A program made the position numbers and the translations under genes. 64,000 bases of DNA. Source: Actinomycetes bacterium. Its GTDB lineage: Bacteria; Actinomycetota; Acidimicrobiia; Acidimicrobiales; Acidimicrobilacustridaceae. Position 1 is the stretch's first letter; the number at the start of each line of letters is the position of its first letter. The stretch covers positions 248,001-312,000 of the forward strand of contig JAKOVH010000026.1 in the NCBI GenBank assembly GCA_029782145.1, given 5' to 3'. Positions 1 through 64,000 of this stretch are shown one piece after another. The notes beneath the pieces are model-generated. The model was not told the origin of the DNA, searched no databases, and saw only the letters and a list, made by a program, of their open reading frames with translations.

Positions 1-1
1 G

Positions 2-28
2 GTCACCGTCGAGGTCAGCCCGAGCTGA
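2..28 (+). CDS. rplI: 3' end of a gene, probably ribosomal protein bL9 (partial)
   Basis: The first 27 bases read as an open frame ending VTVEVSPS and then TGA. A short beta-strand tail of this kind is typical of the C-terminus of ribosomal protein bL9. The next gene downstream is dnaB, and rplI-dnaB is a widely conserved gene order in bacteria. Only eight residues are visible, so the call rests mostly on context. The rest of the gene lies outside the window. Confidence 0.45.
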   Translation, partial: VTVEVSPS

Positions 29-72
29 CCCGTGCCGTCGCTCTCGCGACGGCGCCGACGTCACCGATGTTC

Positions 73-101
73 CACGAGGGGCCGCGCTGCGGCCCCTCGT
101 G
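73..101 (+). terminator. Hairpin terminator between the rplI tail and dnaB
   Basis: A perfect 13-bp inverted repeat (CACGAGGGGCCGC / GCGGCCCCTCGTG) with a 3-nt loop lies 44 bases after the TGA of the partial gene. There is no T-run, as is common for high-GC actinobacterial terminators. Confidence 0.65.
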
Positions 102-169
102 CGCGTCCGGTGTGCGGTCCGGCGTCGTGGTCGGGCGAGTGGTCGGCGACCGCGCTGCGTGGCCAGGCC

Positions 170-306
170 TTGTCCACAATCGGTCGACGGTCCGCTGTCG
201 TACCCCCTGCGTAGCGTTCCGCCCATGGCGCACAAGGGTTCGGCACGGGTCGAGCACTCCACAGCCCCGTGCCGTCGTCCACACCTCGTCCACAGGGTTC
301 TCCACG
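170..306 (+). promoter_or_regulatory. Cluster of DnaA-box-like sites in the dnaB leader
   Basis: TTGTCCACA at 170-178 is a perfect actinobacterial DnaA box. TCGTCCACA occurs at 275-283 and again at 286-294. Weaker forms are CACTCCACA at 255-263 and TTCTCCACG at 298-306. All are on the plus strand and four fall within 52 bp. The stretch from 102 to 367 has no well-supported gene (see the small ORF at 225). DnaA may control dnaB here, or the cluster may be a minor DnaA-binding locus. Confidence 0.5.
212..217 (+). promoter_or_regulatory. Putative -10 box (TAGCGT) for the dnaB transcript
   Basis: TAGCGT fits the TANNNT pattern seen before many genes here. It lies exactly 7 nt before an ATG at 225. 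A transcript starting near 224 would carry a leader of about 144 nt to dnaB that contains four of the DnaA-like sites. Confidence 0.4.
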
Positions 307-371
307 CGGAAATCCGGGGTTGTTCCCCTTCCGATCCCCAGGCCGCTCGGGTGAGAGTGGTCCGGCCATGA
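225..371 (+). CDS. Possible 48-aa leaderless leader ORF ending in ATGA with dnaB
   Basis: An ATG sits 7 nt after the TAGCGT -10 box and opens a 48-codon Arg- and His-rich frame (MAHKGSARVEHS...). Its TGA overlaps the dnaB ATG as ATGA at 368-371. The arrangement would allow translational coupling into dnaB, whose own ribosome binding site is weak. Against it, third-position GC is lower than in the neighbouring genes and no family is recognisable. It may be chance, since DnaA-box sequences fill much of the frame. Confidence 0.25.
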   Translation: MAHKGSARVEHSTAPCRRPHLVHRVLHAEIRGCSPSDPQAARVRVVRP

Positions 372-3016
372 GCTTCCCCGACGACGAGCCCCGACCGTCC
401 CGTCCGAGCAGCCCCGGGCGGGTCCCTCCGCACAACCTCCAGGCCGAGGAGTCCCTGCTCGGAGCCATGCTGCTGTCCAAGGACGCCATCGCGGTGGCCT
501 CCGAGGTGCTCGACGCCGACAACTTCTACAAGCCGGCCCACGGGCACATCTTCGAGGCCATCACCTCCCTCTCGGCCGCAGGCGAGCCTGCCGACCCGGT
601 CACCGTGGCGGAGGAGCTGCGGCGGGCCGGCCTGCTCGACGCCGTCGGGGGCCCGGTCGCCCTGGTCACCCTGCAGGCGGCCACCCCCGCCATCTCCAAC
701 GCCGCCCGCTACGCCCGGATCATCGAGGAGCACGCCCTGCTGAGGCGCCTCATCGGTGTGGCCGGCGAGATCGCGGAGATGAGCTACGACCTCCCCGACG
801 ACGTCACCAAGACCGTCGACCTGGCCGAGTCGTTGGTGTTCGAGGTGGCCCAGCGCCGGGTCACCGACACCATGGCGCCCATCCACGACCTGCTCAACGA
901 CAACCTCGACCGGCTCGAGTCGCTCTACGACAAGGGCGACGTCATCACGGGCACGCCCACCGGCTTCCTCGACCTCGACGAGCTGCTGTCGGGCCTGCAG
1001 CCCAACGCGCTCTACGTGCTCGGGGCCCGCCCGTCGATGGGCAAGACGGCGCTCGCCCTCGGCATCGCCTCCAGCGCCGCCATCGAGGGCAACCGCCCGA
1101 CGCTCATCTTCTCGCTCGAGATGGGCCAGCTCGAGCTCACCCAGCGCATGCTGTGCTCCGAGGCCCGTGTCGACTCCAAGCGGGTGCGCACCGGCAACCT
1201 CAGCGAGTCCGACTGGGGGAAGATCGCCCACGCCACCGGCCGGCTGGCCGAGGCGCCCCTGTGGATCGACGACAACCCCAACCTCACCATCATGGAGATC
1301 CGCTCCAAGGCCCGCCGGCTCAAGAGCCGCCTCGGCGACCTGGGCCTGGTGGTGGTCGACTACCTCCAGCTGATGACCGGCCGCTCGTCGGCCGAGAACC
1401 GCCAGGTCGAGGTGTCGGAGATCTCCCGCGGCCTCAAGATCCTGGCCCGCGAGCTCGAGTGCCCGGTGCTCGCCCTGTCACAGCTGTCCCGCCAGCTCGA
1501 GATGCGCGCCGACAAGCGCCCGATGCTCGCCGACCTCCGCGAGTCGGGCTGCCTCACGTCCGACACGCTGATCACACGGGCCGACACCGGGGCGCAGGTG
1601 CCGATCGGGCAGCTGCTCGCCGAGGGCGCCACCGACATCCCGGTGTGGACGCTCGACGAGCACTACAAGCTCGTGGTGGGGAACATGACCCACGTCTTCC
1701 CGAGCGGGGTCAAGGAGACCTACGAGCTCAAGCTCCGTTCCGGCCGGGCGGTCAAGGCGTCGGGCAACCACCCGTTCCTCCGCCTCTCGGGCTGGACGCC
1801 GCTCGACGACCTCGTCGTGGGCGACCGCATCGCCGTCCCTCGTGCCCTTCACGCTCCGAGGTCGACCAGCCACTGGGACGACCGGCACGTGATCCTCCTC
1901 GCCCACCTGCTGGGTGATGGCTGCCACGTGCAGCGGCACAGTCTCCAGTACACGACCACCGATCCGGCCAATGCAGCCGCGGTGACCGAGGCCGCCTCGA
2001 TCTTCGAGGTCAGTCCGAGGGTGGTCGAGGAGCGGAACTGGATGCAGGTCTACCTGCCTGCCACGCGCAGGCTCGGCAACGGCGTCCGCAACCCGATCGC
2101 GTCGTGGCTCGACGGCATGGGCTTGTGGGAGAAGCGCTCGTGGCAGAAGTTCGTGCCTGATGGTGTGTTCGGCCTCATCGACCGGCAGGTCGCCCTGTTC
2201 CTGCATCACATCTGGGCCACCGACGGATGCGTGTGGGCAGATCCGAACCTCGCGAAGCAACCCCGCGTCTACTACGCGACGACCAGCCACCGCCTCGCGC
2301 GCGACGTCCAGACACTCCTTCTTCGGATCGGCATCAGCAGCACTGTGCGCAGTGTGCCGCAGGGCCATCACCGCACCGGCTACCACGTCATCGTGCAGGG
2401 CTCGGAGAACCAGGTGCGCTTCGCCGAGCGCATCGGCTGCCACGGTGAACGGGGGCGTCATCTCGAGCCATTGCTCGAGTGGCACCGCCTCAGGACCTCG
2501 AACCCCAACACCGACTCGATTCCGGCCCGGGTCTGGGACCATGTGCGGTTCAAGTCGATGCCGGACCAGGGGGTCACCACGCGTCAGCTCGCCGAGCGCC
2601 TGGGGATGCAGTCCTGCGGATCGAGGCTCTACGAGCACGGTGTGTCCCGCGCCCGCATGCAGCGGCTCGCTGCCGCCTTGCCGAACGACCCGTGGCTCGC
2701 CGACCTGGCCGAGTCCGATGTGTTGTGGGACGAGATCGTCGACATCGTCCCGCTCGGTCCGCGGGAGGTCTTCGACGCCACCGTCGAAGGCACGCACAAC
2801 TTCGTCGCCGACGGCATCGTCGTGCACAACAGCATCGAGCAGGATGCGGACGTGGTGATGTTCATCTACCGCGACGACGTCTACAACCCGGACTCGCCCG
2901 ACCGCGGCACCGCCGAGATCCTCGTGAGCAAGCACCGCAACGGACCCACCGGCATGGTGCGCCTCGCCTTCCTCGACCACTACACCAAGTTCGCCAACAT
3001 GGCCCGAGGCGCGTAG
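368..3016 (+). CDS. dnaB: Replicative DNA helicase DnaB containing an intein
   Basis: This is the hexameric 5'-3' helicase of the replication fork. The extein has the N-terminal primase-interacting domain (RVPPHNLQAEESLLGAML) and the RecA-like domain with Walker A GARPSMGKTAL and Walker B VVVDYLQLM. The reading frame is interrupted after DLRESG by a 427-residue intein (residues 395-821). It resumes at SIEQDADVVMFIYRDD, giving about 455 residues after splicing, the normal DnaB size. The ATG at 368 is chosen because homology begins soon after it; the frame stays open upstream to 269 with unrelated sequence. Position after rplI fits conserved synteny. Confidence 0.95.
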   Translation: MSFPDDEPRPSRPSSPGRVPPHNLQAEESLLGAMLLSKDAIAVASEVLDADNFYKPAHGHIFEAITSLSAAGEPADPVTVAEELRRAGLLDAVGGPVALVTLQAATPAISNAARYARIIEEHALLRRLIGVAGEIAEMSYDLPDDVTKTVDLAESLVFEVAQRRVTDTMAPIHDLLNDNLDRLESLYDKGDVITGTPTGFLDLDELLSGLQPNALYVLGARPSMGKTALALGIASSAAIEGNRPTLIFSLEMGQLELTQRMLCSEARVDSKRVRTGNLSESDWGKIAHATGRLAEAPLWIDDNPNLTIMEIRSKARRLKSRLGDLGLVVVDYLQLMTGRSSAENRQVEVSEISRGLKILARELECPVLALSQLSRQLEMRADKRPMLADLRESGCLTSDTLITRADTGAQVPIGQLLAEGATDIPVWTLDEHYKLVVGNMTHVFPSGVKETYELKLRSGRAVKASGNHPFLRLSGWTPLDDLVVGDRIAVPRALHAPRSTSHWDDRHVILLAHLLGDGCHVQRHSLQYTTTDPANAAAVTEAASIFEVSPRVVEERNWMQVYLPATRRLGNGVRNPIASWLDGMGLWEKRSWQKFVPDGVFGLIDRQVALFLHHIWATDGCVWADPNLAKQPRVYYATTSHRLARDVQTLLLRIGISSTVRSVPQGHHRTGYHVIVQGSENQVRFAERIGCHGERGRHLEPLLEWHRLRTSNPNTDSIPARVWDHVRFKSMPDQGVTTRQLAERLGMQSCGSRLYEHGVSRARMQRLAAALPNDPWLADLAESDVLWDEIVDIVPLGPREVFDATVEGTHNFVADGIVVHNSIEQDADVVMFIYRDDVYNPDSPDRGTAEILVSKHRNGPTGMVRLAFLDHYTKFANMARGA
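1550..2830 (+). mobile_element. DnaB intein with LAGLIDADG homing endonuclease
   Basis: The element is 1281 bp (427 aa). It begins with Cys (CLTSDTLIT, splicing block A) and has block B (GNHPFLRLSGWTPLDDLVVGD). It ends VFDATVEGTHNFVADGIVVHN (blocks F and G, terminal His-Asn) before Ser of the C-extein. Two dodecapeptide-like motifs, HLLGDGCHV and HHIWATDGCVW, mark a LAGLIDADG endonuclease. Insertion is at RESG/SIEQD, the site used by the Synechocystis DnaB intein. All splicing residues are present, so it should be active in splicing. The endonuclease part has less extreme codon bias than the extein. Confidence 0.93.
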
Positions 3017-3020
3017 CCGG

Positions 3021-3425
3021 TCAGCTCATGGTGGCCAGGAGCTCCTTGCAGGTCCGCTCGCAGCGCCGGCACTGGTCGGCACAGATCCGGCAGTGCTCCA
3101 TGTGGCTCCCGTGACGGTCGCACTCGTCGCCGCAGGACCGGCACGCGGCGATGCAGGCCTCGAGGAGGGGAAGCGTCACGTTGGCGTCGTACTCGGTCTG
3201 TCGCGAGACGACCCGGCTGGTGGTGTTGCACACGTCGGCGCAGTCGAGGTTGAGCCGAATGCACTTGCCCAGCTCCGCCATGTTCGACTCCGACAGGCAG
3301 GCGTCGGCGCACTGGGTGCACGTGTTGGCGCAGTCGATCAGCGTCTCGATGGTGTCGGCCAGCTGCCTGGCGTCGACGTTGAAGTCTCTCGGGTACGTGT
3401 CGAGCATCGCCTGAGCGTGGGCCAT
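3021..3425 (-). CDS. Cys-rich four-helix bundle copper-binding protein (DUF326-like)
   Basis: The protein has 134 aa with many regularly spaced cysteines on amphipathic helices (CANTCTQCADAC, CADVC, CRSCGDECDRH, CRICADQCRRCERTC). This is the pattern of the DUF326/Csp four-helix copper-storage-like family, which binds Cu(I) through Cys lining the bundle. The ATG at 3425 is preceded by AGGAGG. It is convergent with dnaB and only 4 bp separate the stops. There is no signal peptide, so a cytosolic metal buffer is likely. The next gene upstream encodes a copper-monooxygenase-type protein, suggesting a copper theme. Confidence 0.85.
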   Translation of the reverse strand: MAHAQAMLDTYPRDFNVDARQLADTIETLIDCANTCTQCADACLSESNMAELGKCIRLNLDCADVCNTTSRVVSRQTEYDANVTLPLLEACIAACRSCGDECDRHGSHMEHCRICADQCRRCERTCKELLATMS

Positions 3426-3621
3426 CGGAGCCTCCTGGGGTTCGCAAGGGGGATCACTCGCCCCTACCCGGCTCCGCGGCCCGGGATCCCTCCGACGAGT
3501 CGCACGCCGAGCAGAGGCCGGCCGTTCTCCCGGGGTCGGGTCGCACCCCCGGAACGCGAAGACCCCTGGGGCCACCTCCGGGGCGGTATCGTTCGCCGGC
3601 TGATCGTAGGAGGGGAGGCCG

Positions 3622-5826
3622 GTGACCGAGCCGAGCGGCGAGGCCGAGCCCGCACAACCTGACGAGACGGCCGTCGAGGCCGACCCACCTCGTGGTGGGA
3701 CGGTGCGCCGGGCGCTGCGGTCACCGTTGCTGCGCTGGGGCGCGGTCGCGCTCGCCGTCGTGGTGGCGGCCGGCGGCTGGTGGGTCTGGTCGCAGGTCGA
3801 GCCCATCGTCAGCGCGGTGCACGCGTCGGACGTGAGCTACGTGGTCCCCGACGCGCCGCGCCTGGTGGCGCGACCCGGGGAGACCGTCTACCGCATCGAC
3901 CCGACCCAGTCGAAGGTCACCTACGCGGTCGACGAGAAGATCGTGGGCCAGTCCGCCGGCCGGGCGAGCGGGTCGACCCAGGGCATCGCCGGCGACCTGG
4001 CGCTGAACCGAGAGGCCCCGTCCACGAGCAGGGTCGGCGAGATCGTGGTCGACGTGGCGCAGCTCCACTCGGACAACAACCTGCGCGACGCCCGGATCCG
4101 CCAGGACTTCCTCGAGTCCCGTGAGCAACCGCTGGCCCGCTTCACCGGTGGTGCGGTCGCCGGCCTGCCGGCGAGCATCACCGAGGGCCAGAGCTACCGG
4201 TTCACCATCGACGGCGACCTGGAGGCACACGGGCGGACGGTCCCGGTGAGCTGGACCGTCGACGCCACGCTGCAGCCCGACCGCCTGGAGGGCAGCGCCA
4301 CCACCGTGGTGAAGATGTCCGACCTCGGCATCGGCCCCATCTCCCTCGCCGGGCTGGTGAGCACCGGTGACGACGTCACCCTCACGATGGACCTGGTGGC
4401 CCTCGACCCGTCGAAGGGCCGTGTGCCCGACCAGATCGCGGCGCCCGTGTCGACCAGGGCGTCGGGCTCGGCCCCCTCCTTCGAGCACGACGTGGCGCCG
4501 ATCCTCGCCGGGAACTGCGCCTCGTGCCACGCCTCCGGGCAGGTCGGCTCGGCGCACTGGCAGCTCGACACCGCAGCCGACGCGGCTCGCATCTCCGACG
4601 GCATCGCCACGGTCACCGCCTCGGGGTACATGCCGCCGTGGCCGGCGTCGGACCTCGGCGTGCCGCTCGCCCACAGCAAGAAGCTGAGCCAGCAGGACAT
4701 CGACACGCTGGTCGCCTGGTCGCGTGCCGGGGGCCCGCTCGACGTCGCCGACGACACGCCCGTGGTGGCCACCGCGAACCCCGACGCCGTGCAGGTGCGC
4801 CACGACGTCACGTTGGAGATGACCGAGCCGTACGCCGGCTCGCTCGGCTCACCGAACGACTACCGCTGCTTCGTGCTCGACCCCGGCTTCTCCCAGCCGA
4901 CCTACGTGACCGGCTACGAGGTCACCCCGGGCGTGCGCGAGGAGATCCACCACGTGCAGATCTTCCACATCTCCGCCGAGCAGGCTGCCGACGGGCGAAC
5001 GCGCTCAGGTGCGGACGGCTCGCCGGGGTGGTCGTGCTACGGCAGCCCCTCGCTGTCGGGCCGTGACCCCGAGCGTCCGGGCGGCAAGCTGAGGGGGTTC
5101 ACCGGCCAGGGCGGGCTCATCGCCGGGTGGGTGCCGGGGCAGGACCCGAGCGTGTACCCCGACGGCTCCGGGATCCTGTTCCAGCCGGGCGACGCCCTCG
5201 TGCTGCAGGTGCACTACCACTACGAGCACGACCCCACCCCGGACCGCACGACGGTGGCGCTGCAGACCGAGACGGGCACGGCGGCGGTGAAGCCCATCGA
5301 CATCATCAACCCGTTGGCGCCGGTGGAGATCCCGTGCATGCCCGGCGACACGGCGCCGCTGTGCGACCGGGGGGCGGCCCTGGCCGACAACGTGCGGCTC
5401 TACGGCACGACCGGCGCGCTCATCGAGACGGGCCTGCTGCGCCTCTGCGGCCAGCTGCCCGAGCTGATGACCGCCGGGTTCACCGGGGTGGCCAGCTCGA
5501 CCTGCGACTACGAGGTGCCCGAGTCGGGGCGCATCGTGGCCGCCATGGGCCACATGCACACCCTCGGCAAGACCTTCCGGCTCACCCTCGACCCCGGGAC
5601 CGACCGCCAACAGGTGCTGCTCGACATCCCCGAGTGGGACTTCGACTGGCAGATGAACTACGCGCTCGAGACCCCGCTGCACGTCGAGAAAGGCCAGACG
5701 ATCCGCATGACCTGCACGTGGGACCGCTCGATCGACCCCAACCGCCCGTCGAAGTACATCGTGTTCGCCGAGGGCACCGAGGACGAGATGTGCTTCTCGA
5801 CCTACGCCATCATCCCGGACGGCTGA
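3622..5826 (+). CDS. Membrane-anchored YceI / cytochrome c / PHM-like copper monooxygenase fusion
   Basis: The protein has 734 aa and starts with GTG after AGGAGGGG. A membrane anchor at about residues 34-57 should place the rest outside the cell. Residues about 88-255 resemble the YceI lipocalin-like lipid-binding fold. A c-type heme motif follows at C299-x2-C302-H303. The C-terminal part (about 390-734) matches the copper type II, ascorbate-dependent monooxygenase family. It has H443-H444 and H531/H533 for one copper, and H644-x-H646 plus M696 for the other, the full peptidylglycine-monooxygenase-like set. A heme could deliver electrons to the copper centres within one chain. The substrate is unknown; YceI suggests an isoprenoid or lipid. 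Confidence 0.8.
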   Translation: MTEPSGEAEPAQPDETAVEADPPRGGTVRRALRSPLLRWGAVALAVVVAAGGWWVWSQVEPIVSAVHASDVSYVVPDAPRLVARPGETVYRIDPTQSKVTYAVDEKIVGQSAGRASGSTQGIAGDLALNREAPSTSRVGEIVVDVAQLHSDNNLRDARIRQDFLESREQPLARFTGGAVAGLPASITEGQSYRFTIDGDLEAHGRTVPVSWTVDATLQPDRLEGSATTVVKMSDLGIGPISLAGLVSTGDDVTLTMDLVALDPSKGRVPDQIAAPVSTRASGSAPSFEHDVAPILAGNCASCHASGQVGSAHWQLDTAADAARISDGIATVTASGYMPPWPASDLGVPLAHSKKLSQQDIDTLVAWSRAGGPLDVADDTPVVATANPDAVQVRHDVTLEMTEPYAGSLGSPNDYRCFVLDPGFSQPTYVTGYEVTPGVREEIHHVQIFHISAEQAADGRTRSGADGSPGWSCYGSPSLSGRDPERPGGKLRGFTGQGGLIAGWVPGQDPSVYPDGSGILFQPGDALVLQVHYHYEHDPTPDRTTVALQTETGTAAVKPIDIINPLAPVEIPCMPGDTAPLCDRGAALADNVRLYGTTGALIETGLLRLCGQLPELMTAGFTGVASSTCDYEVPESGRIVAAMGHMHTLGKTFRLTLDPGTDRQQVLLDIPEWDFDWQMNYALETPLHVEKGQTIRMTCTWDRSIDPNRPSKYIVFAEGTEDEMCFSTYAIIPDG

Positions 5827-5881
5827 CGACCGTAGGGAGATTCGGCTACAGGTCGCCCCCGGCGGTGCCGACGATCTGTCC

Positions 5882-6484
5882 GTGGCGAACGAGCTCTCCG
5901 TCCAGCGCCCCTCGGTGCCCGTGTCCATGCCTCGCTGCCCGGTCTGCGGAGTCGAGTTGCAGCTCGGCAGCTCCGGCCCGCTCGACCGGTGGTCCTGCAC
6001 CGCCGGGCACGGCCTGGCCATGACCCTCTCGGAGTCCTACGAGCGGCTCCAGGAGGACGAGATCACCCGTCTGTGGCAGCTCGCCCGCGACGCCGCGCCG
6101 GGGCCGCTCCCCAGCCCCTTCGACGGCACCGCCATGCGCCGCCTGGCCCTGCCCTACGACGACGACGAGGCTCCAGAGGGCACCGACGGCGACACGCCCG
6201 ACACCGGCTCGGTGGAGATCGACGTCGACGTCGCCAACCAGTTCGTGTGGTTCGACGCGGGCGAGCTCGACCGGTTGCCGGCCGATCGTCCCGACCGCGA
6301 GCCCACCCCCGAGGAGCTGGCCAAGGTGGCCGAGATCGCGGAGCAGTTCGGTGACGGCCTCGAGGCCGCCGCCCACCAGCGCGACGCGGGTGGCCTCACC
6401 GAGCGGCTCTACCGCCGCATCGCCCGCGACCCCGGCGCCGTGTCCACCCTGGATCGCGTCGGCCGGGCCCTCACCACCTACTGA
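5882..6484 (+). CDS. Zinc-ribbon (TFIIB-type) domain protein, function unknown
   Basis: The 200-aa protein has an N-terminal CPVCGVELQ...WSCTAGHG zinc-ribbon-like segment and a central FVWFDAGELDRL segment, the signature layout of zf-TFIIB domain proteins. The acidic linker and helical C-terminus are unassigned. The start used is GTG at 5882; an ATG at 5927 is an alternative. It follows the copper-monooxygenase fusion by 55 bp on the same strand. Confidence 0.55.
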   Translation: MANELSVQRPSVPVSMPRCPVCGVELQLGSSGPLDRWSCTAGHGLAMTLSESYERLQEDEITRLWQLARDAAPGPLPSPFDGTAMRRLALPYDDDEAPEGTDGDTPDTGSVEIDVDVANQFVWFDAGELDRLPADRPDREPTPEELAKVAEIAEQFGDGLEAAAHQRDAGGLTERLYRRIARDPGAVSTLDRVGRALTTY

Positions 6485-6536
6485 CCATCGCGAGGCGATC
6501 GCGGCCCGGCGAGGTCGGCGCCCGCACAGCCGTGGG

Positions 6537-6542
6537 TAGCGT
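6537..6542 (+). promoter_or_regulatory. -10 box (TAGCGT) for a probably leaderless gene
   Basis: TAGCGT ends 7 nt before the GTG at 6550. No ribosome-binding site is visible, as expected for a leaderless transcript. Confidence 0.45.
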
Positions 6543-6549
6543 CGAGCGG

Positions 6550-7011
6550 GTGAGGAACATCGCCAGCAACCGCCGCGTCGAGCGCTCGGAGCTCGAGGGG
6601 TTCCTCGCGGTGCGCCACCGGGGCGTGCTGCTCACCACCCGGCACGACGGCCGGCCCCAGGCGTCGCTCGTCACCGTCGGCCTCCACGCCGGCGAGCTGC
6701 TCGTGTCGAGCTACCCCGAGCGGGCCAAGGTCCACAACCTGGTGCGGGACCCGACCGCCTCGATGGTCGTGATGTCCGACGAGTTCAACGGCGAGTGGGT
6801 CCAGGTCGACGGCACCGCCACGGTGACGTCCGTGCCCGAAGCCGTCGACGGGCTGGTCGACTACTTCCGCTGGATCAGCGGCGAGCACCCGGACTGGGAC
6901 GAGTACCGCCAAGCGATGGTCGACCAGGGCAAGTGCCTCATCCGTCTGACGATCGAGCGCTGGGGGCCGATCGCCAAGGGCGGGTTCCCTGCTCGCCTGG
7001 CCGAGGGCTGA
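6550..7011 (+). CDS. PPOX-class F420-dependent flavin/deazaflavin reductase
   Basis: The 153-aa protein has a split beta-barrel pattern: FLAVRHRGVLLTTRHDGRPQASLVTVG, then RAKVHNLVRDPTASMVVMSDEF, then GEWVQVDGTATV. This is the typical order of F420-dependent PPOX-class oxidoreductases such as Rv1155-like proteins, which reduce or bind small substrates using F420. GTG at 6550 is preferred over the in-frame GTG at 6532 because of the -10 box. The substrate cannot be told. Confidence 0.8.
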   Translation: MRNIASNRRVERSELEGFLAVRHRGVLLTTRHDGRPQASLVTVGLHAGELLVSSYPERAKVHNLVRDPTASMVVMSDEFNGEWVQVDGTATVTSVPEAVDGLVDYFRWISGEHPDWDEYRQAMVDQGKCLIRLTIERWGPIAKGGFPARLAEG

Positions 7012-7073
7012 CGACGGCGCCGTCCGTCGCCGTCAACCGGACGTCCCACACCCGGCCGAGGGTCGCCTCTCGT

Positions 7074-7349
7074 TCAGTCCCGGTCGCGGCGGGCTCGTCC
7101 CGCGGAGCCGACCGCGCCCAGGTCGACGAGGAAGGCGAACACGACGAACAGCCAGCCGATGCCCGTGACGCCCTTGACCGGCTGGTAGGCGAAGGTCCAC
7201 ACCAGGGTCGTCCACGGCAGGAAGAGGAAGCCCAGGAAGGGCAGGAACCAGCCGTCGAACGCGATCGACAGACGGTCGCTGAACAGCCACGTGAGGAACA
7301 GCGCCAAACGTGGCGACACGAGCGCGACCAGCACGACCAGGCACCCCAT
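7074..7349 (-). CDS. Small membrane protein, unknown
   Basis: The 91-aa protein has hydrophobic helices near residues 2-22, 33-50 and 62-80 and a charged C-terminus. The aromatic pattern FDGWFLPFLGFLFLPWTTLVW recalls small conserved actinobacterial membrane proteins, but I cannot name a family. It follows the serine hydrolase on the same strand with a 76-bp gap. Confidence 0.6.
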   Translation of the reverse strand: MGCLVVLVALVSPRLALFLTWLFSDRLSIAFDGWFLPFLGFLFLPWTTLVWTFAYQPVKGVTGIGWLFVVFAFLVDLGAVGSAGRARRDRD

Positions 7350-7425
7350 GGCGAGCAGTCTGGTCGTCCCCGAGGGCCGTGGCCAGCGCCCCGGCCCGCA
7401 TCCGGGTCGGCCCGGCCGGAGGCGA

Positions 7426-8634
7426 TCAGCCCGCCAGCGCGGCCCAGGCCGCGGCGCGGAAGTCCGTGCACACCGGGGGAGGGGCGGGGGAGCTCCACGC
7501 CCCCTGGGTCATGAGCAACGTCACGAGCCCCTCGCCCGGGTCGTTCATCCAGCACGTGCCGAGGCCGCCGTCCCAGCCGTAGGACCCCACCGAGCCGGCG
7601 ATGTCGGCGCGGCGGGTGACGACGGAGACCCCGAAGCCCCATCCGTGGCTGGCGAACCAGCCGTCCACCAGGCCGGCGCCGTGCGCCTGCTCGGCGGTGA
7701 GCTGGTCCGTCGTCATCGCCTCCACGGCGGCGCGCGAGAGCACACGACCCGCAGGCGCCGCGCCGCCGTCGAGGAGCATCCGGGCGAAGGTGAACATGTC
7801 GTCGATGCTCGACACCAGCCCGGCTGCTCCCGAGGGGAACGCCGGAGGGTGGCTCCACTGGCCGTCGGGCTCGTCGAACGCCACGAGCGACCCGTCCGCC
7901 GAGTCGGTGCGGTAGGCGGTGACCAACCGGTCTCGCTTCGACGGGTCGACCCAGAACGACGTGTCGCCCATGCCGAGGGGCTCGAGCACCCGCTCCTGGA
8001 GCACCTGCTCGAAGGGGCGGCCCGTGGCCCGGGCGAGGGCGACCCCGAGCACGTCGGAGCCGGTGCCGTACATCCACCGTGCGCCCGGGTGGTGCAGGAG
8101 GGGGAGGGTGCCGAGGCGCCGGATCCACTCGTCGGGCTCGGGAAGGCCGTCGGGTGCGGGCGGTCCCTGCCCGAGCTCGAGCTCGACGAGGGCGTCGGCC
8201 AGTGGGACGGTGCCGGGCGGGGCCATGACGATGCCGAGGCCCATGGTGAACGTCAGCAGATCGCGCACGAGGATCGGGCGGCGGGCAGGGACGACCCAGC
8301 TGAGCGGGGCGTCCTCGTGCTCGAGCACCGTGGGGTCGGCCAGCTCCGGCAGCAACCGGTCGACCGGCTCGTCCAGCCGCAGGAGCCCGTCCTCGACGCA
8401 GCTCAGCGCGGCCACCGCGGTGACGGGCTTGGTCATCGACGAGATGCGGAACAGGGCGTCTCGGCCGATCGGCTGGCCGCTCCCGAGGTGGGCGACCCCG
8501 GCGCACCCGACGTGGACGTGGTCGCCGCGGGCCAGGAGCCACACGGCGCCGGGCACCGTGCCGGACTCGACGTGGGCGGTGACGATCCGGTCGACACGTC
8601 GCAGGCCGTCGATGGTGAACGTGGTGGCTCCCAT
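7426..8634 (-). CDS. Serine beta-lactamase-like hydrolase
   Basis: The 402-aa protein belongs to the class C beta-lactamase/esterase (serine hydrolase) family. The nucleophile motif SxxK is in RISSMTKPVTAVAAL, and a Tyr-containing YGTGSDVLG matches the YxN region. The late HGWGFGVSV segment replaces the KTG-like strand. No signal peptide is visible, which favours a cytosolic esterase or D-amino-acid-type hydrolase over an antibiotic-resistance enzyme. ATG at 8634 is used; a GTG two codons upstream is possible. It is divergent from the sigma factor gene. Confidence 0.85.
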   Translation of the reverse strand: MGATTFTIDGLRRVDRIVTAHVESGTVPGAVWLLARGDHVHVGCAGVAHLGSGQPIGRDALFRISSMTKPVTAVAALSCVEDGLLRLDEPVDRLLPELADPTVLEHEDAPLSWVVPARRPILVRDLLTFTMGLGIVMAPPGTVPLADALVELELGQGPPAPDGLPEPDEWIRRLGTLPLLHHPGARWMYGTGSDVLGVALARATGRPFEQVLQERVLEPLGMGDTSFWVDPSKRDRLVTAYRTDSADGSLVAFDEPDGQWSHPPAFPSGAAGLVSSIDDMFTFARMLLDGGAAPAGRVLSRAAVEAMTTDQLTAEQAHGAGLVDGWFASHGWGFGVSVVTRRADIAGSVGSYGWDGGLGTCWMNDPGEGLVTLLMTQGAWSSPAPPPVCTDFRAAAWAALAG

Positions 8635-8762
8635 GGGCACTACGACCGTGCCGGGCCCCTCGACTCATCGCCCGGCCCCTGTCGCAGGGCACGGGTACCC
8701 TCGCCGGCACGGCTCACGGTGGTGCGGGGCACCGCTCGCCGCCGAAGAGGGGGAGACGACGC

Positions 8763-9773
8763 GTGAACACACCAGCCTCGGCCACCGCCACGGAGACGGC
8801 CTCCGTCGACCGCATGGCGCAGCTCGAGCCGTTCCGGGCCGAGCTCACCGCCTACTGCTACCGCATGCTCGGGTCGCCCTTCGAGGCGGAGGACGCGGTG
8901 CAGGAGGCGCTCACCCGAGCGTGGAAGGCCCTCGACCGGTTCGAGGGCCGCTCCAGCCTGCGGTCGTGGCTCTACCGCATCGCCACCAACGTCTGCTTCG
9001 ACTCCCTCGACGGCCGCCGCAAGCGGGCGCTGCCCATGGACCTGGGGCCGGCCAACCGCTGGGACCAGGGCATCGGCACGCCGCTGCCGGAGGCGTCGTG
9101 GGTGCTGCCCGTGCCCGATGGACGGGTGGTGCCGTCCGACGCCGACCCGCAGGAGCAAGCCCTGGTGCGGGAGTCGGTGCGCCTGGCGTTCGTGGCCGCG
9201 CTGCAGCACCTGCCACCCCGGCAACGGGCCGTGCTGGTGCTGCGGGAGGTGCTGCGGTGGGAGGCGAGCGAGGTGGCCCGCCTGCTCGACACCACGGTGG
9301 CGTCGGTGAACAGCGCCCTCCAGCGGGCGCGGGCGACGCTGGCCCGCGCCGACATCAGCGACGGCGCCCGTGTCGGCCAGCTCGACGACGCGCACCGCGA
9401 CCTGCTCGACCGCTACGAGGAGGCCTTCCTCCGCTACGACGTCGACGCGCTCGTCGCGCTCCTGCACGAGGACGCCACGTTGTCGATGCCGCCCTTCCCT
9501 TTCTGGCTCCGGGGCGCCGAGGAGGCGGGGCGGTTCTGGGCGTCCCCTCCCGCGCTGGCCTGCCGCCACTCCCGTCTGCAGCGGGTCGACGTCAACGGCG
9601 CCCCCGGCTACGCCCAGTGGAAGCCGGCCGCGGACGGCTCGGGCGAGCACCGCGCCTGGGCGCTGCAGGTCGTGCAGGTGCGTGACGGGCGCATCGAGCG
9701 GATCGACTACTTCCTCGACACCCCCACCGTCTTCCCGCTGTTCGGCCTGCCGCTGGTGTGGCCGGGTGGCTGA
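8763..9773 (+). CDS. ECF sigma factor with C-terminal SnoaL-like domain (SigG/SigJ type)
   Basis: The 336-aa protein has sigma region 2 (AYCYRMLGSPFEAEDAVQEAL ... SLRSWLYRIATNVCFD) and region 4 (LPPRQRAVLVLREVLRWEASEVARLLDTTVASVNSALQRARATL). A SnoaL-like domain follows from about residue 215 (YEEAFLRYDVDALVALLHEDATLSMPP). Sigma factors of this layout lack a classical anti-sigma partner, and the SnoaL domain is thought to regulate them. No anti-sigma gene is adjacent. GTG at 8763 follows a GGGGGAGA ribosome-binding site. Confidence 0.88.
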   Translation: MNTPASATATETASVDRMAQLEPFRAELTAYCYRMLGSPFEAEDAVQEALTRAWKALDRFEGRSSLRSWLYRIATNVCFDSLDGRRKRALPMDLGPANRWDQGIGTPLPEASWVLPVPDGRVVPSDADPQEQALVRESVRLAFVAALQHLPPRQRAVLVLREVLRWEASEVARLLDTTVASVNSALQRARATLARADISDGARVGQLDDAHRDLLDRYEEAFLRYDVDALVALLHEDATLSMPPFPFWLRGAEEAGRFWASPPALACRHSRLQRVDVNGAPGYAQWKPAADGSGEHRAWALQVVQVRDGRIERIDYFLDTPTVFPLFGLPLVWPGG

Positions 9774-9782
9774 CGGCCGGGG

Positions 9783-12700
9783 TCAACCGACGGTGGCGTC
9801 GAGGGCTTCCGACACCTGCTGGGCGATGCGCCGCATCCCGAGGTCGGAGGCGATGGCCAGGGCGCACCCGAGGTGCTCGAGCCGTTCGTCGCCGTCGACC
9901 ACGTCGGCGAGGTGGGCGCGGGCCTGGGCCTCGAAGGTCGGCGAGCCGAGGCGCACGGCCAGCGCCAGCGCGTCGTGCAGGTGGCGGCGGGCGAGGGCCG
10001 TGTCGCCGAAGGTGCGCGCCAGCAGCCCCAGGTAGGTGTCGACCAGGCCCTCGGAGTTGAGGTCGCCGGAGTTGGCCAGCTCACCGCGGCGAGGGCACCA
10101 CTCGTCGTAGAGGGCCCGGGCGAACGCGGCGTCGCCCACCTGGGCAGCGACGAGGGTCGCCATGACCGCCTCGGTGGTGAACCGCCAGTCGTCGCGGGGC
10201 GCCTCGATGCCGCCCCACCGGTCGAGCAGCGCGAGCGCTTCGTCGCGCCGGCCGTCCTCCAGCCGGACCAGCACCGCGAAGTTGCGGGTGCCGTAGTCGG
10301 GGATCTCGGCGAGCGCGTCGATGACGGGCCCGAGCTCCCCCAGGCGGCCCTGGAAGAACCGGATGTCGAAGAGCTGGATGAGGTAGCGCTCGTCGCCCCA
10401 CAGCGACATGCGCCGGCCCCGCACGTCGTTCTCCCAGGCTGCCCGCTCGGCGTCGTCGAAGCGCCCGTCGAGCAGCAGGCGCAGCACCGCGTAGTAGCCG
10501 AACTGCACGGCCAGCGGCGGGGCGGGGTGCTCGGCCAGGAGCCTCCGGGTGGTCTCCGCGTCAGCGTCCGCGCCGGCGAGGTCGGCCAGGGCGAACCGGG
10601 CCCGGACCCGCGACACGAGCCCGGCCGCCTCGAGGGTGCGGGAGCCGAGGCGCCGGGCCACCTCGATGAGCTCGTCGGCGCTGACCAGGGTGTCGTGGTT
10701 GTCGCGGTGGTGCACGCACAGCCGTTGCAACAAGCAGTCGGCCAGGAGGGCGTCGTCGTCGAGGCGTCGGGCGATGGCGACGGCCTCGCCGATGATCTCG
10801 TCGGCCCGGTGCGGGTCTTGGTAGTAGCCCACCGACGAGCGCACGCTGAGGACCCTCGCCCGGGCCGGCGAGTCGTCGGGCCCCAGCCGGTCGAGCACCC
10901 GGTCGAGGCGGCCCACCACCTCGTGCTCGGGATCTCGGAAGGCCGCCGACATCCACGTCGTGCTGTGCTCGGTGAGGCAGCAGGCGGCCCGCACGGCGGC
11001 GTCGAGGTCGTCGAGGGCCAGGGCCCGGTCGATGGCCTCGACGCTGCGGGACCGGCCCTCGGCGTCGGCCACCCAGGCGAGGGCGGAGGCCAGCTCGATG
11101 GTGATGTCGAGCACCTCGGTCGGATCGGCTTCGTCGTCGGCCACGGCCAGGTCGTGGGCGAGCCCCCACAGCCGGGCCGCTTCGTCGAACGCGGCCCGGC
11201 GGTGCGCCTCGCGGGCGGCCAGGACGGCGTAGCGGGTGGCCGTGCGGGCGTGGCCGAGGGCCGCGGCCTGGGCGTAGTGGTGGGCCAGCCTGGAGCTCTG
11301 CCCTTCGAGGTCCCGGGCGTGGACCTGCTCGAGCGCCCGGCCGATCCGGGCGTGCAACCGGCGGCGCCGCGTGGGGGCCAGGTCGTCGGCGAGCGTCTCG
11401 CCCACGAGAGCGTGGGAGAACCGGAAGCGATCACCCCGGGCGCCGGTCTCCTCGACCAGAGCGGTCAGCACCGGCGGGTCGAGGGCGTCGAGCAGGCGGT
11501 CGATGTCGAGGTCGCACGCGGCCGCCAGCTCGTCGACGGTGAACTCGCGTCCCATCACCGCCGCCACCCGCAGCACGGCCTGCGAGTCCTCGGGAAGCCG
11601 GTCGACCCGTCGGCGCACGACGTCGCGCACGCCGCTCGGGATGTCGAGGGACCGCACGTCGTCGGGTCCGAGGCGCCGCTCGGAGCTGAGCAGGCGCACC
11701 ATCTCGCCGAGGAAGAACGGGTTGCCGCTCGTGCGGTCGACCAGCAGGTCGATGGTGGCCGGGTCGAGCCGGTGGCCCGTCAACCGGCTGGTGTACTGCT
11801 CGACCTCGCCGGCGGACAGGCCGCTCAGCGACAGCCGCACGGTGTCGGGGCGGCGAGCGAGCCCGCCCAGCGCGGCCGCCAGCGCGGTGCCGGGGCGCGC
11901 GTCCTCGGCCCGGTAGGTGAGCAGCACCAGCACCCGGCTGTCGCCCAGCTCGGTGGTGAGGTAGTCGAGGAGGCGGAGCGAGTCGGCGTCGGCCCACTGC
12001 ACGTCGTCGAGCACCAGCAGCACCGGTCGGTGCTGCGACGCCGACTCCAGCAGGCGCGTGACCGCGTCGAACAGCCGGAGGCGGGCGGCGTCGGGGTCGC
12101 CGTCGCCGGCCGCAGGACCGGTGCCGACGAGCAGTGGCGCGAGGACGGCGTCGGTGCCCGGCGCCAACCCCGGTCCGTCGGCCTCGACCGCGCCGACCAG
12201 GGCCCGCACCACCTGCACCCACAGCCACAAGGGAGCCGAGCCGGCCTGCTCGTGGCTGCGGCCCCACACCACCGTGGCGCCGGCCTGCTCGGCGGCGGCG
12301 GTCGTGGTGCGCGCCAGCGACGTCTTGCCGATGCCGGGCTCGCCGGCCACCGCCGCGAACCGCGGCCGGCCGTCGAGGGCGTCGGCCCAGGCGCCCGACA
12401 GCGCGGCCAGCTCGGCCTCGCGCCCGACGAGGTCGTCGCCCGTCGCGGTGGCGGCCACCGAGGCCGTGGCCGTCGGCGGCGCGGCGCTGGCGAGCGGGGC
12501 GGGAGCGGGCCTGGCGCCGCTGCGGTCCGTGGCGGGCGGGGCGGCGCCCAGGTCGAGGCCAGGGTCGTGCTCGAGGATGCGCTGCTCGAGGCGGCGCAGC
12601 GCCGGACCCGGCTCCAGGCCCAGCTCGTCGGTGAGGACCTGCCGCGCCTCGCCGTAGGCCCGCAGCGCCTCGGCCTGGCGCCCACTGCGGTAGCGCGCCA

Positions 12701-13319
12701 GCATCAACAGCTCCCAGAGGCGCTCCCGCAGGGGGTGGGTGCGGGTGAGCTCGTCGAGCACCGCTGCCGCCTCGTCGGCTCGGCCGGCGGCGAGGAGGGC
12801 CTCGGCCCGGACCTGCTCGGCCTGCAGCCGTCGCTCCTCGAGCCGGGCGCGGACCGGCTCGGCGAAGGGCTCGTAGGGGAAGTCGGCGAGGACCTCGCCG
12901 CGCCAGAGGCTCACGGCCTCGTCGGCGGCGACGAGCGCGCCGGCCGGGTCGCCCGCCTCCAGCGCGGCGGCGGCCTCGGCGGTCAGCTGCTCGAAGCGCT
13001 CGGCGTCGAGCGCCCCGGGCGGCACGTCGAGGGCGTACCCCGGGGGGCGGGAGACGAGCAGGGTGGCGGGGCTGCGCGCCGGCCGCTCCGGTTCCAGGAT
13101 CCGGCGCAGGTTCGACACGTAGGCCTGCAGCGAGGCGGTGGCCCGGGGCGGCGCCTGGTCGCCCCACAGCTCGTCGATCAGGCGATCGAGGGAGACCGGC
13201 TCACCGGCATGGGCGGCGAGGAACGCGAGCACGGCGCGCTGCTTGGGCGCGCCGAGGTCGAGCGGCGTCCCGTCCCGCTCGACGACCAGAGGCCCAAGGA
13301 TCGCGAACCATGTACCCAT
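9783..13319 (-). CDS. AfsR/SARP-type transcriptional regulator with ATPase and TPR domains
   Basis: The 1178-aa protein starts with an OmpR-like winged helix (FAILGPLVVERDGTPLDLGAPKQ, ASLQAYVSNLRRIL), followed by a bacterial transcriptional activation domain (about 95-245). A STAND/AAA ATPase carries Walker A GEPGIGKTS at about residues 326-334 and the Walker-B-like VLLVLDDVQWAD. The C-terminal half is helical, TPR-like repeats. Such regulators switch on secondary metabolism or stress operons after a signal. No biosynthetic cluster is adjacent, so the target is unknown. A TACACT box lies 13 nt upstream of the ATG. It ends 9 bp from the convergent sigma factor gene. Confidence 0.9.
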   Translation of the reverse strand: MGTWFAILGPLVVERDGTPLDLGAPKQRAVLAFLAAHAGEPVSLDRLIDELWGDQAPPRATASLQAYVSNLRRILEPERPARSPATLLVSRPPGYALDVPPGALDAERFEQLTAEAAAALEAGDPAGALVAADEAVSLWRGEVLADFPYEPFAEPVRARLEERRLQAEQVRAEALLAAGRADEAAAVLDELTRTHPLRERLWELLMLARYRSGRQAEALRAYGEARQVLTDELGLEPGPALRRLEQRILEHDPGLDLGAAPPATDRSGARPAPAPLASAAPPTATASVAATATGDDLVGREAELAALSGAWADALDGRPRFAAVAGEPGIGKTSLARTTTAAAEQAGATVVWGRSHEQAGSAPLWLWVQVVRALVGAVEADGPGLAPGTDAVLAPLLVGTGPAAGDGDPDAARLRLFDAVTRLLESASQHRPVLLVLDDVQWADADSLRLLDYLTTELGDSRVLVLLTYRAEDARPGTALAAALGGLARRPDTVRLSLSGLSAGEVEQYTSRLTGHRLDPATIDLLVDRTSGNPFFLGEMVRLLSSERRLGPDDVRSLDIPSGVRDVVRRRVDRLPEDSQAVLRVAAVMGREFTVDELAAACDLDIDRLLDALDPPVLTALVEETGARGDRFRFSHALVGETLADDLAPTRRRRLHARIGRALEQVHARDLEGQSSRLAHHYAQAAALGHARTATRYAVLAAREAHRRAAFDEAARLWGLAHDLAVADDEADPTEVLDITIELASALAWVADAEGRSRSVEAIDRALALDDLDAAVRAACCLTEHSTTWMSAAFRDPEHEVVGRLDRVLDRLGPDDSPARARVLSVRSSVGYYQDPHRADEIIGEAVAIARRLDDDALLADCLLQRLCVHHRDNHDTLVSADELIEVARRLGSRTLEAAGLVSRVRARFALADLAGADADAETTRRLLAEHPAPPLAVQFGYYAVLRLLLDGRFDDAERAAWENDVRGRRMSLWGDERYLIQLFDIRFFQGRLGELGPVIDALAEIPDYGTRNFAVLVRLEDGRRDEALALLDRWGGIEAPRDDWRFTTEAVMATLVAAQVGDAAFARALYDEWCPRRGELANSGDLNSEGLVDTYLGLLARTFGDTALARRHLHDALALAVRLGSPTFEAQARAHLADVVDGDERLEHLGCALAIASDLGMRRIAQQVSEALDATVG

Positions 13320-13358
13320 CCCGTTCGTCCGCAGTGTACGAGCGCCCCGCGCGGCGGT

Positions 13359-13742
13359 TCAGAGCTCGAGCACCAGGTCCCGCCGCCCGTCGGCGTCGCG
13401 CAGCGACCGGTACCCGTTGGCGAGGAGCAGCTCGAGGTGCTCGCCGTCGGTGGGTTGGAGGGTCACACTCACCCGCCGTCGCCCTCGGGCGCGCAGCTCG
13501 TCGGCGCAGGCGGCGAGCAGCCGGGCGGCCAGCTCGGCACGCGCGGCGGTCCCGGCGGTGGCCAGGTCGAACTCCCGCTCGATGTCGAGGCCCACGATCA
13601 GGGCGGCGTGCCCGTCGGGGAGGCGGACCTGCAAGGTGGCGAGGGGGCGGCGGTCCGGTTCGGCCAGGTCGACGAGGCTGACCTCGAGGTCCGGGCCGTC
13701 GTGCCGGGCCCGGGCGACGACGGTGGGTGAGGCGGGGGACAT
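13359..13742 (-). CDS. Hypothetical protein, possibly a degenerate GNAT-like fold
   Basis: The 127-aa protein has a beta-alpha-beta pattern ending LEHLLANGY-like (LELLLANGYRSLRDADG), which resembles the C-terminal part of GNAT acetyltransferases. The acetyl-CoA-binding loop is not evident. It starts at ATG 13742 and is divergent from the hemerythrin fusion with a 124-bp gap. The function is unknown. Confidence 0.5.
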   Translation of the reverse strand: MSPASPTVVARARHDGPDLEVSLVDLAEPDRRPLATLQVRLPDGHAALIVGLDIEREFDLATAGTAARAELAARLLAACADELRARGRRRVSVTLQPTDGEHLELLLANGYRSLRDADGRRDLVLEL

Positions 13743-13805
13743 GGTCGCCAGCGTGGGGCGGTCGACTTGGCGACGACTTGGCGAGGGCGTCCTAGCCGGC
13801 GACAA

Positions 13806-13832
13806 GTACCGCACCGCACGGTGTGCCGGTAC
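13806..13832. promoter_or_regulatory. Imperfect palindrome in a divergent intergenic region
   Basis: GTACCG at 13806-13811 and CGGTAC at 13827-13832 form the outer arms of an imperfect inverted repeat between two divergent genes, about 35 bp before the ATG at 13867. It could be an operator or the hairpin of a leader. No matching regulator is recognisable. Confidence 0.25.
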
Positions 13833-13866
13833 CCGCCGCACGTGGCGGACCGACCAAGGAGCACCG

Positions 13867-15492
13867 ATGCGACGCACTTCTGATGTCGACACCCCTTCCG
13901 GCGAGACCATCGAGCACGTGACCGAGGAGGACCTGACCGTGTTCCGGCTCATGCACCGGGGCATGCGGGTCGACAGCCTGGCCCTGCACGAGGCGCTGTT
14001 GCGCCTGCCGGCGACCGATCACCTCGGGGCGGCCCGCCTCGCCGACTGGTTCCGGGGGCTGGAGGAGATCATCGTCCACCACCACACGGTCGAGGACGCG
14101 CTGTTCTGGCCGGCGCTGGTCGGCTGCGACGGGTCGTTCGCCGCCCTACGTCGCGACCTCGAGGACGACCACCACGAGCTGGACGCCCGCATGGCCGAGG
14201 TCGCCGACGCCCTCGAGGCACTCGGTGCGGTGGGTGCCGGGCTGGCGGAGAAGGAGCGGGCGGTCGCCGCCGCCGACGCCTTCGCCGGCACCCTCCACGA
14301 CCACCTCGACCGCGAGGAGGACGCCGCCTTCGGTCGGATCATGGCCGCCATGCCGCGGGACCTGCACGACGAGCTCGGCGCCCGCGCCACCGCCTCGACG
14401 GACAAGCGGGCACTGCCCTTCGTCGGCCCGTGGCTCGCCGACCACGCCACGCCCTTGGAGGCCCAGCGGCTGTACGCCGCCGTGCCGTGGGTGGTGCGGG
14501 CGCTGGTCAAGGGGCCGTGGCGCCGGCGCTACGAGCGGCGGGCCGCCCTGGTGCGCCGGTCGCGCTCGGGTGCGGCGGCCACGCCGGTGCGGGCGGCGTC
14601 GAGGTTCGGCGCCGCCGCCAGCGTGGCGGTCCTCGCCGGCGCCGCCGCCCTGGCGCTGGGCGCGTCGGCCTGCGGGTCCGACGCCTCGGCCTCGAGCGAC
14701 CCCGGCACCACCCACGTGCACCAGGCGTCGGGCTCGGCTGCCGTGGCCGACGGGGTCGTGACGGTGACCATGGACGACTGGTCGTACGCCCCGATCGAGG
14801 CCGCGGTGCCCGCCGGCACGGTCCAGCTGCGGGCGGTCAACGACGGCCACGAGGCCCACGAGGTGCAGGTGGCGCGGCCCAAGGCGGGGGTCACCGCCGA
14901 GTCGTTCCGGCAGACCTACGAGCAGCAGGGCGAGCAGGCCGCCATGAAGACCGTGGACCTCGTCGGGGGCCTCCACGGCGTGCAGCCGGGAACGACCGTC
15001 GAGGGCCCGATCGTGCTCGACCCCGGCGAGTACCTGCTCATGTGCTTCTTTCCGAGCGCCGACGGCCAGAGCCACATCCTCAAGGGCATGGTCGACAGCT
15101 TCGAGGTGACCCGCAGCGGTGAGCAGCACGCCGCGCCCCACGCCGACGCCACCATCGTCGCCGCCGACTTCAGCCTCGCCATCCCGCCCGGGTTCGACGG
15201 CAAGGGCACCGTCGAGCTGCGCAACGACGGCACCGTGGGCCACGAGGTCGTGTTCCTGCGGGTGGCCGACGGCAAGACGCCGGCCGACGTCTTCGCCTGG
15301 TACGGCTCGGGGCAGCAGGGACCGCAGCCGTTCGCCTTCACCGGCGGCGTCGCCGCCCTGCCCGCCGGAGCGACCGGCTGGGTGGACCTCGACCTGGCAC
15401 CGGGCACCTACATGGCGGTGTGCTTCATCCCTGCGGCCGACGGCACGCCCCACGCCCTGCTCGGCATGGTCAGCAACTTCACGGTGGCGTGA
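13867..15492 (+). CDS. Hemerythrin-like / membrane / double cupredoxin fusion protein
   Basis: The protein has 541 aa in one uninterrupted frame. Residues about 15-165 form a hemerythrin-like HHE domain with the expected His and acidic ligands (HHHTVED at 71-77, DDHHELD at 100-106, HDHLDREED at 144-152). A hydrophobic helix at about 248-268 ends in Cys269, like an internal lipobox. Two cupredoxin-like domains follow, with candidate type-1 copper ligands H331/C393/H403/M408 and H459/C519/H529/M534. The layout suggests a cytosolic di-iron sensor or oxygen-binding head and extracytoplasmic copper electron-transfer tails. ATG 13867 is chosen; the frame is open far upstream but without homology. 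Confidence 0.8.
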   Translation: MRRTSDVDTPSGETIEHVTEEDLTVFRLMHRGMRVDSLALHEALLRLPATDHLGAARLADWFRGLEEIIVHHHTVEDALFWPALVGCDGSFAALRRDLEDDHHELDARMAEVADALEALGAVGAGLAEKERAVAAADAFAGTLHDHLDREEDAAFGRIMAAMPRDLHDELGARATASTDKRALPFVGPWLADHATPLEAQRLYAAVPWVVRALVKGPWRRRYERRAALVRRSRSGAAATPVRAASRFGAAASVAVLAGAAALALGASACGSDASASSDPGTTHVHQASGSAAVADGVVTVTMDDWSYAPIEAAVPAGTVQLRAVNDGHEAHEVQVARPKAGVTAESFRQTYEQQGEQAAMKTVDLVGGLHGVQPGTTVEGPIVLDPGEYLLMCFFPSADGQSHILKGMVDSFEVTRSGEQHAAPHADATIVAADFSLAIPPGFDGKGTVELRNDGTVGHEVVFLRVADGKTPADVFAWYGSGQQGPQPFAFTGGVAALPAGATGWVDLDLAPGTYMAVCFIPAADGTPHALLGMVSNFTVA

Positions 15493-15621
15493 TCCGCAGG
15501 GGTGGCCGCCTGAACATCCGGTCGGACCCGGTCTACCCGGGGCGCAGCCGGGAAGAGGCTGGCGTACGCCCAGAGTCGGACCTCGCCGGACGGTTGTGGC
15601 AGGGCGTGAAAGGAGAGCTCG

Positions 15622-16392
15622 ATGACCGACAGCGCGACACACACCCCCACCGCCCCCCCGGGTGACCGGTCGAAGGTCGACCAGGTGAGGCAGGGGGCCA
15701 CCCATGCCGCCCACGACGTGCGTGACGAGGTCTCGGGTGCCGTCACCGACGTGAAGGGTGAGGCCTCCGCCCAGATCTCGAACGTGAGAGACGAGGCGAT
15801 GAGCCACGCCAACCACCTGGTGCACGAGACACGAAGGCAGGTGCGCGACCAGGCCGACCAGGGCACCCACCAGTTCGCCGAGGCGCTGGTGAGCGCCGGT
15901 CGGGAGCTCACGGCCATGGCGGACCGCTCGGAGCAGCCCGACGGGCCGATGACCGGGCTGGTGCGACAGATCGGTGAGCGGGCCACCAGCATGGGCCAGC
16001 GCTTCCAGGAGGGCGGCTACCGCGCCCTGGCAGGGGACACGTCGGGGTTCGCCCGCCAGAGCCCCGGCATGTTCCTGCTGGCCGCCGCCGGTGCGGGCTT
16101 CGCCGTGGGTCGCCTCGTGAAGAACGCCGACACCGGGGCCCTGGCCCGGGCCGCCCGTGAGGGAGGCGGCGGTGGCGGCGACGGGCAACCCGAGGGCGAC
16201 GGGCACCGCAGCGTCGGGTCCACCGGCTCGCAGTGGACCCAGCCGTCGCTCGATGCCACCTCCGCGATCCCGGCCGACGTCGACCTGCGCCAGCCGCCCG
16301 GCATCGGCGCCGACGAGCTGACCGGCCTGGTCGCTGGTGGTGCCTCGCCCGCCGGCCGCGGCGGCGACGGCTACGAGGGAGAGGTGCGCTGA
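15622..16392 (+). CDS. Hydrophilic helical membrane-associated protein, operon with holin-like and DUF3618 proteins
   Basis: The 256-aa protein starts at ATG after GAAAGGAGAG. It has a long Ala/Glu/Arg-rich helical region (about 15-115) of LEA- or apolipoprotein-like character. One hydrophobic segment (PGMFLLAAAGAGFAVGRLV, about 148-166) follows, then a Gly-rich, disordered tail. It is the first gene of a three-gene operon whose other members occur together in actinobacteria as envelope or osmotic stress genes. Its stop overlaps the next start (TGATG). Confidence 0.65.
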   Translation: MTDSATHTPTAPPGDRSKVDQVRQGATHAAHDVRDEVSGAVTDVKGEASAQISNVRDEAMSHANHLVHETRRQVRDQADQGTHQFAEALVSAGRELTAMADRSEQPDGPMTGLVRQIGERATSMGQRFQEGGYRALAGDTSGFARQSPGMFLLAAAGAGFAVGRLVKNADTGALARAAREGGGGGGDGQPEGDGHRSVGSTGSQWTQPSLDATSAIPADVDLRQPPGIGADELTGLVAGGASPAGRGGDGYEGEVR

Positions 16393-16829
16393 TGACGGTG
16401 ACCCAACGGCCTCAGCCGGGCACGTCCGACGGCCATCGCCCCGAGCCCGGAGCCGACCCGTCGCTGGCCGAGCTGCTGTCGGCCACGACTCAGGACTTCT
16501 CCGAGCTGGTCCGGGCCGAGATCGACCTGGCCAAGCTCGAGCTGAAGGAAGAGGCGACGCAGGCGGCCAAGGCGGGCGGCATGCTCGGCGCCGCCGGGGT
16601 GCTCGGCCACCTGGCCCTGCTGCTGGCGCTGTTCGCGGCGGCCTGGGGCCTCGCCGTCGTGATGCCCACCGGCGTGGCCTTCCTGATCGTGGCCGTGGTG
16701 GTGGCCGTCGTCGCCGCCGTGCTGTTCCGCATCGGCCGCACCCGCATGAGCGAGGTGACGCCCGTCGCCCCGCAGACCACACGCACACTCGAGGAGGACG
16801 CCCAGTGGGCAAGACAGCTGAAGAGCTGA
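16392..16829 (+). CDS. Phage-holin-superfamily-like membrane protein (DUF1469/YqjE type)
   Basis: The 145-aa protein has an amphipathic helix LVRAEIDLAKLELKEEATQAAK followed by two transmembrane helices (about 62-88 and 92-115). This matches the actinobacterial holin-X/DUF1469 family. Despite the family name these are chromosomal envelope proteins, and no phage genes surround it. It is the middle gene of the operon, with overlapping starts and stops on both sides. Confidence 0.8.
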   Translation: MTVTQRPQPGTSDGHRPEPGADPSLAELLSATTQDFSELVRAEIDLAKLELKEEATQAAKAGGMLGAAGVLGHLALLLALFAAAWGLAVVMPTGVAFLIVAVVVAVVAAVLFRIGRTRMSEVTPVAPQTTRTLEEDAQWARQLKS

Positions 16830-17422
16830 GGACCGAGATCGTCCAGCAGCGCATCGACCTCACCCGCGACTTCGAGATGATCGGTGACAAGGTCAGCCCG
16901 TCGCGCATCGTCGAACGCCGCACCGAGGCGGCCAAGGGGCGGGTGCGCCGGATGCGCGACGCCGTGATGGGCACGGCCGACGACGCGGGCAGCGCGGCCG
17001 CCGACCGCATGGGCTCGGTGCGCGAGTCCGCCGGAGACATGGCCGGCAACGTGAGCGGCATGGTCTCCGAGGCACCGCAGCGCATCGAGGAGGGCACCCA
17101 GGGCAACCCGCTCGCAGCTGGCATGGTCGCCTTCGGCCTCGGGCTGCTGGCCGCCACCGTGCTGCCCTCCTCGCGCAAGGAGCGCCAGCTCGCCCGTCAA
17201 CTGCAGCCCCAGCTCGAGCAGGCCGCCCAGACCGCCGCGGAGGCGGGCAAGGACGTGGCCGAAGAGCTCAAGCCGGCCGTCCAGGAGGCAGGAAGCCAGC
17301 TCGGTGAGGTCGCCAAGCAGGCGGCCAGCGAGGTGCAGCAGACGGCCCAGGAGCGCGCCGGGTCGGTGACCGACACGGCCAAGCAGGCGGGCCAGGACGT
17401 CAAGGAACAGGCCCAGGCCTGA
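16805..17422 (+). CDS. DUF3618-type membrane protein with long helical tail
   Basis: The 205-aa protein starts with GTG inside the previous gene (25-bp overlap). The N-terminus KTAEELRTEIVQQRIDLTRDFEMIGDKVSPSRI matches the DUF3618 signature. One transmembrane segment lies at about 103-120, followed by an Ala/Gln/Glu-rich coiled-coil tail (KQAASEVQQTAQERAG). The function is unknown, probably structural at the membrane. It is the last gene of the operon and is followed by a strong hairpin. Confidence 0.75.
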   Translation: MGKTAEELRTEIVQQRIDLTRDFEMIGDKVSPSRIVERRTEAAKGRVRRMRDAVMGTADDAGSAAADRMGSVRESAGDMAGNVSGMVSEAPQRIEEGTQGNPLAAGMVAFGLGLLAATVLPSSRKERQLARQLQPQLEQAAQTAAEAGKDVAEELKPAVQEAGSQLGEVAKQAASEVQQTAQERAGSVTDTAKQAGQDVKEQAQA

Positions 17423-17435
17423 TCGGACTCCCCCC

Positions 17436-17480
17436 AGCCGGCTCATGTCGTGAGGCACGTCCTCACGACATGAGCCGGCT
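17436..17480. terminator. Long perfect hairpin terminator
   Basis: A 20-bp perfect inverted repeat with a 5-nt loop (CACGT) begins 13 bases after the DUF3618 stop and is followed by TTT. It separates the operon from the ABC exporter gene downstream. Confidence 0.85.
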
Positions 17481-17545
17481 TTCCCCTGCGCCTCCCGCCC
17501 CGGTCGGGTGGGCCCGATGCGGGACGCGGATCCCGCTTCGGTCGT

Positions 17546-17551
17546 TAGCCT
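17546..17551 (+). promoter_or_regulatory. -10 box (TAGCCT) for the ABC exporter
   Basis: TAGCCT ends 7 nt before the GTG at 17559 and no ribosome-binding site is present. This fixes the start choice over the upstream in-frame start at 17508. Confidence 0.5.
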
Positions 17552-17558
17552 CGTCGGG

Positions 17559-20500
17559 GTGAGCCTGCCGACCGATCCCCCGACCAGCCCACCGGGCGGT
17601 TGGATCCGTCGGCTCAGCCCCTACCTCCTGGCGCACCGGCGCAACGTGGCCCTCGCCCTGGGTGCCGCGGTGGTGGGCCAGGGACTCGCCGCGCTGACGC
17701 CGGTGTTCGCAGCGGTGATCATCGACGGCGCCATCACGTCGAAGGCCCGGCCGGTGTGGCCCTGGCTCCTCGCGTTGGTGGCGGCCGGGTTCGGCTCGTT
17801 CGGCTGCGCGTTCCTGCGCCGGTGGGTCGGCGGGCGGGTCAGCCTCGACGTCCAGTTCGACCTGCGCAACGCCATCTACGAGCGCCTGCAGCGGCTCGAC
17901 TTCGCCGGCCACGACCAGCTGCGCACCGGCCAGCTCGTCTCCAGGGCCTCGACCGACCTCGGGCTGGTGCAGGGCCTGCTCGCCTTCCTGCCGATCATGC
18001 TCGGCAACGTCGTGCTGCTCTTGGTGGCGCTGGTCGTCATGGTGGTGCTCTCACCGCTGCTGACCCTCGTGGTGCTGGCCACCCTGCCCCTGCTGCTCGT
18101 CACGTCCCTGCGGCTCCGGGGCCGGGTGTTCCCCGCCACGTGGGACGCCCAGCAGCGAGCCGGCGAGGTGGCCGGGGTGGTCGACGAGGCCGTCACCGGA
18201 GTGCGGGTGGTCAAGGGCTTCGGGCAGGAGCAACGAGAGCTCGAGCACCTCGCCGACGTCGCCACCGGCCTGTACAGCTCGCGCGCCCGGCTCGTGCGGC
18301 TCCAGGCGAGGTTCACCTCGACGCTGCAGGCCATCCCCACCCTGGCCCAGGTCGCCGTGCTGGGCCTCGGCGGCTGGCTGGCCCTCGAGGGACGGCTCAC
18401 CCTGGGCGCCTTCCTCGCCTTCTCCTCCTACCTGGTCCAGCTGGTGTCGCCGGTGAGGATGCTCGCCGGGCTGTTCACCGTCGGCCAGCAGGCCCGGGCG
18501 GGTGCCGAGCGGATCCTCGACGTGCTCGACGCCAACGCCGAGGTGGTCGACGCCCCCGGAGCGGCCGAGCTGCCGCCGGTGCGCGGCGAGGTCCGCTTCG
18601 AGGGCGTCCGCTTCGGCTACTCGCGCAGCGAGCCGGTGCTCGACGGCCTCGACCTGCGCGTCGCCCCGGGCGAGGTGGTGGCCCTGGTCGGCACGAGCGG
18701 CTCGGGCAAGTCCACGGTGACCGCGCTCCTGCCCCGCTTCTACGACGTGGCCGAGGGGCGGGTCACCGTCGACGGCCACGACGTGCGCGACGTCACCCTC
18801 GAGTCGCTCCGCCGCCAGGTCGGGGTGGTGTTCGAGGACGCGTTCCTGTTCTCCGACACGGTGCGCGCCAACATCGCCTACGGCCGGCCCGACGCCACCG
18901 ACGCCGAGGTCGAAGCGGCGGCCGCGGCGGCCGGCGCCGCGGGCTTCGTCGCCTCCCTCCCCGAGGGGTACGACACGCTGGTCGGCGAGCGGGGCGTCAC
19001 CCTCTCCGGCGGGCAGCGCCAACGCCTGGCGCTCGCGCGGGCGATCCTGACCGACCCGCGCATCCTGGTGCTCGACGACGCCACCTCGGCGGTCGACGCC
19101 GCCACCGAGGAGGCCATCCACGCCACGCTGCGCCGCCTGATGGCGGACCGCACGACGATCCTCATCGCCCACCGGCGCTCCACGCTGCGCCTCGCCCGGC
19201 GCATCGTGGTGCTCGACGCGGGGCGGGTCGTCGCCCAGGGCGAGCACGAGGAGCTGCTCGCCACCAGCCCGGTGTACCGGGACCTGTTCGCCGGGCCCGA
19301 CGACGTCGACCTCTCGGTCGGCGAGGAGGACCTCGACGGCGAAGGCCTCGGCGAGGGCCTCGCCGGGGTCCCAGCCCTTCCCATCGGCACGGGCGTCACC
19401 GCCTCGGCCTGGCCCGCACCCGAGGAGGTGGAGCGGCCGGTGGCCACCGCGTCGGAGGCCGGTCCTCCCCGCATCGGGCCACCCGGTGGCGGCGGGGGGG
19501 CCGGGCCCATGGGTGCGGTGCTCAGCGCCACGCCGCAGATGCTCGCCGCCCTCGAGACGCTCCCCCCAGCCGACGACCGCCCCGCGGTCGACGTGGCGGC
19601 GGCGGCGTCGTTCCAACCGCCACCGTTCCGGGTGCGGCGCTTCGTGCGCCCGTGGCTGTGGTGGTTCGCGCTCGGCCTCCTGCTGGTGGCCGTCGACACC
19701 GTCCTCACCCTGCTCGGCCCGGCACTGGTGCGCCGGGGGATCGACACGGGCGTGACCGCGGGAGACCGGTCGGCGCTCTGGAGCTCGGTCGCCCTGTTCG
19801 CCGTCGTGGGCCTCGTCGACTGGGGCGTGGTGTGGGCCTACACGTTCGTCACCGGCCGCACCGCCGAGCGGGCGCTGTTCGCCCTGCGGGTCAAGATCTT
19901 CGCCCACCTCCAGCGGCTGTCGCTCGACTACTACGACCGTGAGCTCGACGGTCGGATCATGACCCGCATGACCACCGACGTGGAGGCCCTCTCCCAGCTC
20001 GTGCAGACCGGGCTGGTCAACGGCGTCGTCGGCGTCCTCACCTGCGTCGGGGTCTTCGTGTTCCTCGTCGTGCTCTCGCCGCCGCTCGCCCTCGTCACCG
20101 CGGCCGTGCTGCCGCCGCTCGCCCTGGCGACGTGGTGGTACCGCCGGCGCTCGGCACAGGCCTATGCGCAGGCGCGGGAGGCCATCGCCGACGTCAACGC
20201 CAACCTGCAGGAGAGCCTCTCGGGTGTGCGGGTCACCCAGGCCTACGTGCGCGAGGGCCGCAACATCTCGGGCTTCCGCTCCGTCAACGAGCGCTACCTC
20301 GGCCATCGCCTCGACGCCCAGAAGCTCGTCGCCCTGTACTTCCCGTTCGTGCTGCTCCTCAGCGACCTCGCCTCGGCGCTCGTGCTCGGCGCCGGGGCCG
20401 CCTTCGAGGCCCGAGGCGTCGTCACCGCCGGCACGGTGATCGCCTTCCTGCTCTACCTCAACCAGTTCTTCTCCCCGATCCAGCAGCTGTCCCAGGTGCT

Positions 20501-21371
20501 CGACACCTGGCAGCAGGCCACTGCCTCGGTCAGCCAGATCGAGGAGCTGCTCGACACTCCCGCGGCCACGCCGAACCCCACCCATCCGCTGCCGGTCGGT
20601 CGGCTGGACGGCGAGATCCGCCTCTGCGGCGTGCACTTCTCCTACCCGGGCGCGGCCGCCGGCGAGGCGCTCGCCGGCGTCGAGCTCACGGTGGCCGCGG
20701 GCGAGACGGTGGCCCTGGTCGGCGAGACCGGCGCCGGCAAGTCGACGATCGTCAAGTTGCTCGCCCGCTTCTACGACCCCACCGACGGGCAGGTGCAGGT
20801 CGACGGCGCCGATCTGCGTGACCTCGACCTCGACGCCTACCGCCAGCAGCTCGGCGTGGTGCCCCAGGAGGCGTTCCTGTTCACCGGCACGGTGCGCGAC
20901 AACATCGCCTACGGGCGTCCCGGCGCCAGCGACGCCGAGGTGGAGGCGGCGGCACGAGCCGTGGGCGCCCACGAGTTCATCGTCGGCCTGCGCCACGGGT
21001 ACCGCACGGCGGTGAGCGAGCGGGGCCGTTCGCTGTCGTCGGGCCAGCGCCAGCTCATCGCCCTCGCCCGGGCCCGGCTCGTCGATCCCGCCATCTTGTT
21101 GCTCGACGAGGCGACCTCCCAGCTCGACCTGGCCAGCGAGGCCCGGGTGCAGCGGGCCATGGACGCCGCCGCGTCGGGCCGCACGACCATCCTGGTCGCC
21201 CACCGGCTCCCGACGGCCCGCCGGGCCGACCGCATCGTCGTCATCGACGAGGGCCGGGTCGTCGAGCAGGGCACCCACGAGGAGCTGGTCGCCCGCGCCG
21301 GCCGTTACGCCCAGCTGTGGCAGGCCTTCGCCAGCACCGGCGGTGAGGCCGGCGCTCCCGTCCCAGCCTGA
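17559..21371 (+). CDS. Full-length ABC exporter with two fused TMD-NBD halves
   Basis: The 1270-aa protein contains two complete MsbA/MDR-type half transporters in one chain. NBD1 has Walker A GTSGSGKST (about 377-385), signature LSGGQRQR and Walker B ILVLDDATSAVD, where the catalytic Glu is Asp. NBD2 has Walker A GETGAGKST (about 1053), signature LSSGQRQL and a canonical LLLDEATSQLD. This is the asymmetry of heterodimeric exporters, with one degenerate and one active ATP site. A Pro/Gly-rich linker (about 590-690) joins the halves. The substrate is unknown, probably a lipid or drug. No partner gene is needed. Confidence 0.92.
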   Translation: MSLPTDPPTSPPGGWIRRLSPYLLAHRRNVALALGAAVVGQGLAALTPVFAAVIIDGAITSKARPVWPWLLALVAAGFGSFGCAFLRRWVGGRVSLDVQFDLRNAIYERLQRLDFAGHDQLRTGQLVSRASTDLGLVQGLLAFLPIMLGNVVLLLVALVVMVVLSPLLTLVVLATLPLLLVTSLRLRGRVFPATWDAQQRAGEVAGVVDEAVTGVRVVKGFGQEQRELEHLADVATGLYSSRARLVRLQARFTSTLQAIPTLAQVAVLGLGGWLALEGRLTLGAFLAFSSYLVQLVSPVRMLAGLFTVGQQARAGAERILDVLDANAEVVDAPGAAELPPVRGEVRFEGVRFGYSRSEPVLDGLDLRVAPGEVVALVGTSGSGKSTVTALLPRFYDVAEGRVTVDGHDVRDVTLESLRRQVGVVFEDAFLFSDTVRANIAYGRPDATDAEVEAAAAAAGAAGFVASLPEGYDTLVGERGVTLSGGQRQRLALARAILTDPRILVLDDATSAVDAATEEAIHATLRRLMADRTTILIAHRRSTLRLARRIVVLDAGRVVAQGEHEELLATSPVYRDLFAGPDDVDLSVGEEDLDGEGLGEGLAGVPALPIGTGVTASAWPAPEEVERPVATASEAGPPRIGPPGGGGGAGPMGAVLSATPQMLAALETLPPADDRPAVDVAAAASFQPPPFRVRRFVRPWLWWFALGLLLVAVDTVLTLLGPALVRRGIDTGVTAGDRSALWSSVALFAVVGLVDWGVVWAYTFVTGRTAERALFALRVKIFAHLQRLSLDYYDRELDGRIMTRMTTDVEALSQLVQTGLVNGVVGVLTCVGVFVFLVVLSPPLALVTAAVLPPLALATWWYRRRSAQAYAQAREAIADVNANLQESLSGVRVTQAYVREGRNISGFRSVNERYLGHRLDAQKLVALYFPFVLLLSDLASALVLGAGAAFEARGVVTAGTVIAFLLYLNQFFSPIQQLSQVLDTWQQATASVSQIEELLDTPAATPNPTHPLPVGRLDGEIRLCGVHFSYPGAAAGEALAGVELTVAAGETVALVGETGAGKSTIVKLLARFYDPTDGQVQVDGADLRDLDLDAYRQQLGVVPQEAFLFTGTVRDNIAYGRPGASDAEVEAAARAVGAHEFIVGLRHGYRTAVSERGRSLSSGQRQLIALARARLVDPAILLLDEATSQLDLASEARVQRAMDAAASGRTTILVAHRLPTARRADRIVVIDEGRVVEQGTHEELVARAGRYAQLWQAFASTGGEAGAPVPA

Positions 21372-21443
21372 CTCACCCGACCCCCCCAACCGACCGCCTC
21401 CACCCGACCCCCCACCCGATCGCGGCCCTCAACCCGCGGTTCT

Positions 21444-21483
21444 TGTGCCCGTTTCTGTCCCTGGAGGGACAGAAACGGGCACA
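21444..21483. terminator. Perfect bidirectional hairpin terminator
   Basis: A 19-bp perfect inverted repeat (TGTGCCCGTTTCTGTCCCT and its complement) with a 2-nt spacer lies between the convergent ABC exporter and deacetylase genes, so it can serve both. Confidence 0.8.
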
Positions 21484-21493
21484 GGTTCGGAAA

Positions 21494-21529
21494 GGGGGGA
21501 GGGGAGGGGAGGAGAGGGTGGAAGGGGGG
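21494..21529 (+). other. G-rich tract with G-quadruplex potential
   Basis: Six Gs, A, four Gs, A, four Gs, A are followed by further G-runs up to a final six-G run. The run pattern meets the G4 criterion of four runs of three or more Gs with short loops. It lies just after the stop of the deacetylase on the opposite strand. Confidence 0.5.
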
Positions 21530-21533
21530 ACTG

Positions 21534-22385
21534 TCAGCCGAAGAGGGAGGTCTCCGGTGGGCCGCCTCGCCACGCGGGGATCACGCGGCGCAGGTGGCTC
21601 GTGCCCAGGAACGCCTCCTCGAGCTCGCCCGGGATCCCCTCGTAGGGGGAGCGCTGGCTGGCGTGGCGGACGATCGCCCGGCGGACTCGGGCCACGTGGC
21701 GGCGGGCGTCGAGCACCGTGGTGGTGTCGGCGTCGGGTCGGCCCATCTCGGTGCCCAGGTAGACGCTGTCGGGATCGAGCGATGCCATGTGGCGGGCCCA
21801 GTCGTCCATGAGCGAGCGGGGGAGGAACCAGTGGTAGAGGCGGACCGGGGCCCCGGCGCCCGCCAGCTGGCGGGTGGCCACGGTGGTGGCGGCGCCGATC
21901 CGGGCGTGGTCGCGGTGGCCGTCGCTGCCGGCGGGGTCCATGGTGACCACCACGTCAGGGACCAGCTCGCCGAGCAGCCCGGCGACCGCTCGGACCACGT
22001 CGGTGAACGGCACGGCGCACAGCGAGCCGGGCGCAGGCTCGCCGTCCCATCCCGAGTCGCCGAAGCCGAGCACCGTCGTGCGGCCGACTCCGAGAGCGGC
22101 GCCGGCGGCGGCGAGCTCGGCGGTGCGGCGGCGTGCGAGGTCGTGGCTCGGGCCGCCGCTCAGGTCCTCGCCCTGCTCCCCGGCCGTGGCCGAGCACACG
22201 ACCACCTCGGCCCCCTCGCCCACGGCGTGGGCGATGGCGGCGCCGCAGCCGAAGGTCTCGTCGTCGGGGTGGGCGACCACGACCAGCACCCGGGGGCGCC
22301 GGCGGTCTGGTTCGGCGCTGGCGGTGGGCACGGCGATCCTGGTCGCCGGCGAGGAGGTGGCGTCGGGTCTCGTCATCGTCTGCAT
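21534..22385 (-). CDS. PIG-L family N-acetylglucosaminyl-type deacetylase
   Basis: The 283-aa protein is a zinc-dependent LmbE/PIG-L deacetylase. The motif AHPDDETFGCG supplies metal and catalytic residues, and GSDGHRDHARIG supplies the third metal ligand region. Length and motifs fit the MshB/Mca branch, which acts on GlcNAc-inositol or mycothiol conjugates. The inositol-phosphate synthase gene nearby makes a mycothiol-related role plausible but not proven. The start is ambiguous between ATG 22385 and ATG 22376. It is divergent from the second AfsR-type regulator with 81 bp between. Confidence 0.85.
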   Translation of the reverse strand: MQTMTRPDATSSPATRIAVPTASAEPDRRRPRVLVVVAHPDDETFGCGAAIAHAVGEGAEVVVCSATAGEQGEDLSGGPSHDLARRRTAELAAAGAALGVGRTTVLGFGDSGWDGEPAPGSLCAVPFTDVVRAVAGLLGELVPDVVVTMDPAGSDGHRDHARIGAATTVATRQLAGAGAPVRLYHWFLPRSLMDDWARHMASLDPDSVYLGTEMGRPDADTTTVLDARRHVARVRRAIVRHASQRSPYEGIPGELEEAFLGTSHLRRVIPAWRGGPPETSLFG

Positions 22386-22451
22386 GCGCTCACGGTGCAC
22401 GTGGGCACTGGCGGCCCGCTGGCGGCCGACTTGCGCCGGCAGCTGCGAGCG

Positions 22452-22457
22452 TAGTGT
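22452..22457 (+). promoter_or_regulatory. -10 box (TAGTGT) for the second AfsR-type gene
   Basis: TAGTGT ends 9 nt before the ATG at 22467, with no ribosome-binding site. This fits a leaderless or nearly leaderless message. Confidence 0.45.
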
Positions 22458-22466
22458 TGCGGTTGC

Positions 22467-25400
22467 ATGGAGCTGCGTGTCCTGGGGAGCATCGAGTTCG
22501 TCGACGGGTCGGGCGTCGTCGGCCTGGGCACGCCCCGCCAGCGGGCGGTGCTCGCCCTCCTGGCCACCGAGGCGGGCCGGGTCGTCCCGGCCGACCGCCT
22601 CGCCGAGCTGCTGTGGTCCGGTGAGCCGCCCGAGCAGGCCATGGCCACCCTGCAGTCCCACATCTCCAGGCTGCGCCGGGTGCTCGAGCCCGATCGGGCG
22701 CCGCGCACCCCGGCCACGGTGCTGGTCACCCAGGCCCCCGGCTACCGCCTCGTGCTCGGACCCGAGCAGCTCGACGCCCGCCGCTTCGAGGACCTGGTCG
22801 CCGAGGCCCGTCGGGTCGCGGTCGACGACCCCACCGTCGCCGAGGCCCGCCTCACCGAGGCGCTGGGCCTGTGGCGAGGGCCCGCCTATGCCGAGTTCGC
22901 CCACGAGCCGTGGGCCGCGGGGGAGGCCGCCCGCCTGGAGGACGTGCGCCTCGGCGCCGAGGAGGACCTCCTCGAGCTGGCCCTGCGCCGGGGCGACCCG
23001 GCCGTGGCCAGCGCCCTGGAGCACCACGTGGGGCGCCACCCGCTCCGCGAGCGGCCCTACGCCCTGCTGGCCCTGGCCCTCTACCGGTCCGGGCGCCAGG
23101 CGGAGGCGCTGCGAGCCCTCGACACGATCCGCTCGCAGCTTCGCGAGCAGCTGGGCCTCGAGCCGGGACCGGGCCTGCGCCAGCTCGAACAGGCGATCCT
23201 CGACCACGACCCGGCCCTCGGCGGCGATGCGCTCTTCGGTGGGCCGCTCACCCCGAGCTCCGGCCCGGCCGAGGTCGGCGTTCCGGAACGGTCGGCCGAG
23301 GCGGCGCCCGGACCGGCCTCCCGCCTGGTCGGGCGACCGGAGGTCACGGCCCTGCTCGAAGAGGTCGTGGGGTCGGCCTGTGCCGGCCGCGGCCGGGTGC
23401 TGCTCGTCGAGGGCGAGGCCGGCATCGGCAAGACCACCGTGGCCGAGGCCGTGTCGGGCCTGGCGCTGGCCGTCGCCGGCGTCGCCGCGTGGGGCCGGTG
23501 CCAGGACGGGGCGGCGTCACCGCCGTTCTGGCCGGTCGTGCAGGCCCTGCGGGCGCTGCTCACCGCGCTGCCCGAGCCGTGCCGGGACGCCCTCGCCCCG
23601 GCGCCGAACCCGCTCGGCGAGCTGGTGCCCGACCTGGTCGGGCCACCGCCGCCGGCCCCGCCCGATCCGCAGCTGCTCCGGCTGCGCCTGTTCGACGCCT
23701 TGTCCGCGGTGTTCCTCGGCCCTGCCCCGGACCGGCCGCCGGTCACGGTGGTGGTCCTCGACGACCTCCACCTCGCCGACCCGTCGAGCCTGCAGCTGGT
23801 GGGGGCGCTGGCCCGCGCCATCGAGGGCTCCTCGACCGTGTTGGTGTGCACCCTCCGGCCCGAGGAGGTGCAGGCCACGCCGGCGGTGGCCGATGCCCTC
23901 GCCGAGCTGGCCGCCATCCCCGCCGTGCAGCGGGTGGCCCTCGGCCCGCTCGACCCCGAGCCGCTCGGTGAGCTGCTGGCCTCAGAGGCCCAGCTCTCGG
24001 ACGAGGTGGCCGCCATCGTGCGCGAACGCAGCGGCGGCAACCCCTACTTCGCCACCGAGCTGGCCCGGCTCCTGAGCGCCGAGGGCACCACCGACAGGGT
24101 CGACGCCGCCCGCACGTCGGTGCCCATCGCAGTGCGCGACGTGCTGCGCCGGCGCCTCAACCGACTGCCCGAGGAGGCCCGCCGCCTGCTCACGGTGGCC
24201 GCCATCGTGGGCACGTCCTTCGACGCCCTCGACGTCGCCGCGATCAGCGGCACCGACGTCGACGCCGCCCTCGACCTGTTCGACCTCGTGGCCGCCACCG
24301 GCCTGGTGCAGGAGTCCGCCAGCGGTGACTGGCGGTTCAGCCACGCGCTGGTCGCCGACGCGGTGCGCTTCTCGGTGTCCAGCGTTCGCCTGGCCCGCTG
24401 GCACGGGCAGGCGGCGCGGGTGCTCATCGAGCGCCACGGCGACGACCCGGGCCGGTGGGCCGCCATCGGCGCCCACCTGCTGGCGTCGAACGACCGCGAC
24501 GACGCCCAGAGGGCCGTCCCGTGGCTGCAGCGCGCCGCCCAGCACGCCATGAGCTCGGGGGCCTTCGAGCAGGCGGAGCTGCTGTTCGGCCAGGTCCTCG
24601 AGCTGCTGGCCGACGCCCGCCCCGGACGTGGCGGCGCGGCGGCCGACCCGGGGCGCACCGTCGAAGCCCTCCTCGTCGAGTGCCGGCTGGCCTACCTGCA
24701 GGTGTGGCGGGCCGGCTTCGCCGCGGCGCCGGTGGCGGAGTTCCTCGTCGACGCCGCGCGGTGGGACCCGCCGCCCACCGTCGACGCCGCCGAGGTGCTC
24801 TGGAACGCTGCGCTCCACCACCACCAGCGAGGGGAGCTCGACCGGTCGCTCGTCCAGGTGGCGCGGCTCGACGACCTGGCGCGCGCCGCGGGGAGCGACG
24901 CCGTCGCCCTGCTCGCCGACGACCAGGGCGCGGTGACGATGATGACCGCCGGCCGCTTCGCCGAGGCGCTCGAGCGGGCCGCCCGCAACGAGGTCCGCAT
25001 ACCCGAGCTCGATCTCGACGCCGCCGCTCGCGCCCTGCAGTCACCGACGGTGCGCCTCGAGGTGATCCGGGCGATGGCCCTGTGGCACGTCGGCGACGGC
25101 GAGGGCTCCCGGCGGTCGATGCAGCGGGCCCTCGACGCCTCCTGGGACGACGTGTTCCGCACCTCCGGCGGGTTCGTGCGGCGCTACGGCGTGCTGCTCG
25201 GCCTCATGGCCGACGACGCCGGCGCCGTGCGCGAGGCCATCGGGCTCGAGCTGGCCGAGACCTTCTACGAGGAGTTCCGCTACCCGTCGGGCGTGATGGC
25301 CTTCGGCCAGGCGTGGCTCGCCCACCGGCAGGGCGACCCCAGCGGGCTCGATCGCATGCAGGCGGCGGCCGACGGCCTGCAGGAGCTGGGCCTGCGCGTC

Positions 25401-25650
25401 ACCCTGCCCCTGCTGTGGTCGCACCTCGGCTCGGCCCGCTTCGAGCTCGGCGACGTCGACGCCGCCGAGGCGCGTCTGCGGGCGGCGGTCGAGGGAGCCG
25501 AGCGGTCCGAGCCGCGGTGGCTGCCCGACGCGCTGCGCCGGCTGGCCGAGGTCCGGGCTGCCGCCGGACGGCCCGAGGAGGCCGCCGGCCACCTGGCCCG
25601 GGCGCGCGAGGTGGCCGAGGTCCAGGGCAACGTCGCCCTGCTGGGCCGGC

Positions 25651-25673
<23 letters not shown>
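22467..25673 (+). CDS. AfsR/SARP-type transcriptional regulator with ATPase domain
   Basis: The 1068-aa protein has the same plan as the regulator at 9783-13319. It has an OmpR-like winged helix (LRVLGSIEFVDGSGVVGLGTPRQ), an activation domain, an ATPase with Walker A EGEAGIGKTT (about 314-323) and Walker-B-like VVVLDDLHLAD, and a TPR-like C-terminus. The two proteins align throughout the N-terminal half and are paralogues. Its 3' end overlaps the convergent ino1 gene by 23 bp. It may control the deacetylase divergent from it. Confidence 0.9.
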
Positions 25674-26955
<1,282 letters not shown>

Positions 26956-26962
26956 GGCCCCG

Positions 26963-26968
26963 AGCCTA
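26963..26968 (-). promoter_or_regulatory. -10 box (TAGGCT) for ino1
   Basis: Read on the minus strand, TAGGCT ends 7 nt before the ino1 ATG at 26955. Confidence 0.5.
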
Positions 26969-26995
26969 GGCGCCGCTTCATGAATAGGTCGGTCA

Positions 26996-27012
26996 GTTCA
27001 GCAACACTGAAC
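26996..27012. promoter_or_regulatory. LysR-type operator between ino1 and its divergent regulator
   Basis: GTTCAG-CAACA-CTGAAC is a perfect 6-bp-arm palindrome containing the LysR-type T-N11-A core. It sits just upstream of the regulator's own -10 box (27015-27020) and about 30 bp upstream of the ino1 -10. This is the classic place for autorepression plus control of the divergent gene. Confidence 0.65.
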
Positions 27013-27014
27013 GA

Positions 27015-27020
27015 TAGGGT
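27015..27020 (+). promoter_or_regulatory. -10 box (TAGGGT) for the LysR-type gene
   Basis: TAGGGT ends 6 nt before the GTG at 27027. No ribosome-binding site is visible. Confidence 0.5.
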
Positions 27021-27026
27021 TGTCAG

Positions 27027-27941
27027 GTGGCTCGCCCCCGCACCTCCGAACCACCTCGACGTCGTGACGACCCACCGCTGCCGGGGCTGACCGTCGCCCA
27101 GCTGTCGTACCTGGTGGCGGTGGCGTCCTCGTCGACCTTCTCGGAGGCGGCGGCGTCGGTGGGGGTCAGCACCTCCGCCCTCTCCCAGGGCCTGGCCGAG
27201 TTGGAGCGCCGACTCGGCATCGAGCTGTTCGAGCGGGTGGGCCGGCGGCAGGTGCTGCGCGCCGATGCCGCCGAGGTGCTCGCCTACGCCCGACGGGTGG
27301 TGGCCGACACGCGCGACCTCGCCCGGTGGGCCGCCGACGCCCGCACCGGGCGCACCGGCCGGCTCCGGGTGGGCATGATCGATGCCGCGGCGGTGGAGCA
27401 CTTCCCTGGGTCGCTGCGGGCGTTCCGGCGGGCGAACCCGGACGTGGAGCTCCACCTCGTCGTGGGGCCCTCGGGCGAGCTGCTCGAGGCGCTGCGCAGC
27501 GGTGACCTCGACCTCGCCGTGGTGGTCGAGCCCTCGGCACCGGACCCGTCGCTCGAGCTCGAGGCGCTGCTCGACGAGCCCCTGGTCGTCGTGGCGCCCG
27601 AAGGCCGCACCGTCGGGCCGGCAGCCGAGTGGGGGCCGTGGGTGCTGTTCCCGAGCGGGTCGCACACCCGCGACGTGATCGAGCGCCGGCTCCGGGCCGT
27701 GGGTGCCCCGGTGCACGTGGTCGCCGAGTCGCACCAGCCCGAGGTCCTGCGGGAGATGGCGCGCCTCGGCGTGGGCTGGACCGTGCTGCCCGAGGCCCAG
27801 GTGATCAGCCGTTCTCGGCGTCGTTCGCCGGCGAAGGACCGCGGTCCGGTGCTCACCACCCGTCGCCTCGTGGTGGCTCGGCGGCGCGGCCGGATCGAGC
27901 AGCCGGCAGCGGACCGCTTCGTGCGCTCCCTGCTCGGCTGA
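27027..27941 (+). CDS. LysR-family transcriptional regulator
   Basis: The 304-aa protein has an N-terminal helix-turn-helix after a Pro/Arg-rich lead (LTVAQLSYLVAVASSSTFSEAAASVGVSTSALSQGLAELERRLG). A periplasmic-binding-protein-like effector domain follows from about residue 110. Divergent orientation to ino1 and a shared T-N11-A palindrome make ino1 its probable target. The effector is unknown; an inositol or sugar phosphate would be logical. Confidence 0.9.
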   Translation: MARPRTSEPPRRRDDPPLPGLTVAQLSYLVAVASSSTFSEAAASVGVSTSALSQGLAELERRLGIELFERVGRRQVLRADAAEVLAYARRVVADTRDLARWAADARTGRTGRLRVGMIDAAAVEHFPGSLRAFRRANPDVELHLVVGPSGELLEALRSGDLDLAVVVEPSAPDPSLELEALLDEPLVVVAPEGRTVGPAAEWGPWVLFPSGSHTRDVIERRLRAVGAPVHVVAESHQPEVLREMARLGVGWTVLPEAQVISRSRRRSPAKDRGPVLTTRRLVVARRRGRIEQPAADRFVRSLLG

Positions 27942-27954
27942 GGCGGCGACGGCC

Positions 27955-27987
27955 GGACCCCGTGCGGTCCTCCGGACCGGTGGGTCC
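27955..27987 (+). terminator. Nested hairpin after the LysR gene
   Basis: GGACCC/GGGTCC at 27955-27960 and 27982-27987 enclose GGTCC/GGACC at 27966-27970 and 27974-27978, beginning 13 nt after the stop. There is no T-run. Confidence 0.45.
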
Positions 27988-27999
27988 GCCTGCTAAGCA

Positions 28000-28031
28000 A
28001 CGTTCCACCAAGACGTTCCACCACGACGTTC
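28000..28031 (+). repeat. 13-nt tandem repeat upstream of a membrane protein gene
   Basis: ACGTTCCACCAAG is followed immediately by ACGTTCCACCACG and then a partial ACGTTC. The array ends 10 bp before the ATG at 28042 and could be an operator array or a translation-control element. Confidence 0.55.
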
Positions 28032-28041
28032 GGGAGCGCTG

Positions 28042-28443
28042 ATGGACGGGGTCGGCGGCGGAGGCCGGTGGTCGGTGCTGCGGCGGGTGGCGCGGGTCCT
28101 GCTCGGCGTCCTCGCGGTGGTGTGGACCGCCGTGACGGTGGAGTGGCTCCGCATGGGCCATCCGCTGAACGCCGTCGTCACCGGCCTGATCGTGGTGGCC
28201 GACCTGCTGTGGGTCGTGCGCACGGGCCACGCCGCCCCGGGCGCCGAGGCCGACGACGCCTGGAGCCGGCGGGCCCTCCCGGTCGGTGGGGCGGTGCTGG
28301 TGTTCAGCCTGGCCGGGCTCGCGCCGAGCCGGTCGGCGTCACCACCGGGAGCCGTCGTTGGCCTCTCGGTGGTGTTCTGGGCCGCGGTGTGCCTCGCCGT
28401 GTGGCTGACGGGCACACCGCTGCGCCACCGCCCTAGCTGGTGA
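28042..28443 (+). CDS. Small four-helix membrane protein, unknown
   Basis: The 133-aa protein has hydrophobic segments at about 15-33, 42-60, 81-95 and 103-123. No family is recognised. Its 3' end overlaps the convergent csbD-like gene by 11 bp. Confidence 0.55.
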   Translation: MDGVGGGGRWSVLRRVARVLLGVLAVVWTAVTVEWLRMGHPLNAVVTGLIVVADLLWVVRTGHAAPGAEADDAWSRRALPVGGAVLVFSLAGLAPSRSASPPGAVVGLSVVFWAAVCLAVWLTGTPLRHRPSW

Positions 28444-28594
28444 TGTCCTTGATCTTGTCGCCGACCTTGTCGACGGTCTCCTTCACCTTGCCCTTGGTCT
28501 CGTCGGCCTTGCCCTCGGTCTTCATGCGGTCGTCGTCCGTGACGTCGCCGGCGGCCTGCTTCACCCGGCCCTTCATCTCGTCCATGTTCGCCAT
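28433..28594 (-). CDS. CsbD-family general stress protein
   Basis: The 53-aa protein is hydrophilic and helical, with DEMKGRVKQAAGDVTDDDRMKTEGKADETKGKVKE, the CsbD-like signature. Members are stress-induced and of unknown mechanism. ATG 28594 follows AAGGAGA. Confidence 0.88.
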   Translation of the reverse strand: MANMDEMKGRVKQAAGDVTDDDRMKTEGKADETKGKVKETVDKVGDKIKDITS

Positions 28595-28702
28595 CTCGGT
28601 CTCCTTGCCGTAGCGGGTGACCTGGTACCTACCCCCGCGACCCGCCCGCGGAGACACGTCCTGGAGGTGTGACCGTCCACCGGCCCGGCCCGTCGTGGGC
28701 GG

Positions 28703-28708
28703 TACGGT
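28703..28708 (+). promoter_or_regulatory. -10 box (TACGGT) upstream of GTG 28716
   Basis: TACGGT ends 7 nt before the GTG, the same spacing as at other leaderless genes here. No Shine-Dalgarno sequence is present. Confidence 0.45.
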
Positions 28709-28715
28709 CCGAGCG

Positions 28716-29483
28716 GTGAGCGACGACGCCACCGACACCCAGTCCGCGCCCGGTGCGGCCGAGGCCCGACGACCCTGGTGGCGCCCGGTGGCCGCCGCTG
28801 CGGCCGTCGTGGTGGTGGTCGTCGGCGCCGTGGTCGGCCTGGTGCGGTGGCGGGCCGGTGACGACGGGGCCGACCGCCTCCAGGGTGAGGCGGCCGTCGA
28901 CGCGTTCGTCGCTGCCTACACCCGCAACGTCGACGCCACCTTCCTGGTCGACGGCGAGCTCACCAGGACCCTCGACGACGGCCGCACGCTGACGTCCGCC
29001 TACCTGATCGTGCAGCGCCCGCCGGACCACCTCCAACGCTCCTTCGGGTCCACCACCGGCGAGGTGGGCGGCCGCAGCGTCAACTGCTCCACTCCCGCCG
29101 GCGGCACCTACACGTGTGGCACGGCCGGCACGGCCGAGCCCTGGGAGGCCCAGCGCCGGCGCACCCTCGACGCGCTCGGCGCCTACGTGCGGGGCGACGA
29201 CCCGGTCTACGAGGTCACCGGCGAGGAGGGCTGCTTCGTGCTGGTCCGGCGCCGGACCGAACCCGACGCCAGCTTCGGCCAGCGGGCCCGGCTGTGCTTC
29301 GACGATACCGTCGGGGCGCTGCGCCGCCTCGAGGTGCACCACGACGGCGGCGCCACCGACGTCATGCTGGCCACCCGGATCACCGCCGAGGTCACCGACG
29401 CCGACTTCGACCTCGACGCGGACCCAACCTACGATCCGCAGGTCCCGGCCGACACCGGGACGGTCCCTCCCACCGTTCCCTAG
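28716..29483 (+). CDS. Membrane-anchored extracytoplasmic protein, unknown
   Basis: The 255-aa protein has one N-terminal transmembrane helix (about 25-46). A soluble domain of about 200 residues follows, with four Cys residues in two pairs (NCSTPAGGTYTCG, EGCFV/LCFDD) that could form disulfides outside the cell. The general plan resembles LppX/LprG-like lipid-carrying proteins, but I cannot confirm homology. It is followed by a small membrane gene and purU on the same strand. Confidence 0.6.
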   Translation: MSDDATDTQSAPGAAEARRPWWRPVAAAAAVVVVVVGAVVGLVRWRAGDDGADRLQGEAAVDAFVAAYTRNVDATFLVDGELTRTLDDGRTLTSAYLIVQRPPDHLQRSFGSTTGEVGGRSVNCSTPAGGTYTCGTAGTAEPWEAQRRRTLDALGAYVRGDDPVYEVTGEEGCFVLVRRRTEPDASFGQRARLCFDDTVGALRRLEVHHDGGATDVMLATRITAEVTDADFDLDADPTYDPQVPADTGTVPPTVP

Positions 29484-29493
29484 GAGACGAGCC

Positions 29494-29697
29494 GTGTTCC
29501 TCGGCGAAGACCTCCTGCCGTGGCTGGTGCTGGCCATCGGGGCGGCGCTGGCCATCGGCACCGTCGTGGCGCTCGTGCGCCCGCCCAAGAACCCCCGCAC
29601 CGGTGACCTCTCACGCCCGCCGCTGCCCCGCAGCGTGCTGATGATCGTGATCGGCACGGTGGCCGCCGTCTGGGGGCTGGCCTCCCTGTTGACGTGA
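29494..29697 (+). CDS. Small two-helix membrane protein
   Basis: The 67-aa protein starts with GTG after AGGAGA, which overlaps the previous stop region. Hydrophobic helices lie at about 8-28 and 47-66, separated by a basic Pro-rich loop (RPPKNPRTGDLSRPPLPR). It sits 10 bp after the previous gene and 12 bp before purU, so it is probably in one operon. The function is unknown. Confidence 0.65.
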   Translation: MFLGEDLLPWLVLAIGAALAIGTVVALVRPPKNPRTGDLSRPPLPRSVLMIVIGTVAAVWGLASLLT

Positions 29698-29709
29698 CGC
29701 CGTGACGCC

Positions 29710-30567
29710 GTGACGACCGCCGCCCCCTCCGTCCTCACCCTGCAGTGCCCCGACCAGCCCGGCATCGTGGCCGCCGTGGCCAACCTGATCGCGGGCACCG
29801 GTGGCAACATCGCCAACGCCGACCAGCACACCGACCGCGAGTCGAGCGTGTTCCTCCAGCGCATCGAGATCGACGGTCCCATCGGCTGGCAGGCCTTCCG
29901 CCGGGGCCTCACCGGCCTCGCCGAGCGGTTCGGCCTGCAGTGGGCCCTGCACCACCCCGGCACCCGCGCCCGGGTGGCGGTGGCCTGCTCGGGAGAGCTG
30001 CACTGCGCCGCCGACCTGCTCAACCGGGTCGAGCTGGGCGAGCTCGACGCCGAGGTGGTGGGCCTGGTCTCCGACAAGGAGGTGGCGGCGCCGCTCGCGG
30101 CTCGCCACGGCGTGCCGTTCGTCCTGGTCACCGGTGGGCTGGCGGGCGGGGAGCGGGCCGCGCAGGAGGCGGCCTTCGCCGGCGCCCTCGACGAGCTCTC
30201 GGCCGACCTCGTGGTGCTCGCCCGCTACATGCGGATCCTCCCGGAGCCCATCACGACGGCCTGGACGGGCCGGATGATCAACATCCACCACTCGTTCCTG
30301 CCGGCGTTCCCCGGCGCCCGGCCCTACCACCGCGCCCACCAGCGAGGCGTGAAGCTCATCGGGGCCACCGCGCACTACGTCACCGCCGAGCTCGACGCGG
30401 GCCCCATCATCGCCCAGCGGGTCGTGGCGGTGACCCACCGCGACGAGATCGACGACCTCGTCCGCAAGGGCCGTGACGTCGAGCGCACCACCCTCGCCGA
30501 CGCCGTGCGCCTCCACCTCGAGCACCGGGTGCTGGTGTGGGACAACCGCACCTGCGTCTTCGCCTGA
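29710..30567 (+). CDS. purU: Formyltetrahydrofolate deformylase
   Basis: The 285-aa protein hydrolyses 10-formyl-THF to THF and formate, balancing one-carbon units and feeding formate to purine synthesis. The N-terminal ACT domain is TLQCPDQPGIVAAVANLIAG. The formyltransferase domain shows ARYMRIL, the catalytic INIHHSFLPAFPGARPYHRA, and GATAHYVTAELDAGPII. GTG at 29710 is chosen because the ACT domain begins immediately after it. Confidence 0.95.
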   Translation: MTTAAPSVLTLQCPDQPGIVAAVANLIAGTGGNIANADQHTDRESSVFLQRIEIDGPIGWQAFRRGLTGLAERFGLQWALHHPGTRARVAVACSGELHCAADLLNRVELGELDAEVVGLVSDKEVAAPLAARHGVPFVLVTGGLAGGERAAQEAAFAGALDELSADLVVLARYMRILPEPITTAWTGRMINIHHSFLPAFPGARPYHRAHQRGVKLIGATAHYVTAELDAGPIIAQRVVAVTHRDEIDDLVRKGRDVERTTLADAVRLHLEHRVLVWDNRTCVFA

Positions 30568-30650
30568 CCGGCGCCCACGGTCGGCCGCGGGCGGAGGCCA
30601 CCGGCCGGCTCGGTAGTGTCGGGCCCGCCACTGGCCGAACGGGGGGCACC

Positions 30651-31820
30651 GTGCAGATCAGCTACACGCCGGAGCAGGAGGCGCTGCGCCGCGAGCTGCG
30701 GACCTACCTCGAGGGCCTCATCGACGACGAGGCCAGGGCTCGCCTGCAGGGCGACACGGTGAGCGCCGAGGGCAAGGCCATCTGGAAGCAGATGTGCGCC
30801 GACGGCTGGGCGGGGCTCGGGTGGCCGAAGGAGTACGGCGGCCAGGAGCGCGACCCCATCGACCAGTTCATCTTCTTCGACGAGTCGATGCGGGCCGGTG
30901 CGCCCGTGGCCACGCTGACCCTCAACACCGTCGGCCCCACGATCATGAACTACGGCTCGGAGTGGCAGAAGGAGTTCTTCCTGCCGAAGATCCTCGCCGG
31001 CGACATCCACTTCGCCATCGGCTACTCCGAGCCGGGGGCCGGCACCGACCTGGCGGCCCTGCAGACCCGCGCCGTGCGCGACGGCGACGAGTACGTCATC
31101 AACGGCCAGAAGATGTGGACCTCGTTGGCCCGGGGCTCGGACTACCTGTGGCTGGCGTGCCGCACCGACCCCGGCGCCAAGAAGCACAAGGGCATCTCGG
31201 TGATCATCGTCCCGCTCGACACGCCGGGCATCACCCTCCAGCCGCTGCACCTCATGGCCTCCCACGACATCAACGCCACCTACCTCGACGACGTCCGCGT
31301 GCCGGCGAAGTACCTCGTGGGCGAGGAGAACGGCGGTTGGGGGCTGATCACCAACCAGCTCAACCACGAGCGGGTCACCCTCTGCTCGAGCGGCAGCCCG
31401 GAGCGCACGCTGGCCGACGTGCGGGCCTGGGCCCAGCAGACCCGCCTGCCCGACGGGCGCCGGGTGATCGACCAGGAGTGGGTGCAGCTCAACCTGGCGC
31501 GGGTGCACGCCCGTCTCGAGTTCCTGCGGCTCGCCAACTGGAAGGTGGCGTGGTCGGCGGCCAACAACACCCTGGCGCCGGCCGACGCCTCGACCGTCAA
31601 GGTGTTCGGCACCGAGTTCTACCTCGAGGCCTACCGCCTGTTGATGGAGGTGCTGGGGCCCCGGTCGTCGACCAAGCTGGGCTCGCCGGCCGCGGTGCTG
31701 CACGCCCGGCTCGAGATGATGGTCCGCGGGGCGATCATCCTCACCTTCGGTGGCGGCACCAACGAGCTGCAACGTGACCTGATCGCCATGTTCGGCCTCG
31801 GGTTCCCGCGCTCTCGCTGA
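30651..31820 (+). CDS. Acyl-CoA dehydrogenase
   Basis: The 389-aa flavoprotein oxidises an acyl-CoA at the alpha-beta bond. N-terminal helices (YTPEQEALRRELRTYLE), the FAD/substrate motif IGYSEPGAGTDLAAL, the middle-domain INGQKMWTS and the C-terminal GGGTNELQRDLIAMFGLG are all present. GTG 30651 starts exactly at the family N-terminus, preceded by GGGGGG; the frame is open back to 30537. It is a solitary gene, so chain length or a sterol substrate cannot be inferred. Confidence 0.92.
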   Translation: MQISYTPEQEALRRELRTYLEGLIDDEARARLQGDTVSAEGKAIWKQMCADGWAGLGWPKEYGGQERDPIDQFIFFDESMRAGAPVATLTLNTVGPTIMNYGSEWQKEFFLPKILAGDIHFAIGYSEPGAGTDLAALQTRAVRDGDEYVINGQKMWTSLARGSDYLWLACRTDPGAKKHKGISVIIVPLDTPGITLQPLHLMASHDINATYLDDVRVPAKYLVGEENGGWGLITNQLNHERVTLCSSGSPERTLADVRAWAQQTRLPDGRRVIDQEWVQLNLARVHARLEFLRLANWKVAWSAANNTLAPADASTVKVFGTEFYLEAYRLLMEVLGPRSSTKLGSPAAVLHARLEMMVRGAIILTFGGGTNELQRDLIAMFGLGFPRSR

Positions 31821-31920
31821 GAGCGAGCCGCGGTCGGCTCGTGCGCCGACGAGGTTTCGCCCCGGCCCGTGTGGACCTAGGGTGGATGGCCGACGACCCG
31901 CCTGCACGGGAGGCCCGCGC

Positions 31921-32358
31921 GTGGACGATCTGCTCACCCTGACCCGCCCGGCCATGCGGGCGCGGCGGCCCGAGCTCGTTCCGGCGATCGTGATCGGGGT
32001 GGTCGTGGCGGCCATGTTCCTCGTCGCCGCCCTCGCCGTCCGCATGCCCGACACCGTCGACCTCAGGGTCAGCAACCGGCTGCCGTGGAGGGCGGAGGTG
32101 GCGGTCCGCCCGGCGTCGCAGACGTCGTGGACCGGCGTCGGCGCCGTCGCCCGCGACGGCAGCAACGAGTTCCTCGCCGTCCCGGACCAGGGGAGCGACT
32201 GGGTGATCCGCTACTCCTACGCCGGCCACACCGAGGACGTCGCCGTCAGCCGCCAGGAGCTGCGATCAGGTGGCTGGGAGGTCCAGGTGCCCGAGGCCCT
32301 CGGCGACCAGCTCCGGGCCGACGGGGTGGCGCCGACCACGGGCAGCGCCGACGGCTGA
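31921..32358 (+). CDS. Single-pass membrane protein, unknown
   Basis: The 145-aa protein has one transmembrane helix (about 21-41) and a beta-rich exterior domain (DLRVSNRLPWRAEVAVRP, DWVIRYSYAGHTEDVAVS). GTG 31921 is chosen because GGGAGG lies 8 nt upstream; another GTG at 31882 is in frame. No family is recognised. Confidence 0.55.
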   Translation: MDDLLTLTRPAMRARRPELVPAIVIGVVVAAMFLVAALAVRMPDTVDLRVSNRLPWRAEVAVRPASQTSWTGVGAVARDGSNEFLAVPDQGSDWVIRYSYAGHTEDVAVSRQELRSGGWEVQVPEALGDQLRADGVAPTTGSADG

Positions 32359-32399
32359 CCCCATCGTCGCCGGTCCGACGGCGCCGGCGTGACGCCCGG

Positions 32400-33719
32400 T
32401 CAGGGCCGGCGGGCCAGGACCGCGACGAAGTCCCGGGCGTCGCTGGTGAGGTACCGGTCGGCGCCCTTCGACTGCTCGGGCAGCAGCTTCGTGCCGTGCA
32501 CCGACGACGCGTCGCCGGGCGTCGAGGCACCGTAGACGTCGAAGGTGGTCCACGACTTGTTGATGTCGAGCTCCATGGCCCGCACGCACCCGGCCCGCAT
32601 CAGCAGCTCGGAGAGGGAGAGCGCGCCGAGCCCGTCGCCGTAGCCGTAGACGATGGCGCCCGAGCCGGTGACGCACACCCCCGACCGCCACACCAGGACC
32701 TTGTTGCCGAGCGTGGCGCCCCAGGCCCCGTTGGCGTTGTCGTCGAGGCCCGCCGCCGGCACCCCTCCCGCCGCCGTGGCGGCGGGCCGGCCCGCCACGT
32801 TCGGCGGGCCACCGCCGTTGTCGATGATCAGGTCGAGGTTCTGCCGGACGGCCACGACGTCGGGCGTCATGGTGACGTCGCGGCCCCACTGCCCGACCGT
32901 GGCCGAGCCGTCCCGGTAGACCACGAACGAGGCGGCGCCGTCGCGCAGCTGCCCGGTCGTCTGGCCGTCGAGGTAGAAGCCGCCCCGTGCGTCGCGCATG
33001 CGGAACCCGCTGTTGAAGGCGGCCATGAGGTCGAGGCGCTCCGGGGTGGGCACCTCGGTGGGCTCGCTCCACCGCCCGCCCGGCTCGGAGGTGCCGGGGT
33101 GCACCTCGAAGCGCGCCAGCTGGGGGTCCATCCACGCCAGCCCGGCGAGGAGGCTGGTGTGCACCGAGTCGGGCCGCACCTGGGTCATGTACATGGCGGG
33201 CGCGCCGCCCACCGTGGGGCCGGTGGGCATCCACTGGCCCTCGTTCGGCACGGGGGTCACCCCCTCGGGCACGGCCACCGGTGGGGGAGCGGCCAGGTGG
33301 GGTGCCGTCGTCGGGCCGGGCGTCGAGGTGCTCGGGGTCGTGCCGGACGGCTCGTCGACCCCGATGGCGCGGTCGGGGGCGCCGCCCTGCTTGGGGGCGT
33401 GGTGGCTGTACCACCAGTTCTCGACCCGGTTGAGGACACCGCCGAGGTGGTTGTCCCTCATCCACTCCGCGGCCCGTTCGCTGACGGTCATGTTGTTGGA
33501 GGTGGCGACGGCGCGAGCCAGCGAGAGGACCGGGACGAGCAGCACCACCACCGCCACGTAGGCGGTGAGGGTCATCCAGCGGGGCCGGGGCTCGTGCCGG
33601 CGGCGTCTCCACAGCCAGCGGCGTCTCCGCTGCCTGCGCGGACCGGGACCGGCGCCGCCCGGCTCGTGGGACTGGAGGGCTTCGCCGAGGTCCGACGTGT
33701 CGGCCGGCTCGGTCAGCAT
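32400..33719 (-). CDS. Secreted or membrane-anchored phosphodiester glycosidase family protein (NAGPA-like)
   Basis: The 439-aa protein has an Arg-rich cytosolic N-terminus, then a transmembrane helix (about 50-70), then a long Pro/Thr linker. The C-terminal catalytic-type domain shows AAFNSGFRMRDARGGFYLDG, LIIDNGGGPPNV and a late AMELDINKSWTTFDVYG. This is the plan of the phosphodiester glycosidase (uncovering-enzyme, NAGPA) family, which hydrolyses GlcNAc-phosphodiesters, for example in cell-wall glycopolymers. ATG 33719 is used; a GTG at 33791 would add 24 residues. Confidence 0.8.
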   Translation of the reverse strand: MLTEPADTSDLGEALQSHEPGGAGPGPRRQRRRRWLWRRRRHEPRPRWMTLTAYVAVVVLLVPVLSLARAVATSNNMTVSERAAEWMRDNHLGGVLNRVENWWYSHHAPKQGGAPDRAIGVDEPSGTTPSTSTPGPTTAPHLAAPPPVAVPEGVTPVPNEGQWMPTGPTVGGAPAMYMTQVRPDSVHTSLLAGLAWMDPQLARFEVHPGTSEPGGRWSEPTEVPTPERLDLMAAFNSGFRMRDARGGFYLDGQTTGQLRDGAASFVVYRDGSATVGQWGRDVTMTPDVVAVRQNLDLIIDNGGGPPNVAGRPAATAAGGVPAAGLDDNANGAWGATLGNKVLVWRSGVCVTGSGAIVYGYGDGLGALSLSELLMRAGCVRAMELDINKSWTTFDVYGASTPGDASSVHGTKLLPEQSKGADRYLTSDARDFVAVLARRP

Positions 33720-33861
33720 TGGCGTCGGGGCGGCTTCGGGGGGTTCACCGGACCCAGAAGCTAGGGGGTGGCCGGTCGCGACGGGGGTCACCCCCCCCGA
33801 CGAAGGGGCGCCGGGAGTGGTCTCGGCCTACGATCCGGCGACTGGCACCGAGGGGGGATGG

Positions 33862-34845
33862 ATGGCGTTGTTCGGCCTGCGCTTCGACTTCCGGGTGCCC
33901 GGCTTCGCGCCGGGGACCCGCGCCGAGCGGTACGCGGCGGCGATCGACATGGCGGAGTGGGCCGACCGGCTCGGCCACGTGCCCCTGATCACCCTGTCGG
34001 AGCACCACGGCTCCGCCGACGGCTACCTGCCGTCGCCCCTGCCGGTGGCGGCCGCCATGGCGGCGCGCACCTCCACCGTGCGGCTCAACATCGCCGCCAT
34101 GATCCCGTCGTTCCACGACCCTGTCCGGTTGGCCGAGGACGTCGCCGTCGTCGACCTGGTGAGCGGCGGACGGCTCGACCTGGTGCTGGCCAACGGCTAC
34201 GTGGCCCGCGAGTTCGCCATGTTCGGGGTGCCGCTCGCCGAGCGGCCCCGCCGCACCACGGAGATGGTCCGGTTCCTCAAGCAGGCCTGGACAGGTGAGC
34301 CGTTCGAGCACGAGGGCCGCACGGTGCAGGTGCTGCCCACGCCGGCCCGCCCAGGAGGCCCACCCATCACCCTGGGCGGCTCCACCGAGAAGGCCGCTCG
34401 CCGGGCGGCCCGCATCGCCGACGGCTTCTTGCCCTCGACCCCGGAGATCTGGGAGTTCTACGCCGACGAGCTGCGCCGGCTCGGCAAGCCCGATCCCGGC
34501 CCCTACCTCGGCGGTGACACGTCGGTGGTGCACGTCGCCGAGGACGCCGACCGCGGGTGGCAGGAGATCGCGCCGTACGCCATGCACGAGGTGAACGCGT
34601 ACGGCGAGTGGCAGGCCGATGCCGGGCTCGGCGCCGACGGCGGCTACGTGCCGTTCACCGACCCCGACGAGCTGCGGGCTTCGGGCCGCTACCGGGTGGT
34701 GACGCCCGACGAGCTGGTCGAGGAGCTGCGGGAGAAGGGGCCGTTCGCCTTCGTGATGCTGCACCCGCTGCTCGGCGGGCTGCCGCCCGAGGTGGGGTGG
34801 TCGTCGCTCCGGCTGGTCGAGCACGAGGTCGTGCCTCGGCTGTGA
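33862..34845 (+). CDS. LLM-class flavin/F420-dependent oxidoreductase
   Basis: The 327-aa TIM-barrel enzyme of the luciferase-like family has LITLSEHHGSADGYLPSP, TSTVRLNIAAMIPSFHDPVRLAEDVAVVDLVSGGRLDLVLANGY and ITLGGSTEKAARRAARIADGF. Such enzymes use FMN or F420. In this lineage F420 is likely but cannot be settled from the sequence alone. ATG 33862 follows a GGGGGG ribosome-binding site. Confidence 0.88.
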   Translation: MALFGLRFDFRVPGFAPGTRAERYAAAIDMAEWADRLGHVPLITLSEHHGSADGYLPSPLPVAAAMAARTSTVRLNIAAMIPSFHDPVRLAEDVAVVDLVSGGRLDLVLANGYVAREFAMFGVPLAERPRRTTEMVRFLKQAWTGEPFEHEGRTVQVLPTPARPGGPPITLGGSTEKAARRAARIADGFLPSTPEIWEFYADELRRLGKPDPGPYLGGDTSVVHVAEDADRGWQEIAPYAMHEVNAYGEWQADAGLGADGGYVPFTDPDELRASGRYRVVTPDELVEELREKGPFAFVMLHPLLGGLPPEVGWSSLRLVEHEVVPRL

Positions 34846-34849
34846 CCAC

Positions 34850-34873
34850 GTGGAGCCGCGGGAGCCGCTCCAC
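34850..34873 (+). terminator. Weak hairpin after the LLM gene
   Basis: GTGGAGC / GCTCCAC arms of 7 bp enclose a 10-nt loop just after the stop. The remaining leader before the peptidase (34874-35018) holds no recognisable riboswitch. Confidence 0.35.
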
Positions 34874-35018
34874 CGGCTGACGGGAGAAACGGCTACTGAA
34901 CGTGGCGCGACGTGCCGATGCACCACAGCGTGCGCGCTCCGACGCCACCTGCCGGTGCGGGTGGAGCGGCCGTCACCCTCCGATCAGCCCGTCCCATCAG
35001 CATCGAAGGCAGCTGTCA

Positions 35019-36206
35019 ATGCCCGTCATCTCCCGTCCGACCGATCCCACCCCCGCCCGGGCCACCTCGGGGAGCCGTCGGCGCCGAGCGGCCGGGGCGA
35101 TCGCCCTGCTGGCGGCCCTCCTGGCGCTGGTGGGAGCGTCGTGCCAGCAGCTGAACCCGGACAACCGGGCGGCCGCGGTGCCGGCCGTCACCAACGGCAG
35201 CCTGCCCATGTCGTACCTGGCCTCGCCCGGCGGGGGCTGCGCGGTGTACGACGAGGCGCTGGCGTCGCTGAAGGCGATGATCGCCCAGGCGGCCAAGGAC
35301 GGCGTGAAGCTCAAGCCGGTCAGCTGCTACCGGGACTACGCCGGCCAGGTCGCCGCCCGGGAGTCGTGGTGCAACCGAGGTGCCTGCCAGATGGCGGCCG
35401 TGCCGGGCACCTCGAACCACGGCTGGGGCAAGGCCATCGACTTCGCGGACCAGAACGGCTCGCTCGGCTTCGACAGCGTCGGGTACACCTGGCTGAAGAC
35501 CTGGGCGGGCTACTTCGGCTGGATCCACCCCCGGACGATGGAGGCCGACGGCCCGGTGCCGGAGGCCTGGCACTGGGAGTGGGTCGGCGACGGCGGGAAG
35601 ATGTACCTGGGCAAGTACTTCGGGTTCGGCAACGCCCCGTTGGCCGAGCCCCGAGGCCTGCCGTTCGGCAACGTCGACGTCATCGCCGCCCAGGCGGGCG
35701 CGGTCCAGGTGGCGGGCTGGGCGATCGATCCCGACCAGGTGGCGTCCATCCCGGTGCACGTCTACGTCGACACCTCCGGGGTGCCGATCACGGCCAACCA
35801 GCCCCGAGCCGACGTCGGGGCCGCCTACCCGCTGTACGCCAAGGCCCCGCACGGGTTCGCCACGACGATCCCGGCCTCACCCGGCCGCCACCAGGTCTGC
35901 GTGTACGCCATCAACGTCTCGGGCACCGGCTACAACCGCACGCTGAAGTGCGCCACGGTGACCGTGCCCGCGGCGACCCCTGCCACGGCACGCGCCAGCT
36001 CGGTCGGCGCCCCGGCGGCCACTTCGTCGACGCCCGCCACCAGCCCGACGACGTCGACCACGGCGTCGACCACGACGTCGACGACGACCGCCGTGGCCCG
36101 GCCCACGCCTGGTGCCACGCCGACGACCACGCCCACGGGCTCGCCGTCGTCATCGGCGACGACGACCACCACGGTGGCTCAAGCCGGGCCCCCGATGACC
36201 CGATGA
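35019..36206 (+). CDS. Secreted VanY-like D,D-carboxypeptidase (M15B) with Ser/Thr-rich tail
   Basis: The 395-aa protein has an Arg-rich signal peptide (about 1-45, SRRRRAAGAIALLAALLALVGASC) whose Cys could be lipidated. The peptidase domain shows SCYRDYAGQ, the zinc motif SNHGWGKAIDF with H134 and D141, and EAWHWEW with H185. This is the M15B set that trims D-Ala from peptidoglycan stems. A beta domain follows (VQVAGWAIDPDQVASIPVHVYVD), and the last 70 residues are almost all Thr, Ser, Pro and Ala. It lies 7 bp upstream of the next gene, so probably co-transcribed. Confidence 0.88.
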   Translation: MPVISRPTDPTPARATSGSRRRRAAGAIALLAALLALVGASCQQLNPDNRAAAVPAVTNGSLPMSYLASPGGGCAVYDEALASLKAMIAQAAKDGVKLKPVSCYRDYAGQVAARESWCNRGACQMAAVPGTSNHGWGKAIDFADQNGSLGFDSVGYTWLKTWAGYFGWIHPRTMEADGPVPEAWHWEWVGDGGKMYLGKYFGFGNAPLAEPRGLPFGNVDVIAAQAGAVQVAGWAIDPDQVASIPVHVYVDTSGVPITANQPRADVGAAYPLYAKAPHGFATTIPASPGRHQVCVYAINVSGTGYNRTLKCATVTVPAATPATARASSVGAPAATSSTPATSPTTSTTASTTTSTTTAVARPTPGATPTTTPTGSPSSSATTTTTVAQAGPPMTR

Positions 36207-36212
36207 TCGGTC

Positions 36213-37097
36213 ATGGCGCAGACGATCTCCGCAGGGCCGCCCGCCACTGACGCCGCGCCCGGGCCCGGCTCGGAGCGCCCTCGTCCGCGTCGCCGGCTCC
36301 GCAGGGCCCTGATCGGCCTCGGCCTCGCCGTGGTCGTGCTCGTCGGCGCCGGGGCCGTGTGGTTCCTCGTCGGTCGGGACGTGGCCCGGGAGCGCACGTC
36401 CGACGAGGCGCTGCGCGACTTCCGGTCGAGCGCGGGCGCCACGACCGAGGCGGCCGGCCGGCCCGACGCGGGCGTGTACCCGGCGGTGGCCAGCGGCACC
36501 GAGTCGGTGGGCATCCCCGGCCTCGACGAGACCCTCGGCCCCAACGCCCCGGTGACGGTGACCCACGGCGACGGAGGGTGCTTCACGTACCGGGCCGACC
36601 TGAACACCCACCACTGGCGGACCTGGACCTTCTGCCCCACCGAGGGCACCACCTTCGCCCTCACCGGTGCCGAGGGCGGCACGCTGCGCAAGCTGCCCGG
36701 CCTCGACTTCGGCAGCGTGAACACCTACGTCTTCCATCAGCCCGTGCCGTTCGTGTGGCCGGGCCAGGCCGCCGGCGACACCCGTCAGGGTGCCGGCACC
36801 GGCACGGCGGACACCATCGCCGGGGTCACCGACGACAGGGTGACCGTCGAGGTGCTCGGCACGGAGACGCTGACGATCGACGGGCAGCAGGTCGAGGCCC
36901 TCCACCTGTCGACCCTCGACACCCTGACCGGAGCCCAGCCGGGGACCGAGCAGGACGAGTGGTGGATCGACGCGCGGACCGGCCTGCCCCTCAAGCTGGT
37001 GTTCGACGTGCGGTCGACCAGCGACAGCCCCGTGGGCACCGCCGTCTACACCGACCGGGGACAGCTCGAGCTCACCTCGCTGCGGCCCGCCACCTGA
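36213..37097 (+). CDS. Membrane-anchored extracytoplasmic protein, unknown
   Basis: The 294-aa protein has a Pro/Arg-rich cytosolic tail, one transmembrane helix (about 33-53) and an exterior beta-rich domain with GGCFTYRADL...WTFCP (a possible disulfide) and DEWWIDARTGLPLKLVFD. The end resembles domains that read bound lipids or sugars, but no family is certain. The layout is similar to the product of 28716-29483. Confidence 0.6.
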   Translation: MAQTISAGPPATDAAPGPGSERPRPRRRLRRALIGLGLAVVVLVGAGAVWFLVGRDVARERTSDEALRDFRSSAGATTEAAGRPDAGVYPAVASGTESVGIPGLDETLGPNAPVTVTHGDGGCFTYRADLNTHHWRTWTFCPTEGTTFALTGAEGGTLRKLPGLDFGSVNTYVFHQPVPFVWPGQAAGDTRQGAGTGTADTIAGVTDDRVTVEVLGTETLTIDGQQVEALHLSTLDTLTGAQPGTEQDEWWIDARTGLPLKLVFDVRSTSDSPVGTAVYTDRGQLELTSLRPAT

Positions 37098-37178
37098 CGC
37101 CACCGGAGCGTCGTGCAGGCACGAGACACGCCGCGCTCCTGGTCCTCGCGGTGGCGGCCGCCGGCGTCGTCAGCGGGT

Positions 37179-37184
37179 TAGCGT
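37179..37184 (+). promoter_or_regulatory. -10 box (TAGCGT) before ATG 37190
   Basis: TAGCGT ends 5 nt before the ATG, and no ribosome-binding site is present. Confidence 0.4.
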
Positions 37185-37189
37185 CGGGC

Positions 37190-37552
37190 ATGGCCTACGA
37201 GGACTTCGTCAAGGACGTCGTCAAGGGCGTGGAGGCGTTGGGCGCCGTCATCATGGTGCTCGGCGGGCTGATGGCGCTGGTCCTCGGGCTCCTCGTCTGG
37301 CTCGACCCGGCCCGGCGAGGCGAGGCCTACACCTCCACCCGCAACAACCTCGGACGGGCGATCCTGCTCGGCCTGGAGGTGCTCATCATCGGCGACATCG
37401 TTCGCACGATCGTGGTCGACCCCACCATCGAGAGCGTCACGGTGCTCGGCCTCATCGTGGCCATCCGGATCGTGCTGAGCTTCTCGCTCGAGATCGAGAT
37501 GGACGGCACCTGGCCCTGGAGCCGCTGGCGGCGCGAACGGGCGCCTCGCTGA
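37190..37552 (+). CDS. DUF1622 family membrane protein
   Basis: The 120-aa protein has three hydrophobic helices and the motif EAYTSTRNNLGRAILLGLEVLIIGDIVRTI, characteristic of DUF1622. The function of the family is unknown. The -10 box and homology favour ATG 37190, although the frame is open upstream and happens to encode a hydrophobic stretch. Confidence 0.8.
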   Translation: MAYEDFVKDVVKGVEALGAVIMVLGGLMALVLGLLVWLDPARRGEAYTSTRNNLGRAILLGLEVLIIGDIVRTIVVDPTIESVTVLGLIVAIRIVLSFSLEIEMDGTWPWSRWRRERAPR

Positions 37553-37554
37553 GC

Positions 37555-37592
37555 CGAGCGGTCAGGGCCTCGGCAGGACGTGAGGCCGCTCG
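37555..37592. terminator. Bulged hairpin between convergent DUF1622 and ilvA genes
   Basis: CGAGCGG and GGCCTC on the left pair with GAGGCCGCTCG on the right, with a small bulge and a 10-nt loop. It can serve both genes. Confidence 0.45.
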
Positions 37593-37612
37593 CCGTGCTC
37601 CCGGGCGGACGG

Positions 37613-38863
37613 CTACAGCAGGAACGTGAAGAGCGGTGATCCGGGCGGCACGCGCTCGATCTCCAGGGGGCTGGCGTCCATGCGGGTCACCAGCCCCTCG
37701 AGGTCGGCGGCCTGCTCGAGCTCGACGCCGACGAGGGCCGGGCCCGTCTCACGGTTGTTCTTCTTCACGTACTCGAACAGCACGATGTCGTCGCCCGGGC
37801 CGAGCACCTGGTCGAGGAAGTGCCGCAGCGCGCCGGGCTCCTGGGGGAAGGTGACGAGGAAGTAGTGGCGCAGCCCCTCGTAGAGCAGCGAACGCTCGAG
37901 CACCTCGCCGTAGCGGCTCACGTCGTTGTTGCCGCCCGACACGATGCAGGCCACGGGGCCCTTCGGTGCCCGGTCGAGCGGGAAGCGCAGCGCGGCGCTG
38001 GCGAGGGCCCCGGCCGGCTCGGCGATGATGCCCTCGGACTGGTAGAGGTCGAGCATCTCCGAGCAGACCGCTCCCTCGGGCACGGCCACGACCTCGTCGA
38101 CGAGGTCCCGGACGATCGGGAACGTCACCTCGCCGACCCGTCCGACGGCGGCACCGTCGACGAAGGTGTCGACCGCCCCGAGCGTGACGGGGTGCCCGGC
38201 GGCGAGGGCGCTGCCCATGCTCGGCGCGCCGGCGGCCTCGACGCCGACGATGTGCACCGGCGACCCGCACGCCCTCAACCAGACGGCGATCCCCGCGATC
38301 AGCCCACCTCCGCCCACCGGCACCAGCACGGTGTCGAGGCCCTCGGCCGCCTGCTCCACGAGCTCGGTCGCGACCGTCCCCTGGCCGGCGATCGTGCGGG
38401 GATCGTCGAACGGGTGGACGTAGACGGCGCCCGTCGCCGCGCTGTCGCGGTGGGCCTCCTCGCTGGCCTCGTCGTAGGACCGGCCGCCGATGACCAGCTC
38501 GACCCGGTCGCCGCCGATGGCCGCGATGCGCTGGCGCTTCTGGCGCGGCGTGTTGGTGGGCAGGAACACCCGCCCCTCGATCCCGAGGCGCCGGCAGGCG
38601 TAGGCGACACCCTGCCCGTGGTTCCCGGCGCTGGCGCACACGACGCCCCGGGCCCGCTCGTCGTCGGTGAGCGACGAGATGAGGTTGTAGGCGCCGCGCA
38701 CCTTGAACGACCGGCACAGCTGGACGTCCTCGCGCTTGAGCAGCACGGGAGCGCCCAGCCGCTCGCTGAGCCGGTCGCTGCGCTCGAGCGGTGTGCGCCG
38801 CACCACCGGCGCCAGGCGGGCGGCCGCCTCGGTCACCGCCTGCGCCGTCAGCCCGTGGGTCAC
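37613..38863 (-). CDS. ilvA: Threonine ammonia-lyase
   Basis: The 416-aa PLP enzyme deaminates threonine to 2-oxobutanoate, the first step to isoleucine. The PLP lysine is K54 in CRSFKVRGAYN; CASAGNHGQGVA, the phosphate loop VGGGGLIAG and SGGNNDVSRY are present. One C-terminal ACT-like domain (HYFLVTFPQEPGALRHFLDQVLG) indicates the shorter form. The GTG at 38863 overlaps the dinB stop as GTGA, and a TAGCCT box lies 7 nt upstream, so both coupling and a leaderless promoter are possible. Confidence 0.93.
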   Translation of the reverse strand: MTHGLTAQAVTEAAARLAPVVRRTPLERSDRLSERLGAPVLLKREDVQLCRSFKVRGAYNLISSLTDDERARGVVCASAGNHGQGVAYACRRLGIEGRVFLPTNTPRQKRQRIAAIGGDRVELVIGGRSYDEASEEAHRDSAATGAVYVHPFDDPRTIAGQGTVATELVEQAAEGLDTVLVPVGGGGLIAGIAVWLRACGSPVHIVGVEAAGAPSMGSALAAGHPVTLGAVDTFVDGAAVGRVGEVTFPIVRDLVDEVVAVPEGAVCSEMLDLYQSEGIIAEPAGALASAALRFPLDRAPKGPVACIVSGGNNDVSRYGEVLERSLLYEGLRHYFLVTFPQEPGALRHFLDQVLGPGDDIVLFEYVKKNNRETGPALVGVELEQAADLEGLVTRMDASPLEIERVPPGSPLFTFLL

Positions 38864-40143
38864 CCGCCGAAGGCTAGATGGTCCTCGTCGGCCACCCGCT
38901 CCGCCTCGGCCAGCTCGCGGAACTCCTCGGGGACCCGACGGTCGTCGGACAGGGCGACGGCGGCGTAGCCGACGGCGCCCCGGCCGAAGCGCTGGCGCAC
39001 CCGGTCGACCGACCGGTCGAGCGCCCACCGCCCCGCGCCCGTGGGCGTGCCGGGCCGCAGCTGCTCGCCCTCGAGGGCGAGGGGCAGCTCCAGCTGCAGG
39101 ACGGCCTCGTCGTCCAGGTGCGACACCGAGACCGCCAGGAGCGTGATGTCGCGCTCGCCGGGGTGGTCGGCGAGCGCCATCCGGGCCAGGTCGACCGCCA
39201 CCTCGGTGAGGGTCAGCGTCGCCGACACCGGCGCCGGGAGGGTGCGTGACCGGGTGACCGAGCGCATGTCGCGGAAGCGCACCCGGACGGTGACCGTGCG
39301 CCCGGCTCGCTCCTTGGCGCGGAGGCGGGTGGCGACGCGGTCGGCGAGGTAGCCGAGGGTGCTGCGCAGCACCTCGTCGGTGGCGCGCCGCCGGCCGAGG
39401 GCGGACTGGGCGCCCACCGACGACGCCCGTCGCGTGGTCTCGATGCGGCGGGGGTCGGCGTTGACGGCGAGCGCCCCGAGCTTGGCGCCGGCCGCGTGGC
39501 CGAGGAGCAGGCGGAGCGCCTCGGGGGCCGACGCGCCGAGCTGGCCGATGGTGGTGATGCCGGCGGCGGCCAGCTTGGCCTCGGTGACCGGGCCCACGCC
39601 CCACAGCAGCCGCACCGGCAGCGGCTCGAGGAACGCCTGCTCGGTCCCCGCCTCGACCACCACGAGGCCGTCGGGCTTGGCCACCTGGGAGGCGACCTTG
39701 GCCAGGTGCTTGGTCGTGGCCACCCCCACGGAGATGGCCAGGCCCAGCTCGTCGCGCACCCGCCGCCGGACGGTGTCGGCGATGTGCGGTGGCGGGCCGA
39801 GCAGGTGCACCGAGCCGGTGACGTCGGCGAAGGCCTCGTCGATCGAGATGCGCTCGACCAGCGGCGTCATGTCGTGCAGGACGGCCATGGCCCGATCGCC
39901 CAGGCGCTGGTACTCGCGGAAGTGGCCGCCCACGAACACCAGCTCGGGGCACAGCTCCTTCGCCCGTCGACCGGACATGCCGCCGTGCACCCCGAACGCC
40001 TTCGCCTCGTACGACGCGGCCAGCACCACGCCGCCTCCCACGGCCACGGGCCGGCCGCGCAGGCGCGGGTCGAGCAGCTGCTCGACCGACGCGTAGAAGG
40101 CGTCGAGGTCGGCGTGCAGGATGCTGGCGGGCCGGGGAGCCAC
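38860..40143 (-). CDS. dinB: DNA polymerase IV (Y family)
   Basis: The 427-aa translesion polymerase has the catalytic motifs ILHADLDAFYASVEQ and ERISIDEAFADVTG, with SVGVATTKHLAKVASQVAKPDG and the helix-hairpin-helix LLWGVGPVTEAKLAAAGITTIGQL. The little-finger domain runs from about 245. GTG 40143 follows a TATGCT -10 box by 6 nt. A perfect SOS box touches this -10, so LexA should repress the gene. It is co-oriented with ilvA downstream (4-nt overlap). Confidence 0.93.
   Translation of the reverse strand: MAPRPASILHADLDAFYASVEQLLDPRLRGRPVAVGGGVVLAASYEAKAFGVHGGMSGRRAKELCPELVFVGGHFREYQRLGDRAMAVLHDMTPLVERISIDEAFADVTGSVHLLGPPPHIADTVRRRVRDELGLAISVGVATTKHLAKVASQVAKPDGLVVVEAGTEQAFLEPLPVRLLWGVGPVTEAKLAAAGITTIGQLGASAPEALRLLLGHAAGAKLGALAVNADPRRIETTRRASSVGAQSALGRRRATDEVLRSTLGYLADRVATRLRAKERAGRTVTVRVRFRDMRSVTRSRTLPAPVSATLTLTEVAVDLARMALADHPGERDITLLAVSVSHLDDEAVLQLELPLALEGEQLRPGTPTGAGRWALDRSVDRVRQRFGRGAVGYAAVALSDDRRVPEEFRELAEAERVADEDHLAFGG
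38871..38876 (-). promoter_or_regulatory. Possible -10 box (TAGCCT) for ilvA inside dinB
   Basis: On the minus strand TAGCCT ends 7 nt before the ilvA GTG at 38863. It lies in the last codons of dinB, so it may let ilvA be expressed without SOS induction. Confidence 0.4.
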
Positions 40144-40149
40144 CGCTCG

Positions 40150-40155
40150 AGCATA
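40150..40155 (-). promoter_or_regulatory. -10 box (TATGCT) of dinB
   Basis: Read on the minus strand, TATGCT ends 6 nt before the GTG at 40143. It abuts the SOS box. Confidence 0.6.
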
Positions 40156-40171
40156 ACGAACACACGTTCGT
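40156..40171. promoter_or_regulatory. SOS (LexA) box of dinB
   Basis: ACGAACACACGTTCGT is a perfect 6-bp-arm palindrome matching the Gram-positive/actinobacterial LexA box core CGAAC-N4-GTTCG. It lies directly upstream of the dinB -10 box, so LexA binding would block RNA polymerase. Confidence 0.85.
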
Positions 40172-40241
40172 GGCCACCAGGGCAGGCGAGCGCTCGACGG
40201 ACTGCTGAGCCGGTGGCGGGTTGGACGGACCCGCCGGCGCG

Positions 40242-41075
40242 TCACACGATGGCGACGAGGGACCGTCCCGCGGTGTAGAGGGCGACGGCCACGAGCAGGG
40301 CGACGAACCAGCGCTGGAGCAGCGTGGGATCCTTCGTGCCGGCGAGCCTCGACCCCACCCGCATGCCGAGCAGGCTGGCCACCATGAACGGCACGATGAC
40401 CGACCAGTCGAGGGTGCCGCCGTGCAGGCGGGTCGACAGGGCGACGGCCGAGTTGATGGCGATGACCAGCAACGAGGTCCCGACGGCCTCGGGCATGGTG
40501 AAGCCGAGGGCCAGAACGAGCGCGGGCACGATGACGAAGCCGCCGCCGACGCCGAAGAAGCCGGTGAGCAGCCCCACCGTCGTGCCGGCCAGCGCCACCT
40601 TGGCCACCACCGCCGGCTCCACCCGGACCTCGGTGAGCGTGAGGCTGTCGGGCGCGCCGATCTGGTGGCCGGCACCGCCCGCCACCGATGGCGCCGCCGC
40701 GGCGGCGGGTCGGCTGCTGCGTCGCCACATGGCGGCGGCGGCGGCGAGCATCAGCACCGAGAAGGCGAGGAGCAGCACGTCGGGGTCGACCGCCTTGTTC
40801 CAGCTCGAGCCGAGGAGGGACCCGCCGACGCCGGCGAGGCCGAACACGAGGCCGGGCACCACCCGCACCCGACCGGCCCGCCAGTGGGGCACCACACCGA
40901 TCAGCGCGGTCACCCCGACCAGGACCAGCGAGGTGGTCGTGGCCTGCTTGGGCGTCTGGCCCGCCCCGTAGACCAGGGCGGGGACGGCGAGGATGGAGCC
41001 GCCGCCGCCGAGGGCGCCCAGCGAGAGCCCGATCAGGAAGCCGAGGGGAGAGGTGAGGACGGCTCGCCAGTTCAC
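40242..41075 (-). CDS. TauE/SafE-family sulfite/sulfur anion exporter
   Basis: The 277-aa protein has about eight transmembrane helices in two repeats, each opening with a Gly-rich loop (GALGGGGSILAVPALVYGAGQ, LTGFFGVGGGFVIVPALVLALG). This is the TauE/SafE (DUF81) signature. The family exports sulfite and related sulfur anions. GTG 41075 is 7 nt after a TATAGT box. Two CsoR/CstR-type operators overlap that promoter, pointing to persulfide or copper control. Confidence 0.9.
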   Translation of the reverse strand: MNWRAVLTSPLGFLIGLSLGALGGGGSILAVPALVYGAGQTPKQATTTSLVLVGVTALIGVVPHWRAGRVRVVPGLVFGLAGVGGSLLGSSWNKAVDPDVLLLAFSVLMLAAAAAMWRRSSRPAAAAAPSVAGGAGHQIGAPDSLTLTEVRVEPAVVAKVALAGTTVGLLTGFFGVGGGFVIVPALVLALGFTMPEAVGTSLLVIAINSAVALSTRLHGGTLDWSVIVPFMVASLLGMRVGSRLAGTKDPTLLQRWFVALLVAVALYTAGRSLVAIV

Positions 41076-41082
41076 CGCCAGG

Positions 41083-41088
41083 ACTATA
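41083..41088 (-). promoter_or_regulatory. -10 box (TATAGT) of the TauE/SafE gene
   Basis: On the minus strand TATAGT ends 7 nt before GTG 41075. It overlaps the first CsoR/CstR-type operator by three bases. Confidence 0.6.
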
Positions 41089-41101
41089 CCCCGAGGGGTA
41101 T
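41086..41101. promoter_or_regulatory. CsoR/CstR-type operator 1
   Basis: ATACCCCGAGGGGTAT is a perfect 7-bp-arm palindrome, TACCC-N4-GGGTA in the core, as recognised by CsoR-family copper or persulfide repressors. It overlaps the -10 box. Confidence 0.75.
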
Positions 41102-41109
41102 CCGACGAC

Positions 41110-41123
41110 TACCCCCGAGGGTA
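41110..41123. promoter_or_regulatory. CsoR/CstR-type operator 2
   Basis: TACCCCCGAGGGTA has the same TACCC-N4-GGGTA layout as operator 1. It lies 23 bp further upstream, about two helical turns, around the -35 region. Confidence 0.7.
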
Positions 41124-41146
41124 TGCACGACGCGTGCCCGGCGCCC

Positions 41147-42553
41147 TCAGCCCGGCACGACCTCGGGCCGGGCGTCGGCCACGATCTCGTGGCGGTCGTC
41201 CTCCAGCGCGAAGCCCTCGGCGATGGCCCGGTCGGCGGCTGCTCGGTACTCCGCGAGGTAGGCGGCCCGGGACGCGTAGCGCTCGGCGAGCCGTTCGGGG
41301 GTGAAGGCCACGGTGGAGCCGAGCAGGCGGCACATGAGGCTGTCGGTTCGACCCGGTTCGCCCGACAGCGTCGCCACGGGCACCTCCACCTGGGGCAGGC
41401 GGATGCCGCCGAGGGCGATGCCGTCGGCGTCGCGCCGGATGACGGCGCCGTCGGGCCCCGGATCGGCGACCAGCCGCGCCGCGACGGGAGGTGGCTCGCC
41501 GCCACCGGCCCAGCGGACCAGGTGGCGCAGGGCGGCGCGCAGCACGAAGCGCTGGGGCCCGTCGTTGATCGGCACCCCGCAGTCGACCATGTGGGCTAGT
41601 CCGCCGAGGATGGTGGCGTCGGCGTGGGCGGTGCCGGCGACCTCCCACAGCCGCAGCCGCTCGGTGTCGTCCTGGCGGGCGTCGTAGGAGCCGAGCACCG
41701 CGGTGAGGTCGGTCTCGGTCTGCACCACCAGCACGGGCACGTCGAGGTCGGTGCGCAGCCGGGCGGGTGGGCCGGCGATCGACTCGACGGCCGTGGCGCC
41801 CGTGCCCGGCTCGCCGAGGGGGAGGGCGGCCCGGCCCCGGCTGTGCACCAGGAAGCCGTCGTACACCCCGGCCAGCGGGTGGACCCCGTCGATGTAGGTG
41901 ACCAGCGCGAAGGCCGACTGCGACTCGCCCACCGCCAGCACCTGCTCGACCTCCAGACCGGCCAGCGCGGGCACCTCGGCGGCCCGGACCGCCCGGCCGA
42001 CATGGCTGAAGATGTCGTACGCGAAGGCGTCGCCCGGGTGGGCCAGCGAGCCGTACCTCGCCTCGTCGACGTGCTTCAGGCCGAGGCCGGCCACGCCCTC
42101 ACCGGCGCCTGCGTCCACCGCCACGGCGCCCCCTTCGACCCCGAAGAACTGGGCCGAGACGCCGACCCACGCGGTGCCCTGCCGGACCAGCTCCTCGGCC
42201 AGGTAGACCCAGTCCGGGTTGGCGTCGAGCCCCCCGCTGACGTTCAGCCACTCGACCACGACCGTGCCCGAGAATGCGGCCCGATCCGCGGGGCAGCGCA
42301 CGATGGCCCGGGTGCGGTAGGGCGCGGTGCCACGCGGCTGCAGCTCGAACCGACCGTCGGCGGGGAGCGTCTCGGCCTGGTACGACGTCGCCGTCCCGCA
42401 GGCCGCCAGCTCGTGCTCCACCCAGCCCGCCTCGGCCAGGTCGACCCCACCGCGGGTGGCGGCGGCCAGGAACACGTGGCGCCCACCGGTGAGCTGCTCG
42501 GACAGGTCGGCGACGGGGCCGCTGCCGTGCGGAGGGTGAGCGCCGGAGGTCAT
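41147..42553 (-). CDS. Cytosolic alpha/beta-hydrolase-domain protein (PF20091-like)
   Basis: The 468-aa protein has VVVEWLNVSGGLDANPDWVYLAEELVRQGTAWVGVSAQ and a serine nucleophile elbow VGESQSAFAL, then WEVAGTAHAD with a likely catalytic His. This is the pattern of the alpha/beta-hydrolase-domain family known mostly from actinobacteria. There is no signal peptide. The gene starts 4 bp after the stop of its paralogue, from which it probably arose by duplication. The substrate is unknown. Confidence 0.8.
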   Translation of the reverse strand: MTSGAHPPHGSGPVADLSEQLTGGRHVFLAAATRGGVDLAEAGWVEHELAACGTATSYQAETLPADGRFELQPRGTAPYRTRAIVRCPADRAAFSGTVVVEWLNVSGGLDANPDWVYLAEELVRQGTAWVGVSAQFFGVEGGAVAVDAGAGEGVAGLGLKHVDEARYGSLAHPGDAFAYDIFSHVGRAVRAAEVPALAGLEVEQVLAVGESQSAFALVTYIDGVHPLAGVYDGFLVHSRGRAALPLGEPGTGATAVESIAGPPARLRTDLDVPVLVVQTETDLTAVLGSYDARQDDTERLRLWEVAGTAHADATILGGLAHMVDCGVPINDGPQRFVLRAALRHLVRWAGGGEPPPVAARLVADPGPDGAVIRRDADGIALGGIRLPQVEVPVATLSGEPGRTDSLMCRLLGSTVAFTPERLAERYASRAAYLAEYRAAADRAIAEGFALEDDRHEIVADARPEVVPG

Positions 42554-42557
42554 GGCG

Positions 42558-44066
42558 TCAGCCGCCGCTGCGCGAGGGGATCACGCTCGGCTGGGCGTCG
42601 GCCAGGATCTCGGGGCGGTCGCCCTCGACCGCGAAGCCGGCGGTGACGACCTCGTCGGTGGCGGCGGCGTAGGCCTGCTCGTAGGCATCAGCGGACGGGT
42701 AGAGCTGGGCCAGGCGCTCAGGTGCGAACGGGATGGTCGAGCCGAGCAGGAGGCAGATCGTGCTGCTCGACGGGCCCTTCTCCCCCGAGAGGGTGGCGAC
42801 GGGGACGGCGACCTGCGGGTAGCGGATGCCGCCGAGGGCGTTGGCGTCGGTGTCGCGCACGATCGTCGGCCTGCCGCTGCTGGTGTCGACCTGCAGGCGG
42901 GGCGCCTCGGGCGGGGCCTCGCCGTCGCGCACCCAGGCGTCGAGGGCGTGGAGGGCCGCCCGCACGGCGAAGCGCTGGGGGCCGTCGTTCACCGCCACCC
43001 CGCAGCCGACGCTGTCGGCGCGGTCGCCCAGGAGGGTGCGGTCGGCGTGGGCGGTGCCGGCCACCTCCCACAGGCGGAAGCGGTCGGTGTCGTCCTGACG
43101 GGCCGGGTAGTAGCCGATCACCGAGGTCACGTCGGTCTCCGTGACCAGCGTGAGCACGGGCACGGCGAGGTCGGCGCGGGTCTGCACCGGTGGCAGGGCG
43201 ATGGCGTCGGCGATGGAGATGGGCTTGCCCGCCTCGCCGAGGGGCATGGCGGCGCCGCCCCGGCTGTGGATCAGGAACCCGTCGTAGGCGCCGGCGAGGG
43301 GCTGCACGGCGTTGGCGTAGGTCGTGAGGGCGAACGCCGACTGCGACTCGCCCACGCCCAGGACGCGCTCGACGGGCAGGCCGCCCATGGCGTCGCCCTC
43401 GCGGAGGCCGCGTGCCACCTGGGTGTAGATGTCGTAGGAGAAGGCGTCGCCCGGGTGGGTGAGGGTGCCGTAGCGGGCCGGGTCGATGGCCTTGATCCCC
43501 TTGCCGGCGAGGTCGCTGTCGACGCCGACCGCCACCGGCCCGCCCTCGACGCCGATCAGCTGGGCCGAGACGCCGACCCAGGCGGCCCCCTCGCGCGCCA
43601 GCTCCTCGGCCGTGAAGGTCCAGTCGGGCCCGGCGTCGACGCCGCCGCTGACGTTGAGCCACTCGACCACCACGGTGCCGTTGAAGCGGGCCGGGTCCTC
43701 CGGCCGGCGCACCAGCACCCGGGTGCGGTAGTCGGCGGTCGGGCCCTCGGTCACCGTGAAGCGACCGTCGGCGGGCTGCGGGGTGGGCGACGTGTAGGAC
43801 GTGGCGGTGCCGGCGGCCACGTACTCGTGCTGGACGTAGCCGTTGGCGGCCAGGTCGATCGCCGGCGTCGCTTCGCCGATGAACACCCCGTTGCCGCCGG
43901 TGAGCTCCTGGGAGAGGTCGGCGGCGGGGCCGGCGGGCCGGTCGACCACGACGGTCGTCGACGGCCGCGTGGCCTGGCCGCCGTCGCCGCTGGAGCTGCA
44001 GGAACCCACCACGAGGGCGGACGCGAGGACCAGGGCCGCCGCAGCGCCCCCCGAGCGACGTGACAT
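42558..44066 (-). CDS. Lipoprotein alpha/beta-hydrolase-domain protein (PF20091-like)
   Basis: The 502-aa protein begins with a lipoprotein signal peptide (AAAALVLASALVVGSCSSS), so it is anchored outside the membrane. The domain is the same as in the gene downstream: VVVEWLNVSGGVDAGPDWTFTAEELAREG, nucleophile VGESQSAFALTTY, and EVAGTAHADRTLLGD. Two tandem copies, one exported and one cytosolic, suggest sequential use of the same type of ester. ATG 44066 is chosen because the signal peptide starts there. Confidence 0.85.
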   Translation of the reverse strand: MSRRSGGAAAALVLASALVVGSCSSSGDGGQATRPSTTVVVDRPAGPAADLSQELTGGNGVFIGEATPAIDLAANGYVQHEYVAAGTATSYTSPTPQPADGRFTVTEGPTADYRTRVLVRRPEDPARFNGTVVVEWLNVSGGVDAGPDWTFTAEELAREGAAWVGVSAQLIGVEGGPVAVGVDSDLAGKGIKAIDPARYGTLTHPGDAFSYDIYTQVARGLREGDAMGGLPVERVLGVGESQSAFALTTYANAVQPLAGAYDGFLIHSRGGAAMPLGEAGKPISIADAIALPPVQTRADLAVPVLTLVTETDVTSVIGYYPARQDDTDRFRLWEVAGTAHADRTLLGDRADSVGCGVAVNDGPQRFAVRAALHALDAWVRDGEAPPEAPRLQVDTSSGRPTIVRDTDANALGGIRYPQVAVPVATLSGEKGPSSSTICLLLGSTIPFAPERLAQLYPSADAYEQAYAAATDEVVTAGFAVEGDRPEILADAQPSVIPSRSGG

Positions 44067-44130
44067 GGGCGGGAGTCTGCCAGCAGCGCCGCCTCGGCGC
44101 TCGCCGCACCGCGGCCCGGGCCCGACCGTG

Positions 44131-44136
44131 TACGTT
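44131..44136 (+). promoter_or_regulatory. Candidate -10 box (TACGTT) of the VOC operon
   Basis: TACGTT lies 48 bp upstream of ATG 44185 in a 118-bp divergent gap. That start also has a GGGGGAGG ribosome-binding site, so this message would have a leader. Confidence 0.35.
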
Positions 44137-44184
44137 CGGGCGCCGGTCCGGGGCCGACCCGGGCTCGGGCACGGGGGAGGCGAC

Positions 44185-44592
44185 ATGGCGACGACCGTCG
44201 GGCAGTACTGCATCTGGGTGAGCGACCTCGAGCGCTCGGTGGGCTTCTACACCGACATCATCGGCCTGAAGGTGCAGAGCCGCACCGAGATCCCGGGCGT
44301 CAACGAGGCGGTGCTGGCCGCGGAGTCCGGGGGAGGGCGCCTGCAGCTGGCCCACGCCTGGGAGGACCCTCAGCCCGTCGAGCACGGCCGGGCCCTGTGG
44401 AAGATCTACATGAACGTCGACGACTGCGAGGCCACCCACAAGCGGGCGGTCGACGCCGGCTACACGTCCACGATGGAGCCCCAGCGCCTCGACCGCTGGC
44501 CGGTCATCGTCGCCTTCGTGCTCGACCCCGACGGCTACAGCATCGAGCTGCTCCAGCGGCTGGGCGACGACGACAGGAGCGGCGCGAGGTGA
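44185..44592 (+). CDS. VOC (glyoxalase/dioxygenase fold) family protein
   Basis: The 135-aa protein has paired beta-alpha-beta-beta-beta units (YCIWVSDLERSVGFYTDIIGLKVQSR; FVLDPDGYSIELLQR). The final E of SIELLQR is the usual metal-ligand position. It may be a lyase, isomerase or dioxygenase on a small catabolite. It is the first gene of a cluster with stop/start overlaps into the next two genes. Confidence 0.85.
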   Translation: MATTVGQYCIWVSDLERSVGFYTDIIGLKVQSRTEIPGVNEAVLAAESGGGRLQLAHAWEDPQPVEHGRALWKIYMNVDDCEATHKRAVDAGYTSTMEPQRLDRWPVIVAFVLDPDGYSIELLQRLGDDDRSGAR

Positions 44593-45566
44593 AGATCTCG
44601 TGCGGCATCGTGCCGTCCCTCACGTCGGTCGAGCAGGCCCAGCTGGCCGAGCAGCTCGGCTACGACCGGGCGTGGCTCTACGACTCCCCTGCGATCTACG
44701 CCGACATCTGGGTCACCATGGCCCGGATCGCCGACCACACCGACCGCATCGGGCTGGGCACGGCGGTCCTGGTGCCGAGCCTGCGCAGCGTGATGGCGAC
44801 GGCGTCGGCCATCGCCACGATCGAGGGCATCGCGCCCGGGCGCCTCGCCGTGGGCTTCGGCACGGGCGCCACCGCCCGCTGGACGCTCGGCAAGGGCGCC
44901 CTCACCCTCAAGGAGACCGGCACGTTCCTGCGCCAGCTGCGCGGCCTGCTCGACGGCGACGTCGTCGAGGTCGACGGTGAGGCCGTGCAGATGATGCAGC
45001 TCCCGCAGTTCGCCCCTCCCCGGCCCATCGACGTGCCGATCCTGCTGAGCGCGCTCGGACCCAAGGGCCAGGCGCTCACCAAGGAGGTCGCCGACGGGAT
45101 CATGACCGTCGGCTTCGGCCTCCCGGGCTACGACTGGTGCGCCCAGCTCGTGCTCGGCACCGTGCTCGACCCGGGCGAGGAGCTCACCTCCGAGCGGGTC
45201 AAGCTCTCCGCCGGACCGTGGTACGCGATCATGGCCCACGGCGCCTGGGAGAGCGGGCCCGAGCTCGTCGACGGGTTCCCGGGCGGCGCCGAGTGGCGTG
45301 CCAGGCTCGACGCCATGCGGCCGGAGGGCCAGCGCCACCTCGAGGTCCACGAGGGCCACGCCACCACCGTCACCGAGCTCGACCGGATCCTCGTCGACGC
45401 CGCGGGCGAGGGGATCGTGGGCATGAACTGGATCGCCGAGGCCGACGGCATCCGCCAGAAGATCGCCGAGGCCGAGGCCATGGGCACCACCGAGATCATC
45501 TACGCGCCCAGCGGACCCGACGTCGGGCGCGAGCTGCGGGCCTTCGCCGAGGCGGCCGGGCTGTGA
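44589..45566 (+). CDS. LLM-class F420-type oxidoreductase
   Basis: The 325-aa TIM-barrel has LAEQLGYDRAWLYDSPAIYADIW, TDRIGLGTAVLVPSLRSVMATASAIATIE, GRLAVGFGTGATAR and a C-terminal IGTTEIIY-like strand. This is close to F420-dependent methylene-H4MPT-reductase-like and glucose-6-phosphate-dehydrogenase-like enzymes. GTG 44589 overlaps the VOC stop as GTGA, so translation is coupled. Confidence 0.88.
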   Translation: MKISCGIVPSLTSVEQAQLAEQLGYDRAWLYDSPAIYADIWVTMARIADHTDRIGLGTAVLVPSLRSVMATASAIATIEGIAPGRLAVGFGTGATARWTLGKGALTLKETGTFLRQLRGLLDGDVVEVDGEAVQMMQLPQFAPPRPIDVPILLSALGPKGQALTKEVADGIMTVGFGLPGYDWCAQLVLGTVLDPGEELTSERVKLSAGPWYAIMAHGAWESGPELVDGFPGGAEWRARLDAMRPEGQRHLEVHEGHATTVTELDRILVDAAGEGIVGMNWIAEADGIRQKIAEAEAMGTTEIIYAPSGPDVGRELRAFAEAAGL

Positions 45567-46000
45567 GCGACGTCGAGGCCAACAAGGCGGTCGTGCAGCG
45601 GTTCTGGGACGCGCTGGCCGCGCGCGACTGGGACGGCATGAAGGCGCTGCTCACCGACGACGCCCACTACACCGACGTGGGCACACCCGGTGAGGGCGGC
45701 ACCGGCCCCGACGGCGTCGTGCGGCGGGTGAAGATCGGCCTGGAGCCGCTCTCGGGCTACGAGCACCTGCCCGGCACCAACATGATCGGCGAGGGCGACC
45801 TCGTCATGACCGAGCACACCGAGCGCTGGCACTTCCACACCGGCGAGGTGATCGACCACTCCTTCGTGTCGGTCACCGAGCTGCGCGACGGCCGCATCTG
45901 CCGCTGGCACGACTACTCGAACATCCCGAACATCACCGACAACGCGCCGCAGTGGTGGCTCGAGCACATCATCACGGCGTCCACCACCGACCAGACCTGA
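45563..46000 (+). CDS. SnoaL-like / limonene-epoxide-hydrolase-fold protein
   Basis: The 145-aa protein has the cone-shaped alpha+beta pattern VVQRFWDALAARDWDGMKALLTDDAHYTDVG ... TELRDGRICRWHDYSN. Members act as small-molecule cyclases, isomerases or epoxide hydrolases. GTG 45563 overlaps the upstream stop as GTGA. The Asp/Arg/Asp catalytic set of true epoxide hydrolases is not certain here. Confidence 0.82.
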   Translation: MSDVEANKAVVQRFWDALAARDWDGMKALLTDDAHYTDVGTPGEGGTGPDGVVRRVKIGLEPLSGYEHLPGTNMIGEGDLVMTEHTERWHFHTGEVIDHSFVSVTELRDGRICRWHDYSNIPNITDNAPQWWLEHIITASTTDQT

Positions 46001-46022
46001 CCAACACACCCGGGGGGAACCC

Positions 46023-46310
46023 ATGATCCGCTTCAGCGTCTTCTACCCGAAGACCGAAGGTGCGTCGTTCGACCACGACTACTACGCCAACAAGCACGTG
46101 CCCCTGGCCCTGAAGACCTGGGGCCTCGACCGCGCCGAGATCGACAAGGGCATCGACGGCCCCTACGAGGCCGCCGTGCACTTCACCTTCGACTCGCTCG
46201 AGGCCATGGGCGCCGCCCTCGGCAACCCCGGCACCGGCGACGTCATGGCCGACGTGGCCAACTACACCACCATCCAGGCCGTCACCCAGACCAGCGAGAT
46301 CGTCGGCTGA
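46023..46310 (+). CDS. EthD-family protein
   Basis: The 95-aa ferredoxin-like dimeric alpha/beta-barrel subunit has FYPKTEGASFDHDYYANKHVPLAL and ends NYTTIQAVTQTSEIV, the EthD signature. EthD proteins accompany ether- or ring-degradation oxygenases in actinobacteria, though no P450 is adjacent here. It lies 22 bp after the SnoaL-like gene. Confidence 0.88.
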   Translation: MIRFSVFYPKTEGASFDHDYYANKHVPLALKTWGLDRAEIDKGIDGPYEAAVHFTFDSLEAMGAALGNPGTGDVMADVANYTTIQAVTQTSEIVG

Positions 46311-46324
46311 CCGCCGCGCTTCCG

Positions 46325-46374
46325 GTTCTGGTGGAGATCCAGGTGTCGTGGTGACCGCAGATCTCCACCAGAAC
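46325..46374. terminator. Large inverted repeat between the EthD gene and the next gene
   Basis: Arms GTTCTGGTGGAGATC and GATCTCCACCAGAAC (15 bp, perfect) flank a 20-nt loop. It could terminate the VOC-EthD transcript or regulate the gene starting at 46413. Confidence 0.55.
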
Positions 46375-46412
46375 GGCGGTGGGGCGGGTGCCGGCCGTGG
46401 GAGGAGGACCGC

Positions 46413-47117
46413 GTGGAACCGTCCGGGCTGATCTTCGCCGCCCTCGACTGCGACGCCGACGCGATCGAGGAGTGGAACCGCTGGTACGACCTCGAGCACA
46501 CGCCCATGAACGTGTGCCTCGACGGGGTCATGCTCAGCCGGCGCTACGTCGCCACCCCCGACCTCCACGCCGTGCGCCTCACCGGGCCCGGCTCGCCGTT
46601 CGCCGGCGGCCGGGCCACCTTCCTCACCACCTACGTGCTGTCGGGTGACCCGCAGCGCGCCTTCGACGCCATGAGCGTGGAGCTCCCGAAGCTCTACGAC
46701 ACCGGCCGCATGCGCTTCCCGGCCGAGAAGAAGGCGGTGCGCGAGGGCGACGTCTTCGCCGGCACCACCGCGTTCGGCCGGCCCGAGCTGCAGCTCGAGC
46801 AGCGCGACGTGCCCTTCGTGGGGCACACCGGTGTGATCGTCGTTCAGCGCGGCGACGACGACGGACGCGCCGCCCGCATCGCCCAGCTCGACGGCGTCAC
46901 CGGCACGTGGACCCTGGCGTCGCGCAACCGGCCCGGGCTGTACCTCGACGTGATCTTCGTCGAGGACGACCCCGGTGGGCGGGCCGTCGCCATCCGCGAG
47001 GCGGTGCCCCACACCGTCGAGGTGCTCCTCGACGCGCCCTTCCTGCTCATCGACCCGATGCGCTACCCGTGGGCCGAGGCCATCCGCACGTCGGATCTGC
47101 CGAAGACCGTCGGCTGA
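46413..47117 (+). CDS. EthD-like dimeric alpha/beta-barrel protein, unknown
   Basis: The 234-aa protein starts at GTG after GAGGAGG. The first half (ALDCDADAIEEWNRWYDLEHTPMNVCLDGVMLSRRYVA) has the dimeric alpha+beta-barrel pattern of EthD or antibiotic-monooxygenase-like folds, and the second half may be a repeat. It probably belongs to the same catabolic group as the upstream genes. Confidence 0.6.
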   Translation: MEPSGLIFAALDCDADAIEEWNRWYDLEHTPMNVCLDGVMLSRRYVATPDLHAVRLTGPGSPFAGGRATFLTTYVLSGDPQRAFDAMSVELPKLYDTGRMRFPAEKKAVREGDVFAGTTAFGRPELQLEQRDVPFVGHTGVIVVQRGDDDGRAARIAQLDGVTGTWTLASRNRPGLYLDVIFVEDDPGGRAVAIREAVPHTVEVLLDAPFLLIDPMRYPWAEAIRTSDLPKTVG

Positions 47118-47157
47118 ACGGGGCGCCGCCGCGGCCCCCGCGTGGTGGAATCGCCCG

Positions 47158-48369
47158 GTGAGCGAGCGCGTCTTCTACTCCAGCAGCGTCCACGACGAGG
47201 CCGAGATCGCGGCGGTGGTGGAGGTGCTGCGATCGGGGCCCCAGGGCCTGTGGCCGGGCCGGCGGGTCAACGCCATGGAGCGCAGGGTCGCCGCCCTGTT
47301 CGGCAAGCGCCGGGGGGTGATGGTCAACTCCGGCTCCTCGGCGCTCTACCTCGCCGTCGAGCTGCTCGACCTCGAGCCGGGCACCGAGGTCGTCACCTGC
47401 GGGCTCACCTTCTCCACCGACATCGCGCCCATGGTCCGGGCCGGTCTGGTGCCGGTGCTGGTCGACTGCGAGCCCGACACGTACTGCGTCGACGTGCGCC
47501 GGATCGAGGAGATGATCACCCCCCGCACCGGGGCGATGCTCTTCCCCAACCTCATCGGCAACACGCCCGACTGGGACGCCATCGCCGCCATCGCGGAGGC
47601 CCACGGCCTGCCGGTGATCGAGGACTCGGCCGACACCCTCGGCCCGGTCCTGCGCGGTCGGCCCACCGGCGAGCGCTCGACCATGACGGTCACCAGCTTC
47701 GCCAACTCCCACATCCTCACCGCCGGCGGCAACGGCGGGATGCTGCTGCTCGACGACGAGGCGCTTCGGGACCGGGCGCTGATGCTGCGGCGCTGGGGCC
47801 GCCGGTCCGAGCTGCAGTTCTACGGGTCGAAGCGGGGTGAGCGCGACTTCTGGGAGGACCTCGACGGCATCCGCTACGACAACCAGTTCATCTTCGACGA
47901 GCTGGGCTGGAACTTCGAGCCGTCGGAGATGGGGGCCGCGTTCGGCCTGGCCCAGCTCGAGAAGCTCGACGCCAACCTCGCCCGTCGGCGGCGCACCTTC
48001 GACCGCTACACCGAGTTCTTCTCCGAGCACGCCGACCGCGTCGTGCTGCCGCGGGTGCTGCCCGAGCTGGAGACGGCGTGGCTCGGCTATCCGCTCGTCA
48101 TCCGCGAGGGCGCGGGGCTCGAGCGCCCCGACGTCCAGCAGTTCCTCGACGCTCGCGGCATCGACACCCGCACCATCTGGACCGGCAACGTGGCCCGCCA
48201 GCCGATGCTGCGCGGACGGCGCCTGGTCCTTCCCGACGACGGCCTGCCCAACGCCGACCTGGTGATGGAGCGCGGTGTGCTCCTGCCGCTCAGCCACGCC
48301 ATCGACGACGCCACCCTCGAGCTCGTGCTGTCCGCCCTCGAGGAGCTGCTCGCCCGCGGGCGACCGTAG
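47158..48369 (+). CDS. DegT/DnrJ-fold PLP protein with His at the lysine position (dehydratase-like)
   Basis: The 403-aa protein has the DegT/DnrJ/EryC1 fold: MVNSGSSALYLAVELL, VVTCGLTFSTDIAPMVRAGLVPVLVDC, and LPVIEDSADTLGP (PLP-binding Asp). In the active-site loop, SFANSHILTAGGNGGM, the residue normally Lys is His185. That swap and the length match ColD (His188) and RfbH/E1-type sugar dehydratases, which use PLP or PMP without forming an internal aldimine. It is therefore more likely a 3-dehydratase-like enzyme than a transaminase. No sugar-nucleotide genes are adjacent. Confidence 0.85.
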   Translation: MSERVFYSSSVHDEAEIAAVVEVLRSGPQGLWPGRRVNAMERRVAALFGKRRGVMVNSGSSALYLAVELLDLEPGTEVVTCGLTFSTDIAPMVRAGLVPVLVDCEPDTYCVDVRRIEEMITPRTGAMLFPNLIGNTPDWDAIAAIAEAHGLPVIEDSADTLGPVLRGRPTGERSTMTVTSFANSHILTAGGNGGMLLLDDEALRDRALMLRRWGRRSELQFYGSKRGERDFWEDLDGIRYDNQFIFDELGWNFEPSEMGAAFGLAQLEKLDANLARRRRTFDRYTEFFSEHADRVVLPRVLPELETAWLGYPLVIREGAGLERPDVQQFLDARGIDTRTIWTGNVARQPMLRGRRLVLPDDGLPNADLVMERGVLLPLSHAIDDATLELVLSALEELLARGRP

Positions 48370-48418
48370 TGACCCCGGCCTCTTTGCACGGGAGGCGCTT
48401 TGGGCTACACCGACATGC

Positions 48419-49324
48419 ATGGTCGGTCGCTCCCAGGTCGTCCTCCACGGCCATCGCGTCACCTACCGCATCGACGGTGACGGCGACGAGGCGATCCTGC
48501 TCATCCACGGCATGGCCGGCAGCTCCCGGACGTGGGGCGAGGTGATGCCGGCGCTGGCTCGTCGGTACCGGGTGCTCGCGCCGGACCTGATGGGCCACGG
48601 CGAGTCGGCCAAGCCGATGGGCGACTACTCCCTCGGCGCCCACGCCAGCGGCCTGCGCGACCTCATGGCGCGGCTCGGGATCGAGCGGGCCACGGTCGTG
48701 GGCCAGTCCCTCGGGGGAGGCATCGCGCTCCAGCTCGCGTACCAGCACCCCGAGCTGTGCGACCGGCTGGTCCTGGTGTCGAGCGGCGGTCTCGGCCGGG
48801 AGGTCAGCCCGATCCTGCGGCTCCTCTCGCTGCCCGGCAGCGAGCTGGTGCTGCCGCTGGTCGCGCCGGCGTTCGTGCGCGACAAGGGCACCGCGGTCAA
48901 CCGGTGGTTGCGCGACCAGGGGATCCGCACCTCGTGGATGGCCGAGATGTGGCGGGCGTACGCGTCGCTGGCCGACGCCGAGAACCGCCGGGCCTTCGTG
49001 CGGACCCTGCGCTCGGTGGTCGATCTCGGCGGACAGACCGTCAGCGCCAACGACCGCCTCTACCTGGCGGCGGCGCTGCCCACGATGATCCTGTGGGGCG
49101 ATCACGACGACATCATCCCGGTGGCGCATGCCTACGCGGCGCACGAGGCCATCCCGGGGAGCCGCCTGGAGGTGTTCCCCGGCGTGCGCCACTTCCCGCA
49201 GTCGGAGGCACCGGAGCGCTTCGTCGAGGTCCTCCTCGACTTCATCGCCACGACCGAACGTCCGCACGACGCGACCCGGTTGCACGACCTGCTCGTCGAA
49301 GGGCCCGAGCGGCCCGGGGCCTGA
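48419..49324 (+). CDS. Alpha/beta-fold hydrolase
   Basis: The 301-aa protein has LLIHGMAGSSRTW (oxyanion hole), nucleophile elbow VGQSLGGGIA, acid region MILWGDHDDIIP and catalytic His in GVRHFPQSEAPERF. It resembles MhpC/BphD-type C-C hydrolases and lipid esterases. ATG 48419 lies 7 nt after TACACC, so it is perhaps leaderless. Position after the catabolic cluster fits a ring-cleavage or ester hydrolase. Confidence 0.87.
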   Translation: MVGRSQVVLHGHRVTYRIDGDGDEAILLIHGMAGSSRTWGEVMPALARRYRVLAPDLMGHGESAKPMGDYSLGAHASGLRDLMARLGIERATVVGQSLGGGIALQLAYQHPELCDRLVLVSSGGLGREVSPILRLLSLPGSELVLPLVAPAFVRDKGTAVNRWLRDQGIRTSWMAEMWRAYASLADAENRRAFVRTLRSVVDLGGQTVSANDRLYLAAALPTMILWGDHDDIIPVAHAYAAHEAIPGSRLEVFPGVRHFPQSEAPERFVEVLLDFIATTERPHDATRLHDLLVEGPERPGA

Positions 49325-49407
49325 GGCGACGTCGCGAGGACGGCCCGTGGCGCGCCCTGCGCCTCGCGCCCTACGGTGACGGCCGCACCGATCGCGAGGG
49401 GGACCAG

Positions 49408-50517
49408 ATGCGGACGCCGCTGTGTGACATGTTCGGGATCGAGTACCCGATCTTCGCCTTCACCCACTGCCGCGACGTGGTCGCCGCGGTGAGCAAGGCG
49501 GGCGGGTTCGGCGTGCTGGGCGCGGTCGGGTTCAGCCCCGAGCAGCTCGAGATCGAGCTCGACTGGATCGACGACAACATCGACGGCAAGCCCTACGGCG
49601 TCGACACGGTGATGCCCCAGAAGGCCGTCGACGTCCACGGCGAGAGCGCGGACGACGTGCTCGACCAGATCCGCTCGATGATCGACGCCAACCACTGGCG
49701 CTACGTCGACGAGCTCATGGACCGCTTCGACCTGCCGCCGCTGCCCGAGGGCGAGAAGCCCGGCGGCGTGATCGGCTGGACCGACGAGGTCGCCCACCGC
49801 CACGTCGAGATCGCCCTGGCGCACCCCATCAAGCTGATCGCCAACGCCCTCGGCTCGCCGCCCAAGGACGTCATCGACCAGGCTCACGACCACGGCGTCA
49901 AGGTGGCGGCGCTGGCCGGCAAGGCGGTGCACGCCCACCGCCACGTGCAGAACGGCGTCGACATCGTCGTCGCCCAGGGCTACGAGGCCGGGGGCCACAC
50001 CGGCGAGATCTCCACCATGGTGCTCGTGCCCGAGGTGGTCGACGCGGTGGCGCCCACCCCCGTGCTGGCGGCGGGCGGCATCGGCTCCGGGCGCCAGATC
50101 GCGGCGGCCATGGCGCTCGGCGCCCAGGGGGTGTGGCTCGGGTCGCTGTGGCTCACCACCGCCGAGAGCGGCTCCAGCCCGGCCGTGCTCGAGGCGTACC
50201 TGGGGGCCACCTCGGCCGACACGGTGCGGTCCCGCTGCTACACGGGCAAGCCGGCCCGCATGCTGCGCAACGCCTGGACCGACGCGTGGGCCGACCCCGA
50301 GGGACCGGGCCCGCTGGGCATGCCGCTGCAGAACATCCTGACCTCCGAGGCCAACGCCCGCATCGCCCGCTCGAGTCGGCCCGACCTGCAGTTCGCGCCG
50401 GTCGGCCAGGTGGTGGGGCGCATGAACGACGTGCGGCCGGTGCGCGACGTGATGTACCAGCTGGTCGAGGAGTACATCGAGACCACCGAGCGCCTCCACC
50501 AGGGCCTGGAGGGCTGA
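49408..50517 (+). CDS. Nitronate monooxygenase / 2-nitropropane dioxygenase-like FMN protein
   Basis: The 369-aa FMN TIM-barrel has TPLCDMFGIEYPIFAFTH, VAALAGKAVHAHRHVQNGVDIVVAQGYEAGGHTG and VLAAGGIGSGRQIAAAMALGAQGVWLGSLW. This fits the NMO superfamily, which also includes enoyl-ACP reductase II-like enzymes. A large insert (KAVDVHGESADDVLDQIRSM, about 71-115) is unusual and marks a sub-group often annotated only as an NMO-family flavoprotein. It starts at ATG after GAGGGGGA. Confidence 0.85.
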   Translation: MRTPLCDMFGIEYPIFAFTHCRDVVAAVSKAGGFGVLGAVGFSPEQLEIELDWIDDNIDGKPYGVDTVMPQKAVDVHGESADDVLDQIRSMIDANHWRYVDELMDRFDLPPLPEGEKPGGVIGWTDEVAHRHVEIALAHPIKLIANALGSPPKDVIDQAHDHGVKVAALAGKAVHAHRHVQNGVDIVVAQGYEAGGHTGEISTMVLVPEVVDAVAPTPVLAAGGIGSGRQIAAAMALGAQGVWLGSLWLTTAESGSSPAVLEAYLGATSADTVRSRCYTGKPARMLRNAWTDAWADPEGPGPLGMPLQNILTSEANARIARSSRPDLQFAPVGQVVGRMNDVRPVRDVMYQLVEEYIETTERLHQGLEG

Positions 50518-50604
50518 CCTCAGGCCCTTCCCCCCGCCGTCGGACGGCGCGACGGTTGGCTCGGCCCGGGCCGCGTGCGCCGATCCGGGCCCGGGAGGAG
50601 CCAC

Positions 50605-53600
50605 GTGGGACGCGAGTGGGCCTGCATCGACGGCAACGAGGCGGCCGCGCGCGTCGCCTACGCGCTCAGCGAGGTGGCGGCGATCTACCCGATCACGCCG
50701 TCGTCACCGATGGGCGAGCACGCCGACGACTGGGCCTCGGCGGGGCGCACCAACCTGTGGGGGTCGGTCGTCGACGTGGTCGAGATGCAGTCGGAGGCGG
50801 GGGCCGCCGGGGCGCTGCACGGAGCGCTGCAGAAAGGGGCGCTGGCCACGACGTTCACGTCGAGCCAGGGCCTGCTGCTCATGATCCCCAACATGTTCAA
50901 GATCGCCGGCGAGCTCACCCCGTGCGTGATGCACGTGGCCGCCCGCACCGTCGCCACCCACGCCCTGTCGATCTTCGGCGACCACTCCGACGTCATGCAC
51001 GCCCGCACCACCGGGTGGGCCATGCTCTCGGCGGCGTCGGTGCAAGAAGCCCATGACTTCGCCCTCGTGGCCCACGCCGCCACGCTGCGCACGCGGGTGC
51101 CGTTCGTGCACTTCTTCGACGGCTTCCGCACCAGCCACGAGGTCGCCAAGATCGAGCTGCTCGCCGACGACGACCTGCGGGCGCTGATCCGCGACAGCGA
51201 CCTGCTCGACCTGCGCGGGCGCGGCATGAGCCCCGATCGGCCCTTCTTGCGGGGGTCGGCGCAGAACCCCGACGTGTTCTTCCAGGCCCGCGAGGCGTCG
51301 AACCCCTTCCACGCCGCCGTGCCGGCGGTGGTGCAGGAGGTGTTCGACGAGCTGGCCGAGCGGGTCGGTCGGCGCTACTCGCTGGTGGAGTACCACGGCG
51401 CGCCGGACGCCGAGCGGGTGATCGTGGTGATGGGCTCCGCCGCCGGGGCGGCAGCCGAGGTCGTCGACCACCTCGTCGCCCGAGGCGAGCCGGTCGGGCT
51501 GGTCACCGTCCGGCTGTTCCGGCCCTTCCCGGCCGAGGCGCTGGTGCGGGCCCTCCCGCCTTCGGTGCGCCGCGTCGCCGTGCTCGACCGCACGAAGGAG
51601 CCGGGCAGCGTCGGTGAGCCGCTCTACCTCGACGTGCGGGCGACCCTCGACGAGGCGATGGAGGGCGACGAGCCGCCCTTCGCCGCCGCGCCGCGGGTGG
51701 TCGGCGGGCGCTACGGGCTGTCGTCGAAGGAGCTGAGCCCCGAGATGGTCGCCGCCGTGTTCGCCGAGCTCGCCGCCGAACGGCCCCGGCGCGAGTTCAC
51801 CGTCGGCATCGTCGACGACGTCACCCACCTCAGCCTGCCGACCCCCGAGGCGGCCTTCCCCCGCCCGCCGGGCGAGGTGCAGGCCGTCTTCTTCGGCCTC
51901 GGCTCCGACGGCACGGTGGGCGCCAACAAGAGCTCGGTGAAGATCATCGGCGAGGGCACCGACCTGTTCGCCCAGGGCTACTTCGTCTACGACTCCAAGA
52001 AGTCGGGGTCGGTCACCGTGTCGCACCTGCGCTTCGGTCCCCGGCCCATCCGCTCCACCTACCTCATCGACGACGCCGACTTCGTCGCCTGCCACCAGTT
52101 CGGGCTGCTCGAGAAGATGAAGGTCGTCGAGCACGCCAAGGTCGGAGGCACCCTGCTGCTCAACAGTCCGTACCCGGCCGAGGAGACGTGGGACCACCTG
52201 CCGGTGGAGGTGCAGCAACAGATCATCGACAAGGACCTGGCCGTCTGGGCGATCGACGCGGCCACCGTGGCCCGGCAGGCGCAGATGGGCAACCGCATCA
52301 ACACGGTGATGCAGCCCTGCTTCTTCGCCCTGTCCGGAGTCCTGCCCTCCGACGAGGCGATCGAGGCCATCAAGGCCTCCGTGGTCAAGGCCTACGCCCG
52401 CCGGGGCCAGGCCATCGTCGAGCGCAACTTCGCCGCCATCGACGCTTCGCTGGCCAACCTCCGCCGGGTCGACGTGCCGGGCACCGTCAGCTCCGGCCGC
52501 CACCGCCAGATCGCGGTGCCCGACGACGCCCCCGAGTTCGTGCGCCGCGTGACCCAGGTGATGATGGCCGGGGACGGTGATCGCCTCCCCGTCTCGGCGC
52601 TGCCGGTCGACGGCACGTTCCCGTCGGGCACGGCGGCGTACGAGAAGCGCTCGATCGCCAAGGAGATCCCGATCTGGGACCCCGACGTGTGCATCGACTG
52701 CGGCAAGTGCGCCATCGTCTGCCCCCACGCCACGATCCGCATGAAGGTGTTCGAGCCGTCGGCCCTCGACGGCGCCCCCCAGCACTATCCGTCCAAGCCC
52801 TTCCGCTCGAAGGACCTGTCGGGCCATCTGCTCACCATCCAGGTGGCGCCCGACGACTGCACCGGCTGCGGCGTGTGCGTCGACGTGTGCCCGGCGAAGT
52901 CCAAGAGCGAGGTGCGCCACAAGGCGATCAACATGGAGCCGGCCGACGAGCACCGGCCCGTGGAGCGAGAGCGGTGGGACTTCTTCCGGTCGATCCCGCC
53001 GCTCGCCCGTGACGCCCTCCCCCACGAGTCCGTCAAGGGCTCACAGGTGCTCGAGCCGCTGTTCGAGTTCTCCGGGGCGTGCGCCGGCTGCGGCGAGACG
53101 CCCTACATCAAGCTCGCCACCCAGCTGTTCGGCGACCGGATGATCGTCGCCAACGCCACCGGCTGCTCCTCCATCTACGGCGGCAACCTCCCGACCACCC
53201 CGTGGACGGTGAACACCGAGGGCCGGGGGCCCGCCTGGAACAACTCGTTGTTCGAGGACAACGCCGAGTTCGGCCTCGGCCTGCGCCTGGGGCTCGAAGC
53301 CCAGCAGACCCTCGCCCGCCGCCTGCTCGAGTCGCTCGCCGGCGACGTGGGCACCGACCTGGCCGAGGCCGTCCTGCGCGCCGAGCAGGGCACCGAGGCC
53401 GAGATCGGCGCGCAGCGGGCCCGGGTGGTCGAGCTGGAGCGACGGCTCACCGCCCTCGCCGAGGGCGCCGACGGGTCCCGGGCCGCCGCCAGCCGCCACC
53501 TCCTCACCATCGTCGACACCCTGGTGCGCAAGGGCGTGTGGATCATCGGCGGCGACGGTTGGGCCTACGACATCGGCTACAACGGCCTCGACCACGTGCT

Positions 53601-54282
53601 GGCGTCGGGTCGCGACGTCAACGTCCTGGTGCTCGACACCGAGGTGTACTCCAACACCGGCGGCCAGTCCTCGAAGGCCACGCCGCGCTCGGCGGTCGCC
53701 AAGTTCGCCGCCTCGGGCAAGGGCGTGCCGAAGAAGGACCTCGGCGCCACCGCCCGCGCCTACGGCAACGTGTACGTGGCCCAGATCTCCATGGGGGCCA
53801 ACGACGTGCAGGCCACCAAGGCCCTGCTCGAGGCCGACGCCTGGCCCGGCCCGTCGCTGGTGATCGCCTACTCCACCTGCATCGCCCACGGCATCGACAT
53901 GTCGAAGTCGATGACCCACCAGAAGGACGCGGTCCGCTCCGGCTACTGGCCGCTCTACCGGTTCCACCCCCACGAGACCGAGACGGGGCGGCCCTTCACC
54001 CTCGATTCGAAGCCTCCCTCGATCCCCGTGCACGACTTCGTGGCGTCGGAGGCCCGCTTCGCCATCCTGCAGCGGACCGACCCGCCCCGGGCCCGCGAGC
54101 TGGCGGCGCTGCTGCAGGCCGACATCGACGAGCGCTGGCGGTACTACACCCAGCTCGCCGGGGTGGAGCGCACCGTCCCGCACATGGCCCAACCTGCCGA
54201 CCCGGCCGACTTCGAGGGCGCACCCGTGCCGGTCGAGGTCCGCTCCGACGCCGGCGACACCACCGAGGAGGGCTCTCCGTGA
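50605..54282 (+). CDS. nifJ: Pyruvate:ferredoxin (flavodoxin) oxidoreductase, one-chain type
   Basis: The 1225-aa enzyme decarboxylates pyruvate to acetyl-CoA and reduces ferredoxin. Domain order is the expected one. The N-terminal domain has AAARVAYALSEVAAIYPITPSSPMGE. The gamma domain (from about 420) has FFGLGSDGTVGANKSS. Two ferredoxin clusters follow, CIDCGKCAIVCPH (about 696) and CTGCGVCVDVCPAKS (about 752). The TPP domain has CAGCGETPYIK (about 827) and GDGWAYDIGYNGLDHVLASG (about 983), with LDTEVYSNTGGQ. GTG 50605 follows GGGAGGAG. There are no nitrogenase genes nearby, so a general redox role is meant. Confidence 0.95.
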   Translation: MGREWACIDGNEAAARVAYALSEVAAIYPITPSSPMGEHADDWASAGRTNLWGSVVDVVEMQSEAGAAGALHGALQKGALATTFTSSQGLLLMIPNMFKIAGELTPCVMHVAARTVATHALSIFGDHSDVMHARTTGWAMLSAASVQEAHDFALVAHAATLRTRVPFVHFFDGFRTSHEVAKIELLADDDLRALIRDSDLLDLRGRGMSPDRPFLRGSAQNPDVFFQAREASNPFHAAVPAVVQEVFDELAERVGRRYSLVEYHGAPDAERVIVVMGSAAGAAAEVVDHLVARGEPVGLVTVRLFRPFPAEALVRALPPSVRRVAVLDRTKEPGSVGEPLYLDVRATLDEAMEGDEPPFAAAPRVVGGRYGLSSKELSPEMVAAVFAELAAERPRREFTVGIVDDVTHLSLPTPEAAFPRPPGEVQAVFFGLGSDGTVGANKSSVKIIGEGTDLFAQGYFVYDSKKSGSVTVSHLRFGPRPIRSTYLIDDADFVACHQFGLLEKMKVVEHAKVGGTLLLNSPYPAEETWDHLPVEVQQQIIDKDLAVWAIDAATVARQAQMGNRINTVMQPCFFALSGVLPSDEAIEAIKASVVKAYARRGQAIVERNFAAIDASLANLRRVDVPGTVSSGRHRQIAVPDDAPEFVRRVTQVMMAGDGDRLPVSALPVDGTFPSGTAAYEKRSIAKEIPIWDPDVCIDCGKCAIVCPHATIRMKVFEPSALDGAPQHYPSKPFRSKDLSGHLLTIQVAPDDCTGCGVCVDVCPAKSKSEVRHKAINMEPADEHRPVERERWDFFRSIPPLARDALPHESVKGSQVLEPLFEFSGACAGCGETPYIKLATQLFGDRMIVANATGCSSIYGGNLPTTPWTVNTEGRGPAWNNSLFEDNAEFGLGLRLGLEAQQTLARRLLESLAGDVGTDLAEAVLRAEQGTEAEIGAQRARVVELERRLTALAEGADGSRAAASRHLLTIVDTLVRKGVWIIGGDGWAYDIGYNGLDHVLASGRDVNVLVLDTEVYSNTGGQSSKATPRSAVAKFAASGKGVPKKDLGATARAYGNVYVAQISMGANDVQATKALLEADAWPGPSLVIAYSTCIAHGIDMSKSMTHQKDAVRSGYWPLYRFHPHETETGRPFTLDSKPPSIPVHDFVASEARFAILQRTDPPRARELAALLQADIDERWRYYTQLAGVERTVPHMAQPADPADFEGAPVPVEVRSDAGDTTEEGSP

Positions 54283-55313
54283 GCGCCGACCTGACCACCC
54301 GCTACCTCGGCCTCGAGCTGGCAGCGCCCCTCGTGGCCTCGGCCAGCCCGCTCAACGAGCACGCCGACACGGCCAAGGCCGTCGTCGACGCCGGAGCCGC
54401 CGCCGTCGTCATGCCGTCGCTGTTCGAGGAGGAGATCCTCCACGACGAGATCTCGCTCAACGAGGCGCTCGAGGTGGGCTCCGAGCACGTCGGTGAGACG
54501 CTCGACTACTTCCCCGACTTCGCCGAGATCCCCACCGTCGCCGACCGCTACGTCCGCGCCCTGGAGGTGCTGCGCGCCGCGGTCGACGTGCCGGTCATCG
54601 CCAGCCTCAACGCCGTGCACCCAGGGTCGTGGGCCGGCTACGCCAGCCGGCTGGCCGACGCCGGCGCCGACGCCATCGAGCTCAACCTCTACTCGGTGGC
54701 CGCCGACCCGTCGCGCTCGGCCGCCGACATCGAGGCCGAGAAGCTCGACGTCATCGCCCAGGTCCGCGCCGCGGTGGGCGTGCCCCTCGCGGTGAAGCTG
54801 TCGCCGTACTACACGTCGTTCGCCCACTTCGCCTGCCAGGTCTGCGAGGTGGGCGCCGACGGGCTCGTGGTCTTCAACCGCTTCTACCAGCCCGACGTCG
54901 ACCTCGGCACCATGGAGGTCGTGCCCAAGCTCGAGCTGTCGTCGCACTGGGAGCTGCGCCTGCCGCTGCGCTGGGTCGCCATCCTGCGCCCGCTGCTGCC
55001 CGAGGCGTCGCTCGCCGCCACCTCCGGCATCGGCACCGGGCTCGACGCCGCCAAGGTCATCGCCGTCGGCGCCGACGTGGCCATGATGACCTCCGCCGTG
55101 CTGGCCGAGGGGCCGGTCGCCATCACCCGTGCCCTCGACGAGCTGCAGCGCTGGCTCGACCACCATGACTACGAGTCGGTGAGCCAGCTGAGGGGCTCGA
55201 TGAGCTACGCCACCAGCGACGATCCGGGTGCCTTCGAGCGGGCCAACTACCGCCGGGTGCTGCACTCGTGGGTGGCGCCGACGAACCTCCAGCCGTCGTC
55301 ACCTTCCGGCTGA
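54279..55313 (+). CDS. Dihydroorotate dehydrogenase-like flavoprotein
   Basis: The 344-aa FMN TIM-barrel has LTTRYLGLELAAPLVASASPLN, VIASLNAVHPGSWAGYASRLADAGADAIELNLY, LAVKLSPYYTSFAHFA and ATSGIGTGLDAAKVIAVGADV. It resembles PyrD, but the set of catalytic loop residues differs and it is coupled to the PFOR gene by a GTGA overlap, not to pyrimidine genes. Such PFOR-linked DHOD-like proteins probably exchange electrons with ferredoxin. The substrate is unknown. Confidence 0.87.
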   Translation: MSADLTTRYLGLELAAPLVASASPLNEHADTAKAVVDAGAAAVVMPSLFEEEILHDEISLNEALEVGSEHVGETLDYFPDFAEIPTVADRYVRALEVLRAAVDVPVIASLNAVHPGSWAGYASRLADAGADAIELNLYSVAADPSRSAADIEAEKLDVIAQVRAAVGVPLAVKLSPYYTSFAHFACQVCEVGADGLVVFNRFYQPDVDLGTMEVVPKLELSSHWELRLPLRWVAILRPLLPEASLAATSGIGTGLDAAKVIAVGADVAMMTSAVLAEGPVAITRALDELQRWLDHHDYESVSQLRGSMSYATSDDPGAFERANYRRVLHSWVAPTNLQPSSPSG

Positions 55314-55429
55314 GCCGTGCCGGCGAGCCCACGCGCCGGTGTGCCGGCACATGCTGGCCGGCGAGGGGGTAGCTACGCTCGGGGCGCGCCAGGGCGGCGG
55401 CCCGGCCGCGCGAGGGGAGGCGAACCGGG

Positions 55430-56506
55430 GTGAGCTCGAGCACCGCGGCGACCACGAGGGCCTCCGCGTCCCGGCGCGACCGGGTCGACGTGCGCGCGAC
55501 CGCGATCGGCCTCGTCGCCGTGGGGGTGGTGCTGGTCGGGGTGTACCTCGGCAGCGGTGGGCTGCGCTGGTTCGATGCCGCGCTGGCGGGCTACCTGGTC
55601 GGGGTGCTGCTCGCCGTGTTCGCCACGGTCTACCGCTACCTCGTCTGGCTCCAGCGCCCGCCGACCGCCTGCCTGAACCGCCGGGGCTGGCAGGCCTTCC
55701 GGGCTCGGGGCCGACGGGGCCGCAACGCGGTCGGCCTGGTGGGCGAGGTCGGCACGAACCTGTTGGCGCAGGGCTTCATCCGTCGTCGGTCCACCACCCG
55801 GTGGGCCGCGCACCAGCTGGTGTTCTGGGGCTGCCTGCTGGCGGCCGCCGTCACCTTCCCGCTCACGTTCGGGTGGGTGCACTTCCGCTCGGTCGGCCAG
55901 GACGGCAGCCACTACCGCGCCTACCTCTTCGGCGTCGGCAGCGGCACCTTCGACGCCACCAGCGTCGTCGGCTTCACCATCTTCCACCTGCTCAACATCG
56001 CCGCAGTGCTGGTGATCGCCGGTGTGGCCGTCTTCCTCTACCGGCGCCTGCGCGACCCGGGGGCGCTGGCCGTCGAGCGCTCGGGCGACTTCCTCGCCCT
56101 CGCCGGGCTGTTCGCCGTGTCGATCACCGGCATGTTCCTCACCGCGTCGAGCATGTGGCTCGACGGCCAGTACTACAGCTTCCTCAACAACCTCCACGCC
56201 CTCACCGTGATCCTCGGCCTGCTCTACATCCCGTTCGGCAAGCTCTTCCACATCTTCCAGCGCCCCGCCAACATCGGGGTGCACTTCTACAAGAGCGCCG
56301 GCGCCGAGGGCCCCCAGCAGCAGTGCCGGCGTTGCGGTGAGCCGTTCGCGTCGGCGCTGCAGATCGGCGACCTCGAGGCCGTGCTGCCCCAGCTCGGCTT
56401 CGACTACGGCGACGGTGCCGGGGGCAACTACCAGGAGACCTGCCCGCGCTGCCGGAGGAACCTCGTGACGCTCGCCCAGTCCGCCAGGGTGGGAGGCTTC
56501 GGCTGA
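55430..56506 (+). CDS. NarI-like di-heme membrane protein with C-terminal zinc-ribbon
   Basis: The 358-aa protein has about six transmembrane helices and membrane histidines H128, H186, H256 and H274, a bis-heme b pattern as in NarI (end motif [22 protein letters not shown]). A soluble tail has C299-x2-C302 and C338-x2-C341, which could bind Zn or Fe; this tail is unusual for NarI. It probably connects the quinone pool to the redox enzymes downstream. The stop overlaps the next start. GTG 55430 follows GAGGGGAGG. Confidence 0.75.
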
Positions 56507-58737
56507 TGGCCGAGCTGCCCGTCACCGAGGCCGAGCTCATCGACCGCTTCGGTCCCCACCTCAACGTCGAACCGGCCGGCGGCTGGAACGCCGGCATCGA
56601 CTTCGACCGCGAGGTCGAGACCCACTGCTGCTTCTGCGGGCAGCAGTGCGGCATCAAGCTGAAGGTGAAGGACGACAAGGTCGTGGGCTTCGAGCCCTGG
56701 TACGACTTCCCGTTCAACGAGGGCAAGCTGTGCCCCAAGGGCGTCAAGCGCTACCTGCAGAACGAGAGCCCGGACCGCCTGCTCGACCCGATGGTGCGCG
56801 ACCCCGGAGCCCCGGGCGGGTTCCGAGCGGTGTCCTGGGACGAGGCCCTCGACCGCACGGTGAGCGAGATCCAGCGCATCCAGCAGGCGTACGGCAAGGA
56901 CGCCTTCGCCTTGCTGTCGGGCGTCTCGCTGAGCAACGAGAAGTCCTACCTGATCGGCAAGTTCGCCCGGCTCGGCCTCCAGACCGCCAACCTCGACTAC
57001 AACGGCCGGCTGTGCATGGTGTCGGCCGGGGCCGCCGGCAAGCGGGCGCTGGGGCTCGACCGGGCCGCCAACCCGTGGAGCGACATCCCCCTCGCCGACG
57101 TGGTGATGCTCGTCGGGTGCAACGTGGCCGAGTGCGCGCCCATCACCACGAGCTACGTGTGGCGGGCCCGCGACCGTGGCGCCAAGCTCGTGGTGATCGA
57201 CCCCCGGGTCACGCCCATCGCCCGCACCGCCGACCTGTTCCTCGGCGTGCGCCCGGGCACCGACTCGGCGGTGCTCGGCGCCATGCTCCACGTGATCATC
57301 GAGAACGACTGGGTCGACCACGAGTTCGTGGCCGCCCACACCGTCGGCTTCGACGAGGTGGCGCAGTCCGTGGCCGACCACACCCCGGAGTGGGCGGCGA
57401 AGCTCAGCGGCGTGCCCGCCGAGCGCATCGTGGAGGCGGCCCGGCTCTGGGGCACGTCGGCCACCGGCATGCTCATGCACGCCAGGGGCATCGAGCACCA
57501 CACCAAGGGCGTCGACAACGTGACGGCCTGCATCAACCTGGGGTTGGCCACCGGCAAGTACGGCAAGCCGGGCTGCGGCGTCACCACCATCACCGGCCAG
57601 GGCAACGGCCAGGGCGGGCGCGAGCAGGGCCACAAGTGCGACCAGCTGCCAGGCAACCGCGACATCACCAACCCCGAGCACCGGGCCTACATCGCCTCGG
57701 TGTGGCAGTGCGCCGTCGACGAGATCCCCGGCAAGGGCCTCACCGCCCAGGAGATCATGAACGCCATCCACGACGGCGAGATCAAGGGCCTGCTGTCGAT
57801 CTGCTTCAACCCGCTGGTGTCGCTGCCCGAGACGCGCTTCACCGAGGAGGCCCTCGACCGCCTCGAGTTCTACGCCGCCATCGACTTCTTCCTCTCGGAG
57901 TCGGCCCAGCACGCTGACGTGGTGCTGGCCGGCTCGCTGCACGAGGAGGACGAGGGCACCGCCACGTCGTCCGAGGGCCGGGTCTGCAAGCTGAACGCGG
58001 CCAAGGCGCCGCCGGGCAACGCCTGGCTCGACTGGGAGATCGTCCTCGACCTGGCTCGCCGGCTGGGCCGGGAGAGGTACTTCCCGTTCCGCAACACGCG
58101 GGAGATGTTCGACGAGATGCGGGTGGCGTCCCACGGCGGCACCGCCGACTACTACGGCATCACCTGGGAGCAGATCGAGGCCCAGCACGGCGTGTTCTGG
58201 CCGTGCCCGGAGATCGGCCACCCCGGCACGCCTCGCCTGTTCGAGGGCGGACGCTTCTACCACCCCGACGGCAAGGCCAAGTTCTTCCCGGCGCCCTACC
58301 GGCCCTCGGCCGAAGAGGTCGACGACGAGTACCCGATCTGGCTCACCACCGGCCGGGTGATCAGCCAGTACCTGTCGGGCACCCAGACCCGGCGCATCGG
58401 GCCGCTGGTCGAGCAGTACCCCGAGCCCCTCTGCGAGATGCACCCCCGGCTGGCCGAGCAGCTCGGCGTGGTCACCGGCGACGTGGTGCGGGTGACCTCC
58501 CGCCGGGGGTCGATGGACCTGCCGGCGCGCGTGGTGGAGACCATCCGGCCCGACACGGTGTTCATCCCGTACCACTGGCCGGGCCGGCAGGCCGCCAACC
58601 AGCTCACCCAGCGGGCCCTCGACCCCATCTCCAAGATCCCCGAGTTCAAGGTGTCCGCGGTGCGGATCGAGCGCACCGGCGAGCACCGCGAGGTGCACGA
58701 CAAGCGGGTCACCACCCTGCACGAGGAGCGCCGCTGA
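56506..58737 (+). CDS. Molybdopterin oxidoreductase of the NasA/NapA nitrate-reductase type
   Basis: The 743-aa bis-MGD enzyme has an N-terminal [4Fe-4S] site C41/C44-x2-x-C48 ... C76 ([16 protein letters not shown]). The Mo-binding loop [18 protein letters not shown] places Cys170 as the ligand, as in assimilatory and periplasmic nitrate reductases. [21 protein letters not shown] is the conserved molybdopterin loop, and the C-terminal cap domain starts at about 610. There is no Tat signal, so it faces the cytosol unless carried by a partner. Neighbouring Rieske, ferredoxin and NarI-like genes suggest a multi-subunit complex. Formate dehydrogenase is less likely given the Mo-loop sequence. 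Confidence 0.85.
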
Positions 58738-59378
58738 TGACCGTCACCTCGCCGCTGTCGGCCCACCTGGTGTCGGACCAGGTGTTCGTCATCGACCAGA
58801 GCCGCTGCATCGGCTGCGAGGCCTGCGTGCAGGCGTGCGAGGAGTGCGGCACCCACCGGGGCACGTCGCTCATCCACCTCGAGTTCGTCGACCGCACCAC
58901 GTCCACCCAGACCGCGCCCCAGGTCTGCATGCACTGCCAGGACCCGACGTGCGCCGAGGTGTGCCCGGCCGACGCCATCAAGCAGAACGAGGACGGCGTG
59001 GTGCAGTCGTCGCTCAAGCCCCGCTGCATCGGCTGCTCGAACTGCGTGCTGGCGTGCCCGTTCGGGGTGCCGAAGTACTTCGCCCTCCCGGACCAGATGA
59101 TGAAGTGCGACATGTGCTACGACCGCAGCTCGGCCGGGCTCAAGCCGATGTGCGCGTCGGTGTGCCCCAGCCAGGCGCTGTGGTTCGGCACGCCCGAGGA
59201 GTTCGCCGCCACGCGGCGAGGGGAGCTGCTGTTCGAGTTCCGCTTCGGCAACCAGGTGGTGCCCACCAAGGTGGCCACCGTGGTCGACCGCGCCGACGAC
59301 GGTCCCCTCGACGTGCTCGGCGACCCCGGCGGCTTCCGCTGGCAGGACGACCCGTTCGGCCTGGCGGGGGTCGTCTGA
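58737..59378 (+). CDS. Four-cluster [4Fe-4S] ferredoxin subunit (NrfC/DmsB type)
   Basis: The 213-aa protein has four Cys clusters: [41 protein letters not shown], and CDMCYDR with CASVCP. This is the standard electron-wire subunit of membrane molybdoenzymes. It lacks a signal peptide. Its start overlaps the stop of the molybdenum subunit (TGATG), and the next gene begins on its stop, so all should be made in fixed proportions. Confidence 0.92.
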
Positions 59379-59956
59379 TGGAGCCGAGGGACGTCGAGCG
59401 GCAGGGCCCCGACCGGGCGGGGGACCCGGTCGAGGCAGCCGTGGCCGGGGGCCCCGCTCCCGCTGAGGCGCCCGGCGGCGAGGCCCTGTGGCGGCGCGAC
59501 TTCCCGCTGACCTCGGCGGGGGAGGAGCAGATCACCCGGCGGGAGTTCACCCGCTACCTCCTCGCTGCCTCGGCCGCGTTCGCGGTGAGCACCGTGGGTG
59601 CCGGGGTGTGGGCCACCGTGCAATCGGCCCCGAGTGGGGGGCCTCAGCAGATCGTGGCGCTGGCCGACGTGCCGGAGGGGGCCTCGTACCTGTTCGCCTA
59701 CCCGACGAGCGACGACCCGGCCATGTTGTTGCACCTCCCCGGCGGCGAGCTGCGGGCCTTCAGCCAGAAGTGCACCCACCTGGGGTGCGTGGTGGTCTGG
59801 CAGCCCGACCGTGACCGTGTCTTCTGCCCGTGCCACGAGGGCGTGTTCGACCCCGACACGGGCGAGCCCACCGCCGGCCCGCCGGTGCGGGCGCTCAGCC
59901 GCATCGACGTCGAGGTGCGCCAGGGCGTGGTGTGGGCCACCGGGGTGACGGCGTGA
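59378..59956 (+). CDS. Tat-exported Rieske [2Fe-2S] protein
   Basis: The 192-aa protein has a twin-arginine signal-anchor (R54-R55 in RREFTRYLLAASAAFAVST). The Rieske domain has C132-T-H134-LG-C137 and C150-PC-H153, with the extra Cys pair for the disulfide. It should sit on the outer face of the membrane. Rieske subunits normally belong to bc complexes or arsenite oxidase, so finding one in a nitrate-reductase-like operon is unusual. Confidence 0.9.
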   Translation: MEPRDVERQGPDRAGDPVEAAVAGGPAPAEAPGGEALWRRDFPLTSAGEEQITRREFTRYLLAASAAFAVSTVGAGVWATVQSAPSGGPQQIVALADVPEGASYLFAYPTSDDPAMLLHLPGGELRAFSQKCTHLGCVVVWQPDRDRVFCPCHEGVFDPDTGEPTAGPPVRALSRIDVEVRQGVVWATGVTA

Positions 59957-60264
59957 CCGCCGCGGCCCACCCCGAGCGCCCTCCCCGGGGACCGACGGAG
60001 CCGGGAGGTGCCCTGGAGGGGCCGGCCCGCACCCCGTCGGGTGGCCCCTTCGCCGTGCCGGAGCGACGGCGAGCCGCCGCCAAGCGCACCAACGCCGTGC
60101 TCGTCTACCTGCTCCTGCTGGTCTCGCTGCAGGTCTTCCTGCTGGTCGTGGCCGTCGAGGGGGTCCTCGGCCACGAGCCGGCGCTGGCCCGCAACGCCGC
60201 CATCCTCTCGTTGGTGGTGCTGGCCATGGCCGCGCTGACGAGGTGGTTCCTCCGTGACGACTGA
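59953..60264 (+). CDS. Small membrane protein of the redox operon
   Basis: The 103-aa protein starts with GTG overlapping the Rieske stop (GTGA). It has a Pro-rich cytosolic segment and two transmembrane helices (about 49-70 and 78-98). It is probably a complex-specific accessory or small subunit. No family is recognised with certainty. Confidence 0.7.
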   Translation: MTAAAHPERPPRGPTEPGGALEGPARTPSGGPFAVPERRRAAAKRTNAVLVYLLLLVSLQVFLLVVAVEGVLGHEPALARNAAILSLVVLAMAALTRWFLRDD

Positions 60265-60946
60265 CGACGGCGTCGGCCCCGAGCGACCTCCCGCACGCCC
60301 AGCCCGCCCGGCCAGCCCGTCGCCGCCCGGCGAAGGCCCGGTCCGACCGGGGCCGATCGGCGGTGACATCGCCGCGGTCGTCCACGGCTTCGGCCAGCGG
60401 TTCCGGCTGCCCGCCCTCATGGAGCGCCACACCTCCACCTCGGTGATGGGCCTGTTCGCCTTCGTGAACGGCGTCGTCGCCATCGGGCTCATGGCCGCCG
60501 CCGCGGCCGTCACGGGCGAGCCCTTCATCTTCCCATCTCTCGGCCCCACCGCGTTCCTGCTCTTCTACACACCGACGGTGCCGGCGGCGTGCCCTCGCAA
60601 CACGATCTTCGGCCACGCCATCGGGGCCGCTGCCGGCTACCTCGCGCTCGTGGTGTTCGGCCTCACCGACGCCCCGCCGGCGCTGGCCACCAGCGTCACC
60701 TGGGGTCGGGTGGGCGCGGCCGCGCTCTCGCTCGGGCTCACGAGCGGGCTCATGGTGTGGTGCCGGGTGCCCCACCCGCCGGCGGGTGCCACCACCTTGA
60801 TCGTGTCGCTCGGCATCCTGCGCCAGCCGGTGCAGCTGGCCGTGCTCATGCTGGCGGTCGTGCTGCTGGTGGTGCAGGGCTTCGTCATCAACCGCCTGGC
60901 GGGGATCCGCTATCCCGTGTGGCGACCGAACCCGGCCCCGGGCTGA
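60254..60946 (+). CDS. HPP-family integral membrane protein
   Basis: The 230-aa protein has an N-terminal Pro-rich region, then four or more transmembrane helices with FIFPSLGPTAFLLFYTP, PRNTIFGHAIGAAAGY and the name-giving motif HPPAGATTLIVSLG. Plant and cyanobacterial HPP proteins include nitrite transporters. Its place as the last gene (11-bp overlap) of a nitrate-reductase-like operon supports a nitrite or nitrate transport role here. Confidence 0.88.
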   Translation: MTTDDGVGPERPPARPARPASPSPPGEGPVRPGPIGGDIAAVVHGFGQRFRLPALMERHTSTSVMGLFAFVNGVVAIGLMAAAAAVTGEPFIFPSLGPTAFLLFYTPTVPAACPRNTIFGHAIGAAAGYLALVVFGLTDAPPALATSVTWGRVGAAALSLGLTSGLMVWCRVPHPPAGATTLIVSLGILRQPVQLAVLMLAVVLLVVQGFVINRLAGIRYPVWRPNPAPG

Positions 60947-60960
60947 CGCACGCCCCGCCA

Positions 60961-60972
60961 GACCGGCCGGTC
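60961..60972. repeat. 12-bp perfect palindrome between convergent genes
   Basis: GACCGGCCGGTC lies in the 30-bp gap between the HPP gene and the TIGR03086-type gene. It is too short for a confident terminator. Confidence 0.3.
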
Positions 60973-60976
60973 CCGC

Positions 60977-61528
60977 CTACGGCGTGCGGCCGATGAAGGC
61001 GAGCAACCGCGTCTGGGCGTCGGCATCGTCGGGGACCGCGACCCGTGGTCCGTAGTGCCCACTGCGACGCAGCGCCTCGTCCATCGGCGCCATGGCCTCG
61101 AGCAGCTCGGCGCAGCGGTCCGGATCCAGCGTCTCGTCCTGGCCCGTCGCCCGGGCGAGGTCCCAGCGGTGGAGGAAGACGTCGGTCGTGTAGATCATGT
61201 CGATGGCCTGTCCGAGCGGCATCCGGCCGATGTTCGCCAGGTCGTGCTCGCGCTCGGCCGTGGCCGGGTCGTCGAGGAGCGCCTGCACGGCGTCGGTCTG
61301 GGTGCGCCAGGCGCCGACCGGGTCGTCGTCGACCGACGGCCCGACGGGCAGGGTGATCCCGGTCGAGCCCTGCAGGAACGCGGGGAACCACTCGACGAGG
61401 TGGCGCACGACGTCGCGGGCCACCCAGCCCTCGGGCGGCGCGGGATCGCCCCACGCCTCAGGAGGAGTGCCCTCCACCGTCCGGGTGAACTCGGCGGCGA
61501 TGCGTCGGTGCGACTCGCCGCTGCCCAT
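60977..61528 (-). CDS. TIGR03086 / maleylpyruvate-isomerase-like metal-binding protein
   Basis: The 183-aa helical-bundle protein of the DinB/MDMPI group has WVARDVVRHLVEWFPAFLQ and IDMIYTTDVFLHRWDLARATGQ. The His residues H37-type and FLHRWD are the likely metal ligands. Some relatives are mycothiol-dependent enzymes. Its ATG overlaps the SRPBCC stop, making it the third gene of an ArsR operon. Confidence 0.82.
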   Translation of the reverse strand: MGSGESHRRIAAEFTRTVEGTPPEAWGDPAPPEGWVARDVVRHLVEWFPAFLQGSTGITLPVGPSVDDDPVGAWRTQTDAVQALLDDPATAEREHDLANIGRMPLGQAIDMIYTTDVFLHRWDLARATGQDETLDPDRCAELLEAMAPMDEALRRSGHYGPRVAVPDDADAQTRLLAFIGRTP

Positions 61529-62010
61529 CAGAGTTCGGCCACCAGGGCGTCGAGCTTGGCGTAGCCCTGCTCCACGCCGGTCTCCATGCCGCTGGCCAGC
61601 CACTGGTCGCGTGCCTCGAAGCTGTCGACGAGCGACTGGGCGTGCAGCCGGGTGCGGCCGTCACCGAGGTCCTCGAAGCGCAGGGTCTCGAGCGCCACGT
61701 GGTCGGGCTGGCCGTCGAAGGTGAAGGTCTGCACGATGCGGTCCGGGCCGACCTCGTGGAAGCAGCCGTGGAAGCCGAACTCGGCACCGTCGCGGCGGGC
61801 GACGTAGCGCCAGCGGCCGCCGGTCGTGGCCTCCCAGTCGAGGATCTCGGTGTCCATGCCGTCGGGACCGACCCAGCGGGCGAAGAGCTCCGGGTCGGTG
61901 TGGGCCCGCATCAGCTGTGCGGGGGTGGCGTCGAAGTCCCGGGTGATCCGGATGACGGGCACCGTCGGGTCCGCCTCGATGGAGACCTGGTGGCGGCTGG
62001 TTGCCTTCAT
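61528..62010 (-). CDS. SRPBCC / AHSA1-domain protein
   Basis: The 160-aa protein has the START-like lipid/ligand pocket fold: IRITRDFDATPAQLMRAHTDPELFARWVGPDGM, GGRWRYVARRDGAEFGFHGCFHEV and TFTFDGQPDHVALETLRFEDLGDGRTRL. AHSA1-type proteins encoded next to ArsR regulators are common in actinobacteria; the ligand is unknown. Its start overlaps the arsR-like stop as ATGA. Confidence 0.9.
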   Translation of the reverse strand: MKATSRHQVSIEADPTVPVIRITRDFDATPAQLMRAHTDPELFARWVGPDGMDTEILDWEATTGGRWRYVARRDGAEFGFHGCFHEVGPDRIVQTFTFDGQPDHVALETLRFEDLGDGRTRLHAQSLVDSFEARDQWLASGMETGVEQGYAKLDALVAEL

Positions 62011-62381
62011 GACGCTGCTCCTTGGTGTGGTCGTGGCAGGTGGATGGGTCGTTCGTCGTCGTGCATCTCGGCGAGGACGGCATCGAGGCGCTCGTAGCGT
62101 TCCTGCGCCTGTCGGCGGTAGCGCTCGATCCACTTCGTCATCAGGTCCAGGACCTCGGCCTCGAGGTGGCAGGGCCGTCGCTGCGCGTCGCGGCGCTGGC
62201 TCACCAGGCCCGCATCGGCCAGCACCTTGATGTGCTTGGAAACGGCCTGGATGGAGATGTCGTAGGGCTCGGCCAGCGCGCCGACCGTGGCGTCGCCCGC
62301 GGCGAGGCGGCCCACGATGTCGCGCCGGGTCGGATCGGCCAGAGCGGCGAACGCCCGCGAGACCCGGTCGTCCTCGTCCAC
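62007..62381 (-). CDS. ArsR-family transcriptional repressor
   Basis: The 124-aa winged-helix protein has FAALADPTRRDIVGRLAAGDATVGALAEPYDISIQAVSKHIKVLADAGLV. The metal-site Cys motif of true arsenic sensors (ELCVCDL) is absent, so it is of the non-metal, SRPBCC-linked type. GTG 62381 is the best in-frame start. Two copies of a TCAAC-type palindrome lie just upstream, fitting autorepression. Confidence 0.9.
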   Translation of the reverse strand: MDEDDRVSRAFAALADPTRRDIVGRLAAGDATVGALAEPYDISIQAVSKHIKVLADAGLVSQRRDAQRRPCHLEAEVLDLMTKWIERYRRQAQERYERLDAVLAEMHDDERPIHLPRPHQGAAS

Positions 62382-62394
62382 GCATGCACCTCAT

Positions 62395-62410
62395 TCAACT
62401 GGTTGGTTGA
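62395..62410. promoter_or_regulatory. ArsR-type operator 1 (imperfect)
   Basis: TCAACTGGTTGGTTGA has the same 7-2-7 layout as operator 2, with two mismatches in the left arm. It starts 14 bp before GTG 62381 (minus strand). Confidence 0.55.
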
Positions 62411-62441
62411 ACTGCAGCGTGACAGGTGCACCGGTCTGTTG

Positions 62442-62457
62442 TCAACCATGTGGTTGA
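62442..62457. promoter_or_regulatory. ArsR-type operator 2 (perfect palindrome)
   Basis: TCAACCATGTGGTTGA is a perfect 7-bp-arm palindrome. On the minus strand it overlaps a TTGACA -35-like hexamer at 62440-62445, so repressor binding would block initiation. Confidence 0.65.
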
Positions 62458-62570
62458 GCAGGATCGCCATCAGTGAGCGGTCGTCACTGTCCTGGCGTCG
62501 ACCGCGACCGACGGGCGCGTCGCACCGCGGGGATCCGCCTCGGATCAGGAGTCGTTCGTCGACGGGTCGC

Positions 62571-64000
62571 TCAGATCCACTTCTCGGCGTTGCGCCAGGT
62601 GGTGGCCATGATGGTGAGGGTCGGGTTGTGCGCACCTGATGTGGGGAACACCGATCCGTCGGCGATGACGACGTTGTCGAGCTGGTGGTGGCGGCCGCTT
62701 CCGTCGGTGACGCTGAGCGCCGGGTCCGCTCCCATGCGCATGCCGCCGAGCACGTGCTGGGTGCTGGGCACGTCGCCGCCCGCGACCGGGTTGTCGGGCG
62801 ACGCAGCGTCGGACACGGCGGTGACATGGGTCGCGCCTGCCTCGCGCAGGATCTGCGCGATCCATGGAAGGTAGAAGCGCTGCGCCTCGATCTCGTGGGG
62901 GCCGGGGGCGTAGGTGACGCGGGCGACGGGAAGCCCGCGGTAGTCGGTGATGTTCGGGTCGAGATCGACGCTGTTGCGGCGGTAGGGGAGGTCCTCGCCG
63001 ATCATGTTGATGCCGGCCAGCCGTTCACGCAGCACGCTGGCTCGCATGAGCTGCTTGAGCTCCGTGCCGAACGGCTTGTGGGGCTGGATGGTCGACAGCA
63101 GGCGCCGGTAGGTCGCCGCTTCGTCGAGGACACCTTGGGATCCGCCGAGCTCGAGGGTTCCGCCCCGGAAGTAGGGCAGTCCCGCGGCCTGGGCGGCGGC
63201 GCGGGCTCCGGGGAAGTCGGGATCCGCGAAGTCGTCGGCGTCGTGGGTGATCGACCGACCCTTCGAGGCATGGGGCTCGTCGTCGAACCACACGCCCATG
63301 CCGTCGGTGAACCAGTGCATCATGAACCAGCGGCCCGCGGTCTGGTGCGGGTCGGGCAGGTCGGAGAGCAGGGCGAGGCGCACCGTCTCGATGGCCATGG
63401 CGCCCACGACGACGAGGTCCGCCTGTTCGGTGTGGGTGTCGCCGTGAGCGTCGATCCAGCTGACACCGGTGGCACGGCGGCCGACCACGTCGATCTTGGT
63501 GACCCACGACAGGGGGCGCAGCTCGGCGCCGGCGTCGAGAGCGCGACGCAGGGGGGCGAGGGACCCGACGCGGGCGTGGATCGGGCAGCCGTACCCGGAG
63601 CAGAAGCCGCAGTTGTTGCACGCGGGCCGGCCGTCGTAGGGCTGGCTGTTGATCGCCATCGGTACCGGGAACGGGTGCAAGCCCAGCTTGGCGCACCCCT
63701 CGGCCACCAGCGTCGAGGAGTGCTGCGCGGGCCCGGCGGGCATGGGCAGCGGCCCCGAGCGGGGCGCGTGCGCGAGCGTCGGCGCGGTCGGCAGGGAGCC
63801 GATGTCACCAGCGACCCCGATGAGCTGCTCGACCCGGTCGTAGTAGGGGGCCAGCTCCTCGTAGGTGAACGGCCAGTCGATGACTTCGGCACCTGGCATG
63901 GGGCCCAGCATCGAGGCCTTCGAGAAGTCGATGTCCCAGTACCGCGGGGTGTCGGCCCCCCAGTGCACCGTGCCGCCGCCGACGGTCTGCAACAGAGGCT
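62571..64000 (-). CDS. GMC-family oxidoreductase (partial, N-terminus outside window)
   Basis: At least 476 residues of a flavoprotein are visible. The frame is open through the window end and the FAD GxGxxG start is missing. Visible motifs are QTVGGGTVHWG, PACNNCGFCSGYGCPIHARVG, DLVVVGAMAIETVRLAL, HVLGGMRMG and FPTSGAHNPTLTIMATTW with the catalytic His-Asn region. The Cys-rich CNNCGFC...C insert is typical of the gluconate/fructose-dehydrogenase-like GMC branch, which passes electrons to a heme subunit. Companion genes would be upstream, outside the window. Confidence 0.9.
   Translation of the reverse strand, partial: PLLQTVGGGTVHWGADTPRYWDIDFSKASMLGPMPGAEVIDWPFTYEELAPYYDRVEQLIGVAGDIGSLPTAPTLAHAPRSGPLPMPAGPAQHSSTLVAEGCAKLGLHPFPVPMAINSQPYDGRPACNNCGFCSGYGCPIHARVGSLAPLRRALDAGAELRPLSWVTKIDVVGRRATGVSWIDAHGDTHTEQADLVVVGAMAIETVRLALLSDLPDPHQTAGRWFMMHWFTDGMGVWFDDEPHASKGRSITHDADDFADPDFPGARAAAQAAGLPYFRGGTLELGGSQGVLDEAATYRRLLSTIQPHKPFGTELKQLMRASVLRERLAGINMIGEDLPYRRNSVDLDPNITDYRGLPVARVTYAPGPHEIEAQRFYLPWIAQILREAGATHVTAVSDAASPDNPVAGGDVPSTQHVLGGMRMGADPALSVTDGSGRHHQLDNVVIADGSVFPTSGAHNPTLTIMATTWRNAEKWI

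What the first reader, a model, noticed from the sequence alone, without database searches (positions are those of the whole stretch)
55430..60946. Unconventional nitrate-reductase-like operon with NarI-like, NasA/NapA-like, ferredoxin, Rieske and HPP proteins
Six genes overlap or touch end to end. The molybdenum subunit has the Cys170 loop of nitrate reductases, the membrane subunit has four heme-ligand His and an added zinc-ribbon tail, a Tat-exported Rieske replaces any usual NapB or NarH partner, and the last gene is of the HPP family that includes nitrite transporters. A Rieske outside and a cytosolic NasA-like subunit imply electrons crossing the membrane, perhaps from quinol to nitrate or in reverse for nitrite oxidation. 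I know of no characterised complex with this set.
Basis: partly seen in the sequence, partly recalled or inferred. Interest (0 to 1): 0.75.

Follow-up and report, generated by a model that had tools for sequence, protein, structure and literature searches.

The report
Membrane-anchored NasC-type nitrate reductase operon
These genes most likely build a nitrate-reducing enzyme inside the cell that is wired to the membrane's quinone pool, a layout not described for this enzyme branch in the open papers searched here, yet carried as one block by bacteria of about eight phyla, so a large group of bacteria may respire or assimilate nitrate by an overlooked route.

Summary
At 55430-60946 six genes lie head to tail, and every junction overlaps: a NarI-like cytochrome b with a four-Cys ribbon tail, a Cys-ligated Mo subunit, a four-[4Fe-4S] protein, a twin-arginine Rieske, a DUF6755 membrane protein and an HPP protein. 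The first four form a conserved unit: 64 of 64 related loci with enough room carry them in this order. Hosts include Actinomycetota, Deinococcota, Verrucomicrobiota, Bacteroidota, Acidobacteriota and Myxococcota. The Mo subunits form one clade beside Gram-positive NasC, and grouping them with formate dehydrogenases is rejected (p-AU 1e-8). Neighbours are NarK transporters, or HPP but never both, and in Verrucomicrobiota assimilatory nitrite reductase. Most likely this is a menaquinol-driven cytoplasmic nitrate reductase: NarI-like electron entry joined to a NasC-type catalytic subunit. One correction: only three heme histidines are invariant; the fourth is Asn in Verrucomicrobiota. A lead: the ribbon tail matches the HycF tail that contacts HycB and FdhF in formate hydrogenlyase. 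What the Rieske does is unresolved. Nothing supports nitrite oxidation. The window genome has no NarG, NapA or NarK above curated cut-offs. Published surveys say Nas-clade enzymes lack four-cluster and membrane-anchor partners; this family is an exception. No biochemical test exists.

The parts
55430..56506 (+). CytB: NarI-fold cytochrome b, six predicted TM helices (one more than NarI) and a C-terminal four-Cys ribbon (C299, C302, C338, C341)
   Evidence: Pfam Nitrate_red_gam 22.5 bits; NCBIfam TmcC/QmoC weak; AF2 model pLDDT 91; VIA Z 11.8 EtfD, 11.2 NarI, tail Z 6.5 HycF; His and Cys conservation
56506..58737 (+). Mo catalytic subunit: bis-MGD, one [4Fe-4S] (C41, C44, C48, C76), Mo ligand C170 followed by M171; no signal peptide motif
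   Evidence: Pfam Molybdopterin 190 bits; NCBIfam NasC 785 bits against Fdh-alpha 586; tree and AU test; loop
58737..59379 (+). FeS subunit with 16 cluster-type Cys in the DmsB/NarH pattern, i.e. four [4Fe-4S]
   Evidence: NCBIfam DmsB 100 bits; invariant Cys in 15 rows; PDB FdnH E 6e-31
59378..59956 (+). Rieske protein with twin-arginine N-terminal anchor; cluster motif CTHLGC...CPCHEGVF
   Evidence: Pfam Rieske 38 bits; RR and ligands invariant in 16 rows; CPCHxGxF in all 65 readable of 68
59953..60264 (+). DUF6755 small membrane protein (103 aa), optional accessory
   Evidence: Pfam PF20540 29.9 bits; found in 21 of 47 roomy loci
60254..60946 (+). HPP-family membrane protein, inferred nitrate/nitrite (probably nitrite) transporter
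   Evidence: Pfam TM_HPP 93.7 bits; takes the place of NarK: 9 loci with HPP, 25 with NarK, 0 with both of 47; no NarK over cut-off in this genome
50575..55313 (+). Adjacent upstream pair: pyruvate:ferredoxin oxidoreductase NifJ (50575-54282) and dihydroorotate-dehydrogenase-like protein (54279-55313); same strand, 116-bp gap; not a conserved neighbour
   Evidence: NCBIfam TIGR02176 1700 bits, PRK07565 388 bits; NifJ in none of the related loci, DHOD once

Best explanation
The operon encodes a membrane-bound menaquinol:nitrate reductase with a cytoplasmic active site, built from a NasC-type catalytic subunit. Menaquinol is oxidised on the outer side of the NarI-fold cytochrome b. Electrons pass from the outer heme (H256, with H186 in most members) to the inner heme (H128/H274), then through four [4Fe-4S] clusters of the FeS subunit and the [4Fe-4S] of the Mo subunit to molybdenum, where nitrate becomes nitrite. 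The ribbon tail of CytB holds the FeS/Mo module on the membrane, much as the HycF tail contacts HycB and FdhF in formate hydrogenlyase. HPP (NarK in other lineages) moves nitrate or nitrite. Use is lineage-dependent: assimilatory in Verrucomicrobiota, probably respiratory in Streptomyces and perhaps here. Shown by sequence: gene set, order, conservation, NasC kinship, cofactor motifs, NarI fold. Inferred: substrate, direction, quinol as donor, topology of the assembled complex, HPP function. Unknown: the role of the outward Rieske; the simplest guess is that it sits at the outer quinol site as an extra one-electron relay or electron entry point.
For: Mo subunit: best NCBIfam NasC 785 bits, sister of NirB-linked NasC at 97/93 with all operon members one clade at 100/100, FDH grouping rejected p 9.9e-9, Cys-Met loop of nitrate reductases instead of Cys-His of FDHs in every member. 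Partners: NarI fold Z 11.2, far above unrelated rows at 6.6; H256 and H274 align with NarI H187 and H205; four-cluster ferredoxin. Context: NarK, TIGR00886, in 25 of 47 roomy loci; NirA/NirB/flavodoxin reductase in Verrucomicrobiota; Deinococcus plasmid operon ends in an annotated nitrate/nitrite transporter. HPP and NarK never together, 0 of 47, Fisher p 4e-4 without phylogenetic correction. Window genome: no NarG, NapA or NarK over cut-off. Oxygen-sensitive pyruvate enzymes next door: PFL in 8 Streptomyces loci, NifJ here. Tail matches HycF, whose tail contacts HycB and lies near FdhF (PMC9474812).
Against: No activity has been measured. Substrate is inferred from kinship and neighbours; 13 of 47 roomy loci show neither NarK nor HPP. 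The outer heme's second ligand is not conserved. A NarI-type route needs no Rieske, so its strict conservation is unexplained. NasC enzymes with known function are assimilatory and not quinol-linked (PMC7331816). NifJ adjacency is unique to this genome.
Confidence: 0.72

Rival explanations
1. Purely assimilatory nitrate reductase in all lineages: the same complex, but it serves only to supply nitrogen, with quinol as an unusual donor for assimilation.
For: NasC sister group is assimilatory; Verrucomicrobiota operons carry NirA, NirB, flavodoxin reductase and the kinase/phosphatase also seen beside a proteobacterial nas operon. Window genome has one NirA-like protein, below the NirA cut-off.
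Against: Most Streptomyces, and all Flavobacterium, Deinococcus and window loci lack linked nitrite reductase; Streptomyces loci often have PFL and its activase. A proton-motive membrane complex is costly for assimilation only.
Confidence: 0.3
2. Exported enzyme: the twin-arginine Rieske carries the leaderless Mo and FeS subunits out by hitchhiking, as AioB does with AioA, and the active site faces outward.
For: Rieske is the only subunit with a twin arginine, and AioB is among its best structural-database matches; AioA lies near NasC in published trees (PMC7331816).
Against: NarK or HPP transporters in most roomy loci and cytosolic NirA/NirB in some imply nitrate reduction inside; the CytB C-terminal ribbon, on the cytoplasmic side by the positive-inside pattern, is the predicted docking site.
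Confidence: 0.07
3. Nitrite oxidation (reverse direction), Nxr-like.
For: Chemically reversible; the HPP family includes nitrite transporters (general knowledge). No tool result supports it.
Against: Known Nxr catalytic subunits are NarG-type (general knowledge); here NasC kinship, no c-type cytochrome or oxidase in the conserved unit, and NirA/NirB in some loci. Most cultured hosts are ordinary heterotrophs.
Confidence: 0.04
4. Formate dehydrogenase or another formate-linked enzyme feeding quinone.
For: Second-best NCBIfam is Fdh-alpha (586 bits) and PDB best hits are FDHs; PFL, a formate producer, lies next to Streptomyces loci; tail resembles HycF of formate hydrogenlyase.
Against: AU test rejects FDH grouping; FDH loop His is replaced by Met in every member; NarK neighbours.
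Confidence: 0.04
5. Reductase for another oxyanion, such as chlorate or selenate, with nitrate a side substrate.
For: MopB enzymes change substrate often; 13 of 47 roomy loci have no nitrate-type transporter nearby.
Against: NasC kinship and recurrent NarK or nitrite reductase genes.
Confidence: 0.06

Closest known systems
NasC, Gram-positive assimilatory nitrate reductase (Bacillus, Paenibacillus, Mycobacterium)
   Same: Closest catalytic subunit (tree 97/93); same size, single N-terminal [4Fe-4S], Cys-Met Mo loop
   Different: NasC loci seen here have NirB(D), no cytochrome b, no four-cluster ferredoxin and no twin-arginine Rieske
NarGHI respiratory nitrate reductase
   Same: NarI-fold anchor, four-cluster iron-sulfur subunit, cytoplasmic Mo subunit, quinol as inferred donor
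   Different: NarG is about 1,240 aa, Asp-ligated, and its model scores only 51 bits here; no narJ; distal heme ligand apparently moved from the NarI H66 position (now invariant Ala138) to H186; extra TM helix, ribbon tail and Rieske
Haloarchaeal nar cluster with Rieske/cytochrome b (NarC) and the Methanoperedens Rieske/cyt b route
   Same: Rieske plus cytochrome b tied to nitrate reductase (PMC4683180; PMC8301774)
   Different: Cytochrome b there is bc1-type, catalytic subunit is NarG-type and outward-facing
Formate hydrogenlyase (FdhF-HycB-HycF)
   Same: Cytosolic Mo subunit plus HycB-type four-cluster protein, and a CxxC-x34-CPxC ribbon like the CytB tail
   Different: No quinone, hydrogenase output, ribbon sits on a NuoI-type subunit
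AioBA arsenite oxidase
   Same: Mo subunit of a neighbouring clade with a twin-arginine Rieske partner (general knowledge; PMC7331816)
   Different: Periplasmic, no cytochrome b, no four-cluster ferredoxin, Mo without amino-acid ligand

Membership tests
NasC/NasA assimilatory nitrate reductase (catalytic subunit) | Catalytic subunit falls within or beside the NasC clade | tested here: met
   Sister to NirB-linked NasC, 97/93; own clade 100/100
NasC/NasA assimilatory nitrate reductase (catalytic subunit) | Scores above the curated NasC equivalog cut-off (1100 bits) | tested here: not met
   785 bits; 0 of 60 Actinomycetota genomes pass, so the cut-off is narrow
NasC/NasA assimilatory nitrate reductase (catalytic subunit) | Linked to assimilatory nitrite reductase | tested here: inconclusive
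   Yes in 6 of 47 roomy loci, mostly Verrucomicrobiota; not in the window
NarGHI | Asp-ligated NarG-type catalytic subunit | tested here: not met
   Cys170; NarG model 51 bits against cut-off 1084
NarGHI | NarI-fold membrane subunit with heme ligands on the last TM helix | tested here: met
   VIA Z 11.2, rmsd 5.2, 181 aligned; H256/H274 align with H187/H205
NarGHI | Four His heme ligands placed as in NarI (H56, H66, H187, H205) | tested here: not met
   H66 position is invariant Ala138 by spacing; H186 on another helix and not invariant
NarGHI | Four-cluster iron-sulfur (NarH-type) subunit | tested here: met
   16 cluster Cys invariant; all-[4Fe-4S] DmsB pattern rather than NarH's [3Fe-4S] is inferred
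NapA | Tat signal on the Mo subunit and NapB/C/D/G/H partners | tested here: not met
   No twin-arginine motif in the first 60 residues of any Mo subunit; neighbours
Formate dehydrogenase | Groups with FDHs and has Cys/Sec-His loop | tested here: not met
   AU p 9.9e-9; Met in all members
bc1/b6f-type Rieske complex | bc-type cytochrome b partner | tested here: not met
   Partner is NarI-fold
bc1/b6f-type Rieske complex | High-potential Rieske motif CPCHGSxY | tested here: not met
   CPCHxGxF in all 65 readable sequences
Nitrite oxidoreductase (Nxr) | NarG-type catalytic subunit and nitrite-oxidising activity | tested here: not met
   NarG-type subunit absent from operon and genome; activity not testable here
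HPP nitrite transporters | TM_HPP domain | tested here: met
   93.7 bits
HPP nitrite transporters | Nitrite transport | not testable with these tools
   Only context: never together with NarK

The most novel reading that the evidence does not exclude
The outward Rieske and the NarI-type cytochrome b together form a quinol-oxidising module of a kind not described: menaquinol gives its electrons one at a time to the Rieske cluster and to the outer heme, and the Rieske electron either rejoins the cytosolic path or leaves to a second acceptor, so that nitrate reduction is coupled to a Q-cycle-like step built on a non-bc1 cytochrome b. The loss of the Ser and Tyr hydrogen bonds in the Rieske would lower its potential to suit menaquinol.
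Probability: 0.13. Interest if true: 0.85.

Novelty: new variant of a known kind. Interest (0 to 1): 0.62.

Why it matters
Published surveys of the superfamily state that the Nas/Nap/Aio/cytosolic-Fdh clade is not associated with four-cluster or membrane-anchor subunits (PMC7331816) and that NasC/NasA functions only in assimilation (PMC10100899). This family breaks the first rule in about eight phyla and makes the second doubtful. Genomes that hold only this operon, such as the window's, would be scored as unable to respire nitrate by the usual narG/napA markers. RefSeq labels the Deinococcus cytochrome b an 'MFS transporter'. Cultured carriers (Flavobacterium, Deinococcus, Streptomyces, Chthoniobacter) make it directly testable.

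Tried and rejected
Formate dehydrogenase reading: rejected by AU test and loop residues. NifJ/DHOD as part of the system: NifJ is in no other related locus and DHOD in one, so left as a neighbour. Foldseek alone gave no CytB match under E 0.001; the second look by VIA separated NarI and EtfD from noise. One automatic ORF pass mis-called overlapping genes and was redone by tblastn. Ten literature searches found no paper describing this gene set; subscription papers were not searchable, so absence is weak evidence. DUF6755 has no paper in that library.
Full report
What is there. Six genes on the + strand at 55430-60946 overlap at every junction, by 1 to 11 bases. In order: CytB 55430-56506, Mo 56506-58737, FeS 58737-59379, Rieske 59378-59956, DUF6755 59953-60264, HPP 60254-60946. 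Upstream on the same strand lie NifJ and a dihydroorotate-dehydrogenase-like gene, 116 bp away. The window is part of a 4.24-Mb, 34-contig genome, 98% complete; its closest named relatives in CytB are Microthrixaceae and Acidimicrobiia MAGs, so it is very probably an actinobacterium.

It is a family. In 296 genomes of the phylum, 16 carry a clear CytB, all beside the Mo gene (two further hits at E about 2e-4 discounted). In named genomes 391 loci encode CytB relatives, of which the best 80 were kept. Of the 64 that extend at least 4.3 kb past CytB, all 64 have CytB-Mo-FeS-Rieske in that order on one strand within 7 kb. Hosts include Acidimicrobiia and Nitriliruptorales MAGs, Streptomyces, Kitasatospora, Catellatospora, Flavobacterium, Chthoniobacter flavus, other Verrucomicrobiota, Acidobacteriota, Myxococcota and Deinococcales, plus single MAGs labelled Chloroflexota and Bacillota, which may be mis-binned. 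Four Deinococcus plasmids carry it too. Distance matrices of the four proteins over 39 thinned loci correlate at r 0.75-0.91, never reached in 2000 permutations, so the four travel together.

What the Mo subunit is. The best curated model is NasC (785 bits, below its 1100 cut-off), then Fdh-alpha (586). A careful maximum-likelihood tree of 39 sequences puts all 23 operon members in one clade (100/100) beside NasC genes that sit next to nirB (97/93); formate dehydrogenases, NapA and proteobacterial-type NasA lie elsewhere. Forcing the operon members together with the FDHs is rejected, p-AU 9.9e-9. The Mo-ligand loop reads C-M in every operon member, as in NasC, NasA and NapA; the FDHs read C-H. 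No Mo subunit has a twin-arginine leader.

What the partners are. CytB was modelled at mean pLDDT 91. Its nearest solved folds are M. smegmatis EtfD (Z 11.8, rmsd 4.8, 230 aligned) and E. coli NarI (Z 11.2, rmsd 5.2, 181 aligned), clearly above the first unrelated row at 6.6. Profile alignment sets H256 and H274 on NarI H187 and H205. By spacing from the helix start H128 takes the place of NarI H56, and NarI H66 is an invariant Ala138; this last step is my inference. H186, at the outer end of the next helix, could serve the outer heme instead, but it is Asn in eight Verrucomicrobiota and Arg in one locus. So the inner heme (H128/H274) is secure and the outer one is remodelled. [quoted passage not shown] coli formate hydrogenlyase (52 residues, rmsd 1.7 A, 31% identity, Z 6.5; sequence E 0.11 alone). 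In that complex the extension binds one metal by CxxC-x34-CPxC, contacts HycB and lies near FdhF (PMC9474812). CytB has CRRC-x35-CPRC, and its operon encodes a HycB-like FeS and an FdhF-like Mo subunit. I therefore propose that the tail docks the soluble module on the membrane. Flavobacterium has lost three of the four Cys.

The FeS subunit has 16 cluster-type Cys, all invariant, and its closest solved relative is FdnH. The Rieske has an invariant twin arginine followed by a hydrophobic stretch, both cluster ligand pairs and the two disulfide Cys. Its second motif is CPCHxGxF in all 65 readable sequences, so the Ser and Tyr that raise the potential of bc1 Rieske clusters are absent. From general knowledge of bc1 mutants this predicts a lower potential, suited to menaquinol.

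Context. NarK-type nitrate/nitrite transporters lie in 25 of 47 loci with room on both sides; HPP lies in 9; none has both (Fisher p 4e-4, not corrected for kinship). This supports HPP standing in for NarK. The window genome has no NarK, NarG or NapA above curated cut-offs. Verrucomicrobiota loci add NirA, NirB, flavodoxin reductase and a kinase/phosphatase, an assimilatory set; Streptomyces loci add pyruvate formate-lyase and its activase; Flavobacterium adds a 2-hydroxyacid dehydrogenase. Pyruvate enzymes sensitive to oxygen next door, PFL there and NifJ here, hint at anoxic use, but the NifJ link is seen once.

How it probably works. Menaquinol is oxidised at the outer face of CytB, electrons run inward over the hemes to FeS and Mo, nitrate becomes nitrite in the cytoplasm, and nitrite is moved by HPP or NarK. 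That is NarI-type electron entry married to a NasC-type catalytic subunit. The Rieske is strictly conserved but has no necessary place in this path; this is the main open point.

Novelty. Wells et al. 2020 state that no member of the Nas/Nap/Aio/Fdh clade is associated with the canonical four-cluster or membrane-anchor subunits (PMC7331816), and Wells et al. 2023 that NasC/NasA functions exclusively in assimilation (PMC10100899). Haloarchaea and Methanoperedens pair a Rieske/cyt b with nitrate reduction, but with a bc1-type cytochrome b and an outward NarG-type enzyme (PMC4683180; PMC8301774). I found no paper on the present set in the open library; subscription journals were not searched. I rate it a new variant of a known kind.

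Noticed in passing
L002 / L161:10309-12789 (window genome contig C12:10309-12789): A second Nas/Nap-like Mo protein in the same genome has lost the N-terminal [4Fe-4S] cysteines (ASILHSNGDAM...RLGPKD) while keeping the Mo Cys; a Deinococcus aetherius relative annotated 'nitrate reductase' keeps three of the Cys but has Gly at the fourth.
   Followed up: partly
L124:10889-12001: RefSeq names the Deinococcus CytB homologue 'MFS transporter', which it is not by NarI/QmoC-type profile match.
   Followed up: yes
L091, L121 (Flavobacterium): CytB tail keeps ribbon-like sequence but has lost three of four metal Cys (CKETG...SPEG), so metal binding may not be needed for docking.
   Followed up: partly
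L112, L108, L109, L114, L115, L096, L089, L099: Streptomyces loci place pyruvate formate-lyase and its activase directly upstream of the operon, often with NarK: a possible anaerobic island in organisms regarded as aerobes.
   Followed up: no
L080, L078, L084, L087, L088, L101, L105 and L135 (Verrucomicrobiota and a Comamonadaceae plasmid): A PP2C-phosphatase/Ser-Thr-kinase fusion sits beside nitrate-reduction genes in both groups, suggesting a shared regulator.
   Followed up: no
L154:895-2343 (window genome contig C13): NirK-like multicopper protein with an N-terminal EfeO-like part, 164 bits against a cut-off of 296; a possible but unproven nitrite reductase.
   Followed up: no
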